A stretch of DNA of 64,000 nt from Comamonas odontotermitis (lineage in GTDB: Bacteria > Pseudomonadota > Gammaproteobacteria > Burkholderiales > Burkholderiaceae_C), in NCBI RefSeq assembly GCF_020080045.1, contig NZ_CP083451.1, positions 620,001 to 684,000 of the forward strand, given 5' to 3'. Every line of letters begins with the position of its first letter. The stretch's first letter is position 1. The translations under genes were made by a program, and so were the position numbers. The notes under the pieces are model-generated. The model ran no database searches, was not told the origin of the DNA, and saw nothing but the letters and a program-made list of their open reading frames with translations. Below, piece by piece: positions 1 to 64,000 of this stretch.

Positions 1-410
1 ACCTCGTAGGTGTGCAGGCAACCGGCGCCGCGAAGGGCGGCTTTCAGGTCATCGCTCGTAATGAGCTCGGCATCCATCACCTGCCGGTTGACCTGGCCAT
101 TGGAGATGAGCCGCTTGGGAATGCCATCGACCCAGCGCGATACCCTTCTGCTGCGGTAGCTCATCTGCGCCATGACGGAGTGGCAGGCAATCAGCGTCGT
201 TGCCGAGATGAGGCCGCCGATCAGGGAATTGTCGCCCGCGTTCATCGAGTTCTGCACGGCGTTCGACAGAATCAACAACAAAATCAGATCGAACGGATCG
301 TATTGCCCGATCTGGCGGCGTCCGGTCAGGCGCAGGAATACCAGCAGGAACGCATAGACCACAAAGCCGCGCACGACAAATTCCCACCACGGAACACTCA
401 TAGAAAACAT
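1..410 (-). CDS. DUF421 (YetF/YdfS-like) membrane protein, C-terminus cut off
   Basis: The reverse strand from the ATG at 410 encodes at least 136 residues and runs off the left edge. The start is supported by AAAGGAG seven bases upstream. Residues about 10-27 and 40-60 are hydrophobic helices, separated by a GRRQIGQYDPFDLI stretch typical of DUF421 proteins. A soluble part begins near residue 95 (DGIPKRLISNGQVN), matching the start of the family's cytoplasmic domain. The family's molecular function is not known. Family assignment is by recognition only; the missing C-terminus prevents a length check. Confidence 0.75.
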   Translation of the reverse strand, partial: MFSMSVPWWEFVVRGFVVYAFLLVFLRLTGRRQIGQYDPFDLILLLILSNAVQNSMNAGDNSLIGGLISATTLIACHSVMAQMSYRSRRVSRWVDGIPKRLISNGQVNRQVMDAELITSDDLKAALRGAGCLHTYE

Positions 411-730
411 GGCTGACTCCTTTGAACAGGTTCTTAGAGGCTCTTAGAACCTGTGGATGGGCGGCACTTGCATACGCATGCAATGTTCCCGCTGACCAGG
501 CGATCATAGTCCGCAGTCTTCGTTGGGCGAGGCTTACCCCGTGCGCAGGCTGACTCTGGCATGGTTGTCCTTTTGCTATTGTTCCAGTAGCTACTTGCGT
601 GCATTCTGTATGCACCAAAGGCATATTTGGCACAATACGGGCTTTGTCGCCAGTGTGACTCCGGCAAGGAGGCACCTCAGTGGCGGCCCAAACGGTGATC
701 CCGTTGCAAATACTGAAAAGAGACAGAGCC
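411..730. other. 320-base divergent intergenic region
   Basis: This stretch separates the reverse-strand DUF421 gene from ychJ. It holds a 27-base near-perfect palindrome at 427-453, an inverted repeat GTGCAT/ATGCAC at 599-615, and a CACAAT -10-like hexamer at 630-635 followed about 95 bases later by the ychJ start. I see no convincing protein-coding gene in it. Confidence 0.5.
427..453. promoter_or_regulatory. Palindrome in the leader of the DUF421 gene
   Basis: CAGGTTCT and AGAACCTG form perfect outer arms around an inner AGAG-G-CTCT palindrome, with one T-T mismatch. It lies about 17 bases upstream of the DUF421 start codon and next to its ribosome binding site. It could be an operator or an mRNA hairpin affecting translation; the sequence does not decide between them. 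Confidence 0.45.
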
Positions 731-1141
731 ATGGCCAAGAAGAAAGCGGCAGCAGGCACCGACGCTACTGCGTGCCCTTGTGGATCAGCGGTGGCGTACA
801 GCGCATGCTGCGGCCGCTTCATCGACGACTTTCTGCACATTCCGGCGCCGGATGCCGAGCGGCTGATGCGCTCCCGCTATACCGCATTCGTTCTTGAGCG
901 GGCGCCTTATCTGCTGGCCACATGGCACGCGCCGCAGCGCCCCCCCAGCCTGGATTTCGATCCGCAATGCGATTGGTTGGGACTGGAGGTGAAAGACTTT
1001 CAGGCGCACGACGGCACGCATGCAGAGGTTGAATTCGTCGCTCGCTATAAAGTACAGGGCCGCGCCGTGCGGTTGCATGAGCGCAGCCGCTTTGTGCAGG
1101 AAAACGGACGCTGGTTTTATGTGGATGGCGACCAGTTTTGA
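731..1141 (+). CDS. ychJ: YchJ family protein (UPF0225, SEC-C motif)
   Basis: 136 residues. A SEC-C metal-binding motif sits at the N-terminus (CPCGSAVAYSACC, about residues 13-25), followed by the YchJ middle domain with RLMRSRYTAF and ending in GRWFYVDGD. SEC-C motifs bind zinc; the cellular role of YchJ is not established. An upstream in-frame ATG at 680 would add 17 residues, but the start at 731 has AAGAGA nearby and places the cysteines where the family has them. A HAD phosphatase follows 37 bases downstream on the same strand. Confidence 0.85.
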   Translation: MAKKKAAAGTDATACPCGSAVAYSACCGRFIDDFLHIPAPDAERLMRSRYTAFVLERAPYLLATWHAPQRPPSLDFDPQCDWLGLEVKDFQAHDGTHAEVEFVARYKVQGRAVRLHERSRFVQENGRWFYVDGDQF

Positions 1142-1178
1142 CGGGTCGATGTTCTGCGCACACCCATGAGGATACGAA

Positions 1179-1850
1179 ATGACAAGAATTGCCCGCTTTG
1201 ACGCGGTACTGTTTGACTGCGACGGCGTGCTGGTGGACAGCGAAACGATTACCAACCGGGTGCTCTGTGCCATGCTCAATGAGGCGGGCTGGGCGCTCTC
1301 GAACGAAGCCTGCCTGCAGCTATTCATCGGTAAGATGGTGCGCAGCCAGAAGGACCTGATCGAGGCCAACACCGGCAAGCCGCTGACCGATGCCTGGATG
1401 GAGGAGTTCTATGAGCGCCGCAATACGGCGCTGGAGAAGGATGTGAAGGCGATTGACGGCGCCGTGGAAGCGGTGAAGGCACTCCATGCACAGATGGATG
1501 GACAGATCGCCTGTGCCTCGGGAGCAGATCGCAAGAAGGTGGAGATGCAGCTGCGGATTACCGGCTTGCTGCCGTACTTCGAGGGCCGCATCTTCAGTGG
1601 GCACGAGTTGCCGCGCACCAAGCCTTTTCCCGATGTGTACCTGGCGGCGGCAGCCGCACTGGGGGCCGATCCTCAACGCTGTCTGGTGGTTGAAGACAGC
1701 GTGACGGGCACGCAGGCGGGCGTGGCCGCGCAGGCCACGGTGTGGGCCTACCATCCGCCACTGCACGCCGTGTGCCCGGCGCACGAGTTGGAGGCCGCTG
1801 GTGCATCACGCTGCTTTGCGCACATGGGTGAACTGCCGCAACTGGTATGA
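1179..1850 (+). CDS. HAD-superfamily phosphatase (phosphoglycolate phosphatase/beta-phosphoglucomutase-like)
   Basis: 223 residues. Motif I is FDCDGVLVDSE near residue 12, with the nucleophile and acid aspartates. An alpha-helical cap follows (residues about 18-90). Motif II is CASGAD near 108, the motif III lysine is in RTKPFPDVYL near 147, and motif IV is VVEDSVTG near 173. This is the layout of small-molecule HAD phosphatases such as YieH or Gph. The substrate cannot be read from sequence. It ends 64 bases before the convergent HMG-CoA reductase gene. Confidence 0.85.
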   Translation: MTRIARFDAVLFDCDGVLVDSETITNRVLCAMLNEAGWALSNEACLQLFIGKMVRSQKDLIEANTGKPLTDAWMEEFYERRNTALEKDVKAIDGAVEAVKALHAQMDGQIACASGADRKKVEMQLRITGLLPYFEGRIFSGHELPRTKPFPDVYLAAAAALGADPQRCLVVEDSVTGTQAGVAAQATVWAYHPPLHAVCPAHELEAAGASRCFAHMGELPQLV

Positions 1851-1914
1851 GCGTGCAGCGGGCCTTCAGGAGCCTGGGCGCTGGTGTGCTCCTTGAACAG
1901 AGTGAACGGGGCGC

Positions 1915-3204
1915 TTACTGTCCGGCGCGCAATTGCGCCAGCACCTCCAGCGCGCGGTCGGTGCGCACATCGTGTTCTGCGGCCAGGCGCCGTGCCACCT
2001 GGTCGACCTCTTCACCTACGGCGCCTGCCACCAGCGCGATGTTGCGGGCATGCAGCGCCATGTGGCCGCGCTGAATGCCTTCGGTCGCAAGTGCGCGTAG
2101 CGCACCCAGGTTCTGGGCCAGGCCAACGGCGGCTGCAATCTCGCCCAGTTCCTGTGCAGATTGAACACCCATGATCTTGAGTGCCAGGCGCGCCACCGGG
2201 TGTGTCTTGGTCGCGCCGCCGACCAGGCCCACCGGCATGGGTAATTCGATGGTGCCTATCAGTGCACCGCCGTTGTCCTTTTCCCAGGTGGTGAGCGAGG
2301 TGTAGTGGCCGTTGCGGCAGGCATAGGCGTGCGCGCCTGCCTCCACCGCGCGCCAGTCATTGCCGGTGGCGACGATCACGGGATCGATCCCGTTCATGAT
2401 GCCCTTGTTGTGCGTGGCGGCGCGGTAGGGGTCGACGGCGGCAAAGGTGTAGGCATCCAGAATGCCTTCGATGATTTCCTCGCCGCTGCGCTCCTGGGTG
2501 GCGAGGGTTTGAGGCGTGAGGCGCACACGGGCGCGGGCGAGGCGCAGGTCGGCCAGGTTCGACAGGATGCGCAGGCGCACTGAGCCCCCCGTCAGTTTTT
2601 CCACCAGCGGTGATACCGATTCAGCCATGGTATTGACTGTGTTTGCGCCCATGGCGTCGCGCACATCCACGATCAGGTGCATCACCACCATGGCGCCGCG
2701 CGGCGAACTGGGGAACACATGCACCTCAATGTCTTTGCAGCCACCCCCAAGGCCAATCAGCACCTTGTCGCGGCTGTTTGCGAGCGCAATGATCTCGTCT
2801 CGCGCCTGGAAGAGCGCAATCCGTGCTCCGTAAGGGTCGCCGAGCCCGACGATCTGTACCTGTGCACGCATCAGGGGCTGGGTGCTCGAGGTCTGGAAGC
2901 CGCCGCTGTCGCGTGCGAGCTTGGCCATGTACGACGCCGCAGCGATGATGGATGGCTCTTCCACAGCCAGCGGCACGAGCACGTCGCGACCATTGATCTG
3001 GAAGTTGCCGGCCACGCCGATGGGCAGCTCGAAAGTGCCGATCACATTCTCGATCATGCTGTCGGCCAGTGTGTGCGGAAGTGCACCGGGCCGGGCGATC
3101 AGTGCGCGCTCCTCGTCGCTCAGCTGGCAGGCCTGTGCAATATGTTCCCAGCGTTGTGCAGGGGTGAGGGCGCGGAAATTGGGGAGGCGGGAGTCGATGG
3201 CCAT
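1915..3204 (-). CDS. mvaA: Class II hydroxymethylglutaryl-CoA reductase (catabolic type)
   Basis: 429 residues, aligning end to end from memory with Pseudomonas mevalonii HMG-CoA reductase (428 residues). Visible marks are [10 protein letters not shown] (CoA site), the catalytic Glu in VEEPSI near residue 83, [11 protein letters not shown] (dinucleotide site), the catalytic Lys in THNKGIMNG, Asp in [10 protein letters not shown] and His in GHMALHARN. The enzyme interconverts mevalonate plus CoA and HMG-CoA. Class II enzymes in bacteria without the mevalonate pathway serve mevalonate catabolism. The start at MAIDSRLP is chosen by homology; there is no clear Shine-Dalgarno. It is divergent from a MocR regulator, and an HMG-CoA lyase (liuE) lies 22 kb away. 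Confidence 0.95.
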
Positions 3205-3278
3205 GTTCAAGGAGGGTCCAAAAAATTGCCGCTTCATTACCCATGCGGCGTCAAACAATGGCTCGAACTGTATGGAAG

Positions 3279-3302
3279 CTGTACCTTTCAAAAAAGGTAC
3301 AG
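3279..3302. promoter_or_regulatory. Perfect inverted repeat, probable operator between mvaA and the MocR gene
   Basis: Arms CTGTACCTTT and AAAGGTACAG flank a 4-base spacer (CAAA), 24 bases in total. It is centred about 85 bases upstream of mvaA and about 100 bases upstream of the MocR start. A further GGTGTACC half-site-like sequence lies near 3345-3352. Dyad symmetry in a divergent promoter is typical of an autoregulatory operator, here most simply for the adjacent MocR protein (inference). Confidence 0.7.
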
Positions 3303-3387
3303 TTTGGGCAAACAGCATCGTTGCAGCGCAGCAATGCCTCCAATGGTGTACCGGAGCGGGCTTTTCTCGGACACACTTCGCACCACC

Positions 3388-4911
3388 ATGTCTCGACGCT
3401 CTGCCCCCATTGCTGAAAAGCTGGCCGATCTGATCGGCCAGCAGATCGCCAACGGCATTTATCAGCCTGGCGACAAGCTGCCTTCGCTGCGGGAGTTGGC
3501 GCAGCTGCACCGCTATGCCAAGAACACGGTGGTGTCGGCGTTTGATCTGCTGGTGTCGCGCGGCATGGTGGAGCCACGGCGTGGCTCTGGCTTTTACGTG
3601 TCGCCGCAGGTGCGCAAGACCAAGCCCGTTGACGAGGACAACGGCCAGCTGGTGCGCGCGATGGACACGGTCTGGCTGGCGCGCGAGCAGCTCATTCGCC
3701 AGCCCGAGGTGGCTGCCGTGGGGGATGGTTTTCCGCCGATTGAATGGCTGGCGGACATGCGCATGGACCGTTACCACCAAAAGGTGGTGCGCACCGGTCT
3801 CGGCTCGCTGTTTCGTTACGGCAACCGCTTTGGCTATGCGCCGCTGCGCGACAGTCTGGTGCGCAAGCTGGGTGTGCTGGGCCTGTCGGTGACACAGAAC
3901 CAGTTGCTACTCACCCAGGGAGCCAATGATGCGCTGGACCTGGTGATCCGCTACTTTGTGCCACCGGGCGCGACAGTGCTGGTGGATGAGCCGGGATACT
4001 ACCTGCTGTTTGGCAAGCTCAAGCTGGCGGGCGCGCGGGTGATCGGTGTCCCCAGGCTGGCCGATGGGCCTGACCTTGCGGCGCTCGAAAGCATTCTGGA
4101 GACAGAACGCCCGCGCCTGTTCTTCACCCAGTCGCTGGCGCACAACCCGACGGGATCGGATCTCAGCCTGCACAAGGCCTACCGGCTGCTGCAACTGGCA
4201 GAAAAGCACAACCTGCTGCTTGTGGAAGACGATCCCTTTGCCGATTTCAAACCGACTTCGGCGGTGCGCCTGTCCATGCTCGATCAGCTGGAGCGCACGA
4301 TCTACATCGGCAGCTTTTCCAAGTCATTCTCTGCGGCCCTGCGGGTGGGCTATGTGGCATGCAGCGCCGCGCTGGCCAGTGATTTGGCGGATCTCAAGAC
4401 ATTGATCCACGTGAGCGGATCGGAATACTGCGAGCGCATGGTGGATGTGATGCTGCGCGAGGGGCGGTACGAGCGCCATCTGGTCAAGCTGCGGCAGAAG
4501 CTGGGCGCAGCCACCATGCAGGCGCAGCAGTGGCTGGATGAACAAGGATGCACGGTGTTTGCCCGCAGTGCGCAGACGCTGTACCTGTGGGTTCGGTTTC
4601 CCGGTGTGGAAGACTCGCTGGAATGGGCGCAGGCACTGCTTGCACATGGCGTGAAGATGGCTCCGGGCCGCATATTCCATCTGGATTCTGCAGCGCCGTC
4701 GCCATGGTCGCGCTGCAATGTGGCCGCCATGTTGGATCCGCGCTTTCAGATTGCAGTGAAGTCGCAGTTGGCACTGCGAAAAAATCTGCCGCCCACGGCG
4801 GTTGACGGAAAAAATTCTCGATTGAACGTCTTGGGAAGCGAATCGAAAAGCGTACTTGGAGACGTCTTGGAAAACGCGCAGGGAAAGGGTTTGTTAAGCA
4901 ATCCTACGTAG
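3388..4911 (+). CDS. MocR-type regulator (GntR winged helix fused to a PLP aminotransferase domain)
   Basis: 507 residues from the ATG at 3388. Residues about 5-75 form a GntR winged helix ([39 protein letters not shown]). The remainder is a fold-type I aminotransferase domain with [16 protein letters not shown] and the PLP-lysine motif [17 protein letters not shown]. Family members bind PLP or an aldimine effector and do not act as free transaminases. The reading frame is open upstream, but a start at 3388 gives the usual N-terminus. Divergence from mvaA suggests it senses a signal linked to mevalonate or to the importer downstream; this is inferred from position. Confidence 0.9.
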
Positions 4912-5023
4912 GCACAAGCCAGAAGAAGCTTTGAAAGAGGAAACACTATATTGAGCCGCACATCGCCACCGAATGGTGCGAAGTCCGGGGCCGGGAAATT
5001 GACAACGAAGCAAGGAGACAAGC

Positions 5024-6217
5024 ATGAACAGAACCATCTATCGACTCACCAGAATCGCAGCGCTGGGCGCCAGTGTTTTTGCGCTCTCTGCGCAGGCGCA
5101 GGACATCAAGATCGGCTATACCGCTGACCAGTCGGCCAGTGGTGTGGCAGAACTTGGTATTGCAGGCCGTTGGGGGTTTGAGGCGGCCATTGAAGACATC
5201 AACAAAGCGGGTGGGATTCTGGGTCGAAAGGTCGTTGGCGTGGTCCGCGATGACCAGGGAACGCCGCCCAAGGCGATTCAGACCGTGCAGGAGCTGATCG
5301 ACAGCGAGAAGGTCAGCGGCATCGTCGGTCCGGCCAATTCGGGCAATGCGCTTGCATGGCTGCATATTCCGCAGCAGAAGAAGGTACCCGTGGTGGTGCC
5401 AATTGGTACCGCAACTGAGATCACCACACGTTACGCCAAGGAGCCGCAGAACTACCTCTACCGCATCTCCATGGTGGACCGCGAGCAGGTGGCACTGCTG
5501 GGCGCCTATGCGGTAAAGGCCTCCAAGGACAAGAAGATCGCGATTCTTGCGGATTCGACCGGTTATGGCCAGGGCGGCATCAAGGATGCGACCGATATTC
5601 TGGCGCTGCATGGCGTGAAACCCGTGGCGGTCGAGAAGTACGGCCCCAAGGACACCGACATGACCTCGCAGCTCAACAAGATCAAGGCGGCGGGAGCAGA
5701 TACCGTGATCATCTACGGTATTGCCGATGGTGCGGCGCAGGTGCTGCGCAGCATGGAGAAGATCAACTACATGCCGATCACCCTGGGAACCTGGGGCAAC
5801 CTGAGCTCGCTCCTGCCCAAGATGGCTGGCACCAAGCTCGCAGAGCACCTGATCATGGCGGCATCCACCACCGAAGACACTTCGGACAAGACCAAGTCGC
5901 TGGGCAAGCGTGTGCGCGTGAACTTCCCGACGCTCACCACCTTCCCGTGCTCTGCGCAGGCCTACGATTCGGTGATGCTGCTGGCTGCCGCCATGAAGCA
6001 GGCAGGCAGCACCGATGGCGAAAAGGTGGCTGCCGCACTGGAGAACCTCTCCAAGACCGAAGGCGTGATCAAGACCTACGACAAGCCATTCAGCAAGGCC
6101 AACCACGAAGGCCTGAGCGTGAGTGACTTCTACTTGGCGCGCTGGAAGGGCAGCGAAGTGGTGCGTTTTGAGGACGATGTCTACAAATCGCTCAAGCCTG
6201 CCGACCTGAAGAAGTAA
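5024..6217 (+). CDS. LIV-type ABC transporter periplasmic substrate-binding protein
   Basis: 397 residues. It has a Sec signal peptide of about 25 residues ending in SAQAQ, then a type I periplasmic-binding fold beginning DIKIGYTADQS, with VRDDQGTPPKAIQTVQELI and VGPANSGNALA typical of LivJ/LivK relatives. The ribosome binding site is AAGGAGACAAGC, directly before the ATG. It is first in an operon with two permease modules, two ATPase modules and a GMC oxidoreductase. The ligand is not predictable; amino acids, amides, aromatic acids and small organic acids are all known for this family. Confidence 0.9.
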   Translation: MNRTIYRLTRIAALGASVFALSAQAQDIKIGYTADQSASGVAELGIAGRWGFEAAIEDINKAGGILGRKVVGVVRDDQGTPPKAIQTVQELIDSEKVSGIVGPANSGNALAWLHIPQQKKVPVVVPIGTATEITTRYAKEPQNYLYRISMVDREQVALLGAYAVKASKDKKIAILADSTGYGQGGIKDATDILALHGVKPVAVEKYGPKDTDMTSQLNKIKAAGADTVIIYGIADGAAQVLRSMEKINYMPITLGTWGNLSSLLPKMAGTKLAEHLIMAASTTEDTSDKTKSLGKRVRVNFPTLTTFPCSAQAYDSVMLLAAAMKQAGSTDGEKVAAALENLSKTEGVIKTYDKPFSKANHEGLSVSDFYLARWKGSEVVRFEDDVYKSLKPADLKK

Positions 6218-6289
6218 GCCGTTCAGGGCCGCGGCGGTCATGGGGCCGCCCGGCGGCCTTGTCATTTGCAGCATGTGCGTGGGGCGAGT

Positions 6290-7210
6290 ATGTTTGATTC
6301 AATACTGCAGGCTGTCTTCAGCGGGCTTGCGTTGGGCAGTATCTATGCCCTGGTGGCGGTGGGCTTCAACATCACCTTCAATACCACCAAGACCCTGAAC
6401 TTCGGCCAGGGCGAGTTTCTGGTAGCTGGCGCGTTTGTCGCGGTTTCGGTGCTGTTGCTGCTGGTGGGCAAGAACATTACCGATACCCTGGTTCCTGCCG
6501 ATGTGACGCTGGGCCGTTACCTGCTCAGTCTCGTTGGCACGATGGCGGTGCTGGGTGTGCTGGGCGTGATCCTCTATTACGCAGCAGTGCGCCCGTTTGT
6601 GGGGCGTGGCGGCATGGCCTGGGTCATGAGCACCATCGGGTTCGGCATCATCATTCAGAACACGGCACTGGCCATCTGGGGGCCGTCACCCATGGTGATG
6701 CCTTCGCCCCTGGGCAGCGATGTGATCCGCATTGGCGGTGCAGGCGTGCTGCCGCAGGAAGTGCTGGTGCTGGTCGCCAGTGTGGCCGTGCTGCTCAGCC
6801 TTGATTTCATCATGCGGCGTACCCGGATCGGCAAGGCCGTGCGCGCCGTTGCACAAAGCGGCAGCGCCGCAACCCTCATGGGCATCAATGTGTCTGCGAT
6901 CGTCGTGCTTGCTTTTGTCATCAGCTCCAGCCTGGCGGGTCTGGCAGGCTTGCTGATTGCACCCATCACCACGGCGTCGGTGTTCATGGGCATGTCGCTG
7001 GCGCTCAAGGCGTTTTCTTCGGCCATTCTGGGTGGATTGACCAGCCCGCGCGGTTGCATGCTTGGCGGTTTCATTCTGGGGCTGATCGAGGCGCTGGTGG
7101 GGCTGTGGCAGGCAGAGTTGCGCGAGATCAGCATTTTCGTGCTCATCATCGTGGTTCTGGTGGTGCGCCCACAGGGGCTGCTGGGCCAGAAGATCGTGGA
7201 GAAAGTCTGA
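6290..7210 (+). CDS. LIV-type ABC transporter permease (LivH-like)
   Basis: 306 residues with about eight membrane segments. It begins FDSILQAVFSGLALGSIYALVAVGFNI and carries the LNFGQGEF loop conserved in LivH permeases. The ATG at 6290 is chosen over an upstream in-frame ATG at 6266 because it starts at the family N-terminus and has GGGGCGAG just before it. Its stop overlaps the next start (ATGATG at 7210), implying translational coupling. Confidence 0.9.
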   Translation: MFDSILQAVFSGLALGSIYALVAVGFNITFNTTKTLNFGQGEFLVAGAFVAVSVLLLLVGKNITDTLVPADVTLGRYLLSLVGTMAVLGVLGVILYYAAVRPFVGRGGMAWVMSTIGFGIIIQNTALAIWGPSPMVMPSPLGSDVIRIGGAGVLPQEVLVLVASVAVLLSLDFIMRRTRIGKAVRAVAQSGSAATLMGINVSAIVVLAFVISSSLAGLAGLLIAPITTASVFMGMSLALKAFSSAILGGLTSPRGCMLGGFILGLIEALVGLWQAELREISIFVLIIVVLVVRPQGLLGQKIVEKV

Positions 7211-9019
7211 TGATGCGCAGCGAGTTCAAGCATTACCTGTGGCTGCTTGTGGTGGCCGTGCTGGTGGCGGCCATTCCGCTGGCGACCAGCAATGATTTCC
7301 ATCTGCGCATTGTGTTTCTGATTGGGGTGAACTACATCGCAGCATCGGGGCTGAATGTGCTGGTGAACTACACCGGCCAAAAGTCGCTCGGCCATGCCGG
7401 CCTGTTTGCTGTGGGCGCATATGCTGTTTCTCTGCTGACTGCTCGATGGGGGTGGAATCCATGGGCAGCATTTGCGGCGGCTGGTGTACTCGCGGGTCTG
7501 TTCGGCGTGGTCATTGCATTGCCAGCCTTGCGCGTGAAAGGCCCGGCGCTGGCGATGGTGACGATTGGCTTTGGCATCGTGGTGGAGAAGATCGTCTCTG
7601 AGTGGCAGGACGTGTTCGCAGGCCAGCAGGGCATATACGGTGTGGTGCCGCTGCAGGTCGGTGGGCAGATGTTCAGCACCCAGCATTGGGTCTGGTTCGT
7701 GCTGGCGCTGTGTGTGCTGCTGCATGTGATGTTCCGCCATCTGCTAAGGGGTCGGTTCGGCCGCGCGTTTCTGGCGGTGAACACGGCCGAGGTCGCCGCG
7801 GAAAGCGTGGGCGTGAGCGTGTACAAGTTCAAGGTGCTGGCCTTTGTGATTAGTGCGTTCACCTGTGGCATCGCCGGAGCGCTGATTGCGCAGCAGAACC
7901 AGTACATCAACTCCGATTTCATCACCTTCAATCTGTCGATCTTCTTCCTGCTGATCGTGCTGTTCGGGGGTAACTCGGTCTACGGCCCGCTGCTGGGCGC
8001 AGTGGTGCTCACCTTGCTGGATTCGTTGCTGTCCCGTTGGCCGGACGTGCAGCATTTCACCTATGGCGCCCTGCTGCTTTTTGCGCTTTACGCCATGCCC
8101 AATGGGCTGGCGGGGTTTGTGCGCAGCTTTGCGCGCAGGTTCACGCCAGGGCTGGTGCCCAAGGAGCAATTGCCGACGGATCTGCCTGCATGGCAACTGA
8201 AGCCTTCTGCGGGCGCTGGCACCACAGGTGTTCTGCTGGACGGTGAAGGTCTGTACAAGGCCTATGGCGGCGTGGTTCCGACCAACAATGTCGATATCCG
8301 GATTCGGCCCGGGCATGTGCATTCGCTCATCGGCCCTAACGGCGCGGGCAAGACGACGCTGCTCAATATCCTCTCGGGGATCGTGACGCCGGAGCGAGGA
8401 ACGATTCAGTTCGCGGGGCAAGGCATTGTCGGGGTGTCGCCCAACCGGATTGCGCGCATGGGCCTGGGGCGTACCTTTCAGAATCTGCGTCTGTTCAGCG
8501 ACATGACGGTGCTCGACAACGTCAAGGTGGGCCTGCATTCGCATATCAAGGCCGGCTTTTTTGCCAGCTTGCTGGGAGTGGGAAAGGCACATCGCGCGGA
8601 GTTGGCTGCGCGAGAAGAGGCGCTGCAGATTCTGGACCGGTTGCACTTGCGCGACAAAGCGCTTCACATTGCTGGCAGCCTGCCCTATGGACTGCAGCGG
8701 CGCTTGGAACTGGCGCGCGCCCTGGCCACGCACCCGCAACTGCTGCTGCTGGATGAACCTGCCGCAGGTCTGAACCCGCAGGAGACGCAGGAGCTGGTGC
8801 AGGTGATCGCCCGTATTCGGGACCTCGGCATCACCGTGCTGCTGATCGAGCACCATATGGATCTGGTGATGGCGGTCTCTGACCATGTGATCGTGCTGGA
8901 TTACGGCCAGAAGATCGCAGAAGGCACGCCTGCCGAAGTGCAGAGCAACCCGCGCGTGATCGCCGCCTATCTGGGAAGCGATGAGGAAGAAGATGGCAAC
9001 GATGCGACAGGAGGCTCCC

Positions 9020-9027
<8 letters not shown>
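7210..9027 (+). CDS. Fused LIV-type permease and ATPase (LivM-LivG)
   Basis: 605 residues. Residues 1-about 320 are a LivM permease with many membrane helices and YTGQKSLGHAGLFAVGAY. Residues about 345-600 are a LivG ATPase with Walker A GPNGAGKTT near 375, signature LPYGLQRRLELARAL, Walker B LLLLDEPAAGLNP and switch His in LIEHHMDLV. In E. coli these are separate proteins; fused LivMG forms are common in proteobacteria. The stop overlaps the start of livF by eight bases. Confidence 0.92.
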
Positions 9028-9750
<723 letters not shown>

Positions 9751-9754
<4 letters not shown>

Positions 9755-11370
9755 CAGCCGCAGGCGACAGCGAAGCATTCGATTATGTGGTGGTGGGCAG
9801 TGGCGCTGCAGGCGCGATTGTTGCTGCGCGGCTGAGTGAAGATTCGGGTGTCAGTGTCTGTGTGCTGGAGGCTGGCGGGGCTGACTGGCACCCCTACCTC
9901 AAGCTGCCTGCGGGGTTCATCAAGGTGATCTTCAACCCGGAGCGGGCATGGCAGTTCAGCTCCGAGCCCTCTGCGCGTACCGCAGGCCGACGTATTCCTC
10001 TGCCTCAGGGCAAGACCTTGGGGGGATCCACGTCGATCAACGGGCTGGTGTACAACCGGGGCCAAAGGGAAGACTTTGACGGTTGGGCCGCGCGTGGCAA
10101 TCCAGGGTGGAGCTATGACGAGGTGCTGCCATATTTCAAGCGCAGTGAAACTTTTGTTGATGGTGGAGACCCGGCATTGCGCGGACACTCGGGCAGCTTG
10201 AAGGTGACCCTTCCGCACTGGCCGCACCCGGTCTGCGAAGCCTTTTTGCAAGGCGCGCAAGAGCTGGGCATGCCGCTCAACCCGGATTACAACGGTGCCA
10301 GCCAGCAAGGCGCCGGCTATTTTCAACGCACGATCAACCGGGGCTGGCGCGTCAGCACATCCGCTGCATTTCTGCGGCCTGCCCAGCGGCGCAGCAATCT
10401 CCGGGTGGTGACAGGTGCGCAGGTTCAGCGCATACGGATTGCAGACGCAGCAGCGACGGGAGTGGAGTATGTGCAGGCGGGCGTGCAGCGGATGGTTCAC
10501 GCCCGGCGCGAGGTGATTGTCTGTGCAGGGGCGATCAATACGCCCAAGCTGCTGATGCTCTCGGGCATTGGCGATGGCCATCGGCTGCGCGAGCTGGGCA
10601 TGGAGACGCATGCGCATCTGCCGGGCGTGGGTCAGCATTTGAAGGACCATTTCTCGATTCGCCTGGTGGCTCGCGTCAGGAACGCCGTCACCATCAATGA
10701 GCTGGCGCGCGCTCCGCGCCTGTGGGGGCAGGCGGCTGACTGGCTGCGCGGCAAGCCCAATATTCTGGCGCTCAGCCCTTCCGTGGTGCATTGGTTCTGG
10801 CAGTCGCAGCCAGGGCTGAAGCGGCCGGATCTGCAGGGTGTTTTCTCTCCCGCCAGCTACCGCGAAGGCTATGTGGGCATGCTCGACCGGTTTCCCGGCA
10901 TGACCTGTGGCGTGTGGCAGCACCGCCCAAAAAGCATGGGCAGTGTTTCGCTGGCCTGCGCCAACCCCTGGGCCGATCCGGTGGTGCAGCCCCACTATCT
11001 GGACGACGAAGAGGATCGGCAGACCTTGGTGCGCGGTGTGCGCATTGCCCGCACCCTGCTGCAGACCCAGGCGCTGGCGCCGTTTCGCGAGTCGGAAACT
11101 ATGCCTGGTGCGCAGGTGCAGTCCGATGACGAGATTCTGGACTTCATCTATCGCTACGGTGTCTCGTCCTACCACGTCAATGGCACGGCGCGTATGGGGC
11201 CACGTAGCGAGGCAGGTGCTGTGGTGGACGCACAGTTGCGCGTGCACGGCGTTCGCAATCTGCGCGTGGTGGATGCGTCGGTGATGCCCGAGATTCCGTC
11301 GGCCAACACTTGCGCCACCACGATGATGATCGGGGAGAAGGGCGCCGAGATGATCCGCAGCGCCCGCTGA
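9751..11370 (+). CDS. GMC-family FAD oxidoreductase (choline dehydrogenase-like)
   Basis: 539 residues starting in an ATGA overlap with livF. The N-terminus has the FAD dinucleotide motif VVVGSGAAGAIVAARL, then GMC signature 1 around GKTLGGSTSINGLVYNRG (residues about 90-107) and signature 2 around GAINTPKLLMLSGIG. The C-terminal catalytic region has SYHVNGTARMG, with the active-site His, and ANTCATTMMIGEKGA. Members oxidise primary alcohols to aldehydes. Co-transcription with the importer suggests the imported substrate carries an alcohol group; that is inference. Confidence 0.88.
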
Positions 11371-11388
11371 TGCAGGGCGCTACGGACA

Positions 11389-13017
11389 TCAGCGCTTCTT
11401 GCGCGCCCGCATGTCCAGCACATTGGGCAGGGTCTGCGCGCTCTGCCCCGTGGCCAGAATGCGGTGCTTCTGGATTTTTTGTGTTCCGGTGGTCGGGATC
11501 TCGTTGGTGAACCACCACCAGCCCGGTACCTTGTAGTAAGCCATCTCCTGCTGGCAGAAGGCAAACAGTTCCTGGCAGATGGCGGTGCCAGCTTCCACAC
11601 CCGGAGACAGCACGATGCTGGCCAGCACTTCCTCTTCGCGGATATCGTCCGGGGCAGCCAACACGGCCACCTGGTGTACCTTGGGGTGAGACAGCAGCAC
11701 GGCTTCCACTTCGGCGGCGGCAATGTTCTCGCCGCTGCGGCGGATGATGTTCTTGCGCCGGTCCATGAAGTGCAGCAAGCCGTCCGGGTCTTGCACGACT
11801 ACGTCGCCGGTGTGGAACCAGCCGCCTTCCCAGGCCTTGGCTGTGGCTTCGGGGTTGTCCAGGTACTCGCTGAAGAAGTGCTTGCGCGGCGTTTGGGCGG
11901 AGTAGCGCACCAGCATCTCGCCAGGCGTACCGGGTGCCACGGACTGCCCGCTTTCATCGGCCACCATCACTTCCAGGCCTGGTGCGCTTCTGCCAAAGGA
12001 TCGTGTGCCAACCTGGCGATCTGCGCCATGGTCGGAGATGGTGCGCACCACCTCGGTCATCCCCCACAGCTCGACGAGGGGAAAGCCAAAGCGCGCTTCA
12101 AATGCCGCGTGCAACTGCGGCTCTACGCCGGCGCCATAGCCAAAGCGCACGCAGTGCCTGTGCTCCCACTCGGTCGGAGCCTGTTTGAGCAGCAGCGGAA
12201 TGATCACTCCCAGGTAGTGCACGATGGTGGCGCGTGTACTGGCCACTTCTTCCCACCAGCGGCTGGGAGCAAAGCGGTCGGTCTGGATCTGGCAACCGCC
12301 CGACAGGAGCATGCAGTAGAAGGACAGGATCGACGCGTTCACATGAAAGAGTGGCAGCGGATTGAAAAGGCGCTCCTTGCCTTCCTGCACCGATACGTAG
12401 CCGGGGTGGGACGCATACCATTTGCCGGCCGCCAGCTCGTAGGCATGCGACAGCACGCAGCCCTTGGGTTGGCCAGTGGTTCCGGAGGTGTAGAGGATGC
12501 TGGCGGGCGTATCGGCAGTGACTGCGCCTTGCGACGGGCTGCGCGCCGGGGGCAGGGTGAGTGCGGTGTAACCCTCTGGATCGGTGGTGACGACGCCGGG
12601 CTGGGTGCGCGTGTCCTGCAGCGATTCCTGCACGGCCGCGAGGCGTGTGGGCAGGCAGACGATCATATCCAGCTGCGCGTGGTCGATGAGGTAGTTCAGC
12701 TCGCGCCGCTTGTAGTCAGGGTTGATGGGCACACAGCAGATGCCCAGGCTGTTCATCGCCAGCTTGTGCAGCATGTGCTCGGGTCTGCTTTCCAGAAGCA
12801 GTCCCACGCGGTGGCCTGCGCCATAGCCTGCTGCCTGGTAAAGCGTCTTGAGCGCATCGATCAGCCTGCCTGCTTCGGCGTAGCTGAACTCGCGGCCCTC
12901 GGGCAGATAGCTGCGCCCTGGGTTGGCGGGGACCGCCAGCAGGCTGAGGTCGGCGTATCTGGCAATGGCTGCTGCCAGCGCTTCGCCGATAGTGGTGTGG
13001 TCGTGGATGTCAATCAT
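11389..13017 (-). CDS. AMP-forming acyl-CoA ligase (CaiC-like)
   Basis: 542 residues. The adenylation motif is ILYTSGTTGQPKGCVLSH, the A5-like motif is LWGMTEVVRT, A8 is GWFHTGDVVVQDPDGLLHFMDRRKN in two overlapping parts, and the A10 lysine region is TGTQKIQKHRI. It activates a carboxylate to an acyl-adenylate and then an acyl-CoA. The A10 region reads TGTQK instead of the usual TGK, but a lysine is still aligned. It follows the GST gene by 14 bases in the same operon and converges on the GMC gene with an 18-base gap. The substrate is unknown. Confidence 0.88.
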   Translation of the reverse strand: MIDIHDHTTIGEALAAAIARYADLSLLAVPANPGRSYLPEGREFSYAEAGRLIDALKTLYQAAGYGAGHRVGLLLESRPEHMLHKLAMNSLGICCVPINPDYKRRELNYLIDHAQLDMIVCLPTRLAAVQESLQDTRTQPGVVTTDPEGYTALTLPPARSPSQGAVTADTPASILYTSGTTGQPKGCVLSHAYELAAGKWYASHPGYVSVQEGKERLFNPLPLFHVNASILSFYCMLLSGGCQIQTDRFAPSRWWEEVASTRATIVHYLGVIIPLLLKQAPTEWEHRHCVRFGYGAGVEPQLHAAFEARFGFPLVELWGMTEVVRTISDHGADRQVGTRSFGRSAPGLEVMVADESGQSVAPGTPGEMLVRYSAQTPRKHFFSEYLDNPEATAKAWEGGWFHTGDVVVQDPDGLLHFMDRRKNIIRRSGENIAAAEVEAVLLSHPKVHQVAVLAAPDDIREEEVLASIVLSPGVEAGTAICQELFAFCQQEMAYYKVPGWWWFTNEIPTTGTQKIQKHRILATGQSAQTLPNVLDMRARKKR

Positions 13018-13031
13018 GTGGAGCCCCCTCG

Positions 13032-13709
13032 TCAAGGCCTGATCAGCGGTGACGGTATCGGATCGACGCCCTGGGCCAAGGCGGCCTGCTTTTCGACCTC
13101 CAGGCTGCGCAGGAACGCAGTGCGCTGCTGCAGACACATCCAGTAGTGCTGGGTTGCCGGGCCCCATTGGGCGCTCATGCCCAGGTAGTCGGACAGCATC
13201 AGTGCATAGCCGATGGCCACATCGGCTGCCGTGAAGCGTCCCGCGCAAAGATAAGGCTGGTCTGCGGGCAAGGACTGCGCGGCCACCTCCACCGCGCGCA
13301 GGCGGCCGAGAAACCAGCGCTCATAGTCTTCGGCCACCTGGGGTTGGCGCCGCACGGCGGGTTCAAAAAAGCAGTAGCGCAGCACCAGGGTTTGTGGGAA
13401 GGTGAGCGTGGCATCTGCCATGTGCAGCCAGTTCAGATAGCTGCCATAGGCGGCATCATCAGGAGCAACATTCATCTGCTGCGTTGGCACCTTGCTCGCC
13501 AGGTATTGGCAGATGGCGCTGGACTCGGTCATGCGTGCCGCGCCATCGATCAGCAGAGGTACCGTGCCCAGCGGGTTGAGGGCCAGATAGTCCTTGGCCA
13601 GCGCGCGCGGCGGAAAGGGCAGCATGTGCAATTGGTAGGGAAGACCCAGTTCCTCCAGCATCCACAGCGCGCGAAACGAGCGCGCGCTGACACAGTGGTA
13701 AAGCTCCAT
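13032..13709 (-). CDS. Glutathione S-transferase family protein
   Basis: 225 residues. The N-terminal thioredoxin-like domain (MELYHCVSARSFRALWMLEELGLPY, in two halves) contains NPLGTVPLLIDG with the cis-Pro and the ESSAICQYL glutathione-binding motif. An alpha-helical C-terminal domain follows from about residue 90. The ATG at 13709 follows GGAGA. It is the first gene of a two-gene operon with the acyl-CoA ligase. The transferred group or isomerisation substrate is not known. Confidence 0.85.
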   Translation of the reverse strand: MELYHCVSARSFRALWMLEELGLPYQLHMLPFPPRALAKDYLALNPLGTVPLLIDGAARMTESSAICQYLASKVPTQQMNVAPDDAAYGSYLNWLHMADATLTFPQTLVLRYCFFEPAVRRQPQVAEDYERWFLGRLRAVEVAAQSLPADQPYLCAGRFTAADVAIGYALMLSDYLGMSAQWGPATQHYWMCLQQRTAFLRSLEVEKQAALAQGVDPIPSPLIRP

Positions 13710-13895
13710 CACGGCAATGTCTCCTGTTGAGGACCCGCGCAAACCATGGCGCGCAGCGGATATGTCCACCGGCTGCCGATTTGGCCCGGATTGATTTGCG
13801 CAAGTCATGCAATTGTTATCGCACCATCTTGGCATGGATGGGGCGTTGCAGGGTTCTTCTAGGTGTCAGCCAGGTTGCACTTCATGCCGCATGCT

Positions 13896-14939
13896 TCATG
13901 CCGGTGGCCGGGTGCTCTTGCGGTATTCGGCGGGGGACATGCCCATCCAGGTGCGAAATGCGCGAATGAAGCTCTTGTCGTTGCTGAAACCCGCAAGTTG
14001 AGCAATCTGCTTGATGGGGCGGTTGGTGCGGTGCAGCAGGGTGAGCGAGCGTTCGCGCCGCACTTCGTCCTTCAGGGCCTGCAGGGAAGCGCCTTCGTCC
14101 TTGAGCTGGCGGTGCAGGGTACGCAGCGACAGATGCAGTTTCTTTGACAGGGTTTCAGCGCTGTGCATGGCCGATGGGTCGGCGGCCAGCAACTGGCGCA
14201 CGCGCTGCACCATCAGCCGGTCGCGGCGGTAGGGGCGCACCGTCAGCGGCAACGCGCGCTGCAGCATGCGCTGCAAGGCGGCTTCGTCGCGCGCAATGGG
14301 CAAGGCGAGGTAGCGGGCATCGAACTGCATGCTGGTGACTGGCGCGTCAAACTGCACTTCGCCGGGAAAGAGCAGTGAATACACATCGGCATGCCCGGGG
14401 GCGGCAAACGGCAGAGCCACCTTGAAGAGCGGCAGCGACGAATCCACATACCAGCTCGACAGGCCGTGGATGTTGCGCAGCATCGATACCAGGCAGAACT
14501 CGCGCAGCTCGCCCAGGCCAGCGTGCTCGACGATCTCCAGCGTGGCCGTGTTGCCATGCACCTGCAGGCTGAGCTGCAGGTCATCCGTCAACAGGCCATG
14601 GTGGCGGCACCAGCGCTTGAGGGCCACACCCAGGTCCGGGCTGGTCAGGGATGCGCGTGCCAGCATGCCGTAGCTGCCCCAGGGCAGTCGGCGGCTGAAC
14701 CAGCCCAGGGCCTCGTCGTCCAGTTCCTGCATGGCGGCATCGGACAGGGTCTCGAACTGCAAGGCGGTGATGCCAACGGTATCTTGTTCGACCGCAAAGG
14801 GATCAATTTGCGCCAGATGCAAGGCTTTGTCCGGATTCAGGCCCCGATGCTGGTAGGCCCGTGCAATCGCGCGCACAAATGCCATGGGCGTAACAGCGGG
14901 ATGATGGATAACTGCGGATGACGGAAGCGGCTTGTTCAT
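13896..14939 (-). CDS. AraC-family regulator with arabinose-binding-like N-terminal domain (OruR/ArgR-like)
   Basis: 347 residues. Residues about 20-210 match the PF12625-type N-terminal domain found in OruR/VirF-like regulators. Residues about 245-345 form two helix-turn-helix units (AETLSKKLHLSLRTLHRQL and IKQIAQLAGFSNDKSFIRAF), ending in the AraC signature GMSPAEYRK. It is divergent from the acyl-CoA synthetase at 15098, across 158 bases, which makes that gene the likely target. Confidence 0.88.
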   Translation of the reverse strand: MNKPLPSSAVIHHPAVTPMAFVRAIARAYQHRGLNPDKALHLAQIDPFAVEQDTVGITALQFETLSDAAMQELDDEALGWFSRRLPWGSYGMLARASLTSPDLGVALKRWCRHHGLLTDDLQLSLQVHGNTATLEIVEHAGLGELREFCLVSMLRNIHGLSSWYVDSSLPLFKVALPFAAPGHADVYSLLFPGEVQFDAPVTSMQFDARYLALPIARDEAALQRMLQRALPLTVRPYRRDRLMVQRVRQLLAADPSAMHSAETLSKKLHLSLRTLHRQLKDEGASLQALKDEVRRERSLTLLHRTNRPIKQIAQLAGFSNDKSFIRAFRTWMGMSPAEYRKSTRPPA

Positions 14940-15097
14940 GGATGGGACGAAAATCTGCCAGCAAACGTTGATTGTACTGGCGACTTTTGCAACCTGCCTG
15001 CCACCATTTGCGCGGCCCGCTGGCGTATGCTGGTGCGCAATCTCAAGATATACCAGATACGCGGGCGCGCGCAGCGCTTTGCAGACAGGAGACAAGC

Positions 15098-16852
15098 ATG
15101 AGCGACATCGCTTTGACGACCAGCTACGCGCGCGGCGCCACAGAGCCCCGCCTGCTGGACAAAACCATCGGGCAGCAACTGGTGGATACCGCTGCCCGCT
15201 TTGGCGACCGCGATGCGCTGATCAGCCGCCACCAGAATATCCGCCTGAGCTACCGCCAACTGCTGGCGCAGTCCTTTCAGTTGGCGAGCGCGCTGTTGCG
15301 CGCCGGCATCCAGAAGGGCGACCGCGTGGGTATCTGGTCGCACAACAATGTGGAATGGGTTTTGCTGCAATTCGCCACAGCCCATGTCGGCATCATCCTG
15401 GTCAACATCAACCCGGCCTACCGTACTTCCGAGCTGGAATATGCGCTGAACAAGGTGCAGTGCAAGGCCCTGTTCGTGATGGAGCGCTTCAAGACCAGCG
15501 ATTACCTGGGAATGGTGCGCGAGTTGGCCCCTGAACTGGCAACCAGCCCACCCGGCCAATTGCAAAGTGCCAAGCTCGCCGACCTGCGTTGGGTGGTGTG
15601 GATTGGCGCGGTCGGCTTAGACGCTGCCGGCTCAGGTGCGGTCGGCTCAGGTGTGCCCCAAGGTAGCGAGCAGCCCGGCATGGAGCGCTTCTCGCGCTTT
15701 ATCGCCATGGGTGATGTTCAGGACCCGCAGATTGCAGAGATCGCCAGGACGCTGACGCCCTACGATCCGGTCAATATTCAGTTCACCAGTGGCACCACGG
15801 GTTTTCCGAAAGGCGCAACGCTCACCCATCGCAACATCGTCAACAACGGCTATTTCATTGGCGAAGCGATGAAGCTGACGGAGCAAGACCGGCTCTGCAT
15901 TCCCGTGCCGCTCTACCACTGCTTTGGCATGGTGCTGGGCAACATGGCATGCATGACGCATGGCTCGGCCATCGTCTATCCGAACGATGGTTTTGACCCG
16001 GTCACTGTTCTGGAAGCGGTGCAGGCCGAGCGCTGCACGGGCCTGCACGGCGTACCCACGATGTTCATTGCCGAGCTGGACCACCCGCGTTTCTCGGAGT
16101 TTGACCTGTCCACCCTGCGCACCGGCATCATGGCTGGTTCGCCTTGCCCGATCGAGGTGATGAAGCGTGTGGTCAGCGAAATGAACTTGTCCGAGATCAC
16201 CATCGCCTACGGGATGACGGAGACCAGCCCGGTCAGTTGCCAAAGCTCCACCGATACCCCGCTGGACAAGCGCGTTTCCACGGTGGGCAAGGTGCAACCG
16301 CATCTGGAGGTGAAGATCATCAACCCAGAAACCGGTGAGACGGCTCCCAATGGCCAGTCAGGCGAGCTGTGCACGCGCGGCTACTCGGTGATGCATGGCT
16401 ACTGGGGCGACGAAGCCAAGACGCGGGAAGCCATTGATGCGGAAGGCTGGATGCATACCGGCGATCTGGCCACGATGGACACGGAGGGTTACGTCAACAT
16501 CGTCGGTCGCATGAAGGACATGGTGATCCGCGGCGGTGAGAACATCTATCCGCGCGAGATTGAAGAATTCCTCTACACCCATCCCCAGGTGCAGGATGTG
16601 CAGGTGGTGGGCGTGCCCGACAGCCGCTTTGGTGAAGAGCTGTGTGCCTGGGTGATCGCCAAGGCAGGGCAGTCGCTCTCCGAGGACGATGTGCGTGACT
16701 ACTGCAAGGGTCGCATTGCGCACTACAAGGTGCCACGCTACATCCGTTTCGTCGACGCATTTCCGATGACGGTCACCGGCAAGATCCAGAAGTTCAAGAT
16801 CCGCGAGGCGATGATCGAGTCGCTGAAGCTGGAAATTGCCAAGACGGCCTGA
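15098..16852 (+). CDS. AMP-forming acyl-CoA synthetase
   Basis: 584 residues from the ATG at 15098, preceded by AGGAGACAAGC. Motifs: [60 protein letters not shown] and the A10 catalytic lysine in [14 protein letters not shown]. It makes acyl-CoA from a free acid. Residues about 168-190 carry a Gly/Ala/Val-rich insertion ([17 protein letters not shown]) encoded by a short imperfect direct repeat, which looks like a local slippage expansion. It lies upstream of the liu genes but is separated from them by a convergent antiporter gene. Confidence 0.9.
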
Positions 16853-16873
16853 AGGCCTGATTGCTACTAAAAG

Positions 16874-16958
16874 GTGAGCTTGTGGCGCGCGTCAATCCAT
16901 ATTCTCAGACTGGGGTAAGCCTGAAAATGGCTTGCCATGCGCGCCAGCAGCTACGTTT
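16874..16958. repeat. Inverted intergenic repeat, likely bidirectional terminator
   Basis: GAGCTTGTGGCGCGC on the left is an imperfect inverted copy of GCGCGCCAGCAGCTAC on the right, enclosing about 50 bases that include AAGCC/GGCTT. It fills the gap between the convergent synthetase and antiporter genes, and similar GCT(A/T)-AAAAA-GCGC sequences recur in other gaps of this window. A terminator role is inferred from position and structure. Confidence 0.45.
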
Positions 16959-16959
16959 T

Positions 16960-18687
16960 TCAGGAGCTCTCTCGCTTGGCGGCTTGTTTGGCGGCGGCAC
17001 GGCGGGCCACATCCAGGCGTTTGCGCAGGGTGATTTCACTCAGATCGAGCTCCTGCACCAGGCTGCGCAGGGATTCGTCATTGATGCGGTTGTGCTGGCG
17101 TTCGGCATAGATCGTGTGCCGCTCCACCTTGATGCACTTGAGCCGCATCTCCAACTCCATCACATAGCGTTCACGCCGCTGCTGCACCGCTTCGGGACTG
17201 GCGGCATCGGGTGCATCGGCGGCGTCGGGCGAACGGTCTTCGTCCAGCATGTCGATACGGTTGCGGTATTCGCGGGCGATGCGGCCTTCGATCTCATGCT
17301 GCTGGGCCTGCCACTCGGTGGGCTGCTGGACGGAGCTTTCGTCATTGATGGCCAGGCTGTTGATGGCTGCACGGCAGGCCGTGAGGCGCGCCTGGCGCTC
17401 TTCGATCACCGACTCGGGCTCGCTGGCCTTGGGCACGCGGCGCAGTACCAGCGGCAGGCCGATGCTGCCGATCACCAGGGTGAACAGGATGGTGCCGGTG
17501 GCCAGGAAGATCAGCATGTCGCGTGCCGGAAAAGGCTGGCCATTGTTCAGGAGCAAGGGCACGGACAGCGCGCCAGCCAGGGTGACCGCGCCGCGAATAC
17601 CGGCCAGGGTGGTGGCCAGGTTCAGCCACATGTCGGGCTTTTCCACCAGCTTGCCAGCCCTGTGCGCCTTGTGCAGACTGCGGCGTACGCCCAGCATCAG
17701 CCAGATCCAGCGCAGCACCAGGAGTGCCACCGAGATGATGGCTACATAGCCCACCAGAATCCACCAGTCATGGCCCGCATCCCGCAGGGTGACACCGATG
17801 ATGGATGGAAGCTGCAATCCGAGAAGCAGGAAGATGGCGCCATTGAAAGCCGATTCGACCATGGCCCAGGTGCCAGCCGTCTGCATGCGCTCGGAGATGT
17901 AGTCGGCGCGGTTCAGGTCACCAAAATTGGTCGCCACGCCCGCCGCCACGGCGGCCAGAATGCCGGATACGCCAATTTCTTCGCCCAGCAGGTAGGCGGC
18001 AAAGGGCAGCAACACCAGCAGCAGCACCATCTGCGTGGCGGCCACATCGCCCAGGCGGCGGGTCACGGTTTCGCGCAGGTAGCTGAATCCCCAGCCCGCG
18101 ACTGCGCCAACGCCCAGGCCGCCCAGGGCAATCCACAGAAATTCCTGCGTCACCTTGGCCCACGAGAACAGGCCCGTCAGGGTGGCGGCAACGGCAAACT
18201 TCAAGGCCACCAGGCCCGATGCGTCGTTCAACAGCGATTCGCCTTCGAGCACATGCATGGTGTGTGCTGGCATACCCAGATTGCGGGTGATGGCCGATAC
18301 CGCCACTGCGTCGGTCGGCGAGATGACGGCCGCCAGTGCAAAGGCGACGGTGAGCGGCATCTCCGGAATCATCCAGTGGATCAGGTAGCCCAGACCGATC
18401 ACCGTAAACAGCACCAACCCGAATGCCAATTTCAAAATAGGCTGGTACAACGCAAAGAACTCGCGCTTGGGAATGCGCCAGCCGTCGGCAAACAGCAGCG
18501 GCGGAATGAACAGCAGCATGAACAGGCCGGGATCGAAATCAATGTGCAGGCCATTCTGGGGCCACGACAGCACAGCTCCCAGCATGATCTGTATCAGCGG
18601 CAGCGGAATGGCTCGGATGTAGCGCGCAATGATGCCGGTGACGGCACCAATCATCAGCACGAGCAGGACAGTTTCAACGGTATGCAT
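16960..18687 (-). CDS. CPA1-family Na+/H+ antiporter (NhaP-like)
   Basis: 575 residues. Residues 1-about 420 contain ten or more membrane segments with FIPPLLFADGWRIPK, the ion-binding motif ISPTDAVAVSAI near residue 120, and EGESLLNDASGLV near 148, which are the hallmarks of CPA1 exchangers. The C-terminal 150 residues are a hydrophilic, Arg/Glu-rich cytoplasmic domain. It exchanges Na+ (or K+) for H+ across the inner membrane. It sits between the acyl-CoA synthetase and liuB on the opposite strand with no obvious pathway link. Confidence 0.9.
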   Translation of the reverse strand: MHTVETVLLVLMIGAVTGIIARYIRAIPLPLIQIMLGAVLSWPQNGLHIDFDPGLFMLLFIPPLLFADGWRIPKREFFALYQPILKLAFGLVLFTVIGLGYLIHWMIPEMPLTVAFALAAVISPTDAVAVSAITRNLGMPAHTMHVLEGESLLNDASGLVALKFAVAATLTGLFSWAKVTQEFLWIALGGLGVGAVAGWGFSYLRETVTRRLGDVAATQMVLLLVLLPFAAYLLGEEIGVSGILAAVAAGVATNFGDLNRADYISERMQTAGTWAMVESAFNGAIFLLLGLQLPSIIGVTLRDAGHDWWILVGYVAIISVALLVLRWIWLMLGVRRSLHKAHRAGKLVEKPDMWLNLATTLAGIRGAVTLAGALSVPLLLNNGQPFPARDMLIFLATGTILFTLVIGSIGLPLVLRRVPKASEPESVIEERQARLTACRAAINSLAINDESSVQQPTEWQAQQHEIEGRIAREYRNRIDMLDEDRSPDAADAPDAASPEAVQQRRERYVMELEMRLKCIKVERHTIYAERQHNRINDESLRSLVQELDLSEITLRKRLDVARRAAAKQAAKRESS

Positions 18688-18778
18688 GGTCTGTGGTTTT
18701 TATAGTTACAGACTATTCTGAAAGAAAACGCGATTCTGAAGAGAACGCTGGAACATTAGACTAGAAAAGAGGACAAGC

Positions 18779-20386
18779 ATGAGCAAACTTGGTACACAGC
18801 TGAACGCCAGATCAGCAGATTTTCAGGCCAACGCACAAGCCATGCGGGCCGTGGTGGATGATCTGCGTGCCCAGGCTGCAAAGATAGCCCAGGGCGGTGG
18901 CGAGGCTGCGCGGGCCAAGCATGTGGGCCGTGGCAAGCTCCTGCCGCGTGACCGCGTGCAGATGCTGCTCGATCCCGGTACGCCTTTTCTGGAGCTGGCG
19001 CCGCTGGCGGCTCTCAACATGTACAACAACGATGCGCCCGGCGCAGGCTTGATTGCCGGCGTGGGCCGCGTCAGTGGCGTGGACTGCATGATCGTGTGCA
19101 ATGATGCCACGGTCAAAGGGGGAACGTACTACCCGATGACGGTAAAAAAGCATTTGCGGGCGCAAGAAATTGCTGCGCAAAATCGCCTGCCCTGCATCTA
19201 CCTCGTCGACTCGGGTGGCGCCAACCTGCCCAACCAGGACGACGTCTTCCCCGACCGCGAGCATTTCGGCCGCATCTTCTTCAACCAGGCCAACATGTCG
19301 GCCCAGGGCATTGCGCAGATCGCCGTGGTGATGGGCAGCTGCACGGCTGGTGGCGCCTATGTGCCGGCGATGAGCGATGAGTCCATCATCGTCAAGAAAC
19401 AGGGCACCATCTTCCTGGGCGGTCCGCCGTTGGTGAAGGCCGCCACGGGCGAAGTGGTGAGCGCAGAAGACCTGGGCGGCGGCGATGTGCATACGCGCCT
19501 CTCGGGTGTGGCCGACCATCTGGCCGACAATGACACCCATGCGCTGGCGCTGGCGCGCAAGGCCGTCAGCCACCTCAACAAGGCCAAGGCCACCAATCCG
19601 GCGGACCGGGCGCCGCAGGCACCGGCCTATCCGGCCGAAGAGCTGTACGGTGTGATTCCGGTCGACACCCGCAAGCCCTTTGATGTGCGGGAGATCATTG
19701 CCCGCGTGGTTGACGGCAGCGACTTCGACGAGTTCAAGAGCCGCTTCGGCTCCACCCTGGTGTGCGGCTTTGCCCGCATCGAAGGCATGGAGGTGGGCAT
19801 CATCGCCAACAACGGCATTCTGTTCAGCGAATCGGCGGTCAAGGGTGCGCACTTCATCGAGTTGTGCTGCCAGCGCAAGATTCCGCTGGTGTTCCTGCAG
19901 AACATCACCGGCTTCATGGTCGGCCGCAAATACGAAAATGAAGGCATTGCCCGCCATGGCGCCAAGCTGGTGACAGCCGTGGCCACGGCAAGTGTCCCCA
20001 AGTTCACCATCATCATTGGTGGCAGCTTTGGTGCCGGTAACTACGGCATGTGCGGCCGTGCGTATTCGCCGCGCTTCCTGTGGATGTGGCCCAACGCGCG
20101 CATCAGCGTGATGGGCGGGGAGCAGGCCGCCAGTGTGCTGGCAACCGTCAAGCGCGACGGCATCGAAGCCAAGGGGGGCCAGTGGAGTGCAGAGGAGGAA
20201 GAGGCTTTCAAAGCACCGATCCGCCAGCAGTACGAAGACCAGGGCCACCCCTATTACGCATCGGCCCGCCTGTGGGATGACGGGGTGATCGACCCCGCCG
20301 ACACCCGCCGTGTGCTGGCGCTGGGTCTGGCTGCTACGCGCAACGCGCCGATTGAAGACACCCGGTTCGGCGTGTTCCGCATGTAA
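18779..20386 (+). CDS. liuB: Methylcrotonoyl-CoA carboxylase, carboxyltransferase (beta) subunit
   Basis: 535 residues, preceded by AGAGGACAAGC. This is a full-length carboxyltransferase: [21 protein letters not shown] near residue 55, [49 protein letters not shown], and [16 protein letters not shown] in the C-terminal half. It transfers CO2 from carboxybiotin on LiuD to 3-methylcrotonyl-CoA in leucine and isovalerate breakdown. It is the first of the liu genes here; the isovaleryl-CoA dehydrogenase gene liuA that often precedes it is absent from the window. Confidence 0.95.
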
Positions 20387-20504
20387 ATTTTGGATGTTTC
20401 AGGCTGTTGGCACACGGCAGGTGTGCGCAGACGGTCCTGAAGCCATAGCAATTTTCTTGCAGATGTGAGACAGGCGCTGCCGCGAGGCAGCAGCGAGGAC
20501 AACC

Positions 20505-21293
20505 ATGAAAAGCACGTTTTTGACCGTGGAAGCCACCGGGCAGGTCGCCACCATCACCCTGACCCAGCCCGATGTGCGCAATGCCTTCAGCGATGCCGTC
20601 ATCGCCGACATCACCAAGGCCTTCCAACTGGTGGGCCAGCAGGAGCATGTGCGCGCCGTGGTGCTGGCGGCCGAAGGCCCAGCTTTCTGCGCAGGTGCCA
20701 ACCTGAACTGGATGCGCGCCATGGCCGACTACACGCGCGAGGAAAACCTGGTGGACGCCGGCAAGCTGGCCGAGATGCTGCGCGTGATCTACGAATGCGA
20801 AAAACCCACCATTGCCCGCGTGCAAGGCGATGTCTATGCCGGTGGCATGGGCCTGGTCGCCTGCTGCGACATGGCGGTGGCTTCCTCCAATGCAGGTTTC
20901 TGCCTCAGCGAGGTCAAGATTGGCCTGATTCCCGCCACCATCAGCCCCTACGTGATCCGTGCCATGGGTCCGCGCGCCTCGCACCGCTATTTTCTGACGG
21001 GCGAGCGTTTTGATGCCGCAGAGGCCCTGCGCATTGGCTTTGTGCACCAGGTGGTCGAGAGCGATGCGCTCGATGGCGCGGTGGACGGCCTGCTCAAGCA
21101 CCTGCTGAGCGCGGGGCCCGCAGCAGTGCGAGCCTGCAAGAAGCTGGTGCTGGATGTGGCCGAACGCGAGATCAATGCTGGCTTGATCCAGGCCACGGTC
21201 GAAGGCATTGCCGACATCCGTGCCAGCGCTGAAGGCAAGGAAGGCGTGCAGGCATTCTTGAACAAACGCAAACCCGGATGGCTGGGAGGCTGA
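20505..21293 (+). CDS. liuC: Methylglutaconyl-CoA hydratase (enoyl-CoA hydratase family)
   Basis: 262 residues of crotonase fold. The first oxyanion region is AEGPAFCAGANLNWMRAMA, the second is DVYAGGMGLVACCDMAVAS, followed by FCLSEVKIGLIPATISPYV. It hydrates 3-methylglutaconyl-CoA to HMG-CoA. The assignment to LiuC rests on its position between liuB and liuD plus the family. A ribosome binding site (AGCGAGGACAACC) precedes the ATG. Confidence 0.9.
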   Translation: MKSTFLTVEATGQVATITLTQPDVRNAFSDAVIADITKAFQLVGQQEHVRAVVLAAEGPAFCAGANLNWMRAMADYTREENLVDAGKLAEMLRVIYECEKPTIARVQGDVYAGGMGLVACCDMAVASSNAGFCLSEVKIGLIPATISPYVIRAMGPRASHRYFLTGERFDAAEALRIGFVHQVVESDALDGAVDGLLKHLLSAGPAAVRACKKLVLDVAEREINAGLIQATVEGIADIRASAEGKEGVQAFLNKRKPGWLGG

Positions 21294-21386
21294 TTCAGCA
21301 ACAAATCGACCTTGGATGGCAGGCAGCAGGCGGTCGTTGGCGCTATAACCAGCGCGTTTGCTGATTCGATTTGAGGAGCCCGAACC

Positions 21387-22163
21387 ATGGACATCTGGAA
21401 CACCATCGTCAACTGGCTGCACGGCATTGGCGTGCATCTGGACAAGGACACGGCGCAAACCGTGGGGCAGGCGGCCGACCAGGTCGGCCAGGTGGCGAAC
21501 CAGATGGGCCACGCCATGGCGCAGTGGGACTGGGGCCAGTTGATGGCACTGGCCGCAGCACTGGGCTGGGCCAGTGGTTTCCGGCTGTACGCCGTGGTTT
21601 TTGTGACGGGCATGCTGGGTGCAACGGGCTGGCTGCCGCTGCCCGGAGCTCTGACGGTGCTGCAGCAGCCAGTGATCCTGGTCATCAGCGGTGCGCTGCT
21701 GTTCGTCGAGTTCTTTGCCGACAAGATTCCGGGTGTGGATTCGGTGTGGGATGCGGTGCAAAGCGTGATTCGTGTACCCGCAGGTGCCGCATTGGCGGCC
21801 AGCGTTTTCGGTGCGGACAACGCCACCATGGCCACGGCCGCGGCGCTGATGGGCGGAACTCTGGCATTGAGCAGCCAGGTGGCCAAGACCACCACGCGCG
21901 CGGCCATCAATACCAGTCCGGAGCCCTTTTCCAACTGGGGTGCCAGCCTGGTGGAAGACGGCGCATCCATCGGCGCGGTGTGGCTGGCCATCAACCACCC
22001 GGTGGTGTTTGCCGTGGCGCTGGCCGTGGTGCTGGTGGTGATGTGGATTGTGACCTGGACGCTGTGGAAATTCTTGAAGGCCGTCATCCGCCGGGTGCGG
22101 CGCTGGATGGGCTATGACGAACCGGTGGTGCCGGCGACGAGCACCGATATGCAACGCTTTTGA
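21387..22163 (+). CDS. DUF4126 membrane protein inside the liu operon
   Basis: 258 residues. After a hydrophilic N-terminal 45 residues (AQTVGQAADQVGQVANQMG) there are several hydrophobic helices with ASGFRLYAVVFVTGMLGATG and FVEFFADKIPGVDSVWDAVQ, both typical of DUF4126. The function of the family is unknown. It lies co-directionally between liuC and liuD with gaps of 93 and 62 bases, so it is probably co-transcribed, although it has no evident role in leucine catabolism. Confidence 0.8.
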   Translation: MDIWNTIVNWLHGIGVHLDKDTAQTVGQAADQVGQVANQMGHAMAQWDWGQLMALAAALGWASGFRLYAVVFVTGMLGATGWLPLPGALTVLQQPVILVISGALLFVEFFADKIPGVDSVWDAVQSVIRVPAGAALAASVFGADNATMATAAALMGGTLALSSQVAKTTTRAAINTSPEPFSNWGASLVEDGASIGAVWLAINHPVVFAVALAVVLVVMWIVTWTLWKFLKAVIRRVRRWMGYDEPVVPATSTDMQRF

Positions 22164-22225
22164 TGGTGCATGGCTGCCCCCCGAGGGCAAGCACATGTGG
22201 CTAAGAAATACTGAGGAGATTTTTT

Positions 22226-24232
22226 ATGTTTACCAAGATTTTGATCGCCAACCGCGGTGAAATCGCCTGCCGCGTGGCGGCAACCGCCCGCCGCGTGGGC
22301 ATCAAGACCGTGGCTGTGTATTCGGATGCCGATGCGCAGGCCAAGCATGTGGCCGCCTGCGATGAATCAGTGCATATCGGCGGCTCGGCCCCCAAGGACA
22401 GTTACCTGCGCTGGGAACGGATCATCGAAGCGGCCAAGGCCACGGGTGCGCAGGCCATCCACCCCGGCTACGGTTTTCTGAGCGAGAACGAAGACTTTGC
22501 TGCCGCGTGTGCGGGCGCTGGCCTGGTGTTCATCGGCCCACCCGCTAACGCCATCCGCGCAATGGGCTTGAAGGCCGAATCCAAGCAGTTGATGGAAAAG
22601 GCGGGCGTGCCATTGGTGCCCGGCTACCACGGCGCGGGCCAGGATCCGGCCATGCTGCACAAGGAGGCAGACCGCATTGGTTACCCCGTGCTGATCAAGG
22701 CAAGTGCTGGCGGTGGTGGCAAGGGCATGCGCCTGGTGGAAAAGACCGAAGACTTTGCGGCGGCGCTGGAATCGTGCAAGCGCGAAGCCATCAACAGCTT
22801 TGGCAACGATGCCGTGCTGATCGAGAAATACGTGCTGCGCCCACGCCATATTGAAATCCAGGTATTTGGCGATACCCATGGCAACTGTGTCTACCTGTTC
22901 GAGCGCGACTGCTCGGTGCAGCGCCGCCACCAGAAGGTGCTGGAAGAGGCGCCCGCGCCTGGCATGACCGAAGCCCTCCGCAAGCAGATGGGCGAGGCGG
23001 CTGTTGCCGCTGCCAAGGCCGTGGGCTATGTGGGAGCTGGCACGGTGGAGTTCATCGTCGAGCAGCCCGGTGGCTACGACCAGCCAGAAGCCATGAAGTT
23101 CTACTTCATGGAGATGAACACCCGCCTGCAGGTGGAGCACCCGGTGACCGAGGCCATCACGGGCGAAGACCTGGTGCAGTGGCAACTGTTGGTGGCCAAT
23201 GGCCAGCCGCTGCCCAAGCAGCAGGGGGATCTGAAGATCATCGGCCACGCCATCGAAGCGCGTATCTGCGCTGAAAACCCCGAAAACAATTTCCTGCCCG
23301 CCACCGGCACCTTGCATGTCTATCGCAAGCCCGTGTGCAGCAGTTTTGCCATCAGCGATGTGCGCATCGACGATGGTGTGCGCGAAGGCGATGCGATCAG
23401 CCCGTTCTACGACAGCATGATCGCCAAACTCATCGTGCATGGACAGGACCGCGCGCAGGCATTGGCGCGCCTGGACGCAGCGCTGGCGGCGGTGCGCATC
23501 GTGGGCCTGCAGACCAACGTGCAGTTCCTGCGCCATATTCTGGCCACGCCGTCGTTTGCACAGGCCAAGCTCGATACTGCGCTGATCCAGCGCGAAGAGG
23601 CACGCCTCTTCAAGCGCCGCACCCTGGGCGTGGACACGGCCGCAGCTGCCGCTGTGGTGGCGGAGCTGTTGCTGGAGCGCGCTGACGAAACCGCAGACCC
23701 ATTCAGCCGTCGCGATGGGTGGCAGTCGCACGGTGTGACCGAGCGCCGCTTTGATTTCGAGTTTGGCGGCGACAAGCTGCAGGCCGCATTGCGCTATGAG
23801 CCCAGCGGCCTGGTGCTGACGGTGGGTGATGCCAGCGGTCCGCTGCAATTCACGCCGAATGGCGAACTGGTGGAGTTGCAGTTCAACGGACATCGCGACC
23901 AGATCCAGACCTGGCAGCAAGGCGAAGTGGTGCATGTGTTTGCACCGCGTGGCGCTGCCGAGATCACTGCCATCGATGCGCTGGCCCACGCGGGAGACGC
24001 AGGCAGCGAAGGCGGGCGCCTCACCGCTCCGATGCCCGGCAAGGTTGTATCGTTTGCCGTGAAGGCGGGCGACAAGGTGAGCAAGGGCCAGCCCCTGGCC
24101 GTGATGGAGGCCATGAAGATGGAGCACACCATTGCCGCGCCTGCCGACGGCGAAGTGGTGGAGTTGTTGTTCGTTCCCGGCGACCAGGTGACCGAAGGCG
24201 CCGAGTTGCTCAAGCTCAAGGCTGCTGAGTAA
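22226..24232 (+). CDS. liuD: Methylcrotonoyl-CoA carboxylase, biotin carboxylase/BCCP (alpha) subunit
   Basis: 668 residues. The biotin carboxylase core begins FTKILIANRGEIACRV, with the ATP-grasp glycine loop KASAGGGGKGMRLV near residue 160, EKYVLRPRHIEIQVFGD, FMEMNTRLQVEHPVTE near 293, and EARICAENPENNFLP. The C-terminal biotinyl domain has the biotin-attachment lysine in VMEAMKMEHT near residue 630. It carboxylates its biotin with bicarbonate and ATP, and LiuB then transfers the carboxyl group. Confidence 0.95.
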   Translation: MFTKILIANRGEIACRVAATARRVGIKTVAVYSDADAQAKHVAACDESVHIGGSAPKDSYLRWERIIEAAKATGAQAIHPGYGFLSENEDFAAACAGAGLVFIGPPANAIRAMGLKAESKQLMEKAGVPLVPGYHGAGQDPAMLHKEADRIGYPVLIKASAGGGGKGMRLVEKTEDFAAALESCKREAINSFGNDAVLIEKYVLRPRHIEIQVFGDTHGNCVYLFERDCSVQRRHQKVLEEAPAPGMTEALRKQMGEAAVAAAKAVGYVGAGTVEFIVEQPGGYDQPEAMKFYFMEMNTRLQVEHPVTEAITGEDLVQWQLLVANGQPLPKQQGDLKIIGHAIEARICAENPENNFLPATGTLHVYRKPVCSSFAISDVRIDDGVREGDAISPFYDSMIAKLIVHGQDRAQALARLDAALAAVRIVGLQTNVQFLRHILATPSFAQAKLDTALIQREEARLFKRRTLGVDTAAAAAVVAELLLERADETADPFSRRDGWQSHGVTERRFDFEFGGDKLQAALRYEPSGLVLTVGDASGPLQFTPNGELVELQFNGHRDQIQTWQQGEVVHVFAPRGAAEITAIDALAHAGDAGSEGGRLTAPMPGKVVSFAVKAGDKVSKGQPLAVMEAMKMEHTIAAPADGEVVELLFVPGDQVTEGAELLKLKAAE

Positions 24233-24297
24233 GAGCGGCGTGCCTCCTGCCTCGTGGATGACGGGGCAGGGCGCTTTTCTATGCTGAAATGCAGGCC

Positions 24298-25221
24298 ATG
24301 AAGATCGTCGTCTATTCCGAAGGGGGCAACCCCGCAGCCTGGCTGGCTGCCATTGCCCAGCATATTCCGAACTCGCAGGCCTGGGCCTGGGCTCCTGGCG
24401 CACCGCAGGCCGATTACGCGCTGGTGTGGCGCCCGCCGCAGCAAATGCTGGATGAGCAGGGCGCAGGGCTCAAGGCACTTTTCAACATGGGTGCCGGCGT
24501 GGATGGCTTGCTGCAGTTGCAGCTGCCCGCGAATGTGCCCGTGGTGCGGCTGGAGGACGCAGGCATGGCGGTGCAGATGGCCGAGTATGTGTGCCACGCG
24601 GTGATCGACCATTTCCGAAGCCTCGGCCAATACCGCGCGCAACAGCTGGCCGGCGAGTGGAAACTGGCCCCACTTCGCATGCGCAGCGATTTCCCGGTGG
24701 GCATCATGGGCCTGGGCGTGTTGGGTGACCGCGTTGCCAAGGCGGTGGCACAGTTTGGCTTTCCGGTGCTCGGCTGGAGCCGTTCTGCCAAGCAGATCGA
24801 CGGTGTACAGACGTTTAGCGGCGCGGAGCAATTTGCGGATTTTCTGGGGGGCACGCGCATCCTGGTCAATCTGCTGCCGTTGACGCCAGAGACAGAAAAC
24901 ATCATCGACAGCCAACTGCTGGGGCAACTGCAGCGCGGCGCGTATGTCATCAATGTGGCTCGTGGCGGGCATTTGGTGGAGGCGGATCTGTTGGCCGCTA
25001 TCGACAGCGGTCAGGTGGCCGGGGCGATGCTCGATGTGTTCCGCACGGAACCATTGCCGGCGGACCATCCATTCTGGCGCTGCCCGCAGATCAGCATCAC
25101 GCCGCATGGCTCCGCCCGCACCTTGCCGGAGGAGACCTTGCAGCAGATTTTGCGCAAGCTCCAGGCTTTTGCTGCGGGAGAGCGTGTGACCGGTGTGGTG
25201 TATGCCGACCGTGGATATTGA
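24298..25221 (+). CDS. ghrA: Glyoxylate/hydroxypyruvate reductase A-like dehydrogenase
   Basis: 307 residues of the D-2-hydroxyacid dehydrogenase family. Nucleotide-binding GLGVLGDRVAKAVAQFG lies near residue 138, with the catalytic Arg in NVARGGHLVEADLL and Glu/His further on (FRTEPLPADHPFW, SITPHGSARTL). The N-terminus (MKIVVYSEGG, DYALVWRPPQQML) resembles E. coli GhrA. An in-frame ATG nine bases upstream (24289) sits just after a TATGCT -10-like hexamer and would make a leaderless start. It is embedded between liuD and liuE. Confidence 0.85.
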   Translation: MKIVVYSEGGNPAAWLAAIAQHIPNSQAWAWAPGAPQADYALVWRPPQQMLDEQGAGLKALFNMGAGVDGLLQLQLPANVPVVRLEDAGMAVQMAEYVCHAVIDHFRSLGQYRAQQLAGEWKLAPLRMRSDFPVGIMGLGVLGDRVAKAVAQFGFPVLGWSRSAKQIDGVQTFSGAEQFADFLGGTRILVNLLPLTPETENIIDSQLLGQLQRGAYVINVARGGHLVEADLLAAIDSGQVAGAMLDVFRTEPLPADHPFWRCPQISITPHGSARTLPEETLQQILRKLQAFAAGERVTGVVYADRGY

Positions 25222-25264
25222 ACGCAATTGTCTGAACCTGATGGAAAAGAAACAAGGAGCACCC

Positions 25265-26176
25265 ATGGCTACCTATCCCAAGCAAGTCAAGATCATCGAT
25301 GTGGGCCCCCGCGACGGCCTGCAGAACGAGAAATCACCCGTGCCTGCCTCGGTCAAGATCGAGCTGGTGCACCGCCTGCAGGATGCCGGTCTCAAGGAGA
25401 TCGAGGTCACCAGCTTTGTGTCGCCCAAATGGGTGCCGCAGATGGGCGACAACGCCGAGGTGATGGCTGGTGTGCAGCGGAGGGCGGACGTGCAGTATTC
25501 GGTGCTCACGCCCAACATGAAGGGGTACGAGGCCTCCGTCGATTCCCAACCTGACGAGATCGTGGTGTTTGGTGCGGCGAGCGAGGCCTTTAGCCAGAAG
25601 AACATCAACTGCAGCATTGCCGAGAGCATTGAGCGCTTTGCGCCGGTGGTGGCTGCAGCCAAGGCCGCAGGCATTGCGGTGCGAGGCGCCATGAGCTGCA
25701 CTGTGGGCTGCCCTTATGAAGGCGAGATCGCTCCATCGCGCGTCGCCTACCTCGCAGAGCTGATGAAGGGCATCGGCGTGGAACGGGTCGATGTGGCCGA
25801 TACGATTGGCGTGGGCACGCCGCTGAAAGTGCAAAAGGCAATCGAGGCGACCCTGCCGTATTTTGATGTGGACCATGTCTCTGGACACTTCCACGACACC
25901 TACGGTCAGGCGCTGTCCAACACCTTGGCGGCATTGCAGATGGGTGTCTGGAACTTCCAGTCGTCCATTGCAGGCCTGGGCGGTTGCCCTTATGCCAAGG
26001 GCGCCACGGGCAATGTGGCAACCGAGGATGTGGTCTACATGCTGCACGGCATGGGCATCGAGACCGGCATTGATCTGGACAAGCTGGTCGATGCTGGCAT
26101 CTTCATCAGTGATTTCCTGCAGCGCAAGCCCAATTCGCGCGTGGCGGTGGCGCTGATCAACAAGCGGGCTGGCTGA
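25265..26176 (+). CDS. liuE: Hydroxymethylglutaryl-CoA lyase
   Basis: 303 residues of the DRE-TIM metallolyase family: KIIDVGPRDGLQNEK at the N-terminus (substrate and metal site), SFVSPKWVPQM, then GHFHDTYGQALSN with metal-binding histidines, and the signature GLGGCPYAKGATGNVATEDV near residue 240 with the catalytic Cys. It cleaves HMG-CoA to acetoacetate and acetyl-CoA, the last step of leucine catabolism and also of mevalonate catabolism. The start follows CAAGGAGCACCC. Confidence 0.95.
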   Translation: MATYPKQVKIIDVGPRDGLQNEKSPVPASVKIELVHRLQDAGLKEIEVTSFVSPKWVPQMGDNAEVMAGVQRRADVQYSVLTPNMKGYEASVDSQPDEIVVFGAASEAFSQKNINCSIAESIERFAPVVAAAKAAGIAVRGAMSCTVGCPYEGEIAPSRVAYLAELMKGIGVERVDVADTIGVGTPLKVQKAIEATLPYFDVDHVSGHFHDTYGQALSNTLAALQMGVWNFQSSIAGLGGCPYAKGATGNVATEDVVYMLHGMGIETGIDLDKLVDAGIFISDFLQRKPNSRVAVALINKRAG

Positions 26177-26203
26177 TGTGGCCTTGGCCGCAAAGGTGTA
26201 ACG

Positions 26204-26237
26204 CAAAGCCCGCCCTGTGCAGTGCGGGCTTTGTTTT
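26204..26237 (+). terminator. Rho-independent terminator after liuE
   Basis: CAAAGCCCGC pairs with GCGGGCTTTG around a 10-base loop, followed by TTTT. It closes the liu operon. Confidence 0.8.
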
Positions 26238-26369
26238 GAACGAAATGCGGTTGCAGTGCTTCATCAATGGGTGCTGATAGCTATCAAAAATGAAGTGTAT
26301 TGCCATGGTCGCTGCGGCAGTGAAGGCAGGGCGGCACAATCTGGGCATCAAGACCAAGGAGCAAGAACC

Positions 26370-26870
26370 ATGTGTGGAGCGGAGTTGAAGAGCCTGCCTG
26401 AAGGCGTGCAGCGTGTCGCCAGGGTGCTGCAGGACAAGGGCCATCCGCATGCGCCACAGATGCTCAATGACGCGGCGCGCACGGCACAGGAAGCCGCCGA
26501 TGCACTGGGTATCGTGGTGGGGCAGATCGCCAAGAGCATCATCTTCCGGCGCAAGAGCGATGACGCCTGTGTGCTGGTGATTGCCTCCGGCGACCGGCGC
26601 GTGGACGAAAAGAAGGTGGAGGCGCTGATTGGCAAGGTAGGCAAGGCCGACGCCGACTTTGTGAGGGAACGCACGGGGTTTGTGATTGGCGGAGTGTCGC
26701 CCGTAGGGCACGCCAGCGAACCTGTCACCCTGATCGACCGCGATCTGTACCGCTTTGCTCAGGTATGGGCTGCCGCAGGCCACCCTTATGGCGTATTTCC
26801 GCTCGCTCCTCAGGATCTGGAGAAACTGACCGGCGCGCCGGTGGCTGACGTGGTGAAGGATGCGGCATGA
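26370..26870 (+). CDS. YbaK/ProX-type aminoacyl-tRNA deacylase
   Basis: 166 residues. The core has AQEAADALGIVVGQIAKSIIF, DRRVDEKKVEALIGK and GFVIGGVSPVGHA, which is the YbaK/ProRS-INS editing fold; the conserved lysine is in QIAKSIIF near residue 57. Members hydrolyse mischarged Cys- or Ala-tRNA(Pro). The ATG at 26370 follows AAGGAGCAAGAACC; upstream in-frame starts lack such a site. Its stop overlaps the next gene's ATG (ATGA). Confidence 0.85.
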   Translation: MCGAELKSLPEGVQRVARVLQDKGHPHAPQMLNDAARTAQEAADALGIVVGQIAKSIIFRRKSDDACVLVIASGDRRVDEKKVEALIGKVGKADADFVRERTGFVIGGVSPVGHASEPVTLIDRDLYRFAQVWAAAGHPYGVFPLAPQDLEKLTGAPVADVVKDAA

Positions 26871-27172
26871 CCGAGTTGGATGACAAACTGGCCGAGCCGG
26901 TATATACCAATGCGCCTTTGGCGGCGCGGACCAAGCTGGTCCGGGCGAGCGGCGCATTTGCGGCGGGGTATGACGATGTGGTGCCTTCGCCGTGCGTGTC
27001 GGTCTGCAAAATGAATGCAGACCGCAGCCTGTGCCTGGGATGCTACCGCTCGATTGACGAGATCCGTGCGTGGTCCAAATCCGATAACGCAGGCCGCTTG
27101 CAGATGTGGCAGCAACTGCTGGCGCGCGCAGGCCTGGGCCACGATGGGCGTGCCCTGCCGAAGGACGAATAG
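26867..27172 (+). CDS. DUF1289 (Cys-rich) protein
   Basis: 101 residues with the DUF1289 core SPCVSVCKMNADRSLCLGCYR near residues 40-60 and EIRAWSK after it. Four cysteines in this spacing suggest a metal or Fe-S site; the function is unknown. The gene overlaps the deacylase gene by four bases, implying coupled translation. Confidence 0.85.
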   Translation: MTELDDKLAEPVYTNAPLAARTKLVRASGAFAAGYDDVVPSPCVSVCKMNADRSLCLGCYRSIDEIRAWSKSDNAGRLQMWQQLLARAGLGHDGRALPKDE

Positions 27173-27240
27173 ACCCAGTAGGCGCGCAATGGCGCAGCCA
27201 AACAAAGTCGTGTTGTGACTGTGATGGTAGAGAGAATCGT

Positions 27241-27888
27241 ATGAAGACCATTGATTTCTATCTGGATTTTGTCTCACCCTACGCATGGCTGGCGTTTCAT
27301 GCGCTGCCCAAGGCGTTGCAAGGCCACAGCGTGCACGTGCGTTATACCCCAGTGTTGCTGGGGGCCTTGCTGCAGCAGCACAACAACCCTGGTCCTGCAG
27401 GTATCGCAGGCAAGCGTGAATGGACCTATCGCCATGTCAGCTGGCTGGGGCACTCGCTCGGCTGTGGCCTGGATATGCCTGCGCAACACCCATTCAACCC
27501 TTTGCCGCTGCTGCGTCTGGCACTGCGTACCAGCCACGACGGCCATATCAACCGCTTTACCGCCGACGCCATCTTTCGCCATGTGTGGCTGGGTGGCGCT
27601 GCTGCACTGGATGCCGACCGTCTGCAGGCGCTGGAGTTGCAGTTGGCAGAGCAGATCAAGAAGGATGAGGGCGCTGATCAACGCGCCAAGGACCTGTTGC
27701 GTCGCAATACCGATGCTGCTGTGGCGGCTGGCGTTTTTGGGGTGCCCGCCGTGGCTGTGGATGGCAAGCAGTTCTGGGGGCTGGATGGACTGCCAATGCT
27801 GACGGCCTACCTGAATGGCGACGCCTGGTTTGCGGGCAATGAATGGGACAGCGTCGCGAACCGGCCATCGGGGCTCAAGCCCGCCTGA
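27241..27888 (+). CDS. DsbA-fold 2-hydroxychromene-2-carboxylate isomerase-like protein
   Basis: 215 residues. The N-terminus is IDFYLDFVSPYAWLAF, a thioredoxin-like strand-helix with SPY replacing the CXXC of DsbA, as in kappa-class GST and NahD isomerases. The C-terminus has GVFGVPAVAVDGKQFWGLDGL. NahD acts in naphthalene degradation, but no other such genes are present, so the substrate is unknown. The gene ends about 10 bases before the left end of an insertion sequence, so its native terminator may have been lost. Confidence 0.82.
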   Translation: MKTIDFYLDFVSPYAWLAFHALPKALQGHSVHVRYTPVLLGALLQQHNNPGPAGIAGKREWTYRHVSWLGHSLGCGLDMPAQHPFNPLPLLRLALRTSHDGHINRFTADAIFRHVWLGGAAALDADRLQALELQLAEQIKKDEGADQRAKDLLRRNTDAAVAAGVFGVPAVAVDGKQFWGLDGLPMLTAYLNGDAWFAGNEWDSVANRPSGLKPA

Positions 27889-27896
27889 TCCGGCCC

Positions 27897-28847
27897 TTAG
27901 ATGTTCAGTCCCGGCATTTGATGGATCGGATCTATCTTGAACCGTTCAGGTTCGGATGTCCACTGTTTGCAGATGAATTCGTAGGGTGTCAGGCCTTTGA
28001 GGGTCTTGAGCCTGCGGCCGAAGTTGTATGCATCGATGAAGTTGGCGAGGTGCTGCCGCAACTGCGCGTGATCGTCATAGTGGAAGCGCTTGACGGTGGC
28101 TTCCTTGATGGTCCGGTTCATTCGCTCGACCTGCCCATTGGTCCACGGATGCTTGACCTTTGTGAGGCGATGTTCGATACCGTGTTCCTCGCAGACTCGA
28201 CCAAAGATGTGCTGGAAGGCGTACCGGTCTGAACTGCGGTTGGCAAACTGAATGCCGTTATCGGTGAGCACCGTATGGAGGGTGTACGGCACCGCTGCGA
28301 TCACATTGCGCAAGAACTGCGCCGCAGTCATCTTGTCAGCCGAGGGATGGAGTTCGGTGAGTGCGAACTTGGACGTCCTGTCGATGGCCACGAAGAGATA
28401 GAGCTTGCCCTCGACTGTCTGCACTTCGGCGATGTCGACATGGAAGTAGCCAATGGGGTAGCTCTTGAACCGCTTCTTGGCTGGCTTATCGCCCTGCACC
28501 TCGGGCAGCCGCGAGATACCGTGCCGCTGCAAGCAGCGGTGCAGAGACGAGCGCGTCAGATGCGGGATAGTCGGCTGCAGCGCGTAGAGACAGTCATCCA
28601 GCGGCAGCATGGTATGCCTGCGAAAGGCGACGATCGCTGCCTCATCCTCAACGGACAAAACGGTGGAGCGCGGCTGCCTGGGCCCTGTCGGCAGATCGGT
28701 GACCGAAGGCCGATTCTTCCACTTCGCCACCGTCTTCTGATTGATGCCATAGCGTGCAGAAAGCGCTCTCAGGCTCTCTTGACTATGTTGTATCGCTCGA
28801 CGGATCGCCTCCGTCGTTGTGGCGCTGCCGTGCAGAACCTGGCCCAT
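27897..28847 (-). CDS. IS481-family transposase
   Basis: 316 residues from the ATG at 28847, preceded by GGAAGGAAG; an ATG at 28862 would add five residues. An N-terminal helix-turn-helix (LRALSARYGINQKTVAKWKN) is followed by an rve integrase core with the DDE triad: FHVDIAEVQ, VLTDNGIQFANR and GQVERMNRTIKEA. No frameshift or internal stop is seen, so it may be active. The TAA stop uses bases at or just outside the element's left tip. Confidence 0.92.
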   Translation of the reverse strand: MGQVLHGSATTTEAIRRAIQHSQESLRALSARYGINQKTVAKWKNRPSVTDLPTGPRQPRSTVLSVEDEAAIVAFRRHTMLPLDDCLYALQPTIPHLTRSSLHRCLQRHGISRLPEVQGDKPAKKRFKSYPIGYFHVDIAEVQTVEGKLYLFVAIDRTSKFALTELHPSADKMTAAQFLRNVIAAVPYTLHTVLTDNGIQFANRSSDRYAFQHIFGRVCEEHGIEHRLTKVKHPWTNGQVERMNRTIKEATVKRFHYDDHAQLRQHLANFIDAYNFGRRLKTLKGLTPYEFICKQWTSEPERFKIDPIHQMPGLNI

Positions 28848-28906
28848 AGTGCTTCCTTCCATTCATGAGAGAAGATTGCACCATTAAAATCTGGGACCAT
28901 ACATCT
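27899..28906 (-). mobile_element. IS481-family insertion sequence, about 1.0 kb
   Basis: Imperfect terminal inverted repeats: the left end reads AGATGTTCAGTCCCGGC and the complement of the right end AGATGTATGGTCCCAGA, with TGATGG and TAATGG a little further in. Taking AGATGT as the tip gives 27899-28906; taking TGT gives 27902-28903. No exact target duplication is clear; CTTA occurs close outside both ends (27896-27899 and 28905-28908) but does not fit symmetrical tips. The element carries one intact transposase gene on the reverse strand. Confidence 0.85.
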
Positions 28907-28927
28907 TATTGCCAAAGATCAGACATG

Positions 28928-28953
28928 AAAAAACCGGGCGAGCCCGGTTTTTT
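28928..28953 (-). terminator. Terminator of the acetate permease operon
   Basis: AAAAAACCGGGC and GCCCGGTTTTTT form a perfect stem with a GC-rich tip, symmetrical enough to work in both directions. It lies 19 bases past the actP stop on the reverse strand and just outside the IS481 element. Confidence 0.85.
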
Positions 28954-28971
28954 GTGGATCGATGGTTGCCA

Positions 28972-30693
28972 TCAGTGCCCGGAGGCACCCGCTGCACCCA
29001 GGCCGGTTTCGGAGCGCACCTGCTGCGCGGCGAATGCATCGCGTTCCTTGGCTGCCTGGGCGCTCTTGTCCAGCACCGAGAACAGCCAGACGCCGACGAA
29101 GCCGATGGTCATCGAGAAGAGTGCGGGCGAGGTGTAGGGGAACCAGGCCGAGCCCTTGGGGTAGCCCAGCGTTGCTTCCCACACCGAGGGCGAGACGATG
29201 GTGAGCGCCACTGATGAGATCAAGCCCAGAAAGCCGCCGATCACCGCACCACGGGTGGTGCAGCCCTTCCACAGCACCGACAGCAGCAGTACCGGGAAGT
29301 TGGCCGAAGCCGCCACCGCGAAGGCCAGTGACACCATGAAGGCGATGTTCTGCTTTTCGAACACGATGCCCAGCAGCACCGCGATGATGCCCAGGGCCAG
29401 GGTGGTGATGCGGGAGACGCGCAGCTCCGAAGCGCTGTCAGCCTTGCCATGCTTGAATACGGTGGCATACAGGTCGTGCGAGACGGCAGAGGCGCCCGAC
29501 AGCGTCAGGCCAGCAACGACCGCCAGGATGGTGGCGAAGGCAACGGCCGAGATGAAGCCGTAGAACACATCGCCGCCCACGCTCTTGGCTACCAGCACGG
29601 CTGCCATGTTGGCGGTGCCGGCGCCGCCCTTGATCACACCCTTGGCGGTATCGGCCAATTCAGGGTTGGTCAGTACCATGGTGATGGCGCCGAAGCCGAT
29701 GATGAAGATGACGATGTAGAAATAGCCGATCCAGGTGGTGGCCCAGAACACACTCTTGCGCGCTTCCTTGGCATCAGGCACGGTGAAGAAGCGCATCAGA
29801 ATGTGGGGCAGGCCCAGCGTGCCGAACATCAATGCCATGCCGAAGCTGATGGCAGAGATCGGGTCCTTGATGAAGCCGCCCGGCCCCATGATCGACAGGC
29901 CCAGCTTGGCAGCCAGATCGGGCGCCGCGCCGCCATTGGTGGCAATCTCGGTCTTGACGCGCACGCCGTCGGCAAACAGCTTTTCGAGGCTGAAGCCATA
30001 GTGGGCCATGATCATGAAGGCCATGAAGGTGACGCCCGCCAGCAGCAGGCAGGCCTTGATGATCTGCACCCAGGTCGTGGCCGTCATGCCGCCGAACAGT
30101 ACGTAGATCATCATCAGCGCGCCTACCAGCACTACGGCGATCCAGTAGTCCAGGCCGAACAGCAGCTTGATCAGCTGGCCGGCGCCCACCATCTGGGCAA
30201 TCAGGTAGAAGGCCACCACCACCAGCGTGCCGCTGGCCGCAAAGGCGCGGAACGGGCCTTGCGCAAAGCGATAGCCCGCCACATCGGCAAAGGTGAATTT
30301 TCCCAGGTTGCGCAGCCGCTCGGCCAGCAGGAAGGTCAGGATCGGCCAGCCCACCAGAAATCCGATGGAGTAGATCAGTCCGTCATAGCCGCTGGCCATG
30401 ACCGATGCCGAAATGCCCAGAAAGGATGCGGCCGACATGTAGTCACCTGCGATGGCGAGGCCATTCTGGAAGCCGGTGATGCCGCCGCCAGCGGTGTAGA
30501 AGTCAGCTGCCGACCGCGTCTTGGACGCTGCCCACTTGGTGATCCACAGCGTTCCTGCTACGAAGGCCACGAAGAGGATGATGGCCGTCCAGTTGGTGGC
30601 CTGTTTGGCGGTTTCGCCGACATCGCCGCCAGCGGCATGTGCGGCACCTGCCATGGCCAGTGCAGCGGGAAGAATGAGATTGCGGATGTTCAT
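28972..30693 (-). CDS. actP: Cation/acetate symporter ActP
   Basis: 573 residues of the sodium:solute symporter family. The N-terminus has a cleavable-looking signal segment ([13 protein letters not shown]). About 13 membrane helices follow, with [37 protein letters not shown] and [23 protein letters not shown] blocks typical of ActP. It imports acetate and other short carboxylates. Its start overlaps the stop of the upstream DUF485 gene by four bases, the conserved yjcH-actP arrangement. Confidence 0.95.
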
Positions 30694-30998
30694 TGGGCGA
30701 CGTCCTTGAGGATTTGCTGCGTCATGGCGTCGTACTCGGTGTTGGCGCGCCGCACATAGATGCCGGTGATGAGGACGGTGAAGATGATCACGCCCAGGGC
30801 AATGGGGATGCCCAAGGTAGTGACGCCTGTGCCCAGGGGCTTGGCGAGGAATTCCTTGTCAAAGGCGATGAGCCCGATATAGCCGTAGTAGACGACCAGC
30901 ATCAGGATGGTGAGCGTCCAGCCGAAGGCATTGCGCTTGCGCTTGAGTTCCTGGTACCGGGGATTGGCTTGGATTTTGGCAACGACGGGGTCGTTCAT
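30690..30998 (-). CDS. yjcH: DUF485 membrane protein (YjcH-like)
   Basis: 102 residues with two hydrophobic helices ([20 protein letters not shown] and [17 protein letters not shown]), preceded by [12 protein letters not shown]. This is the standard small partner encoded directly upstream of ActP; its role is not established. The start at 30998 follows GGAGACACAAC. Confidence 0.93.
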
Positions 30999-31275
30999 GT
31001 TGTGTCTCCAATGAGTGGACCGCATGGGGCGCAGCAATTGAATTGCTGCGTCCATTGGATTCTGGAAAGTACAACTGACGAACCGCTTACGAACCTGCCC
31101 GGGTTCGCCCCTGCAACAGGTGGGCTGCGGGTAAGTCCTGATGAAAAAAGAATGTTTGTAACTGGGTGTGAGATGTTTTTGTAAGGAGTTAGTCAGCAAT
31201 CGTCCGGATAGTGCATCTCGGGCGATGCCCCGTTGCGTTGTCCACCCTAGCGACAGAAAAATTCAGGAGACATCT

Positions 31276-32934
31276 ATGGCAACCAGTGCAGCAGCACGGC
31301 CGATGACGAAGGAAGAGCGCAAGGTCATCTTCGCCTCGTCACTCGGTACCGTTTTTGAGTGGTACGACTTCTATCTCTACGGTTCACTGGCGGCCATCAT
31401 CGCCAAGCAGTTCTTTTCGGGGCTCGATCCTACTTCTGCCTTCATTTTTGCGCTGCTGGCATTCGCCGCAGGCTTTATCGTGCGGCCGTTCGGCGCGCTG
31501 GTGTTTGGCCGCCTGGGGGACATGATCGGTCGCAAGTACACCTTTCTGGTCACCATCCTGCTGATGGGCGCCTCGACCTTCATCGTCGGTATCCTGCCCA
31601 ACTACGCCAGCATTGGCGTAGCCGCTCCCATCATCCTGATCGTGCTGCGCATGCTGCAAGGTCTGGCATTGGGTGGCGAGTATGGCGGCGCGGCAACCTA
31701 TGTGGCCGAGCATGCGCCGCATGGCAAACGGGGCGCCTACACCTCATGGATTCAGACCACGGCAACGCTGGGCCTGTTCATGTCGCTGCTGGTGATTCTG
31801 GGCACACGCACTGCAATGGGCGAGCCTGCCTTCAATGACTGGGGCTGGCGCATTCCGTTCCTGGTGTCGATCGTCCTGCTGGGTGTGTCGGTGTGGATTC
31901 GCATGACCTTGTCGGAGTCGCCCGCGTTCCAGCGCATGAAGGCGGAAGGCAAGACCTCCAAGGCACCTCTGAAGGAATCCTTTGGCCAGTGGAAGAACCT
32001 GAAGATCGTGATCCTGGCGTTGGTGGGGCTGACTGCTGGCCAGGCGGTGGTTTGGTACTCCGGTCAGTTCTACTCGCTGTTCTTCCTGACGCAGCAACTG
32101 AAGGTGGATGCAGTGACCGCCAATCTGATGATTGCCGTGGCCCTGCTGATCGCTACGCCGTTCTTCGTGATCTTTGGTTCGCTGTCCGACAGGATCGGCC
32201 GCAAGCCCATCATCATGGCTGGCTGTCTGCTGGCGGTGCTGACCTATTTCCCCGTGTTCAAGATGCTGACCGAAGCGGCCAATCCGGATCTGGCAGCGGC
32301 GCAGGCGAGGAACAAGGTGGTGGTGGTGGCCAATCCGGCCGAATGCTCCTTCCAGTTCAACCCCACAGGCACCTCCAAGTTCACCAGCTCCTGCGACGTG
32401 GCCAAGCAGTTGCTGGCTGCCAACTCGGTGAGCTATGAAACCGAAGCGGCGCCTGCTGGCACGGCTGCGGTCATCAAGATCGGCAACGATGTGATTCCGA
32501 GCTACAGCGCAGCGGGCCTCCCAGGCGATGAGCTGAAAGCCAAGGACGCGGCTTTCAAGAAGGCCGTGGCGGAAACCCTGGCCAAGGACGGCTACCCCAC
32601 CAAGGCAGACCCTGCCAAGATGAACAAAGTGCTGATGGTGGTGCTGCTGACCTACCTGGTGATTCTGGTAACCATGGTGTACGGGCCGATTGCAGCCATG
32701 CTGGTGGAAATGTTCCCGACCCGCATCCGCTACACCTCCATGTCGCTGCCCTATCACATCGGCAATGGCTGGTTTGGCGGGCTGTTGCCTACCACGGCGT
32801 TCGCCATCGTGGCGCAGACTGGCAATATGTACAACGGGCTGTGGTACCCGATCATCATTGCCGGTATCACCTTCGTGATCGGAACGCTCTTCATCCGCGA
32901 AACCAAGGATGTGGATATTTACGCAGACGACTGA
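31276..32934 (+). CDS. MFS metabolite:H+ symporter with a large internal loop
   Basis: 552 residues. N-terminal helices carry FEWYDFYLYGSLA, the MFS loop motif GRLGDMIGRKYTF and LQGLALGGEYGGAATYVAEHAP, typical of the ShiA/ProP-type metabolite:H+ symporters. Between about residues 336 and 448 there is a hydrophilic insertion of about 110 residues, with cysteines at about 357 and 373, where ordinary family members have a short loop. Helices resume at MVVLLTYLVILVTMVYGPIAAM. The start follows CAGGAGACATCT. The substrate is unknown; divergence from the acetate permease operon suggests a carboxylate. Confidence 0.9.
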   Translation: MATSAAARPMTKEERKVIFASSLGTVFEWYDFYLYGSLAAIIAKQFFSGLDPTSAFIFALLAFAAGFIVRPFGALVFGRLGDMIGRKYTFLVTILLMGASTFIVGILPNYASIGVAAPIILIVLRMLQGLALGGEYGGAATYVAEHAPHGKRGAYTSWIQTTATLGLFMSLLVILGTRTAMGEPAFNDWGWRIPFLVSIVLLGVSVWIRMTLSESPAFQRMKAEGKTSKAPLKESFGQWKNLKIVILALVGLTAGQAVVWYSGQFYSLFFLTQQLKVDAVTANLMIAVALLIATPFFVIFGSLSDRIGRKPIIMAGCLLAVLTYFPVFKMLTEAANPDLAAAQARNKVVVVANPAECSFQFNPTGTSKFTSSCDVAKQLLAANSVSYETEAAPAGTAAVIKIGNDVIPSYSAAGLPGDELKAKDAAFKKAVAETLAKDGYPTKADPAKMNKVLMVVLLTYLVILVTMVYGPIAAMLVEMFPTRIRYTSMSLPYHIGNGWFGGLLPTTAFAIVAQTGNMYNGLWYPIIIAGITFVIGTLFIRETKDVDIYADD

Positions 32935-32993
32935 TCTGCTTTCAAACAGGCGGTATTGGGAAGGCGCGAGAAGTGCCTCCTGATGCATACAAG

Positions 32994-33017
32994 AACAGCG
33001 CCTTCGGGCGCTGTTTT
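32994..33017 (+). terminator. Terminator after the MFS gene
   Basis: AACAGCGCC and GGCGCTGTT pair around a TTCG tetraloop, followed by TT. The remaining bases to the porin start (33018-33242) form the porin leader; they hold a CTGTATCTACAG palindrome at 33179-33190 but no recognised gene. Confidence 0.8.
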
Positions 33018-33242
33018 CATTGCGGCACCTTGCTGAGGACGTTTCTAATGGTTAATACTAGGAATGTCATCAAACTGTGGTAGCAACGCGTCACTCTTCC
33101 AAAAACACTCTGACAAATCACTGGCTTCCTCAGGCCTCCCGCCTAAAATTTGCAAGCTATGCAAAGCAATGCGTCAATCTGTATCTACAGTTGCCGCCTG
33201 TGCGATGCACAAAAATTCAATAACCCATCTCCCGAGGACTCT

Positions 33243-34256
33243 ATGCGCACCCTGAACCGTTTGATGATTGCAGGCCTGGCAATTGCCGGCTCCACCGCCG
33301 CTCTGGCTCAAAGCAGCGTACAAGTGTATGGCCGTATCAACACCACAGTGGAACGCCAAAAGGCGGGTGACGAAACGACCACGGGTCTGTACAACAACTC
33401 GTCGCGTATCGGTTTCATGGGCACGGAAGACCTGGGTGGCGGCCTGAAGGCTGGCTTCGTGCTGGAATCGGGTTTTGCCTCGGATACCGGCGCTGGCAAC
33501 TCGGGCGGCGGCATGAGCTTCAACCGTCAGAGCGAAGTGAATCTGTCGGGCAACTTCGGTCAGATCCGTCTGGGCCACTGGACGCCTTCTTCGTACTTCG
33601 CTACGGCCGACTACATCAGCATGCACAACCACGACACGGGTTCGTCGGCTGATGCCTTCTACGCCTATGTGTCGAACGACGGCAAGTCGCCTTCCTACAT
33701 CTCCAACGGTGTTGCGTACAAGACGCCTACCTTCGGCGGCTTCAACGTGGAAGTGGCGACGGGCCTGTACGAAAAGAACGCGCAGTTCGGCAACAAGAAC
33801 CTGTACGACGTGGCCGCCAACTATGAAAACGGCCCTCTGGCACTGGGCGCTGGCTACACCAAGCTCGACAACTCGCAGCAGTTCGCGATCCGCGGCTTCT
33901 ACAAGATTGGCTCCAACATCCTGCTGGGCGGCTACGTGCAGCGCAGCAAGAACATGGGCTTTGACCAGGTCTTTGGTGCCGACACCGGTACCCGCACTGC
34001 ATATCGCCTGTCGGGTGCCTACCTGCTGGGCAACAACGAGTTCCACCTGAACGTGGGCAAGGCCGGCAAGATGAAGAACGTGGAAGACAGCTCCGCGCTG
34101 CAGTACACCCTGGGCTACAACTACAACCTGAGCAAGCGCACCAAGGTGTATGGCTACTACACCAAGGTCAACAACAAGGCTGGTGCTTCGTACATGACCG
34201 GCACTGCCGGTGCCGATTTCAGCTCCTTCGCTGTCGGCGTGCGCCACAACTTCTAA
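33243..34256 (+). CDS. Gram-negative porin (Burkholderiales type)
   Basis: 337 residues. A signal peptide of 22-23 residues ends at AALAQ, then SSVQVYGRINTTVE begins the 16-strand trimeric porin barrel. SRIGFMGTEDLGGGLKAGFVLE and the constriction loop region FGQIRLGHWTPS match the family, and the last residue is Phe (VGVRHNF), as BamA recognition requires. It mediates diffusion of small solutes through the outer membrane. The start follows CCGAGGACTCT. Confidence 0.95.
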   Translation: MRTLNRLMIAGLAIAGSTAALAQSSVQVYGRINTTVERQKAGDETTTGLYNNSSRIGFMGTEDLGGGLKAGFVLESGFASDTGAGNSGGGMSFNRQSEVNLSGNFGQIRLGHWTPSSYFATADYISMHNHDTGSSADAFYAYVSNDGKSPSYISNGVAYKTPTFGGFNVEVATGLYEKNAQFGNKNLYDVAANYENGPLALGAGYTKLDNSQQFAIRGFYKIGSNILLGGYVQRSKNMGFDQVFGADTGTRTAYRLSGAYLLGNNEFHLNVGKAGKMKNVEDSSALQYTLGYNYNLSKRTKVYGYYTKVNNKAGASYMTGTAGADFSSFAVGVRHNF

Positions 34257-34285
34257 GTTGCCTGGGCGGCAGAAAGCCGATCCCC

Positions 34286-34320
34286 AAAAAACCCGCATTC
34301 TCAGGAGTGCGGGTTTTTTT
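34286..34320 (+). terminator. Strong terminator after the porin gene
   Basis: AAAAAACCCGCA and TGCGGGTTTTTTT pair around a 10-base loop and end in a run of seven T. Confidence 0.92.
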
Positions 34321-34363
34321 ATGTCCCGGTGTTCAGTGGCTCAGTGGGGATTACTCTCTGAAT

Positions 34364-34379
34364 CTGTAAATATGTACAG
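34364..34379 (+). promoter_or_regulatory. LexA (SOS) box upstream of uvrA
   Basis: CTGTAAATATGTACAG fits the proteobacterial LexA consensus CTGT-N8-ACAG exactly, with an AT-rich core. It lies about 205 bases before the uvrA start, in the 329-base gap after the porin terminator, and no other gene is in that gap. It predicts damage-inducible expression of the tandem UvrA. Confidence 0.82.
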
Positions 34380-34584
34380 TGGTTTTTAGGGCTTTGGTAC
34401 AGGTCTGCTGCGCGTGCCGGTGAACTCCCTAGAATGGTTGCTCTTGGCTTTTTTGGTCTTGTACAGCCGTGCATTCCGATCTGCCTCCGCGTTGCTGCAC
34501 GCTGCTTTTTCAGGTGGATGGCCAGCACGGGTGTCGGGTTGCTTGTGGGAGGCTGTGCTCCGTATTACTGGGTAAATCATCGGT

Positions 34585-37500
34585 ATGGCACAGGAAAATA
34601 TTCGCATCCGTGGTGCGCGTCAGCACAACCTCAAGAATCTGGATCTGGACATTCGCACGGGTGAATTGACGGTGGTGACGGGCCCGAGTGGCTCGGGCAA
34701 ATCGAGCCTGGTGTTCGACACTCTGTATGCCGAAGGCCAGCGCCGCTATGTCGAGACTTTCAGTGCCTATGCGCGCCAGTTTCTCGACCGCATGGACAAG
34801 CCCGCTGTAGACAAGGTCGAGGGCGTTCCCCCCGCCATTGCCATCGACCAGACCAACCCCGTGCGCAGCTCCCGCTCCACTGTGGGCACGATGACGGAGC
34901 TGAACGACCACCTGAAGTTGCTCGTGGCGCGTGCAGGCCATCTGTTTGATCTGCAGACCGCGCTACCGGTGCAGCATGACAGGCCGGAGAGCATCTATGA
35001 ACAGCTGGTGGCGCGCACGCAGGCCGATGATCCGCGCATCGTGATCACCTTCCCGGTCGAGCTGCCTGCCAATACCAGTGCCGAGCAAGTGGAACAGTGG
35101 TTGTCCGCCAGCGGTTTTACGAAGGTGCAGGCTGAGCGTGAAATAGATGCTCCAGCACACAATAGCCAAGCGCAGGATGCTATCAAAAAGAAAGCAAGCG
35201 CCGTCAAGACCAAAGTGGCCAAGGCTGGCAAGGGAGACGCAGCGCCGGAGCGCGTCAAGGTGCTGGATGTGGTGGCCGACCGGTTCCGCATCAGCAAGGC
35301 AGAGAAGGCGCGGGTGATCGAAGCCATTGAAGTGGCGCTCAAGCGCGGCAGCGGCGTGATGACGGTGTACACGATGCCGGATGCCGAAGAGGTGGCCGAA
35401 GCCCGGGAGCCCGTGCTGTGGAAGTTTTCCTCCGGCCTGCATTGCCCGGAAAGCGGTCTGCGCTACCGCGAGCCGATCCCGTCGATGTTCTCGTTCAACT
35501 CCGCCGTGGGTGCCTGCGAGGCCTGCCGGGGATTTGGCCGGGTGATTGGTGTGGACTGGGGTTTGGTCATCCCGAACGAAAAGTTGACGCTACGCACCGG
35601 TGCCATCAAGCCGATCCAGACCCCGGCCTGGAAGGAGATCCAGGACGATCTGATGCGCCATGCCGAAGCGCACGGAATACCGCGCGACACTGCGTGGGCC
35701 AAGATGACGGCCGAGCAGAAGGACTGGGTCATCAACGGCGAAGCGAGCTACAAGGAAGGCAACTGGAGCCGCCAGTGGTACGGTATCCGCCGCTACTTCG
35801 AATACCTGGAAACCAAGGCCTACAAGATGCATATCCGCGTCTTGCTGTCCAAATACCGCAGCTATACGCCATGTCCCACCTGCGGCGGTGCCCGCCTCAA
35901 GACGGAGAGCCTGCTGTGGCGGGTGGGCAGCAAGCAGGATGCCGATGTTGCCTTGCCGCCCGCCAAGCGCTTCATGCCGCGCGGTGTGGGCTGGACGCGT
36001 GCGCAGTTGGAGAATTTGCCGGGCCTGAGCCTGCACGACCTGATGCTGCTGCCCATCGAGCGTCTGCGCGATTTCTTTGCGAGCATGGACATTCGTCGCA
36101 GCAATGATGGTGATGCGCAAGCTCTGAAGCTATTGCACGAAGAAATCACCAACCGCCTCAAATACCTGTGCGATGTGGGCATCGGCTACCTGACGCTGGA
36201 TCGCCAAAGCCGTACCCTCAGCGGTGGCGAGGTGCAGCGCATCAACCTGACGACGGCGCTGGGCACATCGCTGGTCAACACCTTGTTCGTGCTTGATGAG
36301 CCTTCCATCGGGCTGCACCCGCGTGACATGGAGCGCATTACCGTGGCCATGCGGCGCCTGCGCGACGCGGGCAACACCTTGGTGGTGGTCGAGCACGACC
36401 CCGCTGTGATGTTTGCCGCCGACCGCATGATCGACATGGGCCCGGGCCCTGGCGAAAAAGGCGGCCAGATTGTTTTTGATGGCACCACCGCCGAGCTGCG
36501 CCGGGCCGATACCTTGACCGGCGCTTACCTGGGTGGCCGCAAGCAGGTTGGCATGGGTGCCAAGCGGATGGTGACCGAGAGCACGCCGCGCCTGATTCTG
36601 GAAGGCGCGACCGAGCACAACCTGCAGAACGTGTCGGTGGATTTTCCCCTGCAGCGCATGGTCGTCGTGACGGGAGTGTCAGGCTCGGGCAAGTCCACGC
36701 TGATCCAGGACGTGCTGGCGCCTGCGTTGATGCGCCATTTTGGCAAGCCGACCGAATCGGCTGGCGCGCATGAGCGCCTGCTTGGTGCTGATCATCTGGC
36801 CGATGTGGTGTTTGTAGACCAATCCCCCATTGGCAAGACTGCGCGCTCCAACTCCGTCAGCTATGTAGGCGCATGGGACGCCATGCGCGAGCTGTTTGCC
36901 ACGGCACCCCTGTCGCAGCAGCGCGGCTACACCGCATCCAAGTTCAGCTTCAACAGTGGCGATGGGCGCTGCCCAACGTGTGGCGGCTCGGGTTTCGAAC
37001 ATGTGGAGATGCAGTTCCTGTCGGACGTGTACCTGCGCTGCCCCGATTGCAATGGCCAGCGCTACCGGCCCGAGATTCTGGAGGTGCGCATCGAGCGGGA
37101 TGGTCGACTTATGACCGTGGCCGATGTGCTGGAGCTGACCGTGAGCGAAGCTGCCACCCTGTTTGCCAAGGACCGCGACGTGATCCGTGCGCTGCAGCCG
37201 ATTGTGGATGTGGGGCTGGAGTATGTGAAGCTCGGCCAGCCCGTGCCTACGCTCAGCGGCGGTGAGGCACAGCGCCTCAAACTTGCCGGTTTTCTGGCAG
37301 AAGCCGCGAAGAGTGCATCCAAATCCAGGCAACCGGTGGCCAAGAAGGGTACGCTGTTCCTGTTCGATGAGCCCACCACGGGTCTGCACTTTGAAGACAT
37401 CGCCAAGCTGATGCGCGCACTGCGCAAGCTGCTGGAGGCGGGCCACTCGCTGATCGTGATCGAACACAATCTGGACGTGATCCGTGCCAGCGACTGGCTG

Positions 37501-40500
37501 ATTGACCTGGGCCCGGACGCGGGCGACAAGGGTGGCCTGGTGGTGGCCGAGGGCACGCCCGAAGAGGTGCGCAAATCCGGCACCTCGCACACGGCGCAGG
37601 CCTTGCGCGACTACGAGATTGCCATGGCGGGCGGCACCGCAGCCGCCGCGCTGGAGAAATCGCACAGCGTGCAGGAGGCCAAGGCGCTCTATAAAGTAGA
37701 GCGGGAAATGCATGCCAGCGGCGCGCAGACGGCCAAGAATGCCATCGAAATCGTCAACGCCAAGGAGCACAACCTCAAGCACCTCTCTGTCGATATTCCG
37801 CGTGGCAAGTTCAATGTGGTGACGGGCGTGTCCGGCTCGGGTAAATCCACCCTGGCTTTCGACATCCTGTTCAACGAAGGCCAGCGCCGCTATCTGGAGT
37901 CGCTGAACGCCTATGCGCGCTCCATCGTGCAGCCCGCAGGGCGGCCCGAGGTGGATGCGGTCTACGGCATTCCGCCGACCGTGGCCATCGAGCAGCGGCT
38001 CTCGCGCGGAGGACGTAAATCCACGGTGGGCACGACGACCGAGGTCTGGCATTTTCTGCGGCTTCTGTATGTCAAGCTCGGCATCCAGCATTGCACCAAG
38101 GACGGTGCCGCCGTGCAACCGCAAACCCCGGAAAGCATTGCCGCGCAGCTGATGTCGCAGTATCGCGGTCAACTCATTGGCCTGCTGGCGCCGCTGGTGG
38201 TGGCGCGCAAGGGTGTGTATACCGAGCTGGCGGATTGGGCGCGCCCACGCGGCTACACGCATTTGCGTGTGGACGGCCAGTTCCTGCCGACCACGGGCTT
38301 TCCACGGCTGGACCGCTTCAAGGAGCATACGGTGGAGCTGCCGGTGGCCAGCATCAAGGTCACGCCGGATAACGAAGCGCTGCTGCGCGAAAAGCTCACC
38401 GCTGCACTGGAGCTTGGCAAGGGCGTGCTGCACGTGCTCTCGGCCATCGATACGCTCGAATCCGCCATGCAGGCCGGTAGCGATACAGCGGCGATTGGTA
38501 AGCTACAGGTGTTTTCCACCAAGCGGGCCTGCCCGGTGTGCGCCACAAGCTACGCTGAGCTGGATCCGCGCCTGTTCTCATACAACAGCAAGCATGGCTG
38601 GTGCCCCGATTGCGTGGGCACCGGAGTCAAACTCACCAAAGAGCAGCGCAAGGTGTATGACGATTCAGTCATGGCCGAAGACAACCGGGGCCGCGAGCAG
38701 AGCTTTGAAGAACCCGAGGCCGAAGATGTGGGCGAAACCGTCTGCCCCACTTGCCAGGGTACGCGCCTCAATGCCACAGCGCGTGCAGTGCTGTTTCATG
38801 GCAAATCCATTGCCGACATTGCGCAGCTGTCGGTGACCGATGTGCGCCTGTGGGTGGAGAGCCTGCAGTCGGCAGGGCGCATGACCCAGCGAGAAAGCGA
38901 TATCGCGCGCGATCTGGTGCCTGAAATCCACAGCCGCCTGGCGTTCCTGGAAGAAGTCGGCCTGGGCTACCTGACGCTTGACCGTGGCGCACCCACGCTT
39001 TCCGGCGGCGAGGCGCAACGCATCCGGCTGGCCGCGCAACTGGGCAGCAATCTGCAAGGCGTGTGCTATGTGCTCGATGAGCCCACTATCGGCCTGCACG
39101 CCCGTGACAACCATATCCTGCTCAATGCCCTGCACAAGCTGGGTGACAAGGGCAATACGCTGGTCGTTGTGGAGCACGACGAAGACACCATCCGGCGCGC
39201 TGACCACATCATCGACATCGGGCCCAGCGCGGGCAAGCGCGGCGGCCACCTGGTGGCGCAAGGCTCTGCTGCCGATGTGATGGCGGCAGCCGATTCGCAA
39301 ACCGGCCGCTATCTGCTGCATGCGATGCGGCATCCGTTCCAGCCGCGCAGGCTGGTGGCGGGGGTGGTAGAGGCAACGCCTGCCTTGATGGCTGCAGGCG
39401 CAGGCGAAGCAGGCGCAAAGCCCAAAAAACGCACGAAAAAGCAGATGGCCGCGGACGCTGCAGCCGCGTTGGCTGCCGACAGCGCACAGGCCAACGCAGC
39501 GCTGGCAGCACCGGCGCGCGCGGATGATTCCGCGCCGCTGCACTGGCTGACGGTGCTGGGCGCCAAGCTGCACAACTTGCAGAACGTCCAGGTTCGCGTG
39601 CCGCTCAAGCGGCTGGTGGCGGTTACGGGCGTATCGGGTTCGGGCAAATCCACACTGGCGCGCGATGTGCTTCTCAGCAATGTGGCGGCCTGGGTGGGCC
39701 AGCGCTCCACCAAGGCCGGGCGCGATGAAATGGATGCCGGCAAGGCGCCAGCGCTGGTAGGCTGTACGGGCCTGCAAGGCTTTGAAGGCATCGACCGTGT
39801 CCTGGAAGTGGACCAGACCCCGATCGGCAAGACGCCGCGCAGTTGCCCGGCGACCTACATCGGCTTTTGGGACACCATCCGCAAGCTCTTTGCCGAGACC
39901 TTGGAGGCCAAGGCCCGTGGCTATGCTGCCGGGCGCTTCAGCTTCAATACCGGAGAAGGCCGTTGCCCCGGCTGCGAAGGCCAAGGCATGCGCACCATCG
40001 AGATGAGCTTTTTGCCCGATGTGAAAGTGCCTTGTGAAATCTGCCACGGCGCGCGCTTCAACCCTGAGACGCTGGCCGTCACCTGGCGGGGCAAGAGCAT
40101 TGGCGAGGTGCTGCAGATGGAAGTTGACGAGGCGGTGGAGTTTTTTGCCAGCATGCCGAGCATTGCGCACCCGCTGCAACTGCTCAAGGATGTGGGCCTG
40201 GGCTACCTGACGCTGGGACAGCCTTCGCCCACCTTGAGCGGCGGCGAAGCCCAGCGCATCAAGCTGGTGACCGAGCTCACCAAGGTGCGTGACGACATCA
40301 CCCGGCGTGGCAACAAGGTGCCGCATACGCTGTACGTGCTGGACGAACCCACCGTCGGTCTGCACATGGCAGATGTGGACAAGCTCATCAAGGTGCTGCA
40401 CCGCCTGGTCGATGGCGGCCACAGCGTGGTGGTGATCGAACACGATCTGGATGTGATCGCCGAAGCCGACTGGGTGATCGACCTGGGCCCGGAAGGCGGC

Positions 40501-40602
40501 AAGGACGGTGGCCGCATTGTGGCCACGGGCACTCCGGAAGATCTGGTTCAGATTGGTACGCACACTGGCAAGGCGTTGGCTCCCGTGCTGGCTCGCACCT
40601 AG
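34585..40602 (+). CDS. uvrA: Tandem (double-length) UvrA excinuclease subunit
   Basis: 2005 residues, roughly twice an ordinary UvrA. Each half is a complete UvrA-like unit. Walker A motifs GPSGSGKSS (about residue 33) and GVSGSGKST (about 694) belong to half 1; GVSGSGKST at about 1080 and 1680 belong to half 2. Each half also has LSGGE signatures and DEPT/DEPS Walker B motifs. Zn modules CPTCGGSG...CPDCNGQ and CPGCEGQG...CEICHGA are intact. The first Zn module of half 1 has lost a cysteine (CPESG), while half 2 keeps CPVCATS and CPDCVG. A Lys/Ala-rich linker occupies about residues 1605-1655. UvrA scans DNA and loads UvrB in nucleotide excision repair. Whether this protein replaces or supplements a standard UvrA cannot be told from the window. 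Confidence 0.93.
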
Positions 40603-40716
40603 AGCGCACAGGGCACGGATGGCAGGTTTTCAGGCTGCGCTCCTGGCTGACAGGGCGCAGCGCTGTATTGTGGGCACAATGGGGAGCCCTTTTGCGATGC
40701 AGCCGAGGTACGTATC

Positions 40717-40827
40717 ATGACCATAGACCCGAAGCACCCGGGCCAGCCGCCCATACAAGACCCGCCACCGCAGCCCGTGCCGCCGCCGGTTCCTGTTCCC
40801 GGGGTGCCGGAGCCCATCGCGGATTGA
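40717..40827 (+). CDS. Proline-rich 36-residue microprotein candidate
   Basis: ATG to TGA encodes 36 residues, about 45 percent proline (GQPPIQDPPPQPVPPPVP), with acidic ends (MTIDPKHPG and EPIAD). GAGG lies eight bases upstream of the ATG. A palindrome ATTGTGGGCACAAT at 40667-40680 sits upstream and includes a CACAAT -10-like hexamer. No family is recognised. It could be a real small protein or a chance ORF between uvrA and tctD. Confidence 0.45.
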   Translation: MTIDPKHPGQPPIQDPPPQPVPPPVPVPGVPEPIAD

Positions 40828-40892
40828 TGCGGGTGGGCGCCGCCGTATGATGCGGTGGTTATTCGATCTCCCCGGAAATCTACAACACCACC

Positions 40893-41588
40893 ATGCGCAT
40901 ACTGCTGATTGAAGACGAGCTGGAAATGGCGAACTGGCTGGGGCGGGCGCTCAGGCAGTCCAATATTGGCGTAGAGCATGCGCACAATGCAGCGGTGGCC
41001 ACCACACTGCTGCAGGATGGCAGCTTCGATGTGGTGGTGCTGGATCTGCAACTGCCAGACCAGCACGGCTTTGACTGGCTGTCTGCCGTGCGTGCCCGTG
41101 GCAACCGTGTGCCGGTGCTGGTGTTGACTGCCCAGGGAGCGGTGCAAGACCGCGTGGAAGGCCTGCACCGTGGTGCGGATGACTATCTGACCAAGCCCTT
41201 TGAACTGGCCGAACTGGAAGCGCGGCTTGCTGCGTTGCACCGGCGCAGCCAGGGCCGGGCGCAACCACAGGTGGAATGTGGATCGCTGCGGTATGACGGC
41301 AACCATGGCACTTTCTGGTTGGCCAATGCCGTGCTCAGCCTGACGCCGCGCGAACATGCGGCGCTGGAAGGCTTGGTGGCGCGCATCGGCGCGCCTGTGG
41401 GCAAGGCACGGCTGGCGGCCAAGGTATTTCCGCAGGAGAGCGCGGTTGGCCCCGATGCCATTGAGCAGGTGCTGCACCGACTGCGCCGTAAACTGGCGGG
41501 CAGCGATGTGCACATCGTGACGGTGCGCGGGCTGGGCTATATGCTGGAGCCTACCCAGAATCTGCTGAGTGGCCCGCTTGCACCATGA
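40893..41588 (+). CDS. tctD: OmpR-family response regulator (TctD-like)
   Basis: 231 residues. The receiver domain has the acidic pocket EDE (7-9), phosphoacceptor Asp51 in VVVLDLQLPD and the conserved Lys in LTKPFEL. The C-terminal winged helix (residues about 130-222) ends RGLGYMLEP. It overlaps the kinase gene by four bases and is followed by tctB and tctA, so it probably activates tricarboxylate uptake. Confidence 0.9.
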   Translation: MRILLIEDELEMANWLGRALRQSNIGVEHAHNAAVATTLLQDGSFDVVVLDLQLPDQHGFDWLSAVRARGNRVPVLVLTAQGAVQDRVEGLHRGADDYLTKPFELAELEARLAALHRRSQGRAQPQVECGSLRYDGNHGTFWLANAVLSLTPREHAALEGLVARIGAPVGKARLAAKVFPQESAVGPDAIEQVLHRLRRKLAGSDVHIVTVRGLGYMLEPTQNLLSGPLAP

Positions 41589-43096
41589 ACTGGCGTGGGC
41601 TGCGTTGGCGGCTGCTGTGGGTGCTGGTGCCGGTGCTGGTCGCCCTGTTTGTATTCGACAGTTGGCGTGATTCGGCCAGCCTCAGGCGCGAGCTTGACAG
41701 GGCCTATGACCAGAGCCTGCTGGAGCCCGCGCAGGCATTGGCCGACAGTCTGGGATGGGACGAAGAGGGGGCTGTCACGCTTACGGCACCATTTCATATC
41801 ATCTCGATGTTCGAAGCCGTCAACGGCCAGCACAAGTATCTGCGCGTGGCAATGCAGGCGTCCGACGGCAGCCGTCAGCGCGTGCTGATGGGAGCGGCTT
41901 CGTTTCCGCCACCCCCCGATACCAGCGGCTCGCCTCCGCATGATTTCACGCACGGGGCCGATGGAGACCGCCGCTTCTACAACGCCAATGTCAGAGGCCA
42001 GCCGGTGCGCGTCGCAGCATTGTTGCGGGTGGTGCATGACCGTAATGGCCAGGAGTGGCGTGTGCTGATCCAGACGGCGCAAGACACCAAGCGCGTGAGC
42101 GGCGTGTTGCAAGACCTTTTGTGGGAGACGCTGTGGCGTGACGCGCGCACCCTGGCGGTGCTGGTACTCGTCGTGTGGTTTGGCATCGGCTGGGGGCTTC
42201 GCCCTCTGCGGGCCTTGCGCCGCACCATCCGCGAGCGCGGCAGCGATGATCTGCAGCCGCTGGATACGAGCCATGTACCTGCCGAGGTGCGGCCGCTGGT
42301 CGACGCGATGAACGAACACCTGGCCCAGCAGCGCGAGGCCTTGCAGGCGCAGCGCCAGTTTCTGGCAGATGCCTCGCACCAATTGCGCACGCCGCTGGCC
42401 ATCATGACCACACAGGCTGGCTATGCGTTGCGTGAGAGCGACCCCGCCGCCATTCGCACCAGCCTGCTGAGTATGCGGCAGCAACTGCAGCGCAGCCGCC
42501 GGGTTGCGGAGCAACTGCTGTCCCTGGCCAATGCCAGCCAGCCTGCGCAGGAGGCGCTGCAGCTGCAGTACTGCGATGTCAATGCAGTCGCCCGCGAGGT
42601 GGTGCTGGCGCATTTGCCGCTGGCGCTGGAAAAGCAGCAGGATCTGGGCTTTGTCGATGCGCGCGGCGAAGATTTTGACCCGGACGATGCGCCACAGGGC
42701 GCTCCTGGGCTAGTGGCGCCTGTCGCAGCCAGCGGCAATGCCTTGTACGAGTTGCTGGCCAATATCGTGCATAACGCGATTCTCTATACCCCGGCAGGCG
42801 GCCGGATCAGTGTGCTGGTACAGGTGCAGGCCGAGCAGGTGCGGGTGCTGGTGCAGGACAACGGCCCGGGAATTGCCGCTGCGGACCGTGAGCGTGCGTT
42901 TGCACGCTTTGAGCGATTGCCGTCCAGTGCCGCAGGTGTGCAGACGACCGGCTCTGGCCTTGGACTGGCCATTGCGCGCACCTATGCGCGGCGCATGCAT
43001 GGTGATGTGTTGCTGGCCGACGGCGAGGGTGGTCGCGGGCTCGGCGTTTGCGTGCTTTTGCCACTGGCTCGGCCTGTCATGGGCAAGCTTTCATGA
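41585..43096 (+). CDS. tctE: Sensor histidine kinase (TctE-like)
   Basis: 503 residues. One membrane helix near the N-terminus (RLLWVLVPVLVALFVFD) and a second near residue 185 enclose a periplasmic sensor of about 150 residues. HAMP-like sequence leads to the H box FLADASHQLRTPLAIM (phospho-His near 265), an N box (NIVHNAILYTP), and G boxes DNGPGI and GSGLGLAIA. It forms a coupled pair with TctD. Confidence 0.9.
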   Translation: MNWRGLRWRLLWVLVPVLVALFVFDSWRDSASLRRELDRAYDQSLLEPAQALADSLGWDEEGAVTLTAPFHIISMFEAVNGQHKYLRVAMQASDGSRQRVLMGAASFPPPPDTSGSPPHDFTHGADGDRRFYNANVRGQPVRVAALLRVVHDRNGQEWRVLIQTAQDTKRVSGVLQDLLWETLWRDARTLAVLVLVVWFGIGWGLRPLRALRRTIRERGSDDLQPLDTSHVPAEVRPLVDAMNEHLAQQREALQAQRQFLADASHQLRTPLAIMTTQAGYALRESDPAAIRTSLLSMRQQLQRSRRVAEQLLSLANASQPAQEALQLQYCDVNAVAREVVLAHLPLALEKQQDLGFVDARGEDFDPDDAPQGAPGLVAPVAASGNALYELLANIVHNAILYTPAGGRISVLVQVQAEQVRVLVQDNGPGIAAADRERAFARFERLPSSAAGVQTTGSGLGLAIARTYARRMHGDVLLADGEGGRGLGVCVLLPLARPVMGKLS

Positions 43097-43109
43097 AACT
43101 GACAATTTC

Positions 43110-43125
43110 TACGTAGATATACGTA
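43110..43125. promoter_or_regulatory. Two TACGTA boxes one helical turn apart, possible TctD site
   Basis: TACGTAGATATACGTA holds two copies of the palindrome TACGTA with a 10-base repeat interval, immediately after tctE and about 90 bases before the leader ORF of tctB. OmpR-type regulators often bind repeats at a 10-11 base interval. Assignment to TctD is inferred from position. Confidence 0.45.
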
Positions 43126-43213
43126 TTTTGGGGATCGGCTCCGCATTTGGCAGCAGTTTGGAAGGTTCGTTTTCTAGACTTTCCAACGAAATTGCAACAA
43201 AAAGGAGACGAAG

Positions 43214-43282
43214 ATGCTGCATGCATGGTCTGCGCCCCACGCGGCGCAACTGCGGGGCTTGCCCGCCAGGGGGCTGCTATGA
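43214..43282 (+). CDS. 22-residue leader ORF translationally coupled to tctB
   Basis: An ATG directly after AAAAAGGAGACGAAG, the best ribosome binding site in this region, opens a 22-codon ORF (begins MLHAWSAPH, ends ARGLL). Its TGA overlaps the tctB start as ATGA. tctB itself has no good site of its own. This arrangement suggests coupled translation, or attenuation control of tctBA. The peptide resembles neither a signal peptide nor a TctC fragment. Confidence 0.55.
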   Translation: MLHAWSAPHAAQLRGLPARGLL

Positions 43283-43761
43283 GCTCCGGTGGAAAAAGCT
43301 ACAACAAGGATTACTACGGCGGTGCCTTGATGGTGCTGGTCGGCGGGTGCGCAGCCTACGCCGCACGCAGCTATAACATCGGCACACTGGACCACATGGG
43401 GCCTGGCTACTTCCCCTTTGCGGTGGGTATTCTGCTGGCGCTGACGGGTGTGCTGATTGCCCTCACGGCCAAGAAGAAGCCGAGCGGAGGCGAGGCCGCC
43501 CTGGTGGGCCATAACCACGACATTCCGGATTTTCGCGGCGCGGCCTGCATCATCCTGGGCACGGTGGCGTTTTACTTCTGCGGAGAGTACCTGGGCCTGT
43601 TGCCCGCAACCTTCGCCATTGTCTTCATCAGTGCGCTGGGCGACCGCAACAACAGCGTGATGGCGAGCTTCGTACTGGCGATGTCGATGATGATCGTTGC
43701 CGTGGTGATCTTCTGGTGGGCACTGCAGGTGCAGATGCCGCTCTTCAAGTGGGGGATGTAA
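43279..43761 (+). CDS. tctB: Tripartite tricarboxylate transporter small membrane subunit TctB
   Basis: 160 residues with four hydrophobic helices. DYYGGALMVLVGGCAAYAA and LDHMGPGYFPFAVGILLALTG (in parts) match TctB. It partners with TctA, encoded three bases downstream. The start overlaps the stop of a short upstream ORF. Confidence 0.9.
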   Translation: MSSGGKSYNKDYYGGALMVLVGGCAAYAARSYNIGTLDHMGPGYFPFAVGILLALTGVLIALTAKKKPSGGEAALVGHNHDIPDFRGAACIILGTVAFYFCGEYLGLLPATFAIVFISALGDRNNSVMASFVLAMSMMIVAVVIFWWALQVQMPLFKWGM

Positions 43762-43764
43762 GCC

Positions 43765-45318
43765 ATGGGACAAGCACTGCAAGACCTCTGGTTCGGCTTT
43801 GGCATCGCCTTTCAGGGCCATAACCTGATGTGGTCCTTCTTCGGTGTGCTGGTGGGTAACCTGATCGGCGTGCTGCCGGGCATGGGCGCGCTGTCGGCCA
43901 TCTCGATCCTGCTGCCACTCACCTACACCATGCATCCTGTGCCGGCCATTCTGATGCTGGCGGGGATTTTCTATGGTTCGCAGTACGGCGGTGCCATTGG
44001 TGCCATCCTGCTGAACCTGCCTTCGCATCCGCCGCATGCGGTGACCTGCCTGGACGGCTACCCGATGACCAAGAAAGGCAAGGGCGGAACGGCGCTGGGC
44101 ATCACGATGATCTGCTCGTTCTTTGCAGCGTCGGTCGGCATCATCGTGATGATCTTCGCGTCTCCGCTGCTGACGACGATTGCCTTCAAGTTTGGCCCGG
44201 CAGAACTGTTCTCGATCATGTTGCTGGGCCTGCTGGCTGGCTCGACCATGTCGCGCGGCTCTCCACTCAAGGGCGTGGCAATGACCTTGTTCGGCCTGTT
44301 GTGCGGTGTGGTCGGCACGGACGTGAACAGCGGCACTTTCCGCTTTGCGTTCGATATTCCAGATCTCAGCGATGGCCTGGAGATGGTGGCCGTGGCCATG
44401 GGATTGTTCGGCATTGCCGACTTTCTGCTGAACGTGAACAAGATGAAAGCGATCACCAGCAACACCAAGATGCGCATCCGCGACATGCGCCCTTCGATGG
44501 CAGAGCTGAAGGAGGCCTTCTGGCCCATGGTGCGCGGCACGGCAGTGGGCACGCTGTTTGGTGCCATGCCTGGTACGGGCCCCACGATCACCACCTTCAT
44601 CGCCTATGCGCTGGAGCAGAAAGTGGCCAAGGACCCGAACCAATTCGGCACGGGCATGATTGCAGGCGTGGCGGCTCCCGAGGCGTCGGCCCATTCGAAG
44701 ACGCAGGTGGATTTCATCCCCACGATGAGCCTGGGCATCCCGGGCGATGCCGTGATGGCGCTGCTGTTGGGCGCGCTGCTGATCCAGGGCATCCAGCCCG
44801 GCCCGCAACTGATCACCGAGCATCCGGATATCTTCTGGGGCCTGATTGCCAGCTTCTGGATTGGCAATGTGATCCTGATGATCCTGAATGTGCCGTTGAT
44901 CGGTGTGTGGGTGAAGATGCTGGCCGTACCTTACAAGTATCTGTTCCCGTCGGCCGTGTTCTTCATTGCGGTTGGGGTGTTCACCACCCAGAACAGCCTG
45001 TTCCATATCTGGGAGGTGCTGGCTTTCGGCATCATCGGTGCCATTTTGATGGTGCTCGATTTCTCGGTGGCGCCCATCATGCTGGGCTTTGTGCTGGGGC
45101 CGATGATGGAAGAGAATTTCCGCCGCGCACTCCTGCTGTCGCGTGGTGACATGCTGATCTTCATGCAGCGGCCGATCAGTGCCACCTTCGTCTGCATCAG
45201 CGCATTGCTGCTGCTGGCGGTGACCTGGTCTGCCTGGCGCAAGAAGTCGCGTGTACGCCAAGTGGAAGCGGCGGTGGAGGAAGAGACGGCCGCTGGCGGC
45301 GTTGCAATTGCGAAGTAA
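43765..45318 (+). CDS. tctA: Tripartite tricarboxylate transporter large membrane subunit TctA
   Basis: 517 residues with about 12 helices. It has GVLPGMGALSAISILLPLT, YGGAIGAILLNLPSHP, GAMPGTGPTITTF and ASAHSKTQVDFIPTMSLGIPG, the conserved glycine-rich signatures of TctA. It imports citrate-like carboxylates with TctB. The usual periplasmic binding protein TctC is not encoded in this operon. Confidence 0.95.
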   Translation: MGQALQDLWFGFGIAFQGHNLMWSFFGVLVGNLIGVLPGMGALSAISILLPLTYTMHPVPAILMLAGIFYGSQYGGAIGAILLNLPSHPPHAVTCLDGYPMTKKGKGGTALGITMICSFFAASVGIIVMIFASPLLTTIAFKFGPAELFSIMLLGLLAGSTMSRGSPLKGVAMTLFGLLCGVVGTDVNSGTFRFAFDIPDLSDGLEMVAVAMGLFGIADFLLNVNKMKAITSNTKMRIRDMRPSMAELKEAFWPMVRGTAVGTLFGAMPGTGPTITTFIAYALEQKVAKDPNQFGTGMIAGVAAPEASAHSKTQVDFIPTMSLGIPGDAVMALLLGALLIQGIQPGPQLITEHPDIFWGLIASFWIGNVILMILNVPLIGVWVKMLAVPYKYLFPSAVFFIAVGVFTTQNSLFHIWEVLAFGIIGAILMVLDFSVAPIMLGFVLGPMMEENFRRALLLSRGDMLIFMQRPISATFVCISALLLLAVTWSAWRKKSRVRQVEAAVEEETAAGGVAIAK

Positions 45319-45341
45319 GCCGCTTCCTGCTTCAAAAAACC

Positions 45342-45368
45342 AAAAGCCGCTCTCAAGAGCGGCTTTTT
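45342..45368 (+). terminator. Terminator after tctA
   Basis: AAAAGCCGCTCT and AGAGCGGCTTTTT form a stem with a two-base centre and T-tail. Its symmetry may also serve the convergent cysK gene, which ends at 45393. Confidence 0.9.
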
Positions 45369-45392
45369 CATGCGGAGCCTGGTGGGGGCATG

Positions 45393-46310
45393 TCAGGCGG
45401 GCAGAAAGCCTTCCACGGACAGGTAGCGCTCGCCGGTGTCATACGCAAAGCCCAGCACCTTGGCCCCAGCAGGCAGCTCCGGCAGCTTCTGCGCAATGGC
45501 TGCCAGTGTGGCGCCGGACGAGATACCGACAAACAGGCCTTCCTCGCGTGCGGCGCGGCGGGCATATTCGCGTGCGGGTTCGGCGTCGACCTGGATGACG
45601 CCGTCCAGCACACTGGTATCGAGGTTGCGCGGAATGAAGCCCGCACCGATGCCCTGGATCGGGTGCGGGGCTGGAGCGCCGCCCGAGATGACAGGGGAGG
45701 CAGTTGGCTCCACTGCAAATACTTTCAGCTGGGGGAACTTGGCCTTGAGCACGTGGGCAACGCCCGACAGGTGGCCGCCGGTGCCCACGCCGGTGATGAT
45801 GGCGTCGAGGCCATCGGGAAAGTCCGCCAGGATCTCCTGCGCGGTAGTGCGTTCGTGCACGGCAACGTTGGCGGGGTTCTCGAACTGCTGGGGAATCCAG
45901 GAGCCTGGGGTGCTGGCAGCCAGTTCTTCGGCGCGTGCGATGGCCCCTTTCATGCCTTTTTCCTTGGGCGTCAGGTCAAAGGTGGCGCCGTAGGCCAGCA
46001 TCAGGCGGCGGCGCTCGATGGACATGCTTTCCGGCATCACCAGGATCAGTTTGTAGCCCTTGACGGCCGCCACCAGGGCCAGGCCCACGCCGGTATTGCC
46101 GCTGGTAGGTTCGATGATGGTGCCTCCGGGCTTGAGGGCACCGGATTTTTCCGCGTCTTCCACCATGGCGAGTGCAATGCGGTCCTTGATGGAGCCGCCG
46201 GGATTGCTGCGCTCGGATTTGATCCAGACATTCGCATTGGTGCCAAACAGGCGGTTGATGTGGATCGATGGCGTGTTGCCGATGGTTTGCAAAATGTTGT
46301 CGAACTTCAT
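45393..46310 (-). CDS. cysK: Cysteine synthase (O-acetylserine sulfhydrylase)
   Basis: 305 residues of fold-type II PLP enzyme. The PLP lysine is in [10 protein letters not shown] near residue 42, the substrate loop is [10 protein letters not shown], the phosphate-binding glycine loop is [10 protein letters not shown], and the PLP N1 serine is in GISSGAT. It makes cysteine from O-acetylserine and sulfide. [12 protein letters not shown] and [12 protein letters not shown] favour CysK over CysM. It stands alone in its operon. Confidence 0.93.
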
Positions 46311-46481
46311 GGAACCTCCTGCGCAAGTCGGTGAGACGAAAAACCGGAGACCATTGTGAACGAGTTCATGTTTCCGTATGGAATATCAATATTCCTTGAT
46401 GCTCTGTTGGCCTGTGTCAGGGCCATCTGCCGCACTGCCGATTAACATGCAATGATGTGATTGCTGAAGGAGGGGAATGGC

Positions 46482-46643
46482 ATGCTCACATTTCAACAAA
46501 CCATGGTGGCGCTTTTTGTCTGCTGTGTGGCGCTGCTGGTGGGTTTTTCGTGGCGGTCCCGGCGATGGGCGCCGTGGTTGATGCTGGTGGCGGTTGTCTG
46601 CCTGCTCATGCTGATGAGCTACAGCATCCTCAACCTGATGTAG
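46482..46643 (+). CDS. Small two-helix membrane protein
   Basis: 53 residues from the ATG at 46482, preceded by AAGGAGGGG at good spacing. There are two hydrophobic segments (MVALFVCCVALLVGFSW and WLMLVAVVCLLMLMSYSIL) with an RSRR turn between them. No family is recognised. Its end overlaps the 3' end of the convergent exporter gene by 14 bases. The strong ribosome binding site and helical hairpin make a real protein likely. Confidence 0.65.
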   Translation: MLTFQQTMVALFVCCVALLVGFSWRSRRWAPWLMLVAVVCLLMLMSYSILNLM

Positions 46644-47538
46644 TGCGCGCGGTGGCAGACCGGGCCAGCCGCACCGGTGTTTTCCAGCGCTCTGCGAGTA
46701 CCACGCCCAGGATGGTGAGCGCGCCGCCAATCCATAGATAAGTCTGCAGTTGCTCCTTGGCCCAGGCGGCTGCAATCAAGGCTGTGAACAGCGGTGTCAG
46801 GTTGAAGAACATGATCGATCGGCTGGGCCCCAGGCGCACCACGGCCGTCATCCACATCCATGACGCCACGATGGACGCCATGGTGCCCGCATAGGCCACC
46901 ATGTACCAGTTGTGTGCATTGATGCCAATCTTGGGCGAAGCCAGATAGATCGGCAGTTGCGCAACCATGGCCACCACCATCTGCAGGTACAGCAGTTGCC
47001 AGCTGCTGATGGCAGGCATGTGCCAGCGTTTGAGCAGCACGTTGTAGACCGCATAGGCCGCACAGGCCAGCAGCATCAGCAGGTCGCCGCGGTTCAGGCC
47101 TTGCTCCAGCAACTGACCGGGATGCCCCTCGCTGACGACCAGCAGCACACCGCCGAAGGCCAGAACAGCGCCCAGCGCGCCGCCCATGGTCAGCGGCTGG
47201 CCCAGCAGGCCTACGCAGATGGCCAACACCAGCATGGGAGAGAGGGTGAGGATGATGCCCATGTGTGTGGCCGTCGTGTAGCCTGCGGCAAAGTAGGCGC
47301 AGCTTTGGTAGATGACCATGCCCAAAAGGCCCAGCACCAGAATCTGCAAGGCATGCTGGCGAACGGCGGCGCGGTTACGCCACACAGCCGGGAGCAGCAA
47401 CGGGGTGACGATCAGCACTGCCAGCACCCAGCGCAGGAAGCCGATTTCCGTAGGCGCAATGACGCCGGCCGATTGTTTGCTGACGACGGTATTGGCCGAC
47501 CAGATCAGCACGGCTAGAAGAGGGTAGAGATAGTTCAT
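46630..47538 (-). CDS. EamA/DMT-family exporter
   Basis: 302 residues with ten predicted helices in two EamA repeats. It starts YLYPLLAVLIWSANTVVSKQ and has FLRWVLAVLIVTPLLL in repeat 1 and MFFNLTPLFTALIAA with YLWIGGALTILGVVLAERW in repeat 2. Typical members export amino acids or other metabolites. The start at 47538 is chosen at the family N-terminus. It is divergent from an AraC regulator, which may control it. Confidence 0.9.
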   Translation of the reverse strand: MNYLYPLLAVLIWSANTVVSKQSAGVIAPTEIGFLRWVLAVLIVTPLLLPAVWRNRAAVRQHALQILVLGLLGMVIYQSCAYFAAGYTTATHMGIILTLSPMLVLAICVGLLGQPLTMGGALGAVLAFGGVLLVVSEGHPGQLLEQGLNRGDLLMLLACAAYAVYNVLLKRWHMPAISSWQLLYLQMVVAMVAQLPIYLASPKIGINAHNWYMVAYAGTMASIVASWMWMTAVVRLGPSRSIMFFNLTPLFTALIAAAWAKEQLQTYLWIGGALTILGVVLAERWKTPVRLARSATARTTSG

Positions 47539-47651
47539 TGTTTGCTTTCCACTGTCCCTATCATCGCTGTGGCTGATTTGAGAGGTATAGCTGCATTCGG
47601 ACAAACCATGCCATGCTTCAGACAAGCTCCTGCACCGCGCTCATTTCGACC

Positions 47652-48455
47652 ATGTCCTCCTCTGCCAGCTCTGCCCGTTCTTTGCCGATTTTTGACGTGG
47701 AAAGCGTCACCAGCCCGTATCTGGTGCGCTATGACGAATTTGCGGCAGGCAGCTTTGCTGCGCCGCACAGCCACCGTCTGGGCCACCTCAACTACACCGC
47801 TTGCGGCACCATGGCCATCGATACTGCCGGCCAGCATCTGGTGGCGCCGCCGCAGTACGGGGTGTGGATTCCGCCGGCGCAGGAGCATTGCTGCTATGTG
47901 CAGCACGCTGCGGTCTACCGCTCTTTCTATGTGCAGCCCCAGCTGTGCGATGTGTTGCCCCAGCAGGCCTGCATTCTGCGCATCAGCCCCATAGGGCGCA
48001 GCATCCTGGCGGACTTTGCCGAGCGCCAGGTGCAGGTGCCGGGCTCTCCGCAAGACCTGCGGCTCGCACAGGTGCTGGTCGATCAGCTGTGTCAGGCGCG
48101 CTTTGAAGGCAGCTTTCTGCCCTCGCCCAACAGCACGGCGCTGGCGGGCGTGTTGGATGCCCTGCGCGCGGATCCGGGAAGCCGCCGTTCGGTGGCCGAA
48201 TGGGCGCAGCAGGCCCATATGACCGAGCGTACCCTGGCGCGCCATTGTCAGCGCGAACTGGGCATGGCATTGGGCGAATGGCGCCAGCGTCTGCGCCACC
48301 TGTGTGCGGTGGAGGCATTGGGCCATGGCCGTACCGTGCAGGAGATCGCCTTTGATCTGGGCTACAGCACGGCGTCTGCTTTCATTGCCATGTTCCACCG
48401 GGAGACCGGTATGACGCCTGAACAATTCCGACGCGAATTGGTTGCGGATGCCTGA
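47652..48455 (+). CDS. AraC-family regulator with cupin sensor domain
   Basis: 267 residues. An N-terminal cupin-like domain (PHSHRLGHLNYTACG, PPQYGVWIPPAQEH) is followed by two helix-turn-helix units (VAEWAQQAHMTERTLARHC and VQEIAFDLGYSTASAFIAMF) and the end motif TGMTPEQFRRE. An in-frame ATG at 47613 would add 13 residues; neither start has a clear ribosome binding site. It is divergent from the EamA exporter. Confidence 0.87.
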   Translation: MSSSASSARSLPIFDVESVTSPYLVRYDEFAAGSFAAPHSHRLGHLNYTACGTMAIDTAGQHLVAPPQYGVWIPPAQEHCCYVQHAAVYRSFYVQPQLCDVLPQQACILRISPIGRSILADFAERQVQVPGSPQDLRLAQVLVDQLCQARFEGSFLPSPNSTALAGVLDALRADPGSRRSVAEWAQQAHMTERTLARHCQRELGMALGEWRQRLRHLCAVEALGHGRTVQEIAFDLGYSTASAFIAMFHRETGMTPEQFRRELVADA

Positions 48456-48647
48456 ATTTTTCTGATTTGTTTGTATGTGCTCACATTCTTGTTTTGTGAG
48501 GATGAACAATGGTTCAATGCTGCAGGGCGTTCTTTTGGATGGGCCCCGTTAGTACATTTGGACTATTTACCAAATGTTTCTGAAGGGGCAGTATCGGGGC
48601 TCAGACCATGCGCCCCATACGCCGGCGCTGGCAAGGAGAGACAGCGC

Positions 48648-49220
48648 ATGCCAGCCCCTGCAGAAATTCCCCGCCTTCACCCGTTCCGCTCCACGTTGCG
48701 CAAGGGTCTGCTCCGTGGCCTTCTGCTGGTTTGCGTGCAGCCCGTGTGGGCGCAAGGTACTGTGGCCAGCGATGCAACTGCAGGTTCTGTCGGTCTGCAG
48801 CCGCATGGCGCGCTCAGCGTGCAATACCGTGGAGCCGCGAAGCGGTTGAGTGCGGAGCAAATCGCGGCGCTGCCACAAAGCACCACGGTCACTGCAACGC
48901 CCTGGACGGATGGCGTATCGCGCTTCACCGGGCCGTTGGCGCGCGATGTCCTGCAAGCGGCAGGGGTGCGCATCACTCCAGGAATGACGGTGCAAGCCCA
49001 GGCTCTCAATGGCTACACCGTGAGTATTCCTGCCCAGGATTTTCAGCGCTGGCCCGTGGTGCTGGCTTTCAGCATGGATGGCAAGGCGCTGACACGGCGC
49101 GACAAGGGGCCGCTGTGGATCATCTATCCACGGGACAGCGACACCGTGCTGCAGGACGCCAAGTATGACCACCGCTGGGCCTGGCAGCTGAGCCAATTGC
49201 TTGTCAGTGATGCCCCGTAA
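48648..49220 (+). CDS. Periplasmic protein with sulfite-oxidase/YedY-like (Moco-binding) fold, no cofactor cysteine
   Basis: 190 residues. The N-terminal 32 residues look like a signal peptide (LRKGLLRGLLLVCVQPVWAQG). The mature part has FTGPLARDVLQAAGVR, LNGYTVSIPAQDF and KGPLWIIYPRD, recalling the oxidoreductase molybdopterin-binding domain. It contains no Cys in the mature chain, so it lacks the molybdenum ligand and is probably a binding or sensory protein rather than an enzyme. The start follows GCAAGGAGAGACAGCGC. A response regulator and a kinase follow on the same strand. Confidence 0.75.
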   Translation: MPAPAEIPRLHPFRSTLRKGLLRGLLLVCVQPVWAQGTVASDATAGSVGLQPHGALSVQYRGAAKRLSAEQIAALPQSTTVTATPWTDGVSRFTGPLARDVLQAAGVRITPGMTVQAQALNGYTVSIPAQDFQRWPVVLAFSMDGKALTRRDKGPLWIIYPRDSDTVLQDAKYDHRWAWQLSQLLVSDAP

Positions 49221-49242
49221 GCGCTACCAGAAAGAGTCAGGC

Positions 49243-50316
49243 ATGCTCAAAGCTATTCGCCGTCCGCTGATCCTGTGTGTAGAGGACGAGCCCTTGCTGC
49301 TGCGTGATCTGTGCGACGAACTGGAAGAGGCCGGTTACCAGCCCATCGGCGTTCCCGATGTTCCTGCCGCGCTGCTGGTTCTGTCGCGGATGAAGCCTTC
49401 GCTCATTCTGTGCGATGTTGGTCTGCCCGGCCAGAGCGGCCTGGATCTGCTGGCGGAGTTGCGCGAGACGGATGCACATTCCAGCGTTCCATTCCTGCTG
49501 CTGACGGCGCTCAGCGATCGCGAGCATGTGCTGCGGGGCGCGCGCGCGGGTGCGGACGACTACCTGATCAAGCCGGTCGATTACGACCTGCTGCTGGCCA
49601 CCGTGGACGCCCGGCTCGCCAAGGTGCAGCGTCTTCAGCGTCTGCAACGCGATGCCTTGCAGCGCAGCCTGGACGAGGTGCACAGGCACTGGCACGGGGT
49701 GCTTGACAGCCTGGGCCACTGCGCCCTGGTCTGTGACGGTCAGCTGTCGATCCAGTTTGCCAACCGGCAGGCCTATGCGCAGTGCCATGGCCAAGCACAG
49801 CAAGACAGCCCGCTGGTTGTCGATGCAGCGGGGCAGATGGTCCTGCGTCAGGTGTTGGCCCAGCATCCCGGGGTGCGTCAATTTCTGCGCAGCCAGCAGG
49901 AGTCGGCCAGCTTCGATGTGCCAGCTGTTCCTGGCGGCCCGCCCTATTGGTGCCTGGCCATCCAGTCACTCTCGGGCAAGGACGGTGGCGACGAGGAGGA
50001 GCGCGGGGACGGGGCACCGGATGCGCGCGGCCAGCGCTTCGCGCTTTTCATCAATAGCCTGCAGCAATCCGTCAAACCCAGCGCCGAAGCCCTGGCGCGC
50101 CGTTTTGCACTGACGCCTGCTGAAACGCAGGTGGCCCGGCTGCTGGTGGATGGCATGAGCAAGCAGCAGATGTGCGCGCAACTGCAGGTCAGTGCCAGCA
50201 CCATGGCCTTTCATCTGCGCAACATGTTTGCCAAAACCCAGACAGGCCGCCAGGCCGAACTGGTGGCCGTATTGCTGACGGCGGCGTTGGGCGCATCCGC
50301 GCCGGCGTCGCACTGA
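49243..50316 (+). CDS. Response regulator: receiver, PAS-like middle domain and LuxR helix-turn-helix
   Basis: 357 residues from the ATG at 49243. The receiver covers residues 1-130 (EDEP, phosphoacceptor Asp58 in LILCDVGLPG, Lys in YLIKPVDYD). Residues about 150-265 form a PAS-like domain (DSLGHCALVCDGQLSIQFAN). The C-terminal 70 residues are a GerE/LuxR helix-turn-helix (LTPAETQVARLLVDGMSKQQ, then MAFHLRNMFAKT). The frame is open upstream to 49201 through overlapping starts. A kinase follows by 13 bases. Confidence 0.85.
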   Translation: MLKAIRRPLILCVEDEPLLLRDLCDELEEAGYQPIGVPDVPAALLVLSRMKPSLILCDVGLPGQSGLDLLAELRETDAHSSVPFLLLTALSDREHVLRGARAGADDYLIKPVDYDLLLATVDARLAKVQRLQRLQRDALQRSLDEVHRHWHGVLDSLGHCALVCDGQLSIQFANRQAYAQCHGQAQQDSPLVVDAAGQMVLRQVLAQHPGVRQFLRSQQESASFDVPAVPGGPPYWCLAIQSLSGKDGGDEEERGDGAPDARGQRFALFINSLQQSVKPSAEALARRFALTPAETQVARLLVDGMSKQQMCAQLQVSASTMAFHLRNMFAKTQTGRQAELVAVLLTAALGASAPASH

Positions 50317-50329
50317 CACGGGGCCTGCC

Positions 50330-51766
50330 ATGCCTGATCTGCCCATCCGTCGCGGCCTGCAGTACCGGTTGACGCTGGCTGCAACGGTGTTGTTTTTCGC
50401 GGGCAGCCTCGTGGTGGTCTGGCAGCTGCTGGTTTTGCACCGGGAGCTGAGCCAGCGCGAAGGCGAAAACATGGTCTGGGCACTGGCACAGGCCCAGCAC
50501 CAAGCAACGCTGCTGGAACGCGATCTGGCCCGCCTGCGCTTGCAGCAAAGCGATGCGGAAGATATTCATTTGCAGGCGGATCTGCTGCACAGCCGCTTGT
50601 CCTTGCTGACGGATGGCCCGCAGCGCCGCATTTTGCGGCATTACGGGCAGCTTGATGCGCTGCTGCCCGCCATGGCCGCATTCGAGCAGGTGGATCTGCT
50701 GCAGCTTTTGATCGGCACGGACAACCCCGTTGCCCAGCAGGAGCTGCGCACGCTGATTGCTGCGCTGGCGGCGGCGGGCAACCAGGTCATGGTGCGCGAG
50801 AGAGAAGAGAAGAGCCGGCGCCTGGACCAGCTGGAGCAATGGATCAAGGCGGCTTTTGCTGCCATAGGCATGGTGGCCCTGTGCGGCGGTTGGTTGATGT
50901 GGCAACTGGTGGCTGCCTTGCAGCGCCAGCGCACCAATGCCCGCACCATTGCCGCGCAGCGCGATGCGCTGCAGCAGACGATCCATGATCTGCACCGCGC
51001 CCAGAGCGCGACCGAGACCTACCGCAACTTCGTCTCGCTGGTGTCTCACCAGTTCCGCACACCGCTGGCGGTGATCGACTCCACCGCGCAGCGGCTGATG
51101 CGCCAGGCCAGGCGCAGCGGTGGTGAACAGTCCGAGCAGGTGCTGGAGCGCATGGGCGAGACCCGCCATACGGTCGAGGGGCTGACGCGTCTGCTCGACA
51201 GCGTGCTCACCAGCGTCAAGCTCGACGGTGGCGGTATCCAGTTGCAGGCCCGGCCCGTCAATCTGGCAGAGCTGGCCAGCCATGTGGTGGAAGGCAATAA
51301 ACCCATGCTGGGCGAGCGCCAGGTGAGCAGTGAGTGCCAGGGCCCGCCTGCGGACTACGTTTGTGCGGGTGATGCACAGCTGTTGATTCACCTGCTTCAC
51401 AACCTGCTGGCCAATGCCTGCAAGTACACGCCAGCTGGCAGCCCGCTGGACCTGCGTCTGGAACGTGCCGGGGACCGGCTGCATTGCTCGGTGCGTGACC
51501 ATGGCTCGGGCGTTGCTGCAGAAGAGCTGCCGCTGCTCTTTGAACGCTTCTACCGCAGCGCGCGCAGCCATGGAAGCGAAGGCACGGGGCTGGGCTTGTA
51601 CCTGGCGCGGGCCATTGCCCGGCTGCACGGCGGTGATCTGAACGCCTTCCTCCCCCCGGATGGCGGCCTTGCCTTCACCTTGAGTCTGCCGGTGCTCAAT
51701 AAAAATAGGGATGGTGTCTCCCTAGACAACGCGCAAGCTTGCAGCACTGCCGAAAGCGAACGGTAG
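50330..51766 (+). CDS. Membrane sensor histidine kinase
   Basis: 478 residues. The first helix is at about 12-34 and the second at about 178-200, enclosing a largely helical periplasmic sensor of about 140 residues. A coiled coil (QRDALQQTIHDLHRAQSATE) leads to the H box FVSLVSHQFRTPLAVID with His240, the N box NLLANACKYTP, and GSGVAAEELPLLFERFYR with GTGLGLYLARA. It is the presumed partner of the preceding LuxR-type regulator. Confidence 0.9.
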   Translation: MPDLPIRRGLQYRLTLAATVLFFAGSLVVVWQLLVLHRELSQREGENMVWALAQAQHQATLLERDLARLRLQQSDAEDIHLQADLLHSRLSLLTDGPQRRILRHYGQLDALLPAMAAFEQVDLLQLLIGTDNPVAQQELRTLIAALAAAGNQVMVREREEKSRRLDQLEQWIKAAFAAIGMVALCGGWLMWQLVAALQRQRTNARTIAAQRDALQQTIHDLHRAQSATETYRNFVSLVSHQFRTPLAVIDSTAQRLMRQARRSGGEQSEQVLERMGETRHTVEGLTRLLDSVLTSVKLDGGGIQLQARPVNLAELASHVVEGNKPMLGERQVSSECQGPPADYVCAGDAQLLIHLLHNLLANACKYTPAGSPLDLRLERAGDRLHCSVRDHGSGVAAEELPLLFERFYRSARSHGSEGTGLGLYLARAIARLHGGDLNAFLPPDGGLAFTLSLPVLNKNRDGVSLDNAQACSTAESER

Positions 51767-51855
51767 CCGGATGCGGCGAGGCACCGTTTGAAAACATGCC
51801 CGTAATTCCAATGCTCTCGTGAAATTTCAGACCACTGTTACAAATTAATCTGCCC

Positions 51856-51877
51856 ACCCTGTCCAAACGGACGGGGT
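51856..51877 (+). terminator. Weak hairpin after the kinase gene
   Basis: ACCCTGTCC and GGACGGGGT pair around AAAC with one wobble; the following bases are AT-rich but not a clean T-run. The 188-base gap to the next gene is markedly AT-rich near 51880-51930, in contrast to its surroundings. Confidence 0.35.
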
Positions 51878-51953
51878 TTAAAAATTCAATATTTTTTACA
51901 TTTATTGAAATTTTTATACAGATGCAATGTTTGGTTTGCATCGAGGAAGAGGC

Positions 51954-52829
51954 ATGTTGAAAAATAAACCAAGGAGACGAGGACGCGAGGTCCTCAAGCC
52001 AGGCATCGCCATCATGGCCACCGGCCTGGCGCTTGCGGCACAGGCAGCTGGCATCCAATTGCCCGCCGGTACCAGCATTACCACCGGCGCAGGCACTTCC
52101 ATCCTGCTGGGGTGCGGCGATCTGAACGTTGGCGGCACCTACACCCAGCAAGGCGATGCGGCACTGGGCGGGTTGGGGCAGCTTGGTCTGCAGCAAGGCG
52201 GGGTATTCACCGCGGGTGCGGGCGCCGTGGCCTTGTCAGGCTCTCTGGATGTGGCTGCGGGCACCTTCAATGCGGGGGCCAGTACAGTGACCATGGGGCC
52301 GGGCGATTCCGGCTGTGGCATTGCACAGGGCCAGATCAAAGGGTCTCCTAGCTTTTACAAGTGGAAAGTCATCGGCTCCGTTGCACCGGACGCGCCCAGC
52401 TACACCGTTGTCATGCCCGTGGCGCAGACCACCACGGTCACGGCCCTGCTGGAACTCAGTGGTGTCAATCTCGTCTCGGGAAGCGCGGCCAACCCCTCCA
52501 TGCAAGCCAAGGCCACGCCAGAGCCCGCACGCGCTCCGGTCGGTACGCAGGCGTGGCTGAAATACACCGGCGCTGCACCACCCAGTATCAGCAATGTAGG
52601 TGTCAACGGTGTGCAGTCACTGGACACCTGGCTGGCGGAAGACCAGACCAACAAGATCGCGGGCGGCATTGCCTACAACTGGTTTGCGCGCGCCTTGGTG
52701 TCTGATCCCGAGCCGGGTGGCGTGGCCCAGCCGGCACCCGTTCCCGCGCTGGGTCTGGGCGGCCTGCTGGCGCTCAGCGCACTGGTAGGAGCTGCGGCAG
52801 TCGCGAGCCGGCGCCGCTTCAGGTACTGA
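51954..52829 (+). CDS. Secreted protein with IPTL/PEP-CTERM-like C-terminal sorting tail
   Basis: 291 residues. The start at 51954 follows GAGGAAGAGGC. Basic N-terminal residues (KNKPRRRGREVLK) are followed by a hydrophobic signal ending AAQAA. The middle is Gly/Thr/Ala-rich (TSITTGAGTSILLG, AGAVALSGSLDVAAGTFNAG), reminiscent of beta-helical surface proteins. The C-terminus is VPALG, a hydrophobic helix (LGGLLALSALVGAAAVAS) and RRRF, the tripartite layout of exosortase-type or IPTL-CTERM signals. Function is unknown; surface anchoring or export is inferred. Confidence 0.7.
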   Translation: MLKNKPRRRGREVLKPGIAIMATGLALAAQAAGIQLPAGTSITTGAGTSILLGCGDLNVGGTYTQQGDAALGGLGQLGLQQGGVFTAGAGAVALSGSLDVAAGTFNAGASTVTMGPGDSGCGIAQGQIKGSPSFYKWKVIGSVAPDAPSYTVVMPVAQTTTVTALLELSGVNLVSGSAANPSMQAKATPEPARAPVGTQAWLKYTGAAPPSISNVGVNGVQSLDTWLAEDQTNKIAGGIAYNWFARALVSDPEPGGVAQPAPVPALGLGGLLALSALVGAAAVASRRRFRY

Positions 52830-52909
52830 TCCACCGAAAGTCTTTCTTTCCTGGCCTGCGTTTCCATTCGCATGGCAGGCACCCACCCAAGAATATTCAA
52901 GGACACAAC

Positions 52910-53617
52910 ATGACATCCAACCGGTTTTCCCTGCAGGCGCTGAGCATGGCCTGCGCGGCCCTGTTCAGCCTGGGCAATGCAAATGCTGCCAACGACATCA
53001 TTGTGGATGGCGGTGAAGGTGGCGCCGTCATCATCAAGAACAATGGCCAGGCCACGGCAAGCTTCGCCAGCGGCGGCATGATCGTTCCCAGTGTGGCCTC
53101 CAGTGAAACGAAGAAGTACGTGTGCGCCACCCCGGACGGCACCTTGGAGAGCTGTGCTGGTGGCACAGGGCCGCAGGGGCCTGCAGGTGAAGCGGGTTCC
53201 GCCGGCGCGGTAGGCCCGGTGGGGCCAGCTGGCCCTCAAGGCCTGGAGGGCCCCCAAGGCCCGCAAGGTGCTCCAGGGCCGCAAGGCATTCAAGGGCTCA
53301 AGGGCGATACCGGCACTGCGGATGCCTCGGTGGTTTTTATTACCTACAAGAGCGGCAGGATTGTTCAGGGCCGGGGTGATATCAAGATCACTTGCCCGGT
53401 GGGACATATTGCGCTGAACGGCTGGGCCACGTACACCAAAGACGGTGGCATTTCGGCCAATGCCCGTACTGAATCAAGCTTTCTGGAGACAACAGACCAG
53501 AGCAGCAAGATGCAGACCTGGTACATCATCTCCCAGCGGGATGGTCTTTTTGGCTACTTCTATAACGCCTACGCAGTTTGCATGAAGGTTGACCTGCAGG
53601 CCGCTGTGTCGCAATAA
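52910..53617 (+). CDS. Secreted collagen-like protein
   Basis: 235 residues. A signal peptide ends near NANAAND. Residues about 85-140 form a collagen-like run of Gly-X-Y triplets beginning GPQGPAGEAGSAGAVGPVG and ending near GIQGLKGDTG. The C-terminal domain (about 90 residues, TYKSGRIVQGRGDIKITCPVG) has two cysteines and no family I recognise; it could be a trimeric head. Bacterial collagen-like proteins form triple helices on cell or spore surfaces. It lies 80 bases after the CTERM-like gene and 47 bases before RNase P RNA. Confidence 0.82.
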   Translation: MTSNRFSLQALSMACAALFSLGNANAANDIIVDGGEGGAVIIKNNGQATASFASGGMIVPSVASSETKKYVCATPDGTLESCAGGTGPQGPAGEAGSAGAVGPVGPAGPQGLEGPQGPQGAPGPQGIQGLKGDTGTADASVVFITYKSGRIVQGRGDIKITCPVGHIALNGWATYTKDGGISANARTESSFLETTDQSSKMQTWYIISQRDGLFGYFYNAYAVCMKVDLQAAVSQ

Positions 53618-53663
53618 CGAACAAGTAGCTGGAGCAGCGTCCGCGCGTGGGATAATGCACACC

Positions 53664-54004
53664 GTGAAGCCTGCCAGACCGCCGCTGGTGCAAGTGCCGA
53701 AAGGCCGCACTGGAGGAACGTCCGGACTGCACAGGACAGCGTAGCAGCTAACGGCTGCCCACCGTGAGGTGAGGATCAGAGCAACAGAGACGAGTCCGGG
53801 GGGCGTACCGCAAGGTAAACCACCCGGGGTGAAACGGGCAATCTCTACGCGCAGCAATACCAAGTAGGCCAGCGTTGATGTGGTTCCGCAGAGTTGGCGG
53901 GTAGGTAGCGTCGAGCCGTGGTGGCGACACCCGGCCCAGAGTAATGGCGGTCACGCCCGGGGCAACCCGGGTGCACAGAATCCGGCTTATCGGCAGACTT
54001 CACA
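53664..54004 (+). ncRNA. rnpB: RNase P RNA (type A)
   Basis: About 341 nt. P1 is formed by GTGAAGCCTGCC at the 5' end and GGCAGACTTCAC at the 3' end. Conserved core blocks are in the expected order: GAGGAACGTCCGGACTGCA, ACAGAGACGAGTC, GGTGAAACGG, AAGTAGGCCAG and ACAGAATCCGGCTTATCGGC. A GATAAT -10 hexamer at 53651-53656 sits seven bases before the inferred 5' end. It is the catalytic RNA that matures tRNA 5' ends. Confidence 0.97.
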
Positions 54005-54016
54005 CTTCTTGCAAAG

Positions 54017-54058
54017 AAAAGCGGCCCTGGTGGAAACCGGGGCCGCTTTTCTTTTTTC
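54017..54058 (+). terminator. Terminator of rnpB
   Basis: GAAAAGCGGCCC and GGGCCGCTTTTC form a perfect 12-bp stem with a 12-base loop, then TTTTTT. Confidence 0.92.
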
Positions 54059-54199
54059 AAATAAAAATAGCCGCTGGCACTGGTTGGAGGTGCGCAGCAT
54101 GCGCCTGAATTCATGGGCATCGATGTCCGCAGACCTCTGCCAGCACAAGAAGATCAGACGGGGGCTATCGCTCGGAATGCAGCGCCTGCCCAATGCCGC

Positions 54200-54547
54200 T
54201 CACGCCTTTTTGACGTAGGCCGATTTGAGCTGCATGTTGCCGATGCCATCGATGCGGCAGTCGATATCGTGGTCGCCATCCACCAGTTTGATGTTGCGCA
54301 CCTTGGTGCCGACCTTCACCACCAGCGACGATCCCTTGAGTTTGAGATCCTTGATGACGGTGACGCTGTCGCCGTCCTGCAGCACATTGCCTACCGCATC
54401 CTTGATGACAGCCCTGGCTTCTTCTTCAGGCTCCGGGCTGGCAGCTGCCGGCCATTCATGGGCACATTCTGGGCAGATCAGCAAGGGGCCGTCGGCATAG
54501 ACGAATTCGGACTGGCACTGGGGGCAGGGTGGAAGAACAGAAGACAT
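54200..54547 (-). CDS. Zinc-ribbon PhnA/YjdM-family protein
   Basis: 115 residues. The N-terminal zinc ribbon is [13 protein letters not shown] with CPECAHEW. The C-terminal PhnA domain has [33 protein letters not shown] and [22 protein letters not shown]. Despite the PhnA name, members do not cleave phosphonoacetate (known for E. coli YjdM); the function is unknown. It lies on the opposite strand from rnpB. Confidence 0.92.
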
Positions 54548-54654
54548 GAATAGATATATTTATTAAAAATACAAACAATTTTAAGAATTTGTTCAAATTC
54601 TCCGCACGGGATTGCTGGGCAATTGAATTGGCAACTTGAAGGTACGGAGGTGCG

Positions 54655-55422
54655 CTAAAACCGCTCATACCCCTGTAGATACCGCCACTGCCCCTCCGGC
54701 AGCTTGCCTAGGGAGATCCGTCCCAGGCGCAGGCGCTTGAGGGCTACAAGCTCCAGACCCAGTGCGGTGCAGACGGGTGCAACCCATTCGGGCGCCACGC
54801 GCTTCAGGGCAAAGCGCAGATGGGTTTCGTTTTGCCAGCTGGCCTTGATGGGAGGAAGCCGGTCGCCTTCCACATACAGGCCCTTGGCCAGCAGTGCGAG
54901 GCCGTCTTCCACCATCTGGCCGCGCACCTCGGCAAGGCATTCCTGCTCCACCAGGTCGGCATCTTCCGTCAGGCGGCGAATGATGCGCGGATCCTGGCTG
55001 AACACCACGAGGCCGCTGGCAGCCCGTGGCAGCGGCAGCAGAAACTGCTGGTGGCGAAAGTGGCGCGGCAGCGGGTGCACGGGTTGCGGCGTATCCACAT
55101 CTGCCAGATTGCCGGGGGTGAGCAGGCTCGCGGCGCTGGGCGTATCGCGCCCGGGTTGCGGCAGGTGCAGGCTGTACCCCGCCGGTTTGTGCAGCAGCAG
55201 CGTGACCGGCTGGATGGGTTTGAGGTTGGCGCCGGGCTGCAGTGCCACCGCTTGTTCCGGCCGCACGCGGGCGCCTGGCGTGTCCTGCACCTGGCCATCC
55301 ACGGTGACAAAACCCGCGTCGATGTAGTGCTCGGCCTCGGCGCGCGAGCAGCCGATCTCGTTGGCCAGGCGTTTGGACAGGCGGATGGAGTGCGGATCGG
55401 GGTCCTGGTCGTGGAGGGGCAT
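54655..55422 (-). CDS. S4-domain pseudouridine synthase homologue lacking the catalytic aspartate
   Basis: 255 residues. An N-terminal S4 RNA-binding domain (RLSKRLANEIGCSRAEAEHYIDAG, in parts; then VTVDGQV) is followed by an RsuA/RluF-type catalytic fold (LLLHKPAGYSLH, LVVFSQDPRIIRRL, LKRLRLGRISLG). The catalytic motif that reads R-L-D-x-x-(T/S)-x-G in this superfamily is here LLPLPRAASGLVVF, with Pro in place of Asp near residue 133. By known mechanism it should not make pseudouridine. It may be an RNA-binding protein. Confidence 0.82.
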   Translation of the reverse strand: MPLHDQDPDPHSIRLSKRLANEIGCSRAEAEHYIDAGFVTVDGQVQDTPGARVRPEQAVALQPGANLKPIQPVTLLLHKPAGYSLHLPQPGRDTPSAASLLTPGNLADVDTPQPVHPLPRHFRHQQFLLPLPRAASGLVVFSQDPRIIRRLTEDADLVEQECLAEVRGQMVEDGLALLAKGLYVEGDRLPPIKASWQNETHLRFALKRVAPEWVAPVCTALGLELVALKRLRLGRISLGKLPEGQWRYLQGYERF

Positions 55423-55654
55423 GGTGCAGCAGTGTGCAAGACGGCGTGTGAAGCCGTTTGCTATATAAAAAGGAGCTATCTGCGCTTGATGGATAAGCGC
55501 AACCGCTTATTTTAAAGGCTATGCAATGTGGAAGGCGCAGGCTCGGGCATTGGCGGGTGCTGCATGCTGGCCGTGTGGGGTCTTTTCCTACGAGCTGTGT
55601 CTTCGCATGGCTTTAGATTCAAAACTGAAGTTCAACCCTAGCAAGGAAATGTTT

Positions 55655-55903
55655 ATGCGCATGGATGTTTTTCGCCGCAGCGAAGCCGATGGCAAGTTCT
55701 CTCATCTCGCCGTGCCGCATGGCCGCGTGCTGCCTGGCGAAGTCACCAATTACGACTGGCACGACGAAGCTCGCGATGTGGAGCTTGATGAATCGCTCGC
55801 CAGTTGGCCGCAGTACGGCATTGAGGAGCCGGGCCGCCAGCTCAAGGAAAAGGGCTATGCAATCACGGCGGTGGCTGAAATGACCGACGGCGACGAAGCC
55901 TGA
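55655..55903 (+). CDS. Small acidic DUF6139-like protein
   Basis: 82 residues from the ATG at 55655, with AAGGA seven bases before it; in-frame ATGs at 55649 and 55661 are alternatives. The sequence (MRMDVFRRSEADGKFSHL, then GRVLPGEVTNYDWHDEARD) resembles a small protein family of Burkholderiales that I recall as DUF6139. No catalytic motif is seen and it is probably cytosolic. The 5' side holds a copy of the GCTAT-AAAAA-GCGC repeat at about 55459-55510. Confidence 0.72.
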   Translation: MRMDVFRRSEADGKFSHLAVPHGRVLPGEVTNYDWHDEARDVELDESLASWPQYGIEEPGRQLKEKGYAITAVAEMTDGDEA

Positions 55904-55943
55904 TTGCGGCCGCAGCGCACCGCAGTGCTTTCATAATGCAGTG

Positions 55944-56567
55944 ATGACGAGTCCTGTAAAACGTTTTTCAATGATCCGCGAGTTCCATCTGGCGGACTGG
56001 TTCACCCTGGGCAATGCAGTCTGTGGCGTGGGCGCGCTGTTTTCCGCCATGAGCTATCTGGAGACCGGCGACCGGCGCCACATCTACTTTGCTGCGGCAC
56101 TGGTGCTGGCGGCGCTGATCTTTGACGTGCTGGATGGGCGCATCGCCCGCTGGCGTCAGAAGTCATCGGCGATGGGGCGCGAGCTCGATTCGCTCGCCGA
56201 TGTGATTTCATTCGGCGTGGCGCCAGCCATCATTGCCTACGCCTGCGGCATGCAGGGCCTGTGGGACCGCGTGGTGCTGGGCTTTTTTGTGGCCTGCGGG
56301 GTCTCGCGCCTTGCGCGCTACAACGTGACGGCCGAGGAACTGGCTGAGGGGCCGTCCGGCAAGGTGAAGTATTTCGAAGGCACGCCCATCCCGACCTCGA
56401 TCGTGCTGGTGGCCATGCTGGCAGTGGCTGCCGCCATGAGCGCCGTACGCGCCGATCTGTGGCTGGGCGCGGTCAAGATTGCGGGCTTTACCTTGCATCC
56501 GCTGGTGCTGCTGTTTGCGCTGTCGGGCTCGCTGATGATCAGCCGGATCAGGATTCCCAAGCTGTAG
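55944..56567 (+). CDS. pssA: CDP-alcohol phosphatidyltransferase, probable phosphatidylserine synthase
   Basis: 207 residues with about six helices. It carries the CDP-alcohol phosphotransferase motif from DVLDGRIARWRQ to GRELDSLAD (residues about 60-85, D-G-x2-A-R-x8-G-x3-D-x3-D). ISFGVAPAIIAYACG and YFEGTPIPTSI support the PssA type over glycerophosphate synthases. It makes phosphatidylserine from CDP-diacylglycerol and serine. A CATAAT hexamer (55932-55937) lies seven bases before the ATG, so the mRNA may be leaderless. Confidence 0.85.
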   Translation: MTSPVKRFSMIREFHLADWFTLGNAVCGVGALFSAMSYLETGDRRHIYFAAALVLAALIFDVLDGRIARWRQKSSAMGRELDSLADVISFGVAPAIIAYACGMQGLWDRVVLGFFVACGVSRLARYNVTAEELAEGPSGKVKYFEGTPIPTSIVLVAMLAVAAAMSAVRADLWLGAVKIAGFTLHPLVLLFALSGSLMISRIRIPKL

Positions 56568-56624
56568 CCACTGGGGGCGCCGTTCTTGCGGCACATCAAA
56601 AAAGAGAGCTGTTTGCGCTTATCG

Positions 56625-56664
56625 GTATTGGGTTTCAGGTATGAAAAATATCGAAACCGAATAC
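56625..56664. terminator. Hairpin between the convergent pssA and Nudix/MBL genes
   Basis: GTATTGGGTTTC and GAAACCGAATAC pair at 11 of 12 positions around a 16-base loop. A repeat-like CAAAAAAGAGAGCTGTTTGCGC segment (two parts) precedes it. It probably serves both converging transcripts. Confidence 0.45.
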
Positions 56665-56702
56665 AGAAAAGTGCTCGCCGCTATGCTTTTAAGCGCTGGT
56701 GT

Positions 56703-58391
56703 TTACAGCCCTCGGAGATGCTCCACATGTGCCAGCAGGGAACGCTTGGCCACCGGCCACAGTGCCTGTGGCGTATCGGCATAGGCAAGGGCCACCCAGT
56801 CTTCCGGGGTGCCGTCGGGGCTGTGCGCCATGGCGGCCTTCACCTTGGCTTCGCGTGCCATGCGGTGCGCGTGCAGTTTTTCTATCACCTGCAGCGGATG
56901 CGCGAGCGCATAGCCATGGGCGGGCAGGATGAAACCTACATCGCCCGCCTGACAGGCATCTGCCAGCTTTTTCAGCGACGCGAGGTACAGGCGCATGTTG
57001 CCATCGGGCGGATCAACCACGGTGGTGCTGCCGTTGAGGATGTGATCGCCGCTCAGCAGCAGGCCGTCTTCTTCCAGCACCAGGCACATATGGTTGGCCG
57101 CATGGCCGGGGGTATGGACGGCGCGCAGGGTATGGCTGTGGGCGGCGCCATCCGGGTGGCTCAGCACCAGTGTGGCTCCGTCGGGCAGCTCCTGGTCTGG
57201 TGTGAACTGGCTGCCCGCGCGTGCCGTGGGGGCCGACGGCAGCCCCCAGATCACAGGGGGGGCAAAACCCGCCTGGGTCACCAGCGCCTGCAGCGGGGCA
57301 GCGCCGGGAGAATGGTCTGGGTGTGAATGGGTGCAGACGATGGCGCGAATGTCGCCGCCCGTGGCCGCCATGATGCGCGCCAGATGCGGGTCACCATGCG
57401 CCTGGGGTTTGGGGCCGGGATCAACGACGATATAGCCCGTAGCCGCCTCACCGATGAGGTAGGTATTGGTGCCAGGGCCGGTCATGGTGCCGCCGTTGTC
57501 GGCGGTAAGACGCATCACATTCTTCAAAAGCGGCACGGGCTGCTCGCTTTGCCAGTCCACGGCATGGTGCAACTGGCCATCCGGGCAGACCAGGGCCAGC
57601 TCGCCGTATACGGTATGGTGCTCCATGAAGCGCTGCACCTTGCCATTCACCAGGCCTCCGCGCGGCAGGGTCTCCCACAGCATCTGCCCGGGCGGCAAGG
57701 CTTGCAGCACATCCAGCAGCGCCTGTACTGTGGGGTATCGGGTCAGATGCTCCAGTGTGGTCTGCGTGGGGAACATCAAGGTCATCTCGCCCCGCGCAGC
57801 GCGTTGCAGGGCATCTGCCGGGTGGCACCACAGCGGCTCGAACTGCTCGGCGTCGTCAGTAACCGGCGTCTGGCCCTCGGGCATGCGGGCAACGAGAAAG
57901 GGGACGTCAAAGCGGATGGGGATCTCCAGCGCGGCCGTCCAGCGCGCCAGCGGCCACAGCGCGTCCGCCGCCAGGGTCAGCCCCAGCCGGGCGCATTGCG
58001 GCAAGAGCGGTTGGGTGCGGTCAATCTGCGCCACTTCGGCCTGTGTAGCCCAGCGGCCGTCGGCATGGCGCGCCAGCAGCACGCCCATTTCTTCCAGGCT
58101 TTCGCGAATGGCGGCCTGGGCGTAGGTGAGCGCATCGGCCGTCTGCGTGGGACGGCGGGCCAACTGGTCGTGGTGCTGCCGGTCTTCGGCGTCCAGCGAG
58201 CCGCCGGGAAAGACATAGTGGTTGGCCGCAAAGCGGGCTTTGTCGGATCGGCGCGACATCAGCACTTCCAGCCGGGTGGTGCCTGGCGCGCCTTGCGGGT
58301 CTGGCCCATCGCGCAAAAACAGGACGGTCGAGGCGGTACGCGCAGGCACGGGCTCGCGCTGCGCGTGGAGAAGCTGGCTGGTGCGGGTCAT
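56703..58391 (-). CDS. Nudix hydrolase fused to a metallo-beta-lactamase-fold hydrolase
   Basis: 562 residues. Residues about 15-250 are a Nudix-like domain with [11 protein letters not shown] and the helix [14 protein letters not shown] of the Nudix box, here widened by an insertion. Residues about 285-560 are a metallo-beta-lactamase fold with GTNTYLIG, the zinc motif [36 protein letters not shown] and PAHGY, resembling the LACTB2/RNase Z-like hydrolases. This two-domain arrangement occurs in some Burkholderiales. The substrate may be a CoA derivative or nucleotide conjugate; this is uncertain. Confidence 0.87.
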
Positions 58392-58490
58392 GGGGGCATT
58401 ATCAAACCTGGCTGCGGCCCCAGGTGTCACACGCATTGCGCAAAAGCGCCGCATCGGTACCGAAGTGCGCCAGACAGCGATAATGGCTGC

Positions 58491-59363
58491 ATGGAAATCC
58501 GCTTCACCAAGATGCAAGGCGCCGGCAACGACTTTGTCGTGCTGGACGAGACTGCCGGCCCGCTGGGCCTGCGCGCTGACCAGTACCGTTTCCTGGCCGA
58601 CCGCCACTTCGGCGTGGGGGCGGACCAGATCCTGACCGTGCGCCCCGCGCCCGCGCCGGAGGTTGATTTTGAATACATCATCCACAACGCCGATGGCGGC
58701 GAGGTGGAGCAGTGCGGCAACGGTGCGCGCTGTTTTGCCCGTTTTGTGTATGACAAGGGGCTGACCGGCAAGAAAGCCATTCGTGTACAGACAAAAAAGG
58801 GCGTGATTGCCCCCGAACTGATGCCCGATGGACGCGTCACCGTCAACATGGGGCGGCCGCGCCTCGATCCTGCCGACGTGCCTTTCGATACCAGCGGCCT
58901 GACGCCGGTGGTGCAGCACCATGCAAAGAAATGGTCTGTGGCGCTGGATGATCAAGCGCAGGATGCTACAGTTTTTGCAGTTCCCGTGTCCATGGGCAAT
59001 CCCCATGGTGTCCTGCTGGTGGATGATGTTGACACGGCACCTGTGCAGGCATGGGGACCGCTGCTGGAGTCGCATCCACGTTTTCCGCAGAGGGTGAACG
59101 TAGGGTTCTTGCAAGTGCAGGATGCGCAGCATGTGCGCCTGCGCGTATACGAGCGCGGCGTGGGCGAGACCCTGGCATGCGGCACTGGCGCCTGCGCGGC
59201 GGTGGTGGCAGGTATCGAGCAAGGTCTGCTGCAGAGCCCGGTTGATGTACAGACCCGTGGCGGCTTGCTGACGATTGCCTGGAGCGGTGATGCCAGCGAC
59301 CCGGTCATGATGACCGGTCCGGCGACGACGGTATTTGAAGGGCGCATCACCATTCCGGACTGA
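58491..59363 (+). CDS. dapF: Diaminopimelate epimerase
   Basis: 290 residues. It begins [16 protein letters not shown]. The first catalytic Cys is in [20 protein letters not shown] near residue 82 and the second in [14 protein letters not shown] near 230. It interconverts LL- and meso-diaminopimelate for lysine and peptidoglycan. A GATAAT hexamer at 58479-58484 is only seven bases before the ATG, suggesting a leaderless transcript. It heads the conserved dapF-DUF484-xerC order. Confidence 0.96.
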
Positions 59364-59450
59364 ACGGTTTGGGTTGCACCCGCAAGCAATTGACGGTGTG
59401 GTGGCGCCTGCAGCCACTGCAAACACGTTCCACGAGAGACGAGAGACACC

Positions 59451-60140
59451 ATGACGACCGACAACCAGGTTCCCCCGATCACCGAAGAAGACATTGCGGA
59501 ATTTCTGATCCAGACGCCTGATTTCTTTGAACGCCAGGCCCAGGTACTGGCGGGCGTGCAGATCATCAGCCCCTATGGAAACCGCACCGTCAGCCTGCAG
59601 GAGCGCCAGGCCGAAATGTTGCGCGACAAGATCAAGGGCCTGGAGCACCGCATTATGGACATGATGCGCAATGGCAGCCAGAACCACCACACCATCGATC
59701 GCATCCACCACTGGAGCTGCGATGTGGTCAAGACCCGCAACCCGGTGCAGCTGCCCGAGGCCATTGCCGATGGCCTGGCGCGCCATTTTGATGTGCCTCA
59801 GGTCGCCATCCGGTTGTGGGACGTGGCCGAGACCTATCTGAACGAAGCTTTTGCCCAGGGCATCAGTGCCGATGCGCGCAGCTTTGCGGGTTCGCTCTCC
59901 ACCCCTTACTGCGGCCCCAATGTGGGTGTGGAGCCCGCCGGCTGGCTGCCGGACAGTGCCCAGGCGCAATCGGTGGTGCTGCTGCCCTTGCGCGACGGCG
60001 CCATTAATGGTGATGCGCCAGCCTGGGGGTTGCTGGTGCTAGGCTCGCCTGACCCGATGCGCTTCGACGCGGACATGAGCACCGATCTGCTCGAACGCAT
60101 TGGCGAGATTGCAGCCAGCGTGCTGTCGCGCCTGCGCTGA
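59451..60140 (+). CDS. DUF484 family protein (YigA-like)
   Basis: 229 residues. The N-terminal helical part has ITEEDIAEFLIQTPDFFERQ and SLQERQAEMLRDKIKGLEHR, the rest is a GAF-like domain. DUF484 proteins are encoded between dapF and xerC in many proteobacteria (yigA in E. coli); the function is unknown. The gap to xerC is eight bases. Confidence 0.9.
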   Translation: MTTDNQVPPITEEDIAEFLIQTPDFFERQAQVLAGVQIISPYGNRTVSLQERQAEMLRDKIKGLEHRIMDMMRNGSQNHHTIDRIHHWSCDVVKTRNPVQLPEAIADGLARHFDVPQVAIRLWDVAETYLNEAFAQGISADARSFAGSLSTPYCGPNVGVEPAGWLPDSAQAQSVVLLPLRDGAINGDAPAWGLLVLGSPDPMRFDADMSTDLLERIGEIAASVLSRLR

Positions 60141-60148
60141 AGGATTGC

Positions 60149-61117
60149 ATGGCTTCCGGTCGCAGAGAGTCAGAGCAGGCGCAGCAGACGCTGGCGCCCG
60201 AGATGCTACGCTATCTGGAGCATGTTCGCGTGCAAAAGCGCCTGGCTGCGCGCACGCAGACCCTGTATCTGCTTGATCTGCAGCGCCTGCAGGCCATGGC
60301 GGCAGATGCTGCAACGCCTGCGCTGCAGCTCACCTCCGGCCATATTCGCCGCTTTGTCGCGCAGATGCATTCGGCAGGCCGCAGCGGGCGCGGCATCGCG
60401 CTGATCCTCTCCGGCTGGCGCGGTTTTTACACCTGGGCCGGGCGCGAGGGCCTGATCGCCCACAACCCTGTTCAGGATGTGCGCGCTCCCAGGTCACCCA
60501 AGCCGCTGCCCAAGGCGCTGTCGGTGGACGATGCGGTGCGTTTTGCCGAAAGCGCCAATGCCCAGGGCGACCCGTGGGTGCAGGCACGCGATACCGCCAT
60601 GGTGGAGCTGATGTACGGCAGCGGCCTGCGCGTGGGCGAGCTGGTCGGGCTGGATGTGGTTGCCAGCGACCATGCACGCGGCTGGGTGGACCTGCAGGCA
60701 GCGGAAGCCCATGTGCTGGGCAAAGGCAGCAAGCGCCGCACCGTGCCCGTCGGCAAGGAGGCGCTGGCCGCCTTGCATGCATGGCTTCAACTGCGCACCC
60801 AGGGGATACCGGCGGCCGGACAGTGCGATCCGGCCCTCTTCATTGGAGTGCGTGGCGCACGCCTCTCGTCAGCCAGTGTCTGGCAGCGCCTGCGCGAGCG
60901 CAGTGTGGCTGCAGGCATGACGACGCCGGTGCATCCGCACATGCTGCGCCATTCCTTTGCCAGCCATGTGCTGCAGTCCAGCCAGGATCTGCGTGCCGTG
61001 CAGGAGCTGCTGGGCCATGCCAGCATTACCACCACGCAGGTCTATACTCGGCTGGACTTCCAGCATCTGGCGCAGGTCTACGACCAGGCACATCCTCGGG
61101 CGCGCAAGAAGGACTGA
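60149..61117 (+). CDS. xerC: Site-specific tyrosine recombinase XerC
   Basis: 322 residues. The N-terminal SAM-like core-binding domain covers residues 15-110. The catalytic residues are visible: Arg in YGSGLRVGELVGLD, Lys in LGKGSKRRTVPVGK, His-x-x-Arg in HPHMLRHSFASHVL, His in LLGHASITTTQ and nucleophile Tyr in VYTRLDFQHL. With XerD it resolves chromosome dimers at dif. The position after dapF and DUF484 supports XerC over XerD. Confidence 0.95.
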   Translation: MASGRRESEQAQQTLAPEMLRYLEHVRVQKRLAARTQTLYLLDLQRLQAMAADAATPALQLTSGHIRRFVAQMHSAGRSGRGIALILSGWRGFYTWAGREGLIAHNPVQDVRAPRSPKPLPKALSVDDAVRFAESANAQGDPWVQARDTAMVELMYGSGLRVGELVGLDVVASDHARGWVDLQAAEAHVLGKGSKRRTVPVGKEALAALHAWLQLRTQGIPAAGQCDPALFIGVRGARLSSASVWQRLRERSVAAGMTTPVHPHMLRHSFASHVLQSSQDLRAVQELLGHASITTTQVYTRLDFQHLAQVYDQAHPRARKKD

Positions 61118-61500
61118 ATTTCAGAATGGCCGGGGCCGCGAGCCTCCCAAAAGGGGGGGGCCTCCATGGCTAATGAACTGGTAGTTCCTGTGCAATAGTG
61201 GCTCTCGCCTGGTCTGCAGAAGTGAAGGCTGGCATCCACGGTTGGCTTGCTATCTATTAAATAGCAAATTCCGTTTTGTCCGCAAGTGCTGGAGGCTAGA
61301 AACAGTCCAAATCCCCCCATCGGGCAAACCATGCCACAATAGCCCGCTTTCTCTTCCTCCCACCTTGATACGGTGCGGAATGGTGCTATATAGATGTGTT
61401 TGGAGCGACGGCTCAATCGGTCGGTCCGCAACCGCCCCGTCCTGGATGGCGAGCAGACGCAGCCACAACCGCCGCCCCGCGTGTAACTTTCGGGTGTTTT
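61118..61500. other. 383-base intergenic region before the COG0523 gene
   Basis: It contains TTGCTAT/ATAGCAA arms at 61247-61267 (one of the dispersed repeat-like sequences), a G-run at about 61153-61160 and a CACAAT hexamer near 61333. No convincing gene is seen. I searched for a palindromic AT-rich Zur box, expected for a zinc-responsive COG0523 gene, and did not see one. Confidence 0.4.
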
Positions 61501-62613
61501 ATGTCTCTCATTCCAGTCACCATCCTCACGGGCTTTCTTGGCTCGGGCAAAACCACGCTGCTCAAGCGCGTGCTGCATGAATCGCACGGCATGAAGATTG
61601 CCGTGATCGAGAACGAGTTCGGCGAAGAGAATATCGACACTGATATCCTCAAGACCGAGTCCAAGGAGCAGATTCTGCAGATGAGCAATGGCTGTATCTG
61701 CTGCACCATCCGTGAAGACCTGCGCGAAGCCCTGCAATTGCTGGCTGCCAAGCGTCGCAAGGGTCTTTTGGACTTTGACCGCATCGTGATCGAGACCACG
61801 GGCCTTGCAGATCCCGGCCCTGTGGCGCAGACCTTCTTCATGGATGAAGAGATCGCGGAAACCTGCCTGATCGACTCCATCATCACGCTGGTGGATGCCA
61901 AGCATGCAAACCAGCAGCTGGATACGCGCCAGGAGGCACGCCGCCAGGTGGGCTTTGCCGATCAGATTTTCCTGTCCAAGACCGACCTGGTGACGGAAGC
62001 CGAGAAAGACGCGCTCATTCACCGCCTCAAGCACATGAACCCGCGTGCGCCCATTCGTGCAGTGCACTTTGGCGACGTGCCGCTCAAGGAGGTGTTCGAC
62101 CTGTTCGGCTTCAACCTGAATGCGAAACTGGACATCGATCCCGATTTCCTCAAGGAAGACGATCATGACCACAGCCATTGCGACCACGACCATGGCAAGT
62201 GCGATCACGACCATGATCACCATGCCCACGGCGAAGACTGCGGCCACGACCATACCCATGACCACGAACATGGTGAGCATTGCAACCATCCGCACCACCA
62301 TCACCATGACGATGATGTGAAAAGCTTCGTCTACCGGACGGACAAGGTCTTCGATCCGGCAAAGCTGGAGGATTTTCTCGGTGCCATTGTGAACATTTAT
62401 GGCCCCCGCATGCTGCGCTATAAAGGCGTCTTGGCAATGAAGGGCACCAATCGTAAAGTGATTTTCCAGGGCGTGCACCAGCTGATGGGCAGTGATCTGG
62501 GGCCTGAGTGGACTGCGGATGAGGCGCGCCAGAGCAGGATGGTGTTCATTGGCATCGATCTGCCGCAGGACATCTTCAAGCAAGGTCTGGATCAGTGTGT
62601 GGTGACGGCCTGA
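61501..62613 (+). CDS. COG0523 (CobW/ZNG1-like) GTPase metal chaperone with His-rich loop
   Basis: 370 residues. Walker A is TGFLGSGKTTLLKR near residue 10, the metal-binding CXCC motif is SNGCICCTIREDL near 64, Walker B is IVIETTGLADP and the base motif is LSKTDLV. Residues about 218-276 are an extreme His/Asp run (HDHSHCDHDHGKCDHDHDHH in part), followed by the CobW C-terminal domain. Such proteins deliver zinc or other metals with GTP hydrolysis. There is no good ribosome binding site before the ATG. A Cys-poor DksA lies 426 bases downstream. Confidence 0.93.
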   Translation: MSLIPVTILTGFLGSGKTTLLKRVLHESHGMKIAVIENEFGEENIDTDILKTESKEQILQMSNGCICCTIREDLREALQLLAAKRRKGLLDFDRIVIETTGLADPGPVAQTFFMDEEIAETCLIDSIITLVDAKHANQQLDTRQEARRQVGFADQIFLSKTDLVTEAEKDALIHRLKHMNPRAPIRAVHFGDVPLKEVFDLFGFNLNAKLDIDPDFLKEDDHDHSHCDHDHGKCDHDHDHHAHGEDCGHDHTHDHEHGEHCNHPHHHHHDDDVKSFVYRTDKVFDPAKLEDFLGAIVNIYGPRMLRYKGVLAMKGTNRKVIFQGVHQLMGSDLGPEWTADEARQSRMVFIGIDLPQDIFKQGLDQCVVTA

Positions 62614-63039
62614 GTTCGTAAACGTCTGCGATCGGGCGTGCCTCAGGGCAAACCCGGCGTTGTACGAGGGCCGCAATCCCTTGTTGGCAGGCGTCAATGG
62701 CATATACAATCGCGGCCCTAAATGCAGCAAAGCGGAAGACACGGTATCCGCAGCTTGCAAGGGCGGGACTGGATCGGTGACATGGCTGCAGCCTGAAGAA
62801 TACCGGCAGCCGTGGTGACGACAGAGAAGGAGGCTTGTGCATGCAAGGCCTGCGCTGCTGGAGTGCCGGTGGCGAGAACTTGTACAAAGCGAAGTCGTGG
62901 CCTTGCGGCGCGTCTTCAAAGCGGCCCGGTTTCCGGATCGGCCAGAGAGTAGGGCGCTGAACCTGTGTCATTTGGCGCCTTTTGTAACCCGGCGGACGTC
63001 CGCCGCATGGATGAACTGCACTAGCCAGTCAAGAGAACT
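62614..63039. other. Long (426-base) leader/intergenic region before dksA
   Basis: A TATACAAT -10-like sequence near 62703 could start transcription. Several self-complementary stretches follow (GGCTGCAGCC near 62783 and CCGGCAGCCG near 62800). It also contains a 39-codon ORF with a strong ribosome binding site. No known riboswitch class was recognised. Confidence 0.4.
62841..62960 (+). CDS. 39-residue ORF candidate in the dksA leader
   Basis: The ATG is preceded by GAGAAGGAGG at eight-base spacing, one of the strongest ribosome binding sites in the window. It encodes 39 basic residues (begins MQGLRCWSAGGENLYKAKSW, ends GQRVGR; two Cys). No family is recognised. It may be a small protein or an upstream regulatory ORF for dksA. 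Confidence 0.4.
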   Translation: MQGLRCWSAGGENLYKAKSWPCGASSKRPGFRIGQRVGR

Positions 63040-63522
63040 ATGCCAACCACAACGCAAACCACCCCTAAACGCGACACCAAGCTGGCCAATGCCTGGAAGT
63101 CGAAGCCGGCAGATGCGCTCACGGACGATGAAGTGCTGGCCATGCCCGAGAGCGAGTACATGAATGATGTGCAGCTCGCGTTCTTCCGCAACAAGCTCGT
63201 GGAGTTGAAGAAGGGCATCCACCTGAATGCGGATGCAACCACTGAGAACCTGCGCGAGGACACCGTGGTGGTGCCTGACCCCGCTGACCGTGCCACCATT
63301 GAAGAAGAGCACGCCCTGGTCTTGCGCACTCGCGATCGGGAGCGTAAGCTTCTCAAGAAGATTGACCAGTCGATCGCACGCATCGATTCTGGCGATTACG
63401 GCTATTGCGACGAAACTGGCGAGCCGATCGGCGTGGGCCGACTGTTGGCGCGCCCGACAGCCACACTGTCGCTGGAAGCACAGCAGCGCCGTGAGCTGAA
63501 ACAAAAAATGTTTGGCGATTGA
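63040..63522 (+). CDS. dksA: DksA RNA polymerase-binding transcription factor, Cys-poor type
   Basis: 160 residues. A coiled-coil region of about residues 35-110 (FFRNKLVELKKGI, DPADRATIEEEHALVLRTRD) is followed by the zinc-finger-like tail GDYGYCDETGEPIGVGRLLA and TATLSLEAQQRRE. Where E. coli DksA has Cys-Cys-Cys-Cys, this has Cys-Thr-Ser-Ala, the pattern of zinc-independent DksA2 proteins. It binds the secondary channel of RNA polymerase and works with ppGpp. Confidence 0.95.
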   Translation: MPTTTQTTPKRDTKLANAWKSKPADALTDDEVLAMPESEYMNDVQLAFFRNKLVELKKGIHLNADATTENLREDTVVVPDPADRATIEEEHALVLRTRDRERKLLKKIDQSIARIDSGDYGYCDETGEPIGVGRLLARPTATLSLEAQQRRELKQKMFGD

Positions 63523-63566
63523 GGCTGGAGGGCCAACGCCGGACACACCAAAGAGAGGGAGTAGCC

Positions 63567-64000
63567 ATGAGTGAGGCCAATAAGCCGCCCAAGGGTTTGT
63601 TGTCCAAGGTCGTGCGCTTTGTGACCAAACCGACCACCCAGTGGTCGGAGCTGGACAAGGCGCCCGAACCAGAGAATCCGGAAGAGCAGTACTCCAAGCA
63701 GGCGCTCAAAGAAATCATGGAGCGCAAGCGCCGTAACGATTTCGTGCGCAAGCTCGAGTTTGACCAGTTGCGCAAGATCCGGCGCGAGGCCAACAAATCC
63801 ACCGCACCTGCTGCAGACAGCCTGGGGCCACGCAATTCCGCTGCCATGCTCGAAGCCGCCATGGCCGAAGGCGCAGCTGCCAAGGGAGCCAAGCTGACCC
63901 GGCCGGCCAATACGCTCGAAAAGATCAACGAAATCGAGCAGCAGATGTCCAAACAGTGGTGGTCGGGTGATGGGACTCCTGCCGCCTCTGCTCCAGCCAG
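63567..64000 (+). CDS. Unknown protein, truncated by the window edge
   Basis: The ATG at 63567 is preceded by AGAGAGGGAGTAGCC. At least 144 residues are open to the right edge. The sequence is highly charged and helical (KGLLSKVVRFVTKPTTQWSE, then LKEIMERKRRNDFVRKLEFD), with an Ala-rich stretch near residue 90. No signal peptide or membrane helix is seen, and no family is recognised with confidence. It probably belongs to the same transcript as dksA (44-base gap). Confidence 0.75.
   Translation, partial: MSEANKPPKGLLSKVVRFVTKPTTQWSELDKAPEPENPEEQYSKQALKEIMERKRRNDFVRKLEFDQLRKIRREANKSTAPAADSLGPRNSAAMLEAAMAEGAAAKGAKLTRPANTLEKINEIEQQMSKQWWSGDGTPAASAPA

Follow-up and report, generated by a model that had tools for sequence, protein, structure and literature searches.

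A predicted PruR-type pterin-binding protein, a LuxR-type two-component system and an IPTL-CTERM/collagen-like gene pair at one locus of Comamonas odontotermitis

Results

Gene content of the locus

We analysed a window of 64,000 nucleotides from Comamonas odontotermitis (contig NZ_CP083451.1, positions 620,001 to 684,000), in which a run of five genes lies on the forward strand. The first (48648..49220) encodes a predicted PruR-type periplasmic pterin-binding protein of 190 aa, recognised by PF00174, by phmmer and by its ligand residues; the second (49243..50316) a LuxR-type response regulator of 357 aa with a receiver domain (PF00072), a middle region and a LuxR/GerE domain (PF00196), which has full-length relatives; and the third (50330..51766) a sensor histidine kinase of 478 aa. 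They are followed by an operator-like dyad, CCCTGTCCAAACGGACGGGG (51857..51876), which is a candidate site for the regulator, by a -10-like TACATT (51897..51902) that is a consensus match only, and by the genes for a secreted IPTL-CTERM-type protein of 291 aa (51954..52829, alternative start at 51927) and for a collagen-like secreted protein of 235 aa (52910..53617). The original prediction named five co-directional genes of these types, and their presence, domains and coordinates all agree. The five hardly form a single operon because 187 AT-rich bases separate the kinase gene from the IPTL start at 51954. The RNase P RNA (53666-54005) begins 48 bp past the collagen-like gene.

The sensing half

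On its sequence, we identify the product of gene 1 as PruR, which binds pterins in the periplasm in the described PruR-DcpA and PruR-DTB systems. It scores 36.7 bits against PF00174 (cut-off 24), has the size and fold of PruR (a secreted sulfite-oxidase-type protein of about 170 aa), and is closest by phmmer to solved pterin-binding proteins, with 7KOS/7KOU at 1e-25 and further matches to 7RKB, 7KP2 and 7KOM. In the alignment with 7KOS, its Tyr123 and Trp179 correspond at a constant offset of 19 to Tyr104 and Trp160 of A. tumefaciens PruR, and among aligned PruR sequences the pterin-contact tyrosine is kept in 83/84 and the tryptophan in 84/84. Because of this homology and the conserved ligand residues, the protein would be expected to bind pterin in the periplasm. 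It had been described as a secreted Moco-fold protein lacking the cofactor cysteine, and this holds: its sole cysteine (residue 29) is within the leader, and a TPW motif puts a tryptophan at the place of the Moco cysteine. With a mature part devoid of cysteine and solved pterin-binding proteins as its nearest relatives, a Moco enzyme was rejected. Signal peptides were assigned to PruR and to the collagen-like protein by eye; neither leader was flagged when hydropathy was scanned over 19 residues at a threshold of 1.5. SUOX-like proteins of 25 other genomes of the genus (about 30-39% identity) were discarded as orthologues, the regulator and kinase going unmatched in all eight regions opened, which came from seven genomes; six of these regions have a gene of 218-239 aa, L140 has a weak match without a clear ORF, and L142 has none.

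The regulator has D58. The kinase contains HisKA and HATPase_c domains, with H240, and its hydropathy profile shows two hydrophobic spans, at about residues 18-36 and 172-197, between which a model built from a three-sequence alignment (pTM 0.42) suggests a helical periplasmic domain (about residues 37-171). The described motif W-X7-E reads W50-X7-Q58 in this domain, the glutamate being found in the cassettes L039 and L267. PhoR is its best match (1.5e-39), followed by two BaeS models (4.9e-32 and 5.7e-28) and TorS (1.2e-24); all of these scores lie under the equivalog cut-offs, and we counted the kinase as TorS/BaeS-like.

The secreted pair

The IPTL-type protein combines a solenoid-like body with a C-terminal helix bearing RRR. 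The VPALG-helix-RRR arrangement fits the suggestion of an IPTL/PEP-CTERM-like tail, which by itself is marginal: it scores 18.0 bits against a family cut-off of 20.8 in the protein scan, 18.7 against 20.5 for TIGR04174, and 22.7 in the genome scan. P0125, a relative sharing about 50% identity, carries PF18203 and has the NCBI name IPTL-CTERM. A fold search of the PDB with the IPTL model gave nothing at E <= 0.001, the best match (0.18) being a putative adhesin. A search for an exosortase had been proposed as a check, and exosortase H (XrtH) is indeed encoded in the same genome, far from the locus (TIGR04177, 243.5 bits against a cut-off of 86), as is the XrtH-associated membrane protein; XrtH was found in 7/10 genomes searched.

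The collagen-like protein has 18 Gly-X-Y triplets (53159-53320; PF01391, 35.1 bits against 27.2), and no run of at least 15 such triplets occurs in 80 other loci, which together make up 1.92 million strand-bases. Its pairing with this IPTL subfamily is recurrent: a collagen-like gene adjoins the IPTL gene at 19 of the 26 loci not used for the model, across nine genera (by inferred genus names), and at 0/34 of the other IPTL places of the window genome. We found no paper on a coupling between IPTL-CTERM proteins and collagen-like partners.

Conservation and the dyad

In a second genus and at another chromosomal site, the order regulator, kinase, IPTL-like and collagen-like gene is found in four of the five genomes with the regulator (G070, G198, G408 and G833), and two of these loci, in G408 and G833, have PruR. 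PruR is missing from the locus in G070, G198 and G281, which keep the regulator, the kinase and the dyad, so that PruR is not required for control in these genomes. The nearest relative of the window, G017, retains PruR, regulator and kinase and has lost both secreted-protein genes. As the end of its collagen-like gene remains, this is loss and not original absence, and the cassette must have, or have had, other uses. The regulator is accompanied by PruR and kinase in the window, G017, G408 and G833 and in four cassettes examined outside the family (L038, L039, L267 and L268), with the gene order PruR-kinase in L038, L039 and L267; an IPTL or collagen gene was found beside none of these four. 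L038 and L039 are the best two of 80 loci from a genome-contig scan dominated by the receiver motif. Large searches across genomes scored, for each genome, 5, 7 or 13 candidates from a first look, which makes absences weaker than they look, and protein-set searches scored about 8000 candidates each.

The 20-bp dyad precedes the IPTL gene and fits at 20/20 positions a consensus built from the second genus alone, with a chance expectation of 6e-8 in the gap. Each of the six genomes that have both the regulator and the IPTL gene contains a single exact match, and G017 contains none; a further 26 loci of the same IPTL subfamily lack the dyad. Of the four cassettes that did not contribute to the pattern, three have near-matches beside them, which vary in position and orientation and in L038 and L268 are upstream of pruR; L039 has no match better than 3 mismatches. 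The first base of TACATT is 30.5 bp from the dyad centre, and TAACAT stands at the same distance in 4/5 other module promoters, G281 being the exception. These sequence comparisons support the idea that the two-component system and both secreted-protein genes are linked in regulation. Our first view, that G017 refutes this link, was abandoned on the second-genus loci. The second-genus loci, with their shared order and conserved dyad, agree with the predicted linkage, and G017 and the four cassettes outside the family speak against it.

Discussion

The explanation that we favour, and think probable, is that PruR reports periplasmic pterin to the kinase, and that the regulator then turns on expression of a collagen-like fibre together with a protein sorted by XrtH; the ligand, the DNA binding and the direction of control are what we infer. 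Exported PruR would bind pterin in the periplasm and act on the periplasmic domain of the adjoining kinase, which, from its domains and adjacency, would phosphorylate the LuxR-type regulator. The latter would bind the dyad that precedes the IPTL gene. Most likely it would activate the IPTL and collagen-like genes because, provided that the -10-like box is correct, the centre of the dyad falls near -42. Exosortase H, encoded elsewhere, would sort the IPTL protein, and this protein with its partner may expose or anchor the collagen-like fibre, as the recurrent gene pair suggests. The original prediction had a system sensing an envelope condition through the periplasmic protein and switching on a surface coat or fibre. 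Linkage and dyad agree with this, and its sensing half can be named as PruR, with pterin as the likely cue.

The regulation could be real and its cue something other than pterin, with PruR a mere structural partner of the kinase or the receptor of something else. We regard this as unlikely: in three of the five second-genus genomes with the regulator the locus lacks PruR and keeps the dyad, and the kinase has not kept the glutamate of W-X7-E, but the ligand residues of PruR are conserved in the window and the periplasmic domain of the kinase decays where PruR is missing, a co-decay of sensor and receptor (its GPQ motif is present in 7/8 kinases with PruR and 0/3 without). Less likely again is that the dyad acts as a terminator or other RNA element where transcription of the kinase gene ends, or that a different regulator binds it, the gene sets standing together without direct control. 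The dyad does fold as a hairpin in the window and G408 (z -3.8 and -3.9), with T residues directly 3' of the stem in the window; the copies of G070 and G281 show no excess folding over shuffled sequences (z +2.0 and +0.6) and yet keep the motif, so that a hairpin as its sole reason was rejected, and both the near-matches upstream of pruR and the -10-like spacing kept in 5/6 speak against this reading. A chance neighbourhood, in which the pair merely adjoins the two-component system, is very improbable: the genome has 35 IPTL-CTERM matches and G017 and four outgroup cassettes are without the pair, but homologous genes in the same order occupy another site in the second genus, both genera share the dyad, and the remnant in G017 indicates loss.

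A broader version of the favoured explanation is tentative, and we rather doubt it as a whole. There, a pterin three-component system would directly switch a two-part, exosortase-dependent collagen fibre, with the XrtH-sorted solenoid protein as dedicated anchor or assembly partner; IPTL-collagen pairs would be a general surface-fibre system of the family, and PruR-regulator-kinase cassettes a general switch from pterin to surface fibre. One further lineage (G823) has a cassette of this kind that, with a near-match of the dyad, faces Flp/Tad-pilus-type genes. The locus points to a route by which extracellular pterins could control a surface coat. Because the pairing recurs, some exosortase H substrates, as one group, acquire a candidate function as partners of collagen-like proteins, which is testable in nine further genera. 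Since 5 kb hold the sensor, the kinase and the regulator together with a candidate operator and a candidate target, pterin two-component signalling can be tested here by one promoter fusion.

How does this locus compare with known systems? The original prediction knew of no described system of this composition, a claim that falls for the sensing half: PruR with a LuxR-type regulator and a kinase is of a known kind, and a review (PMC13259868) describes PruR-DTB systems, in which PruR is joined by a DcpA-TorS-BaeS kinase, reports PruR-linked kinases as widespread, and has PruR-DcpA limiting attachment in A. tumefaciens; the term "response regulator" is absent from that review. As in PruR-DTB systems so described, PruR is accompanied by a kinase that spans the membrane twice and has a periplasmic domain, and the tryptophan of W-X7-E is kept. 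There, however, pruR and its partner form a two-gene operon, whereas here a LuxR-type regulator gene stands between pruR and the kinase gene, the kinase is short and without PAS or receiver domains, the glutamate of the motif is a glutamine, and output genes and a candidate operator are linked. PruR-DcpA, on the same source, likewise pairs a periplasmic pterin-binding protein with a membrane partner, but that partner is a c-di-GMP enzyme, whereas ours is a kinase and its output likely transcriptional. The exosortase H/IPTL-CTERM systems (TIGR04177, TIGR04174, PF18203) share XrtH with its associated membrane protein and the VPALG-helix-RRR tail, and differ in that the tail here is just below the protein-scan cut-offs and is coupled with a collagen-like partner. 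The collagen-like adhesins Lcl (NF046116), SclA (NF038330) and SclB (NF038329) also have a Gly-X-Y stretch after the leader, but our protein reaches 42, 36 and 38 bits against their cut-offs of 500, 400 and 325; no LPXTG anchor was seen in it, and the partner gene carries the sorting tail.

Gene order in two genera

The five co-directional genes originally noted in the window are present as described: pruR, a LuxR-type regulator, and a sensor histidine kinase (the cassette), followed by an IPTL-type and a collagen-like gene (the pair). The intergenic gaps are, in order, 22, 13, 187, and 80 bp, and the RNase P RNA starts 48 bp past the collagen-like gene, the last of the row. The proposal that the two-component system switches on a surface fibre turns out to be better supported by the sequences than expected: the order is found in two genera, an operator-like dyad lies upstream of the IPTL gene, and the pair is recurrent. 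Its functional steps, namely that the regulator would activate the pair and that the products of the latter would form a surface fibre, are inferred.

The expected synteny holds in four genomes of a second genus and fails in the nearest relative. G017, of the same genus, has a PruR, regulator, and kinase that are 86%, 91%, and 87% identical to those of the window, and both secreted genes are missing from its cassette locus. A short stretch past its kinase stop closes with a remnant of the collagen gene, its final codons, which match residues 213-235 of the collagen-like protein with 65% identity. The collagen gene at least, if not the whole pair, was therefore once present in this lineage and has since been lost. 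In other genomes of the genus, a search with the entire IPTL protein gives only weak matches, in three genomes and to the C-terminal half alone, and G051 has a distant IPTL-subfamily member (95 bits) with no collagen gene behind it.

In a second genus (g19), the order regulator, kinase, IPTL-like, and collagen-like protein is found in G070, G198, G408, and G833, the collagen gene of G833 extending beyond the fetched stretch. The cassette is located there behind genes read as ispH-, CNNM-, and serS-like, not at rnpB; these names were given by eye, and gene order is partly obscured in loci L261 and L264. The IPTL bodies share 30-33% identity with that of the window, and the collagen-like N-terminal parts are similar by alignment, with BLAST not significant. 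PruR is present in the loci of G408 and G833 and was not found in those of G070, G198, and G281. G281 differs: the same dyad is followed not by the small pair but by a glycine-rich protein of 1342 aa whose tail is IPTL-like (L261:10352-14380), and the kinase is without most of its periplasmic domain.

A candidate operator

The wide AT-rich gap between kinase and IPTL gene suggests a promoter, although a sigma-70 scan gave no promoter-like sites in this region. The kinase-IPTL gaps have YCCYRTCYRAAYGRAYGGGG in common, a 20-bp dyad (51857-51876) that may be the site of the regulator. A consensus built from the five g19 sites alone gives the same pattern, which the window site fits at 20/20 positions; a first-order model expects 6e-8 matches per 160-bp gap and 0.002 per genome. 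In a scan of 16 genomes, the exact dyad occurs once each in the own genome (G000), G070, G198, G281, G408, and G833, always upstream of the IPTL gene, and is absent from G017; these six matches helped to build the pattern, and the non-circular evidence is the comparison of the window with g19, and the outgroup. With at most 2 mismatches, the scan gave 26 rows vs 41 matches (~0.5 per Mb) for a reversed control pattern; hence there is no excess, and no wider regulon is visible in the 16 genomes beyond the kinase-IPTL sites.

Among cassettes outside the family, near-matches occur in L038 (2488-2507, 1 mismatch, 144 bp before the PruR ORF), L268 (6487-6506, 2 mismatches, 195 bp before the PruR ORF), and L267 (7626-7645, 2 mismatches, 20 bp past the regulator stop), and L039 has no dyad-like site under 3 mismatches. 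They far exceed chance (< 0.01 expected per locus) and are taken as support only, because their positions and orientations vary. At most 2 mismatches gave no dyad in 0.96 Mb (80 PruR loci) or in 0.20 Mb around other IPTL places, and one match in 0.86 Mb (78 other regulator loci); 26 other IPTL-subfamily loci have none even when 3 mismatches are allowed. Downstream of the dyad, 5/6 sites carry a TACATT or TAACAT box at 30.5 bp from its centre. Taken as the -10 box, this would put the dyad centre near -42, a usual position for activators touching polymerase. Folded as RNA, two of four dyad copies give a stable hairpin and two give none.

A second palindrome, ACATTTGG...CCAAATGT (48551-48582), lies upstream of pruR in both the window and G017, and might be an autoregulatory site or the site of another regulator.

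Composition and spread of the cassette

We compared the best 80 of 109 places matching PruR in 250 family genomes, own place excluded. In 59 of these 80, pruR is followed by a kinase ORF (57 with at least 600 codons), in 2 by a GGDEF protein, and in 1 by a receiver protein; 13 remained without class by a simple test and 5 had no suitable ORF. The top regulator-like score inside these loci is 57 bits, vs 152 in L038 and 162 in L039. A regulator of the window's kind is found in 6/399 family genomes, in 5/6 g19 genomes (not found in G349), and in 3/398 phylum genomes, own genome counted, and it accompanies PruR and kinase in all four loci examined outside the family (L038, L039, L267, and L268). 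Within the window's genus (53 genomes), cassette-type PruR is restricted to the own genome and G017. A GPQ motif in the kinase periplasmic domain is present in 7/8 kinases with PruR (the exception is G823) and in 0/3 without it, a pattern we read as probable co-decay of this domain and PruR; the two proteins would be in contact.

In G823, a Flp/Tad-type gene row (L268:1-6057; RcpC/CpaB, 5.7e-16; a weak, below-cut-off TadE/G-like match at 0.0038) is divergent from the cassette, and the dyad-like site sits between the two. This is a hint of a wider association with surface-fibre genes, which is not general on present evidence, since the divergent neighbours in L038 are a small protein without assignment and a VWA-domain protein, and the next gene in L267, ~1 kb off, encodes a DUF2259 protein.

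The pair and its exosortase

A tail-less model of the IPTL body matched 31 places in 18/389 family genomes, of which 30 became loci, and a pair was called when a Gly-X-Y run with 15 or more triplets lay on the same strand behind the IPTL stop. Such a run begins 230-726 bp behind the stop in 23/30 loci (16 genomes, 10 genera), or 19/26 (14 genomes, 9 genera) without the four model-source loci. No run was found behind the IPTL ORF in L284, L295, L296, L297, L299, L300, and L302, but L295 and L299 could not show one because < 100 bp remain. As controls, none of the 34 remaining IPTL places in the own genome has a run within 2.5 kb, and the 80 PruR loci, 1.92 million strand-bases in all, contain no run of that length. 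Within the fetched flanks, no kinase was seen beside the IPTL gene of other pairs; L289 has a receiver-like match (47 bits) upstream. The structure model of the window IPTL protein, at a mean pLDDT of 66.6, shows regular short strands over residues 34-175 and a helix at the C terminus; it matches no PDB entry significantly. In G187, a 950-codon ORF with an IPTL tail (L309:2553-6362) is followed by a collagen-like gene and then a second IPTL-collagen pair, apparently in tandem.

The exosortase anticipated from the IPTL tail is encoded in the own genome (4.83 Mb): exosortase H (XrtH), which scores 243.5 bits against a cut-off of 86, lies together with its associated membrane protein 3.44 Mb off along the contig, or ~1 Mb the other way if the contig is circular. 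XrtH is present in 7/10 genomes searched (G000, G017, G070, G198, G281, G408, and G349) and was not found in G833 (83% complete), G823, and G754; G823 and G754 have the cassette without an adjacent IPTL gene. The own 4.8-Mb genome has 35 IPTL-CTERM matches (E <= 0.001) for a single exosortase-family match, suggestive of a large sorted surface proteome.

Comparison with described systems

Among open-licence PMC papers, we found no link between collagen-like proteins and exosortases and nothing under exosortase H; collagen-like proteins with PEP-CTERM returned ice-binding proteins only, with Comamonadaceae an actinobacterium only, and a broader mixed search, among the titles listed, mostly Gram-positive bacteria. 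A different SUOX-like protein (~218-239 aa) occurs in 25 further genomes of the genus to which the window belongs (L012-L037), solitary and near an integrase-like gene, several with an RR-type leader (Tat-like, judged by eye).

The view that the sensor resembles nothing described was mistaken: by its sequence, gene 1 is PruR, which is described in the review PMC13259868. It matches four distinct PDB chains at E <= 0.01, three named pterin-binding and one named Oxidored_molyb-domain protein. In PMC13259868, PruR is described as having Trp in place of the absent Moco cysteine, and as contacting pterin through Trp160 and Tyr104. In the 7KOS alignment, the conserved residues fall at chain positions 85 (Tyr) and 141 (Trp), each 19 below 104 and 160, and both are retained in the window PruR; across 84 aligned PruR (window, G017, L038, L039, and the 80 family loci), Tyr is found in 83 and Trp in all 84. 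The cassette would thus share with the described PruR a pterin ligand.
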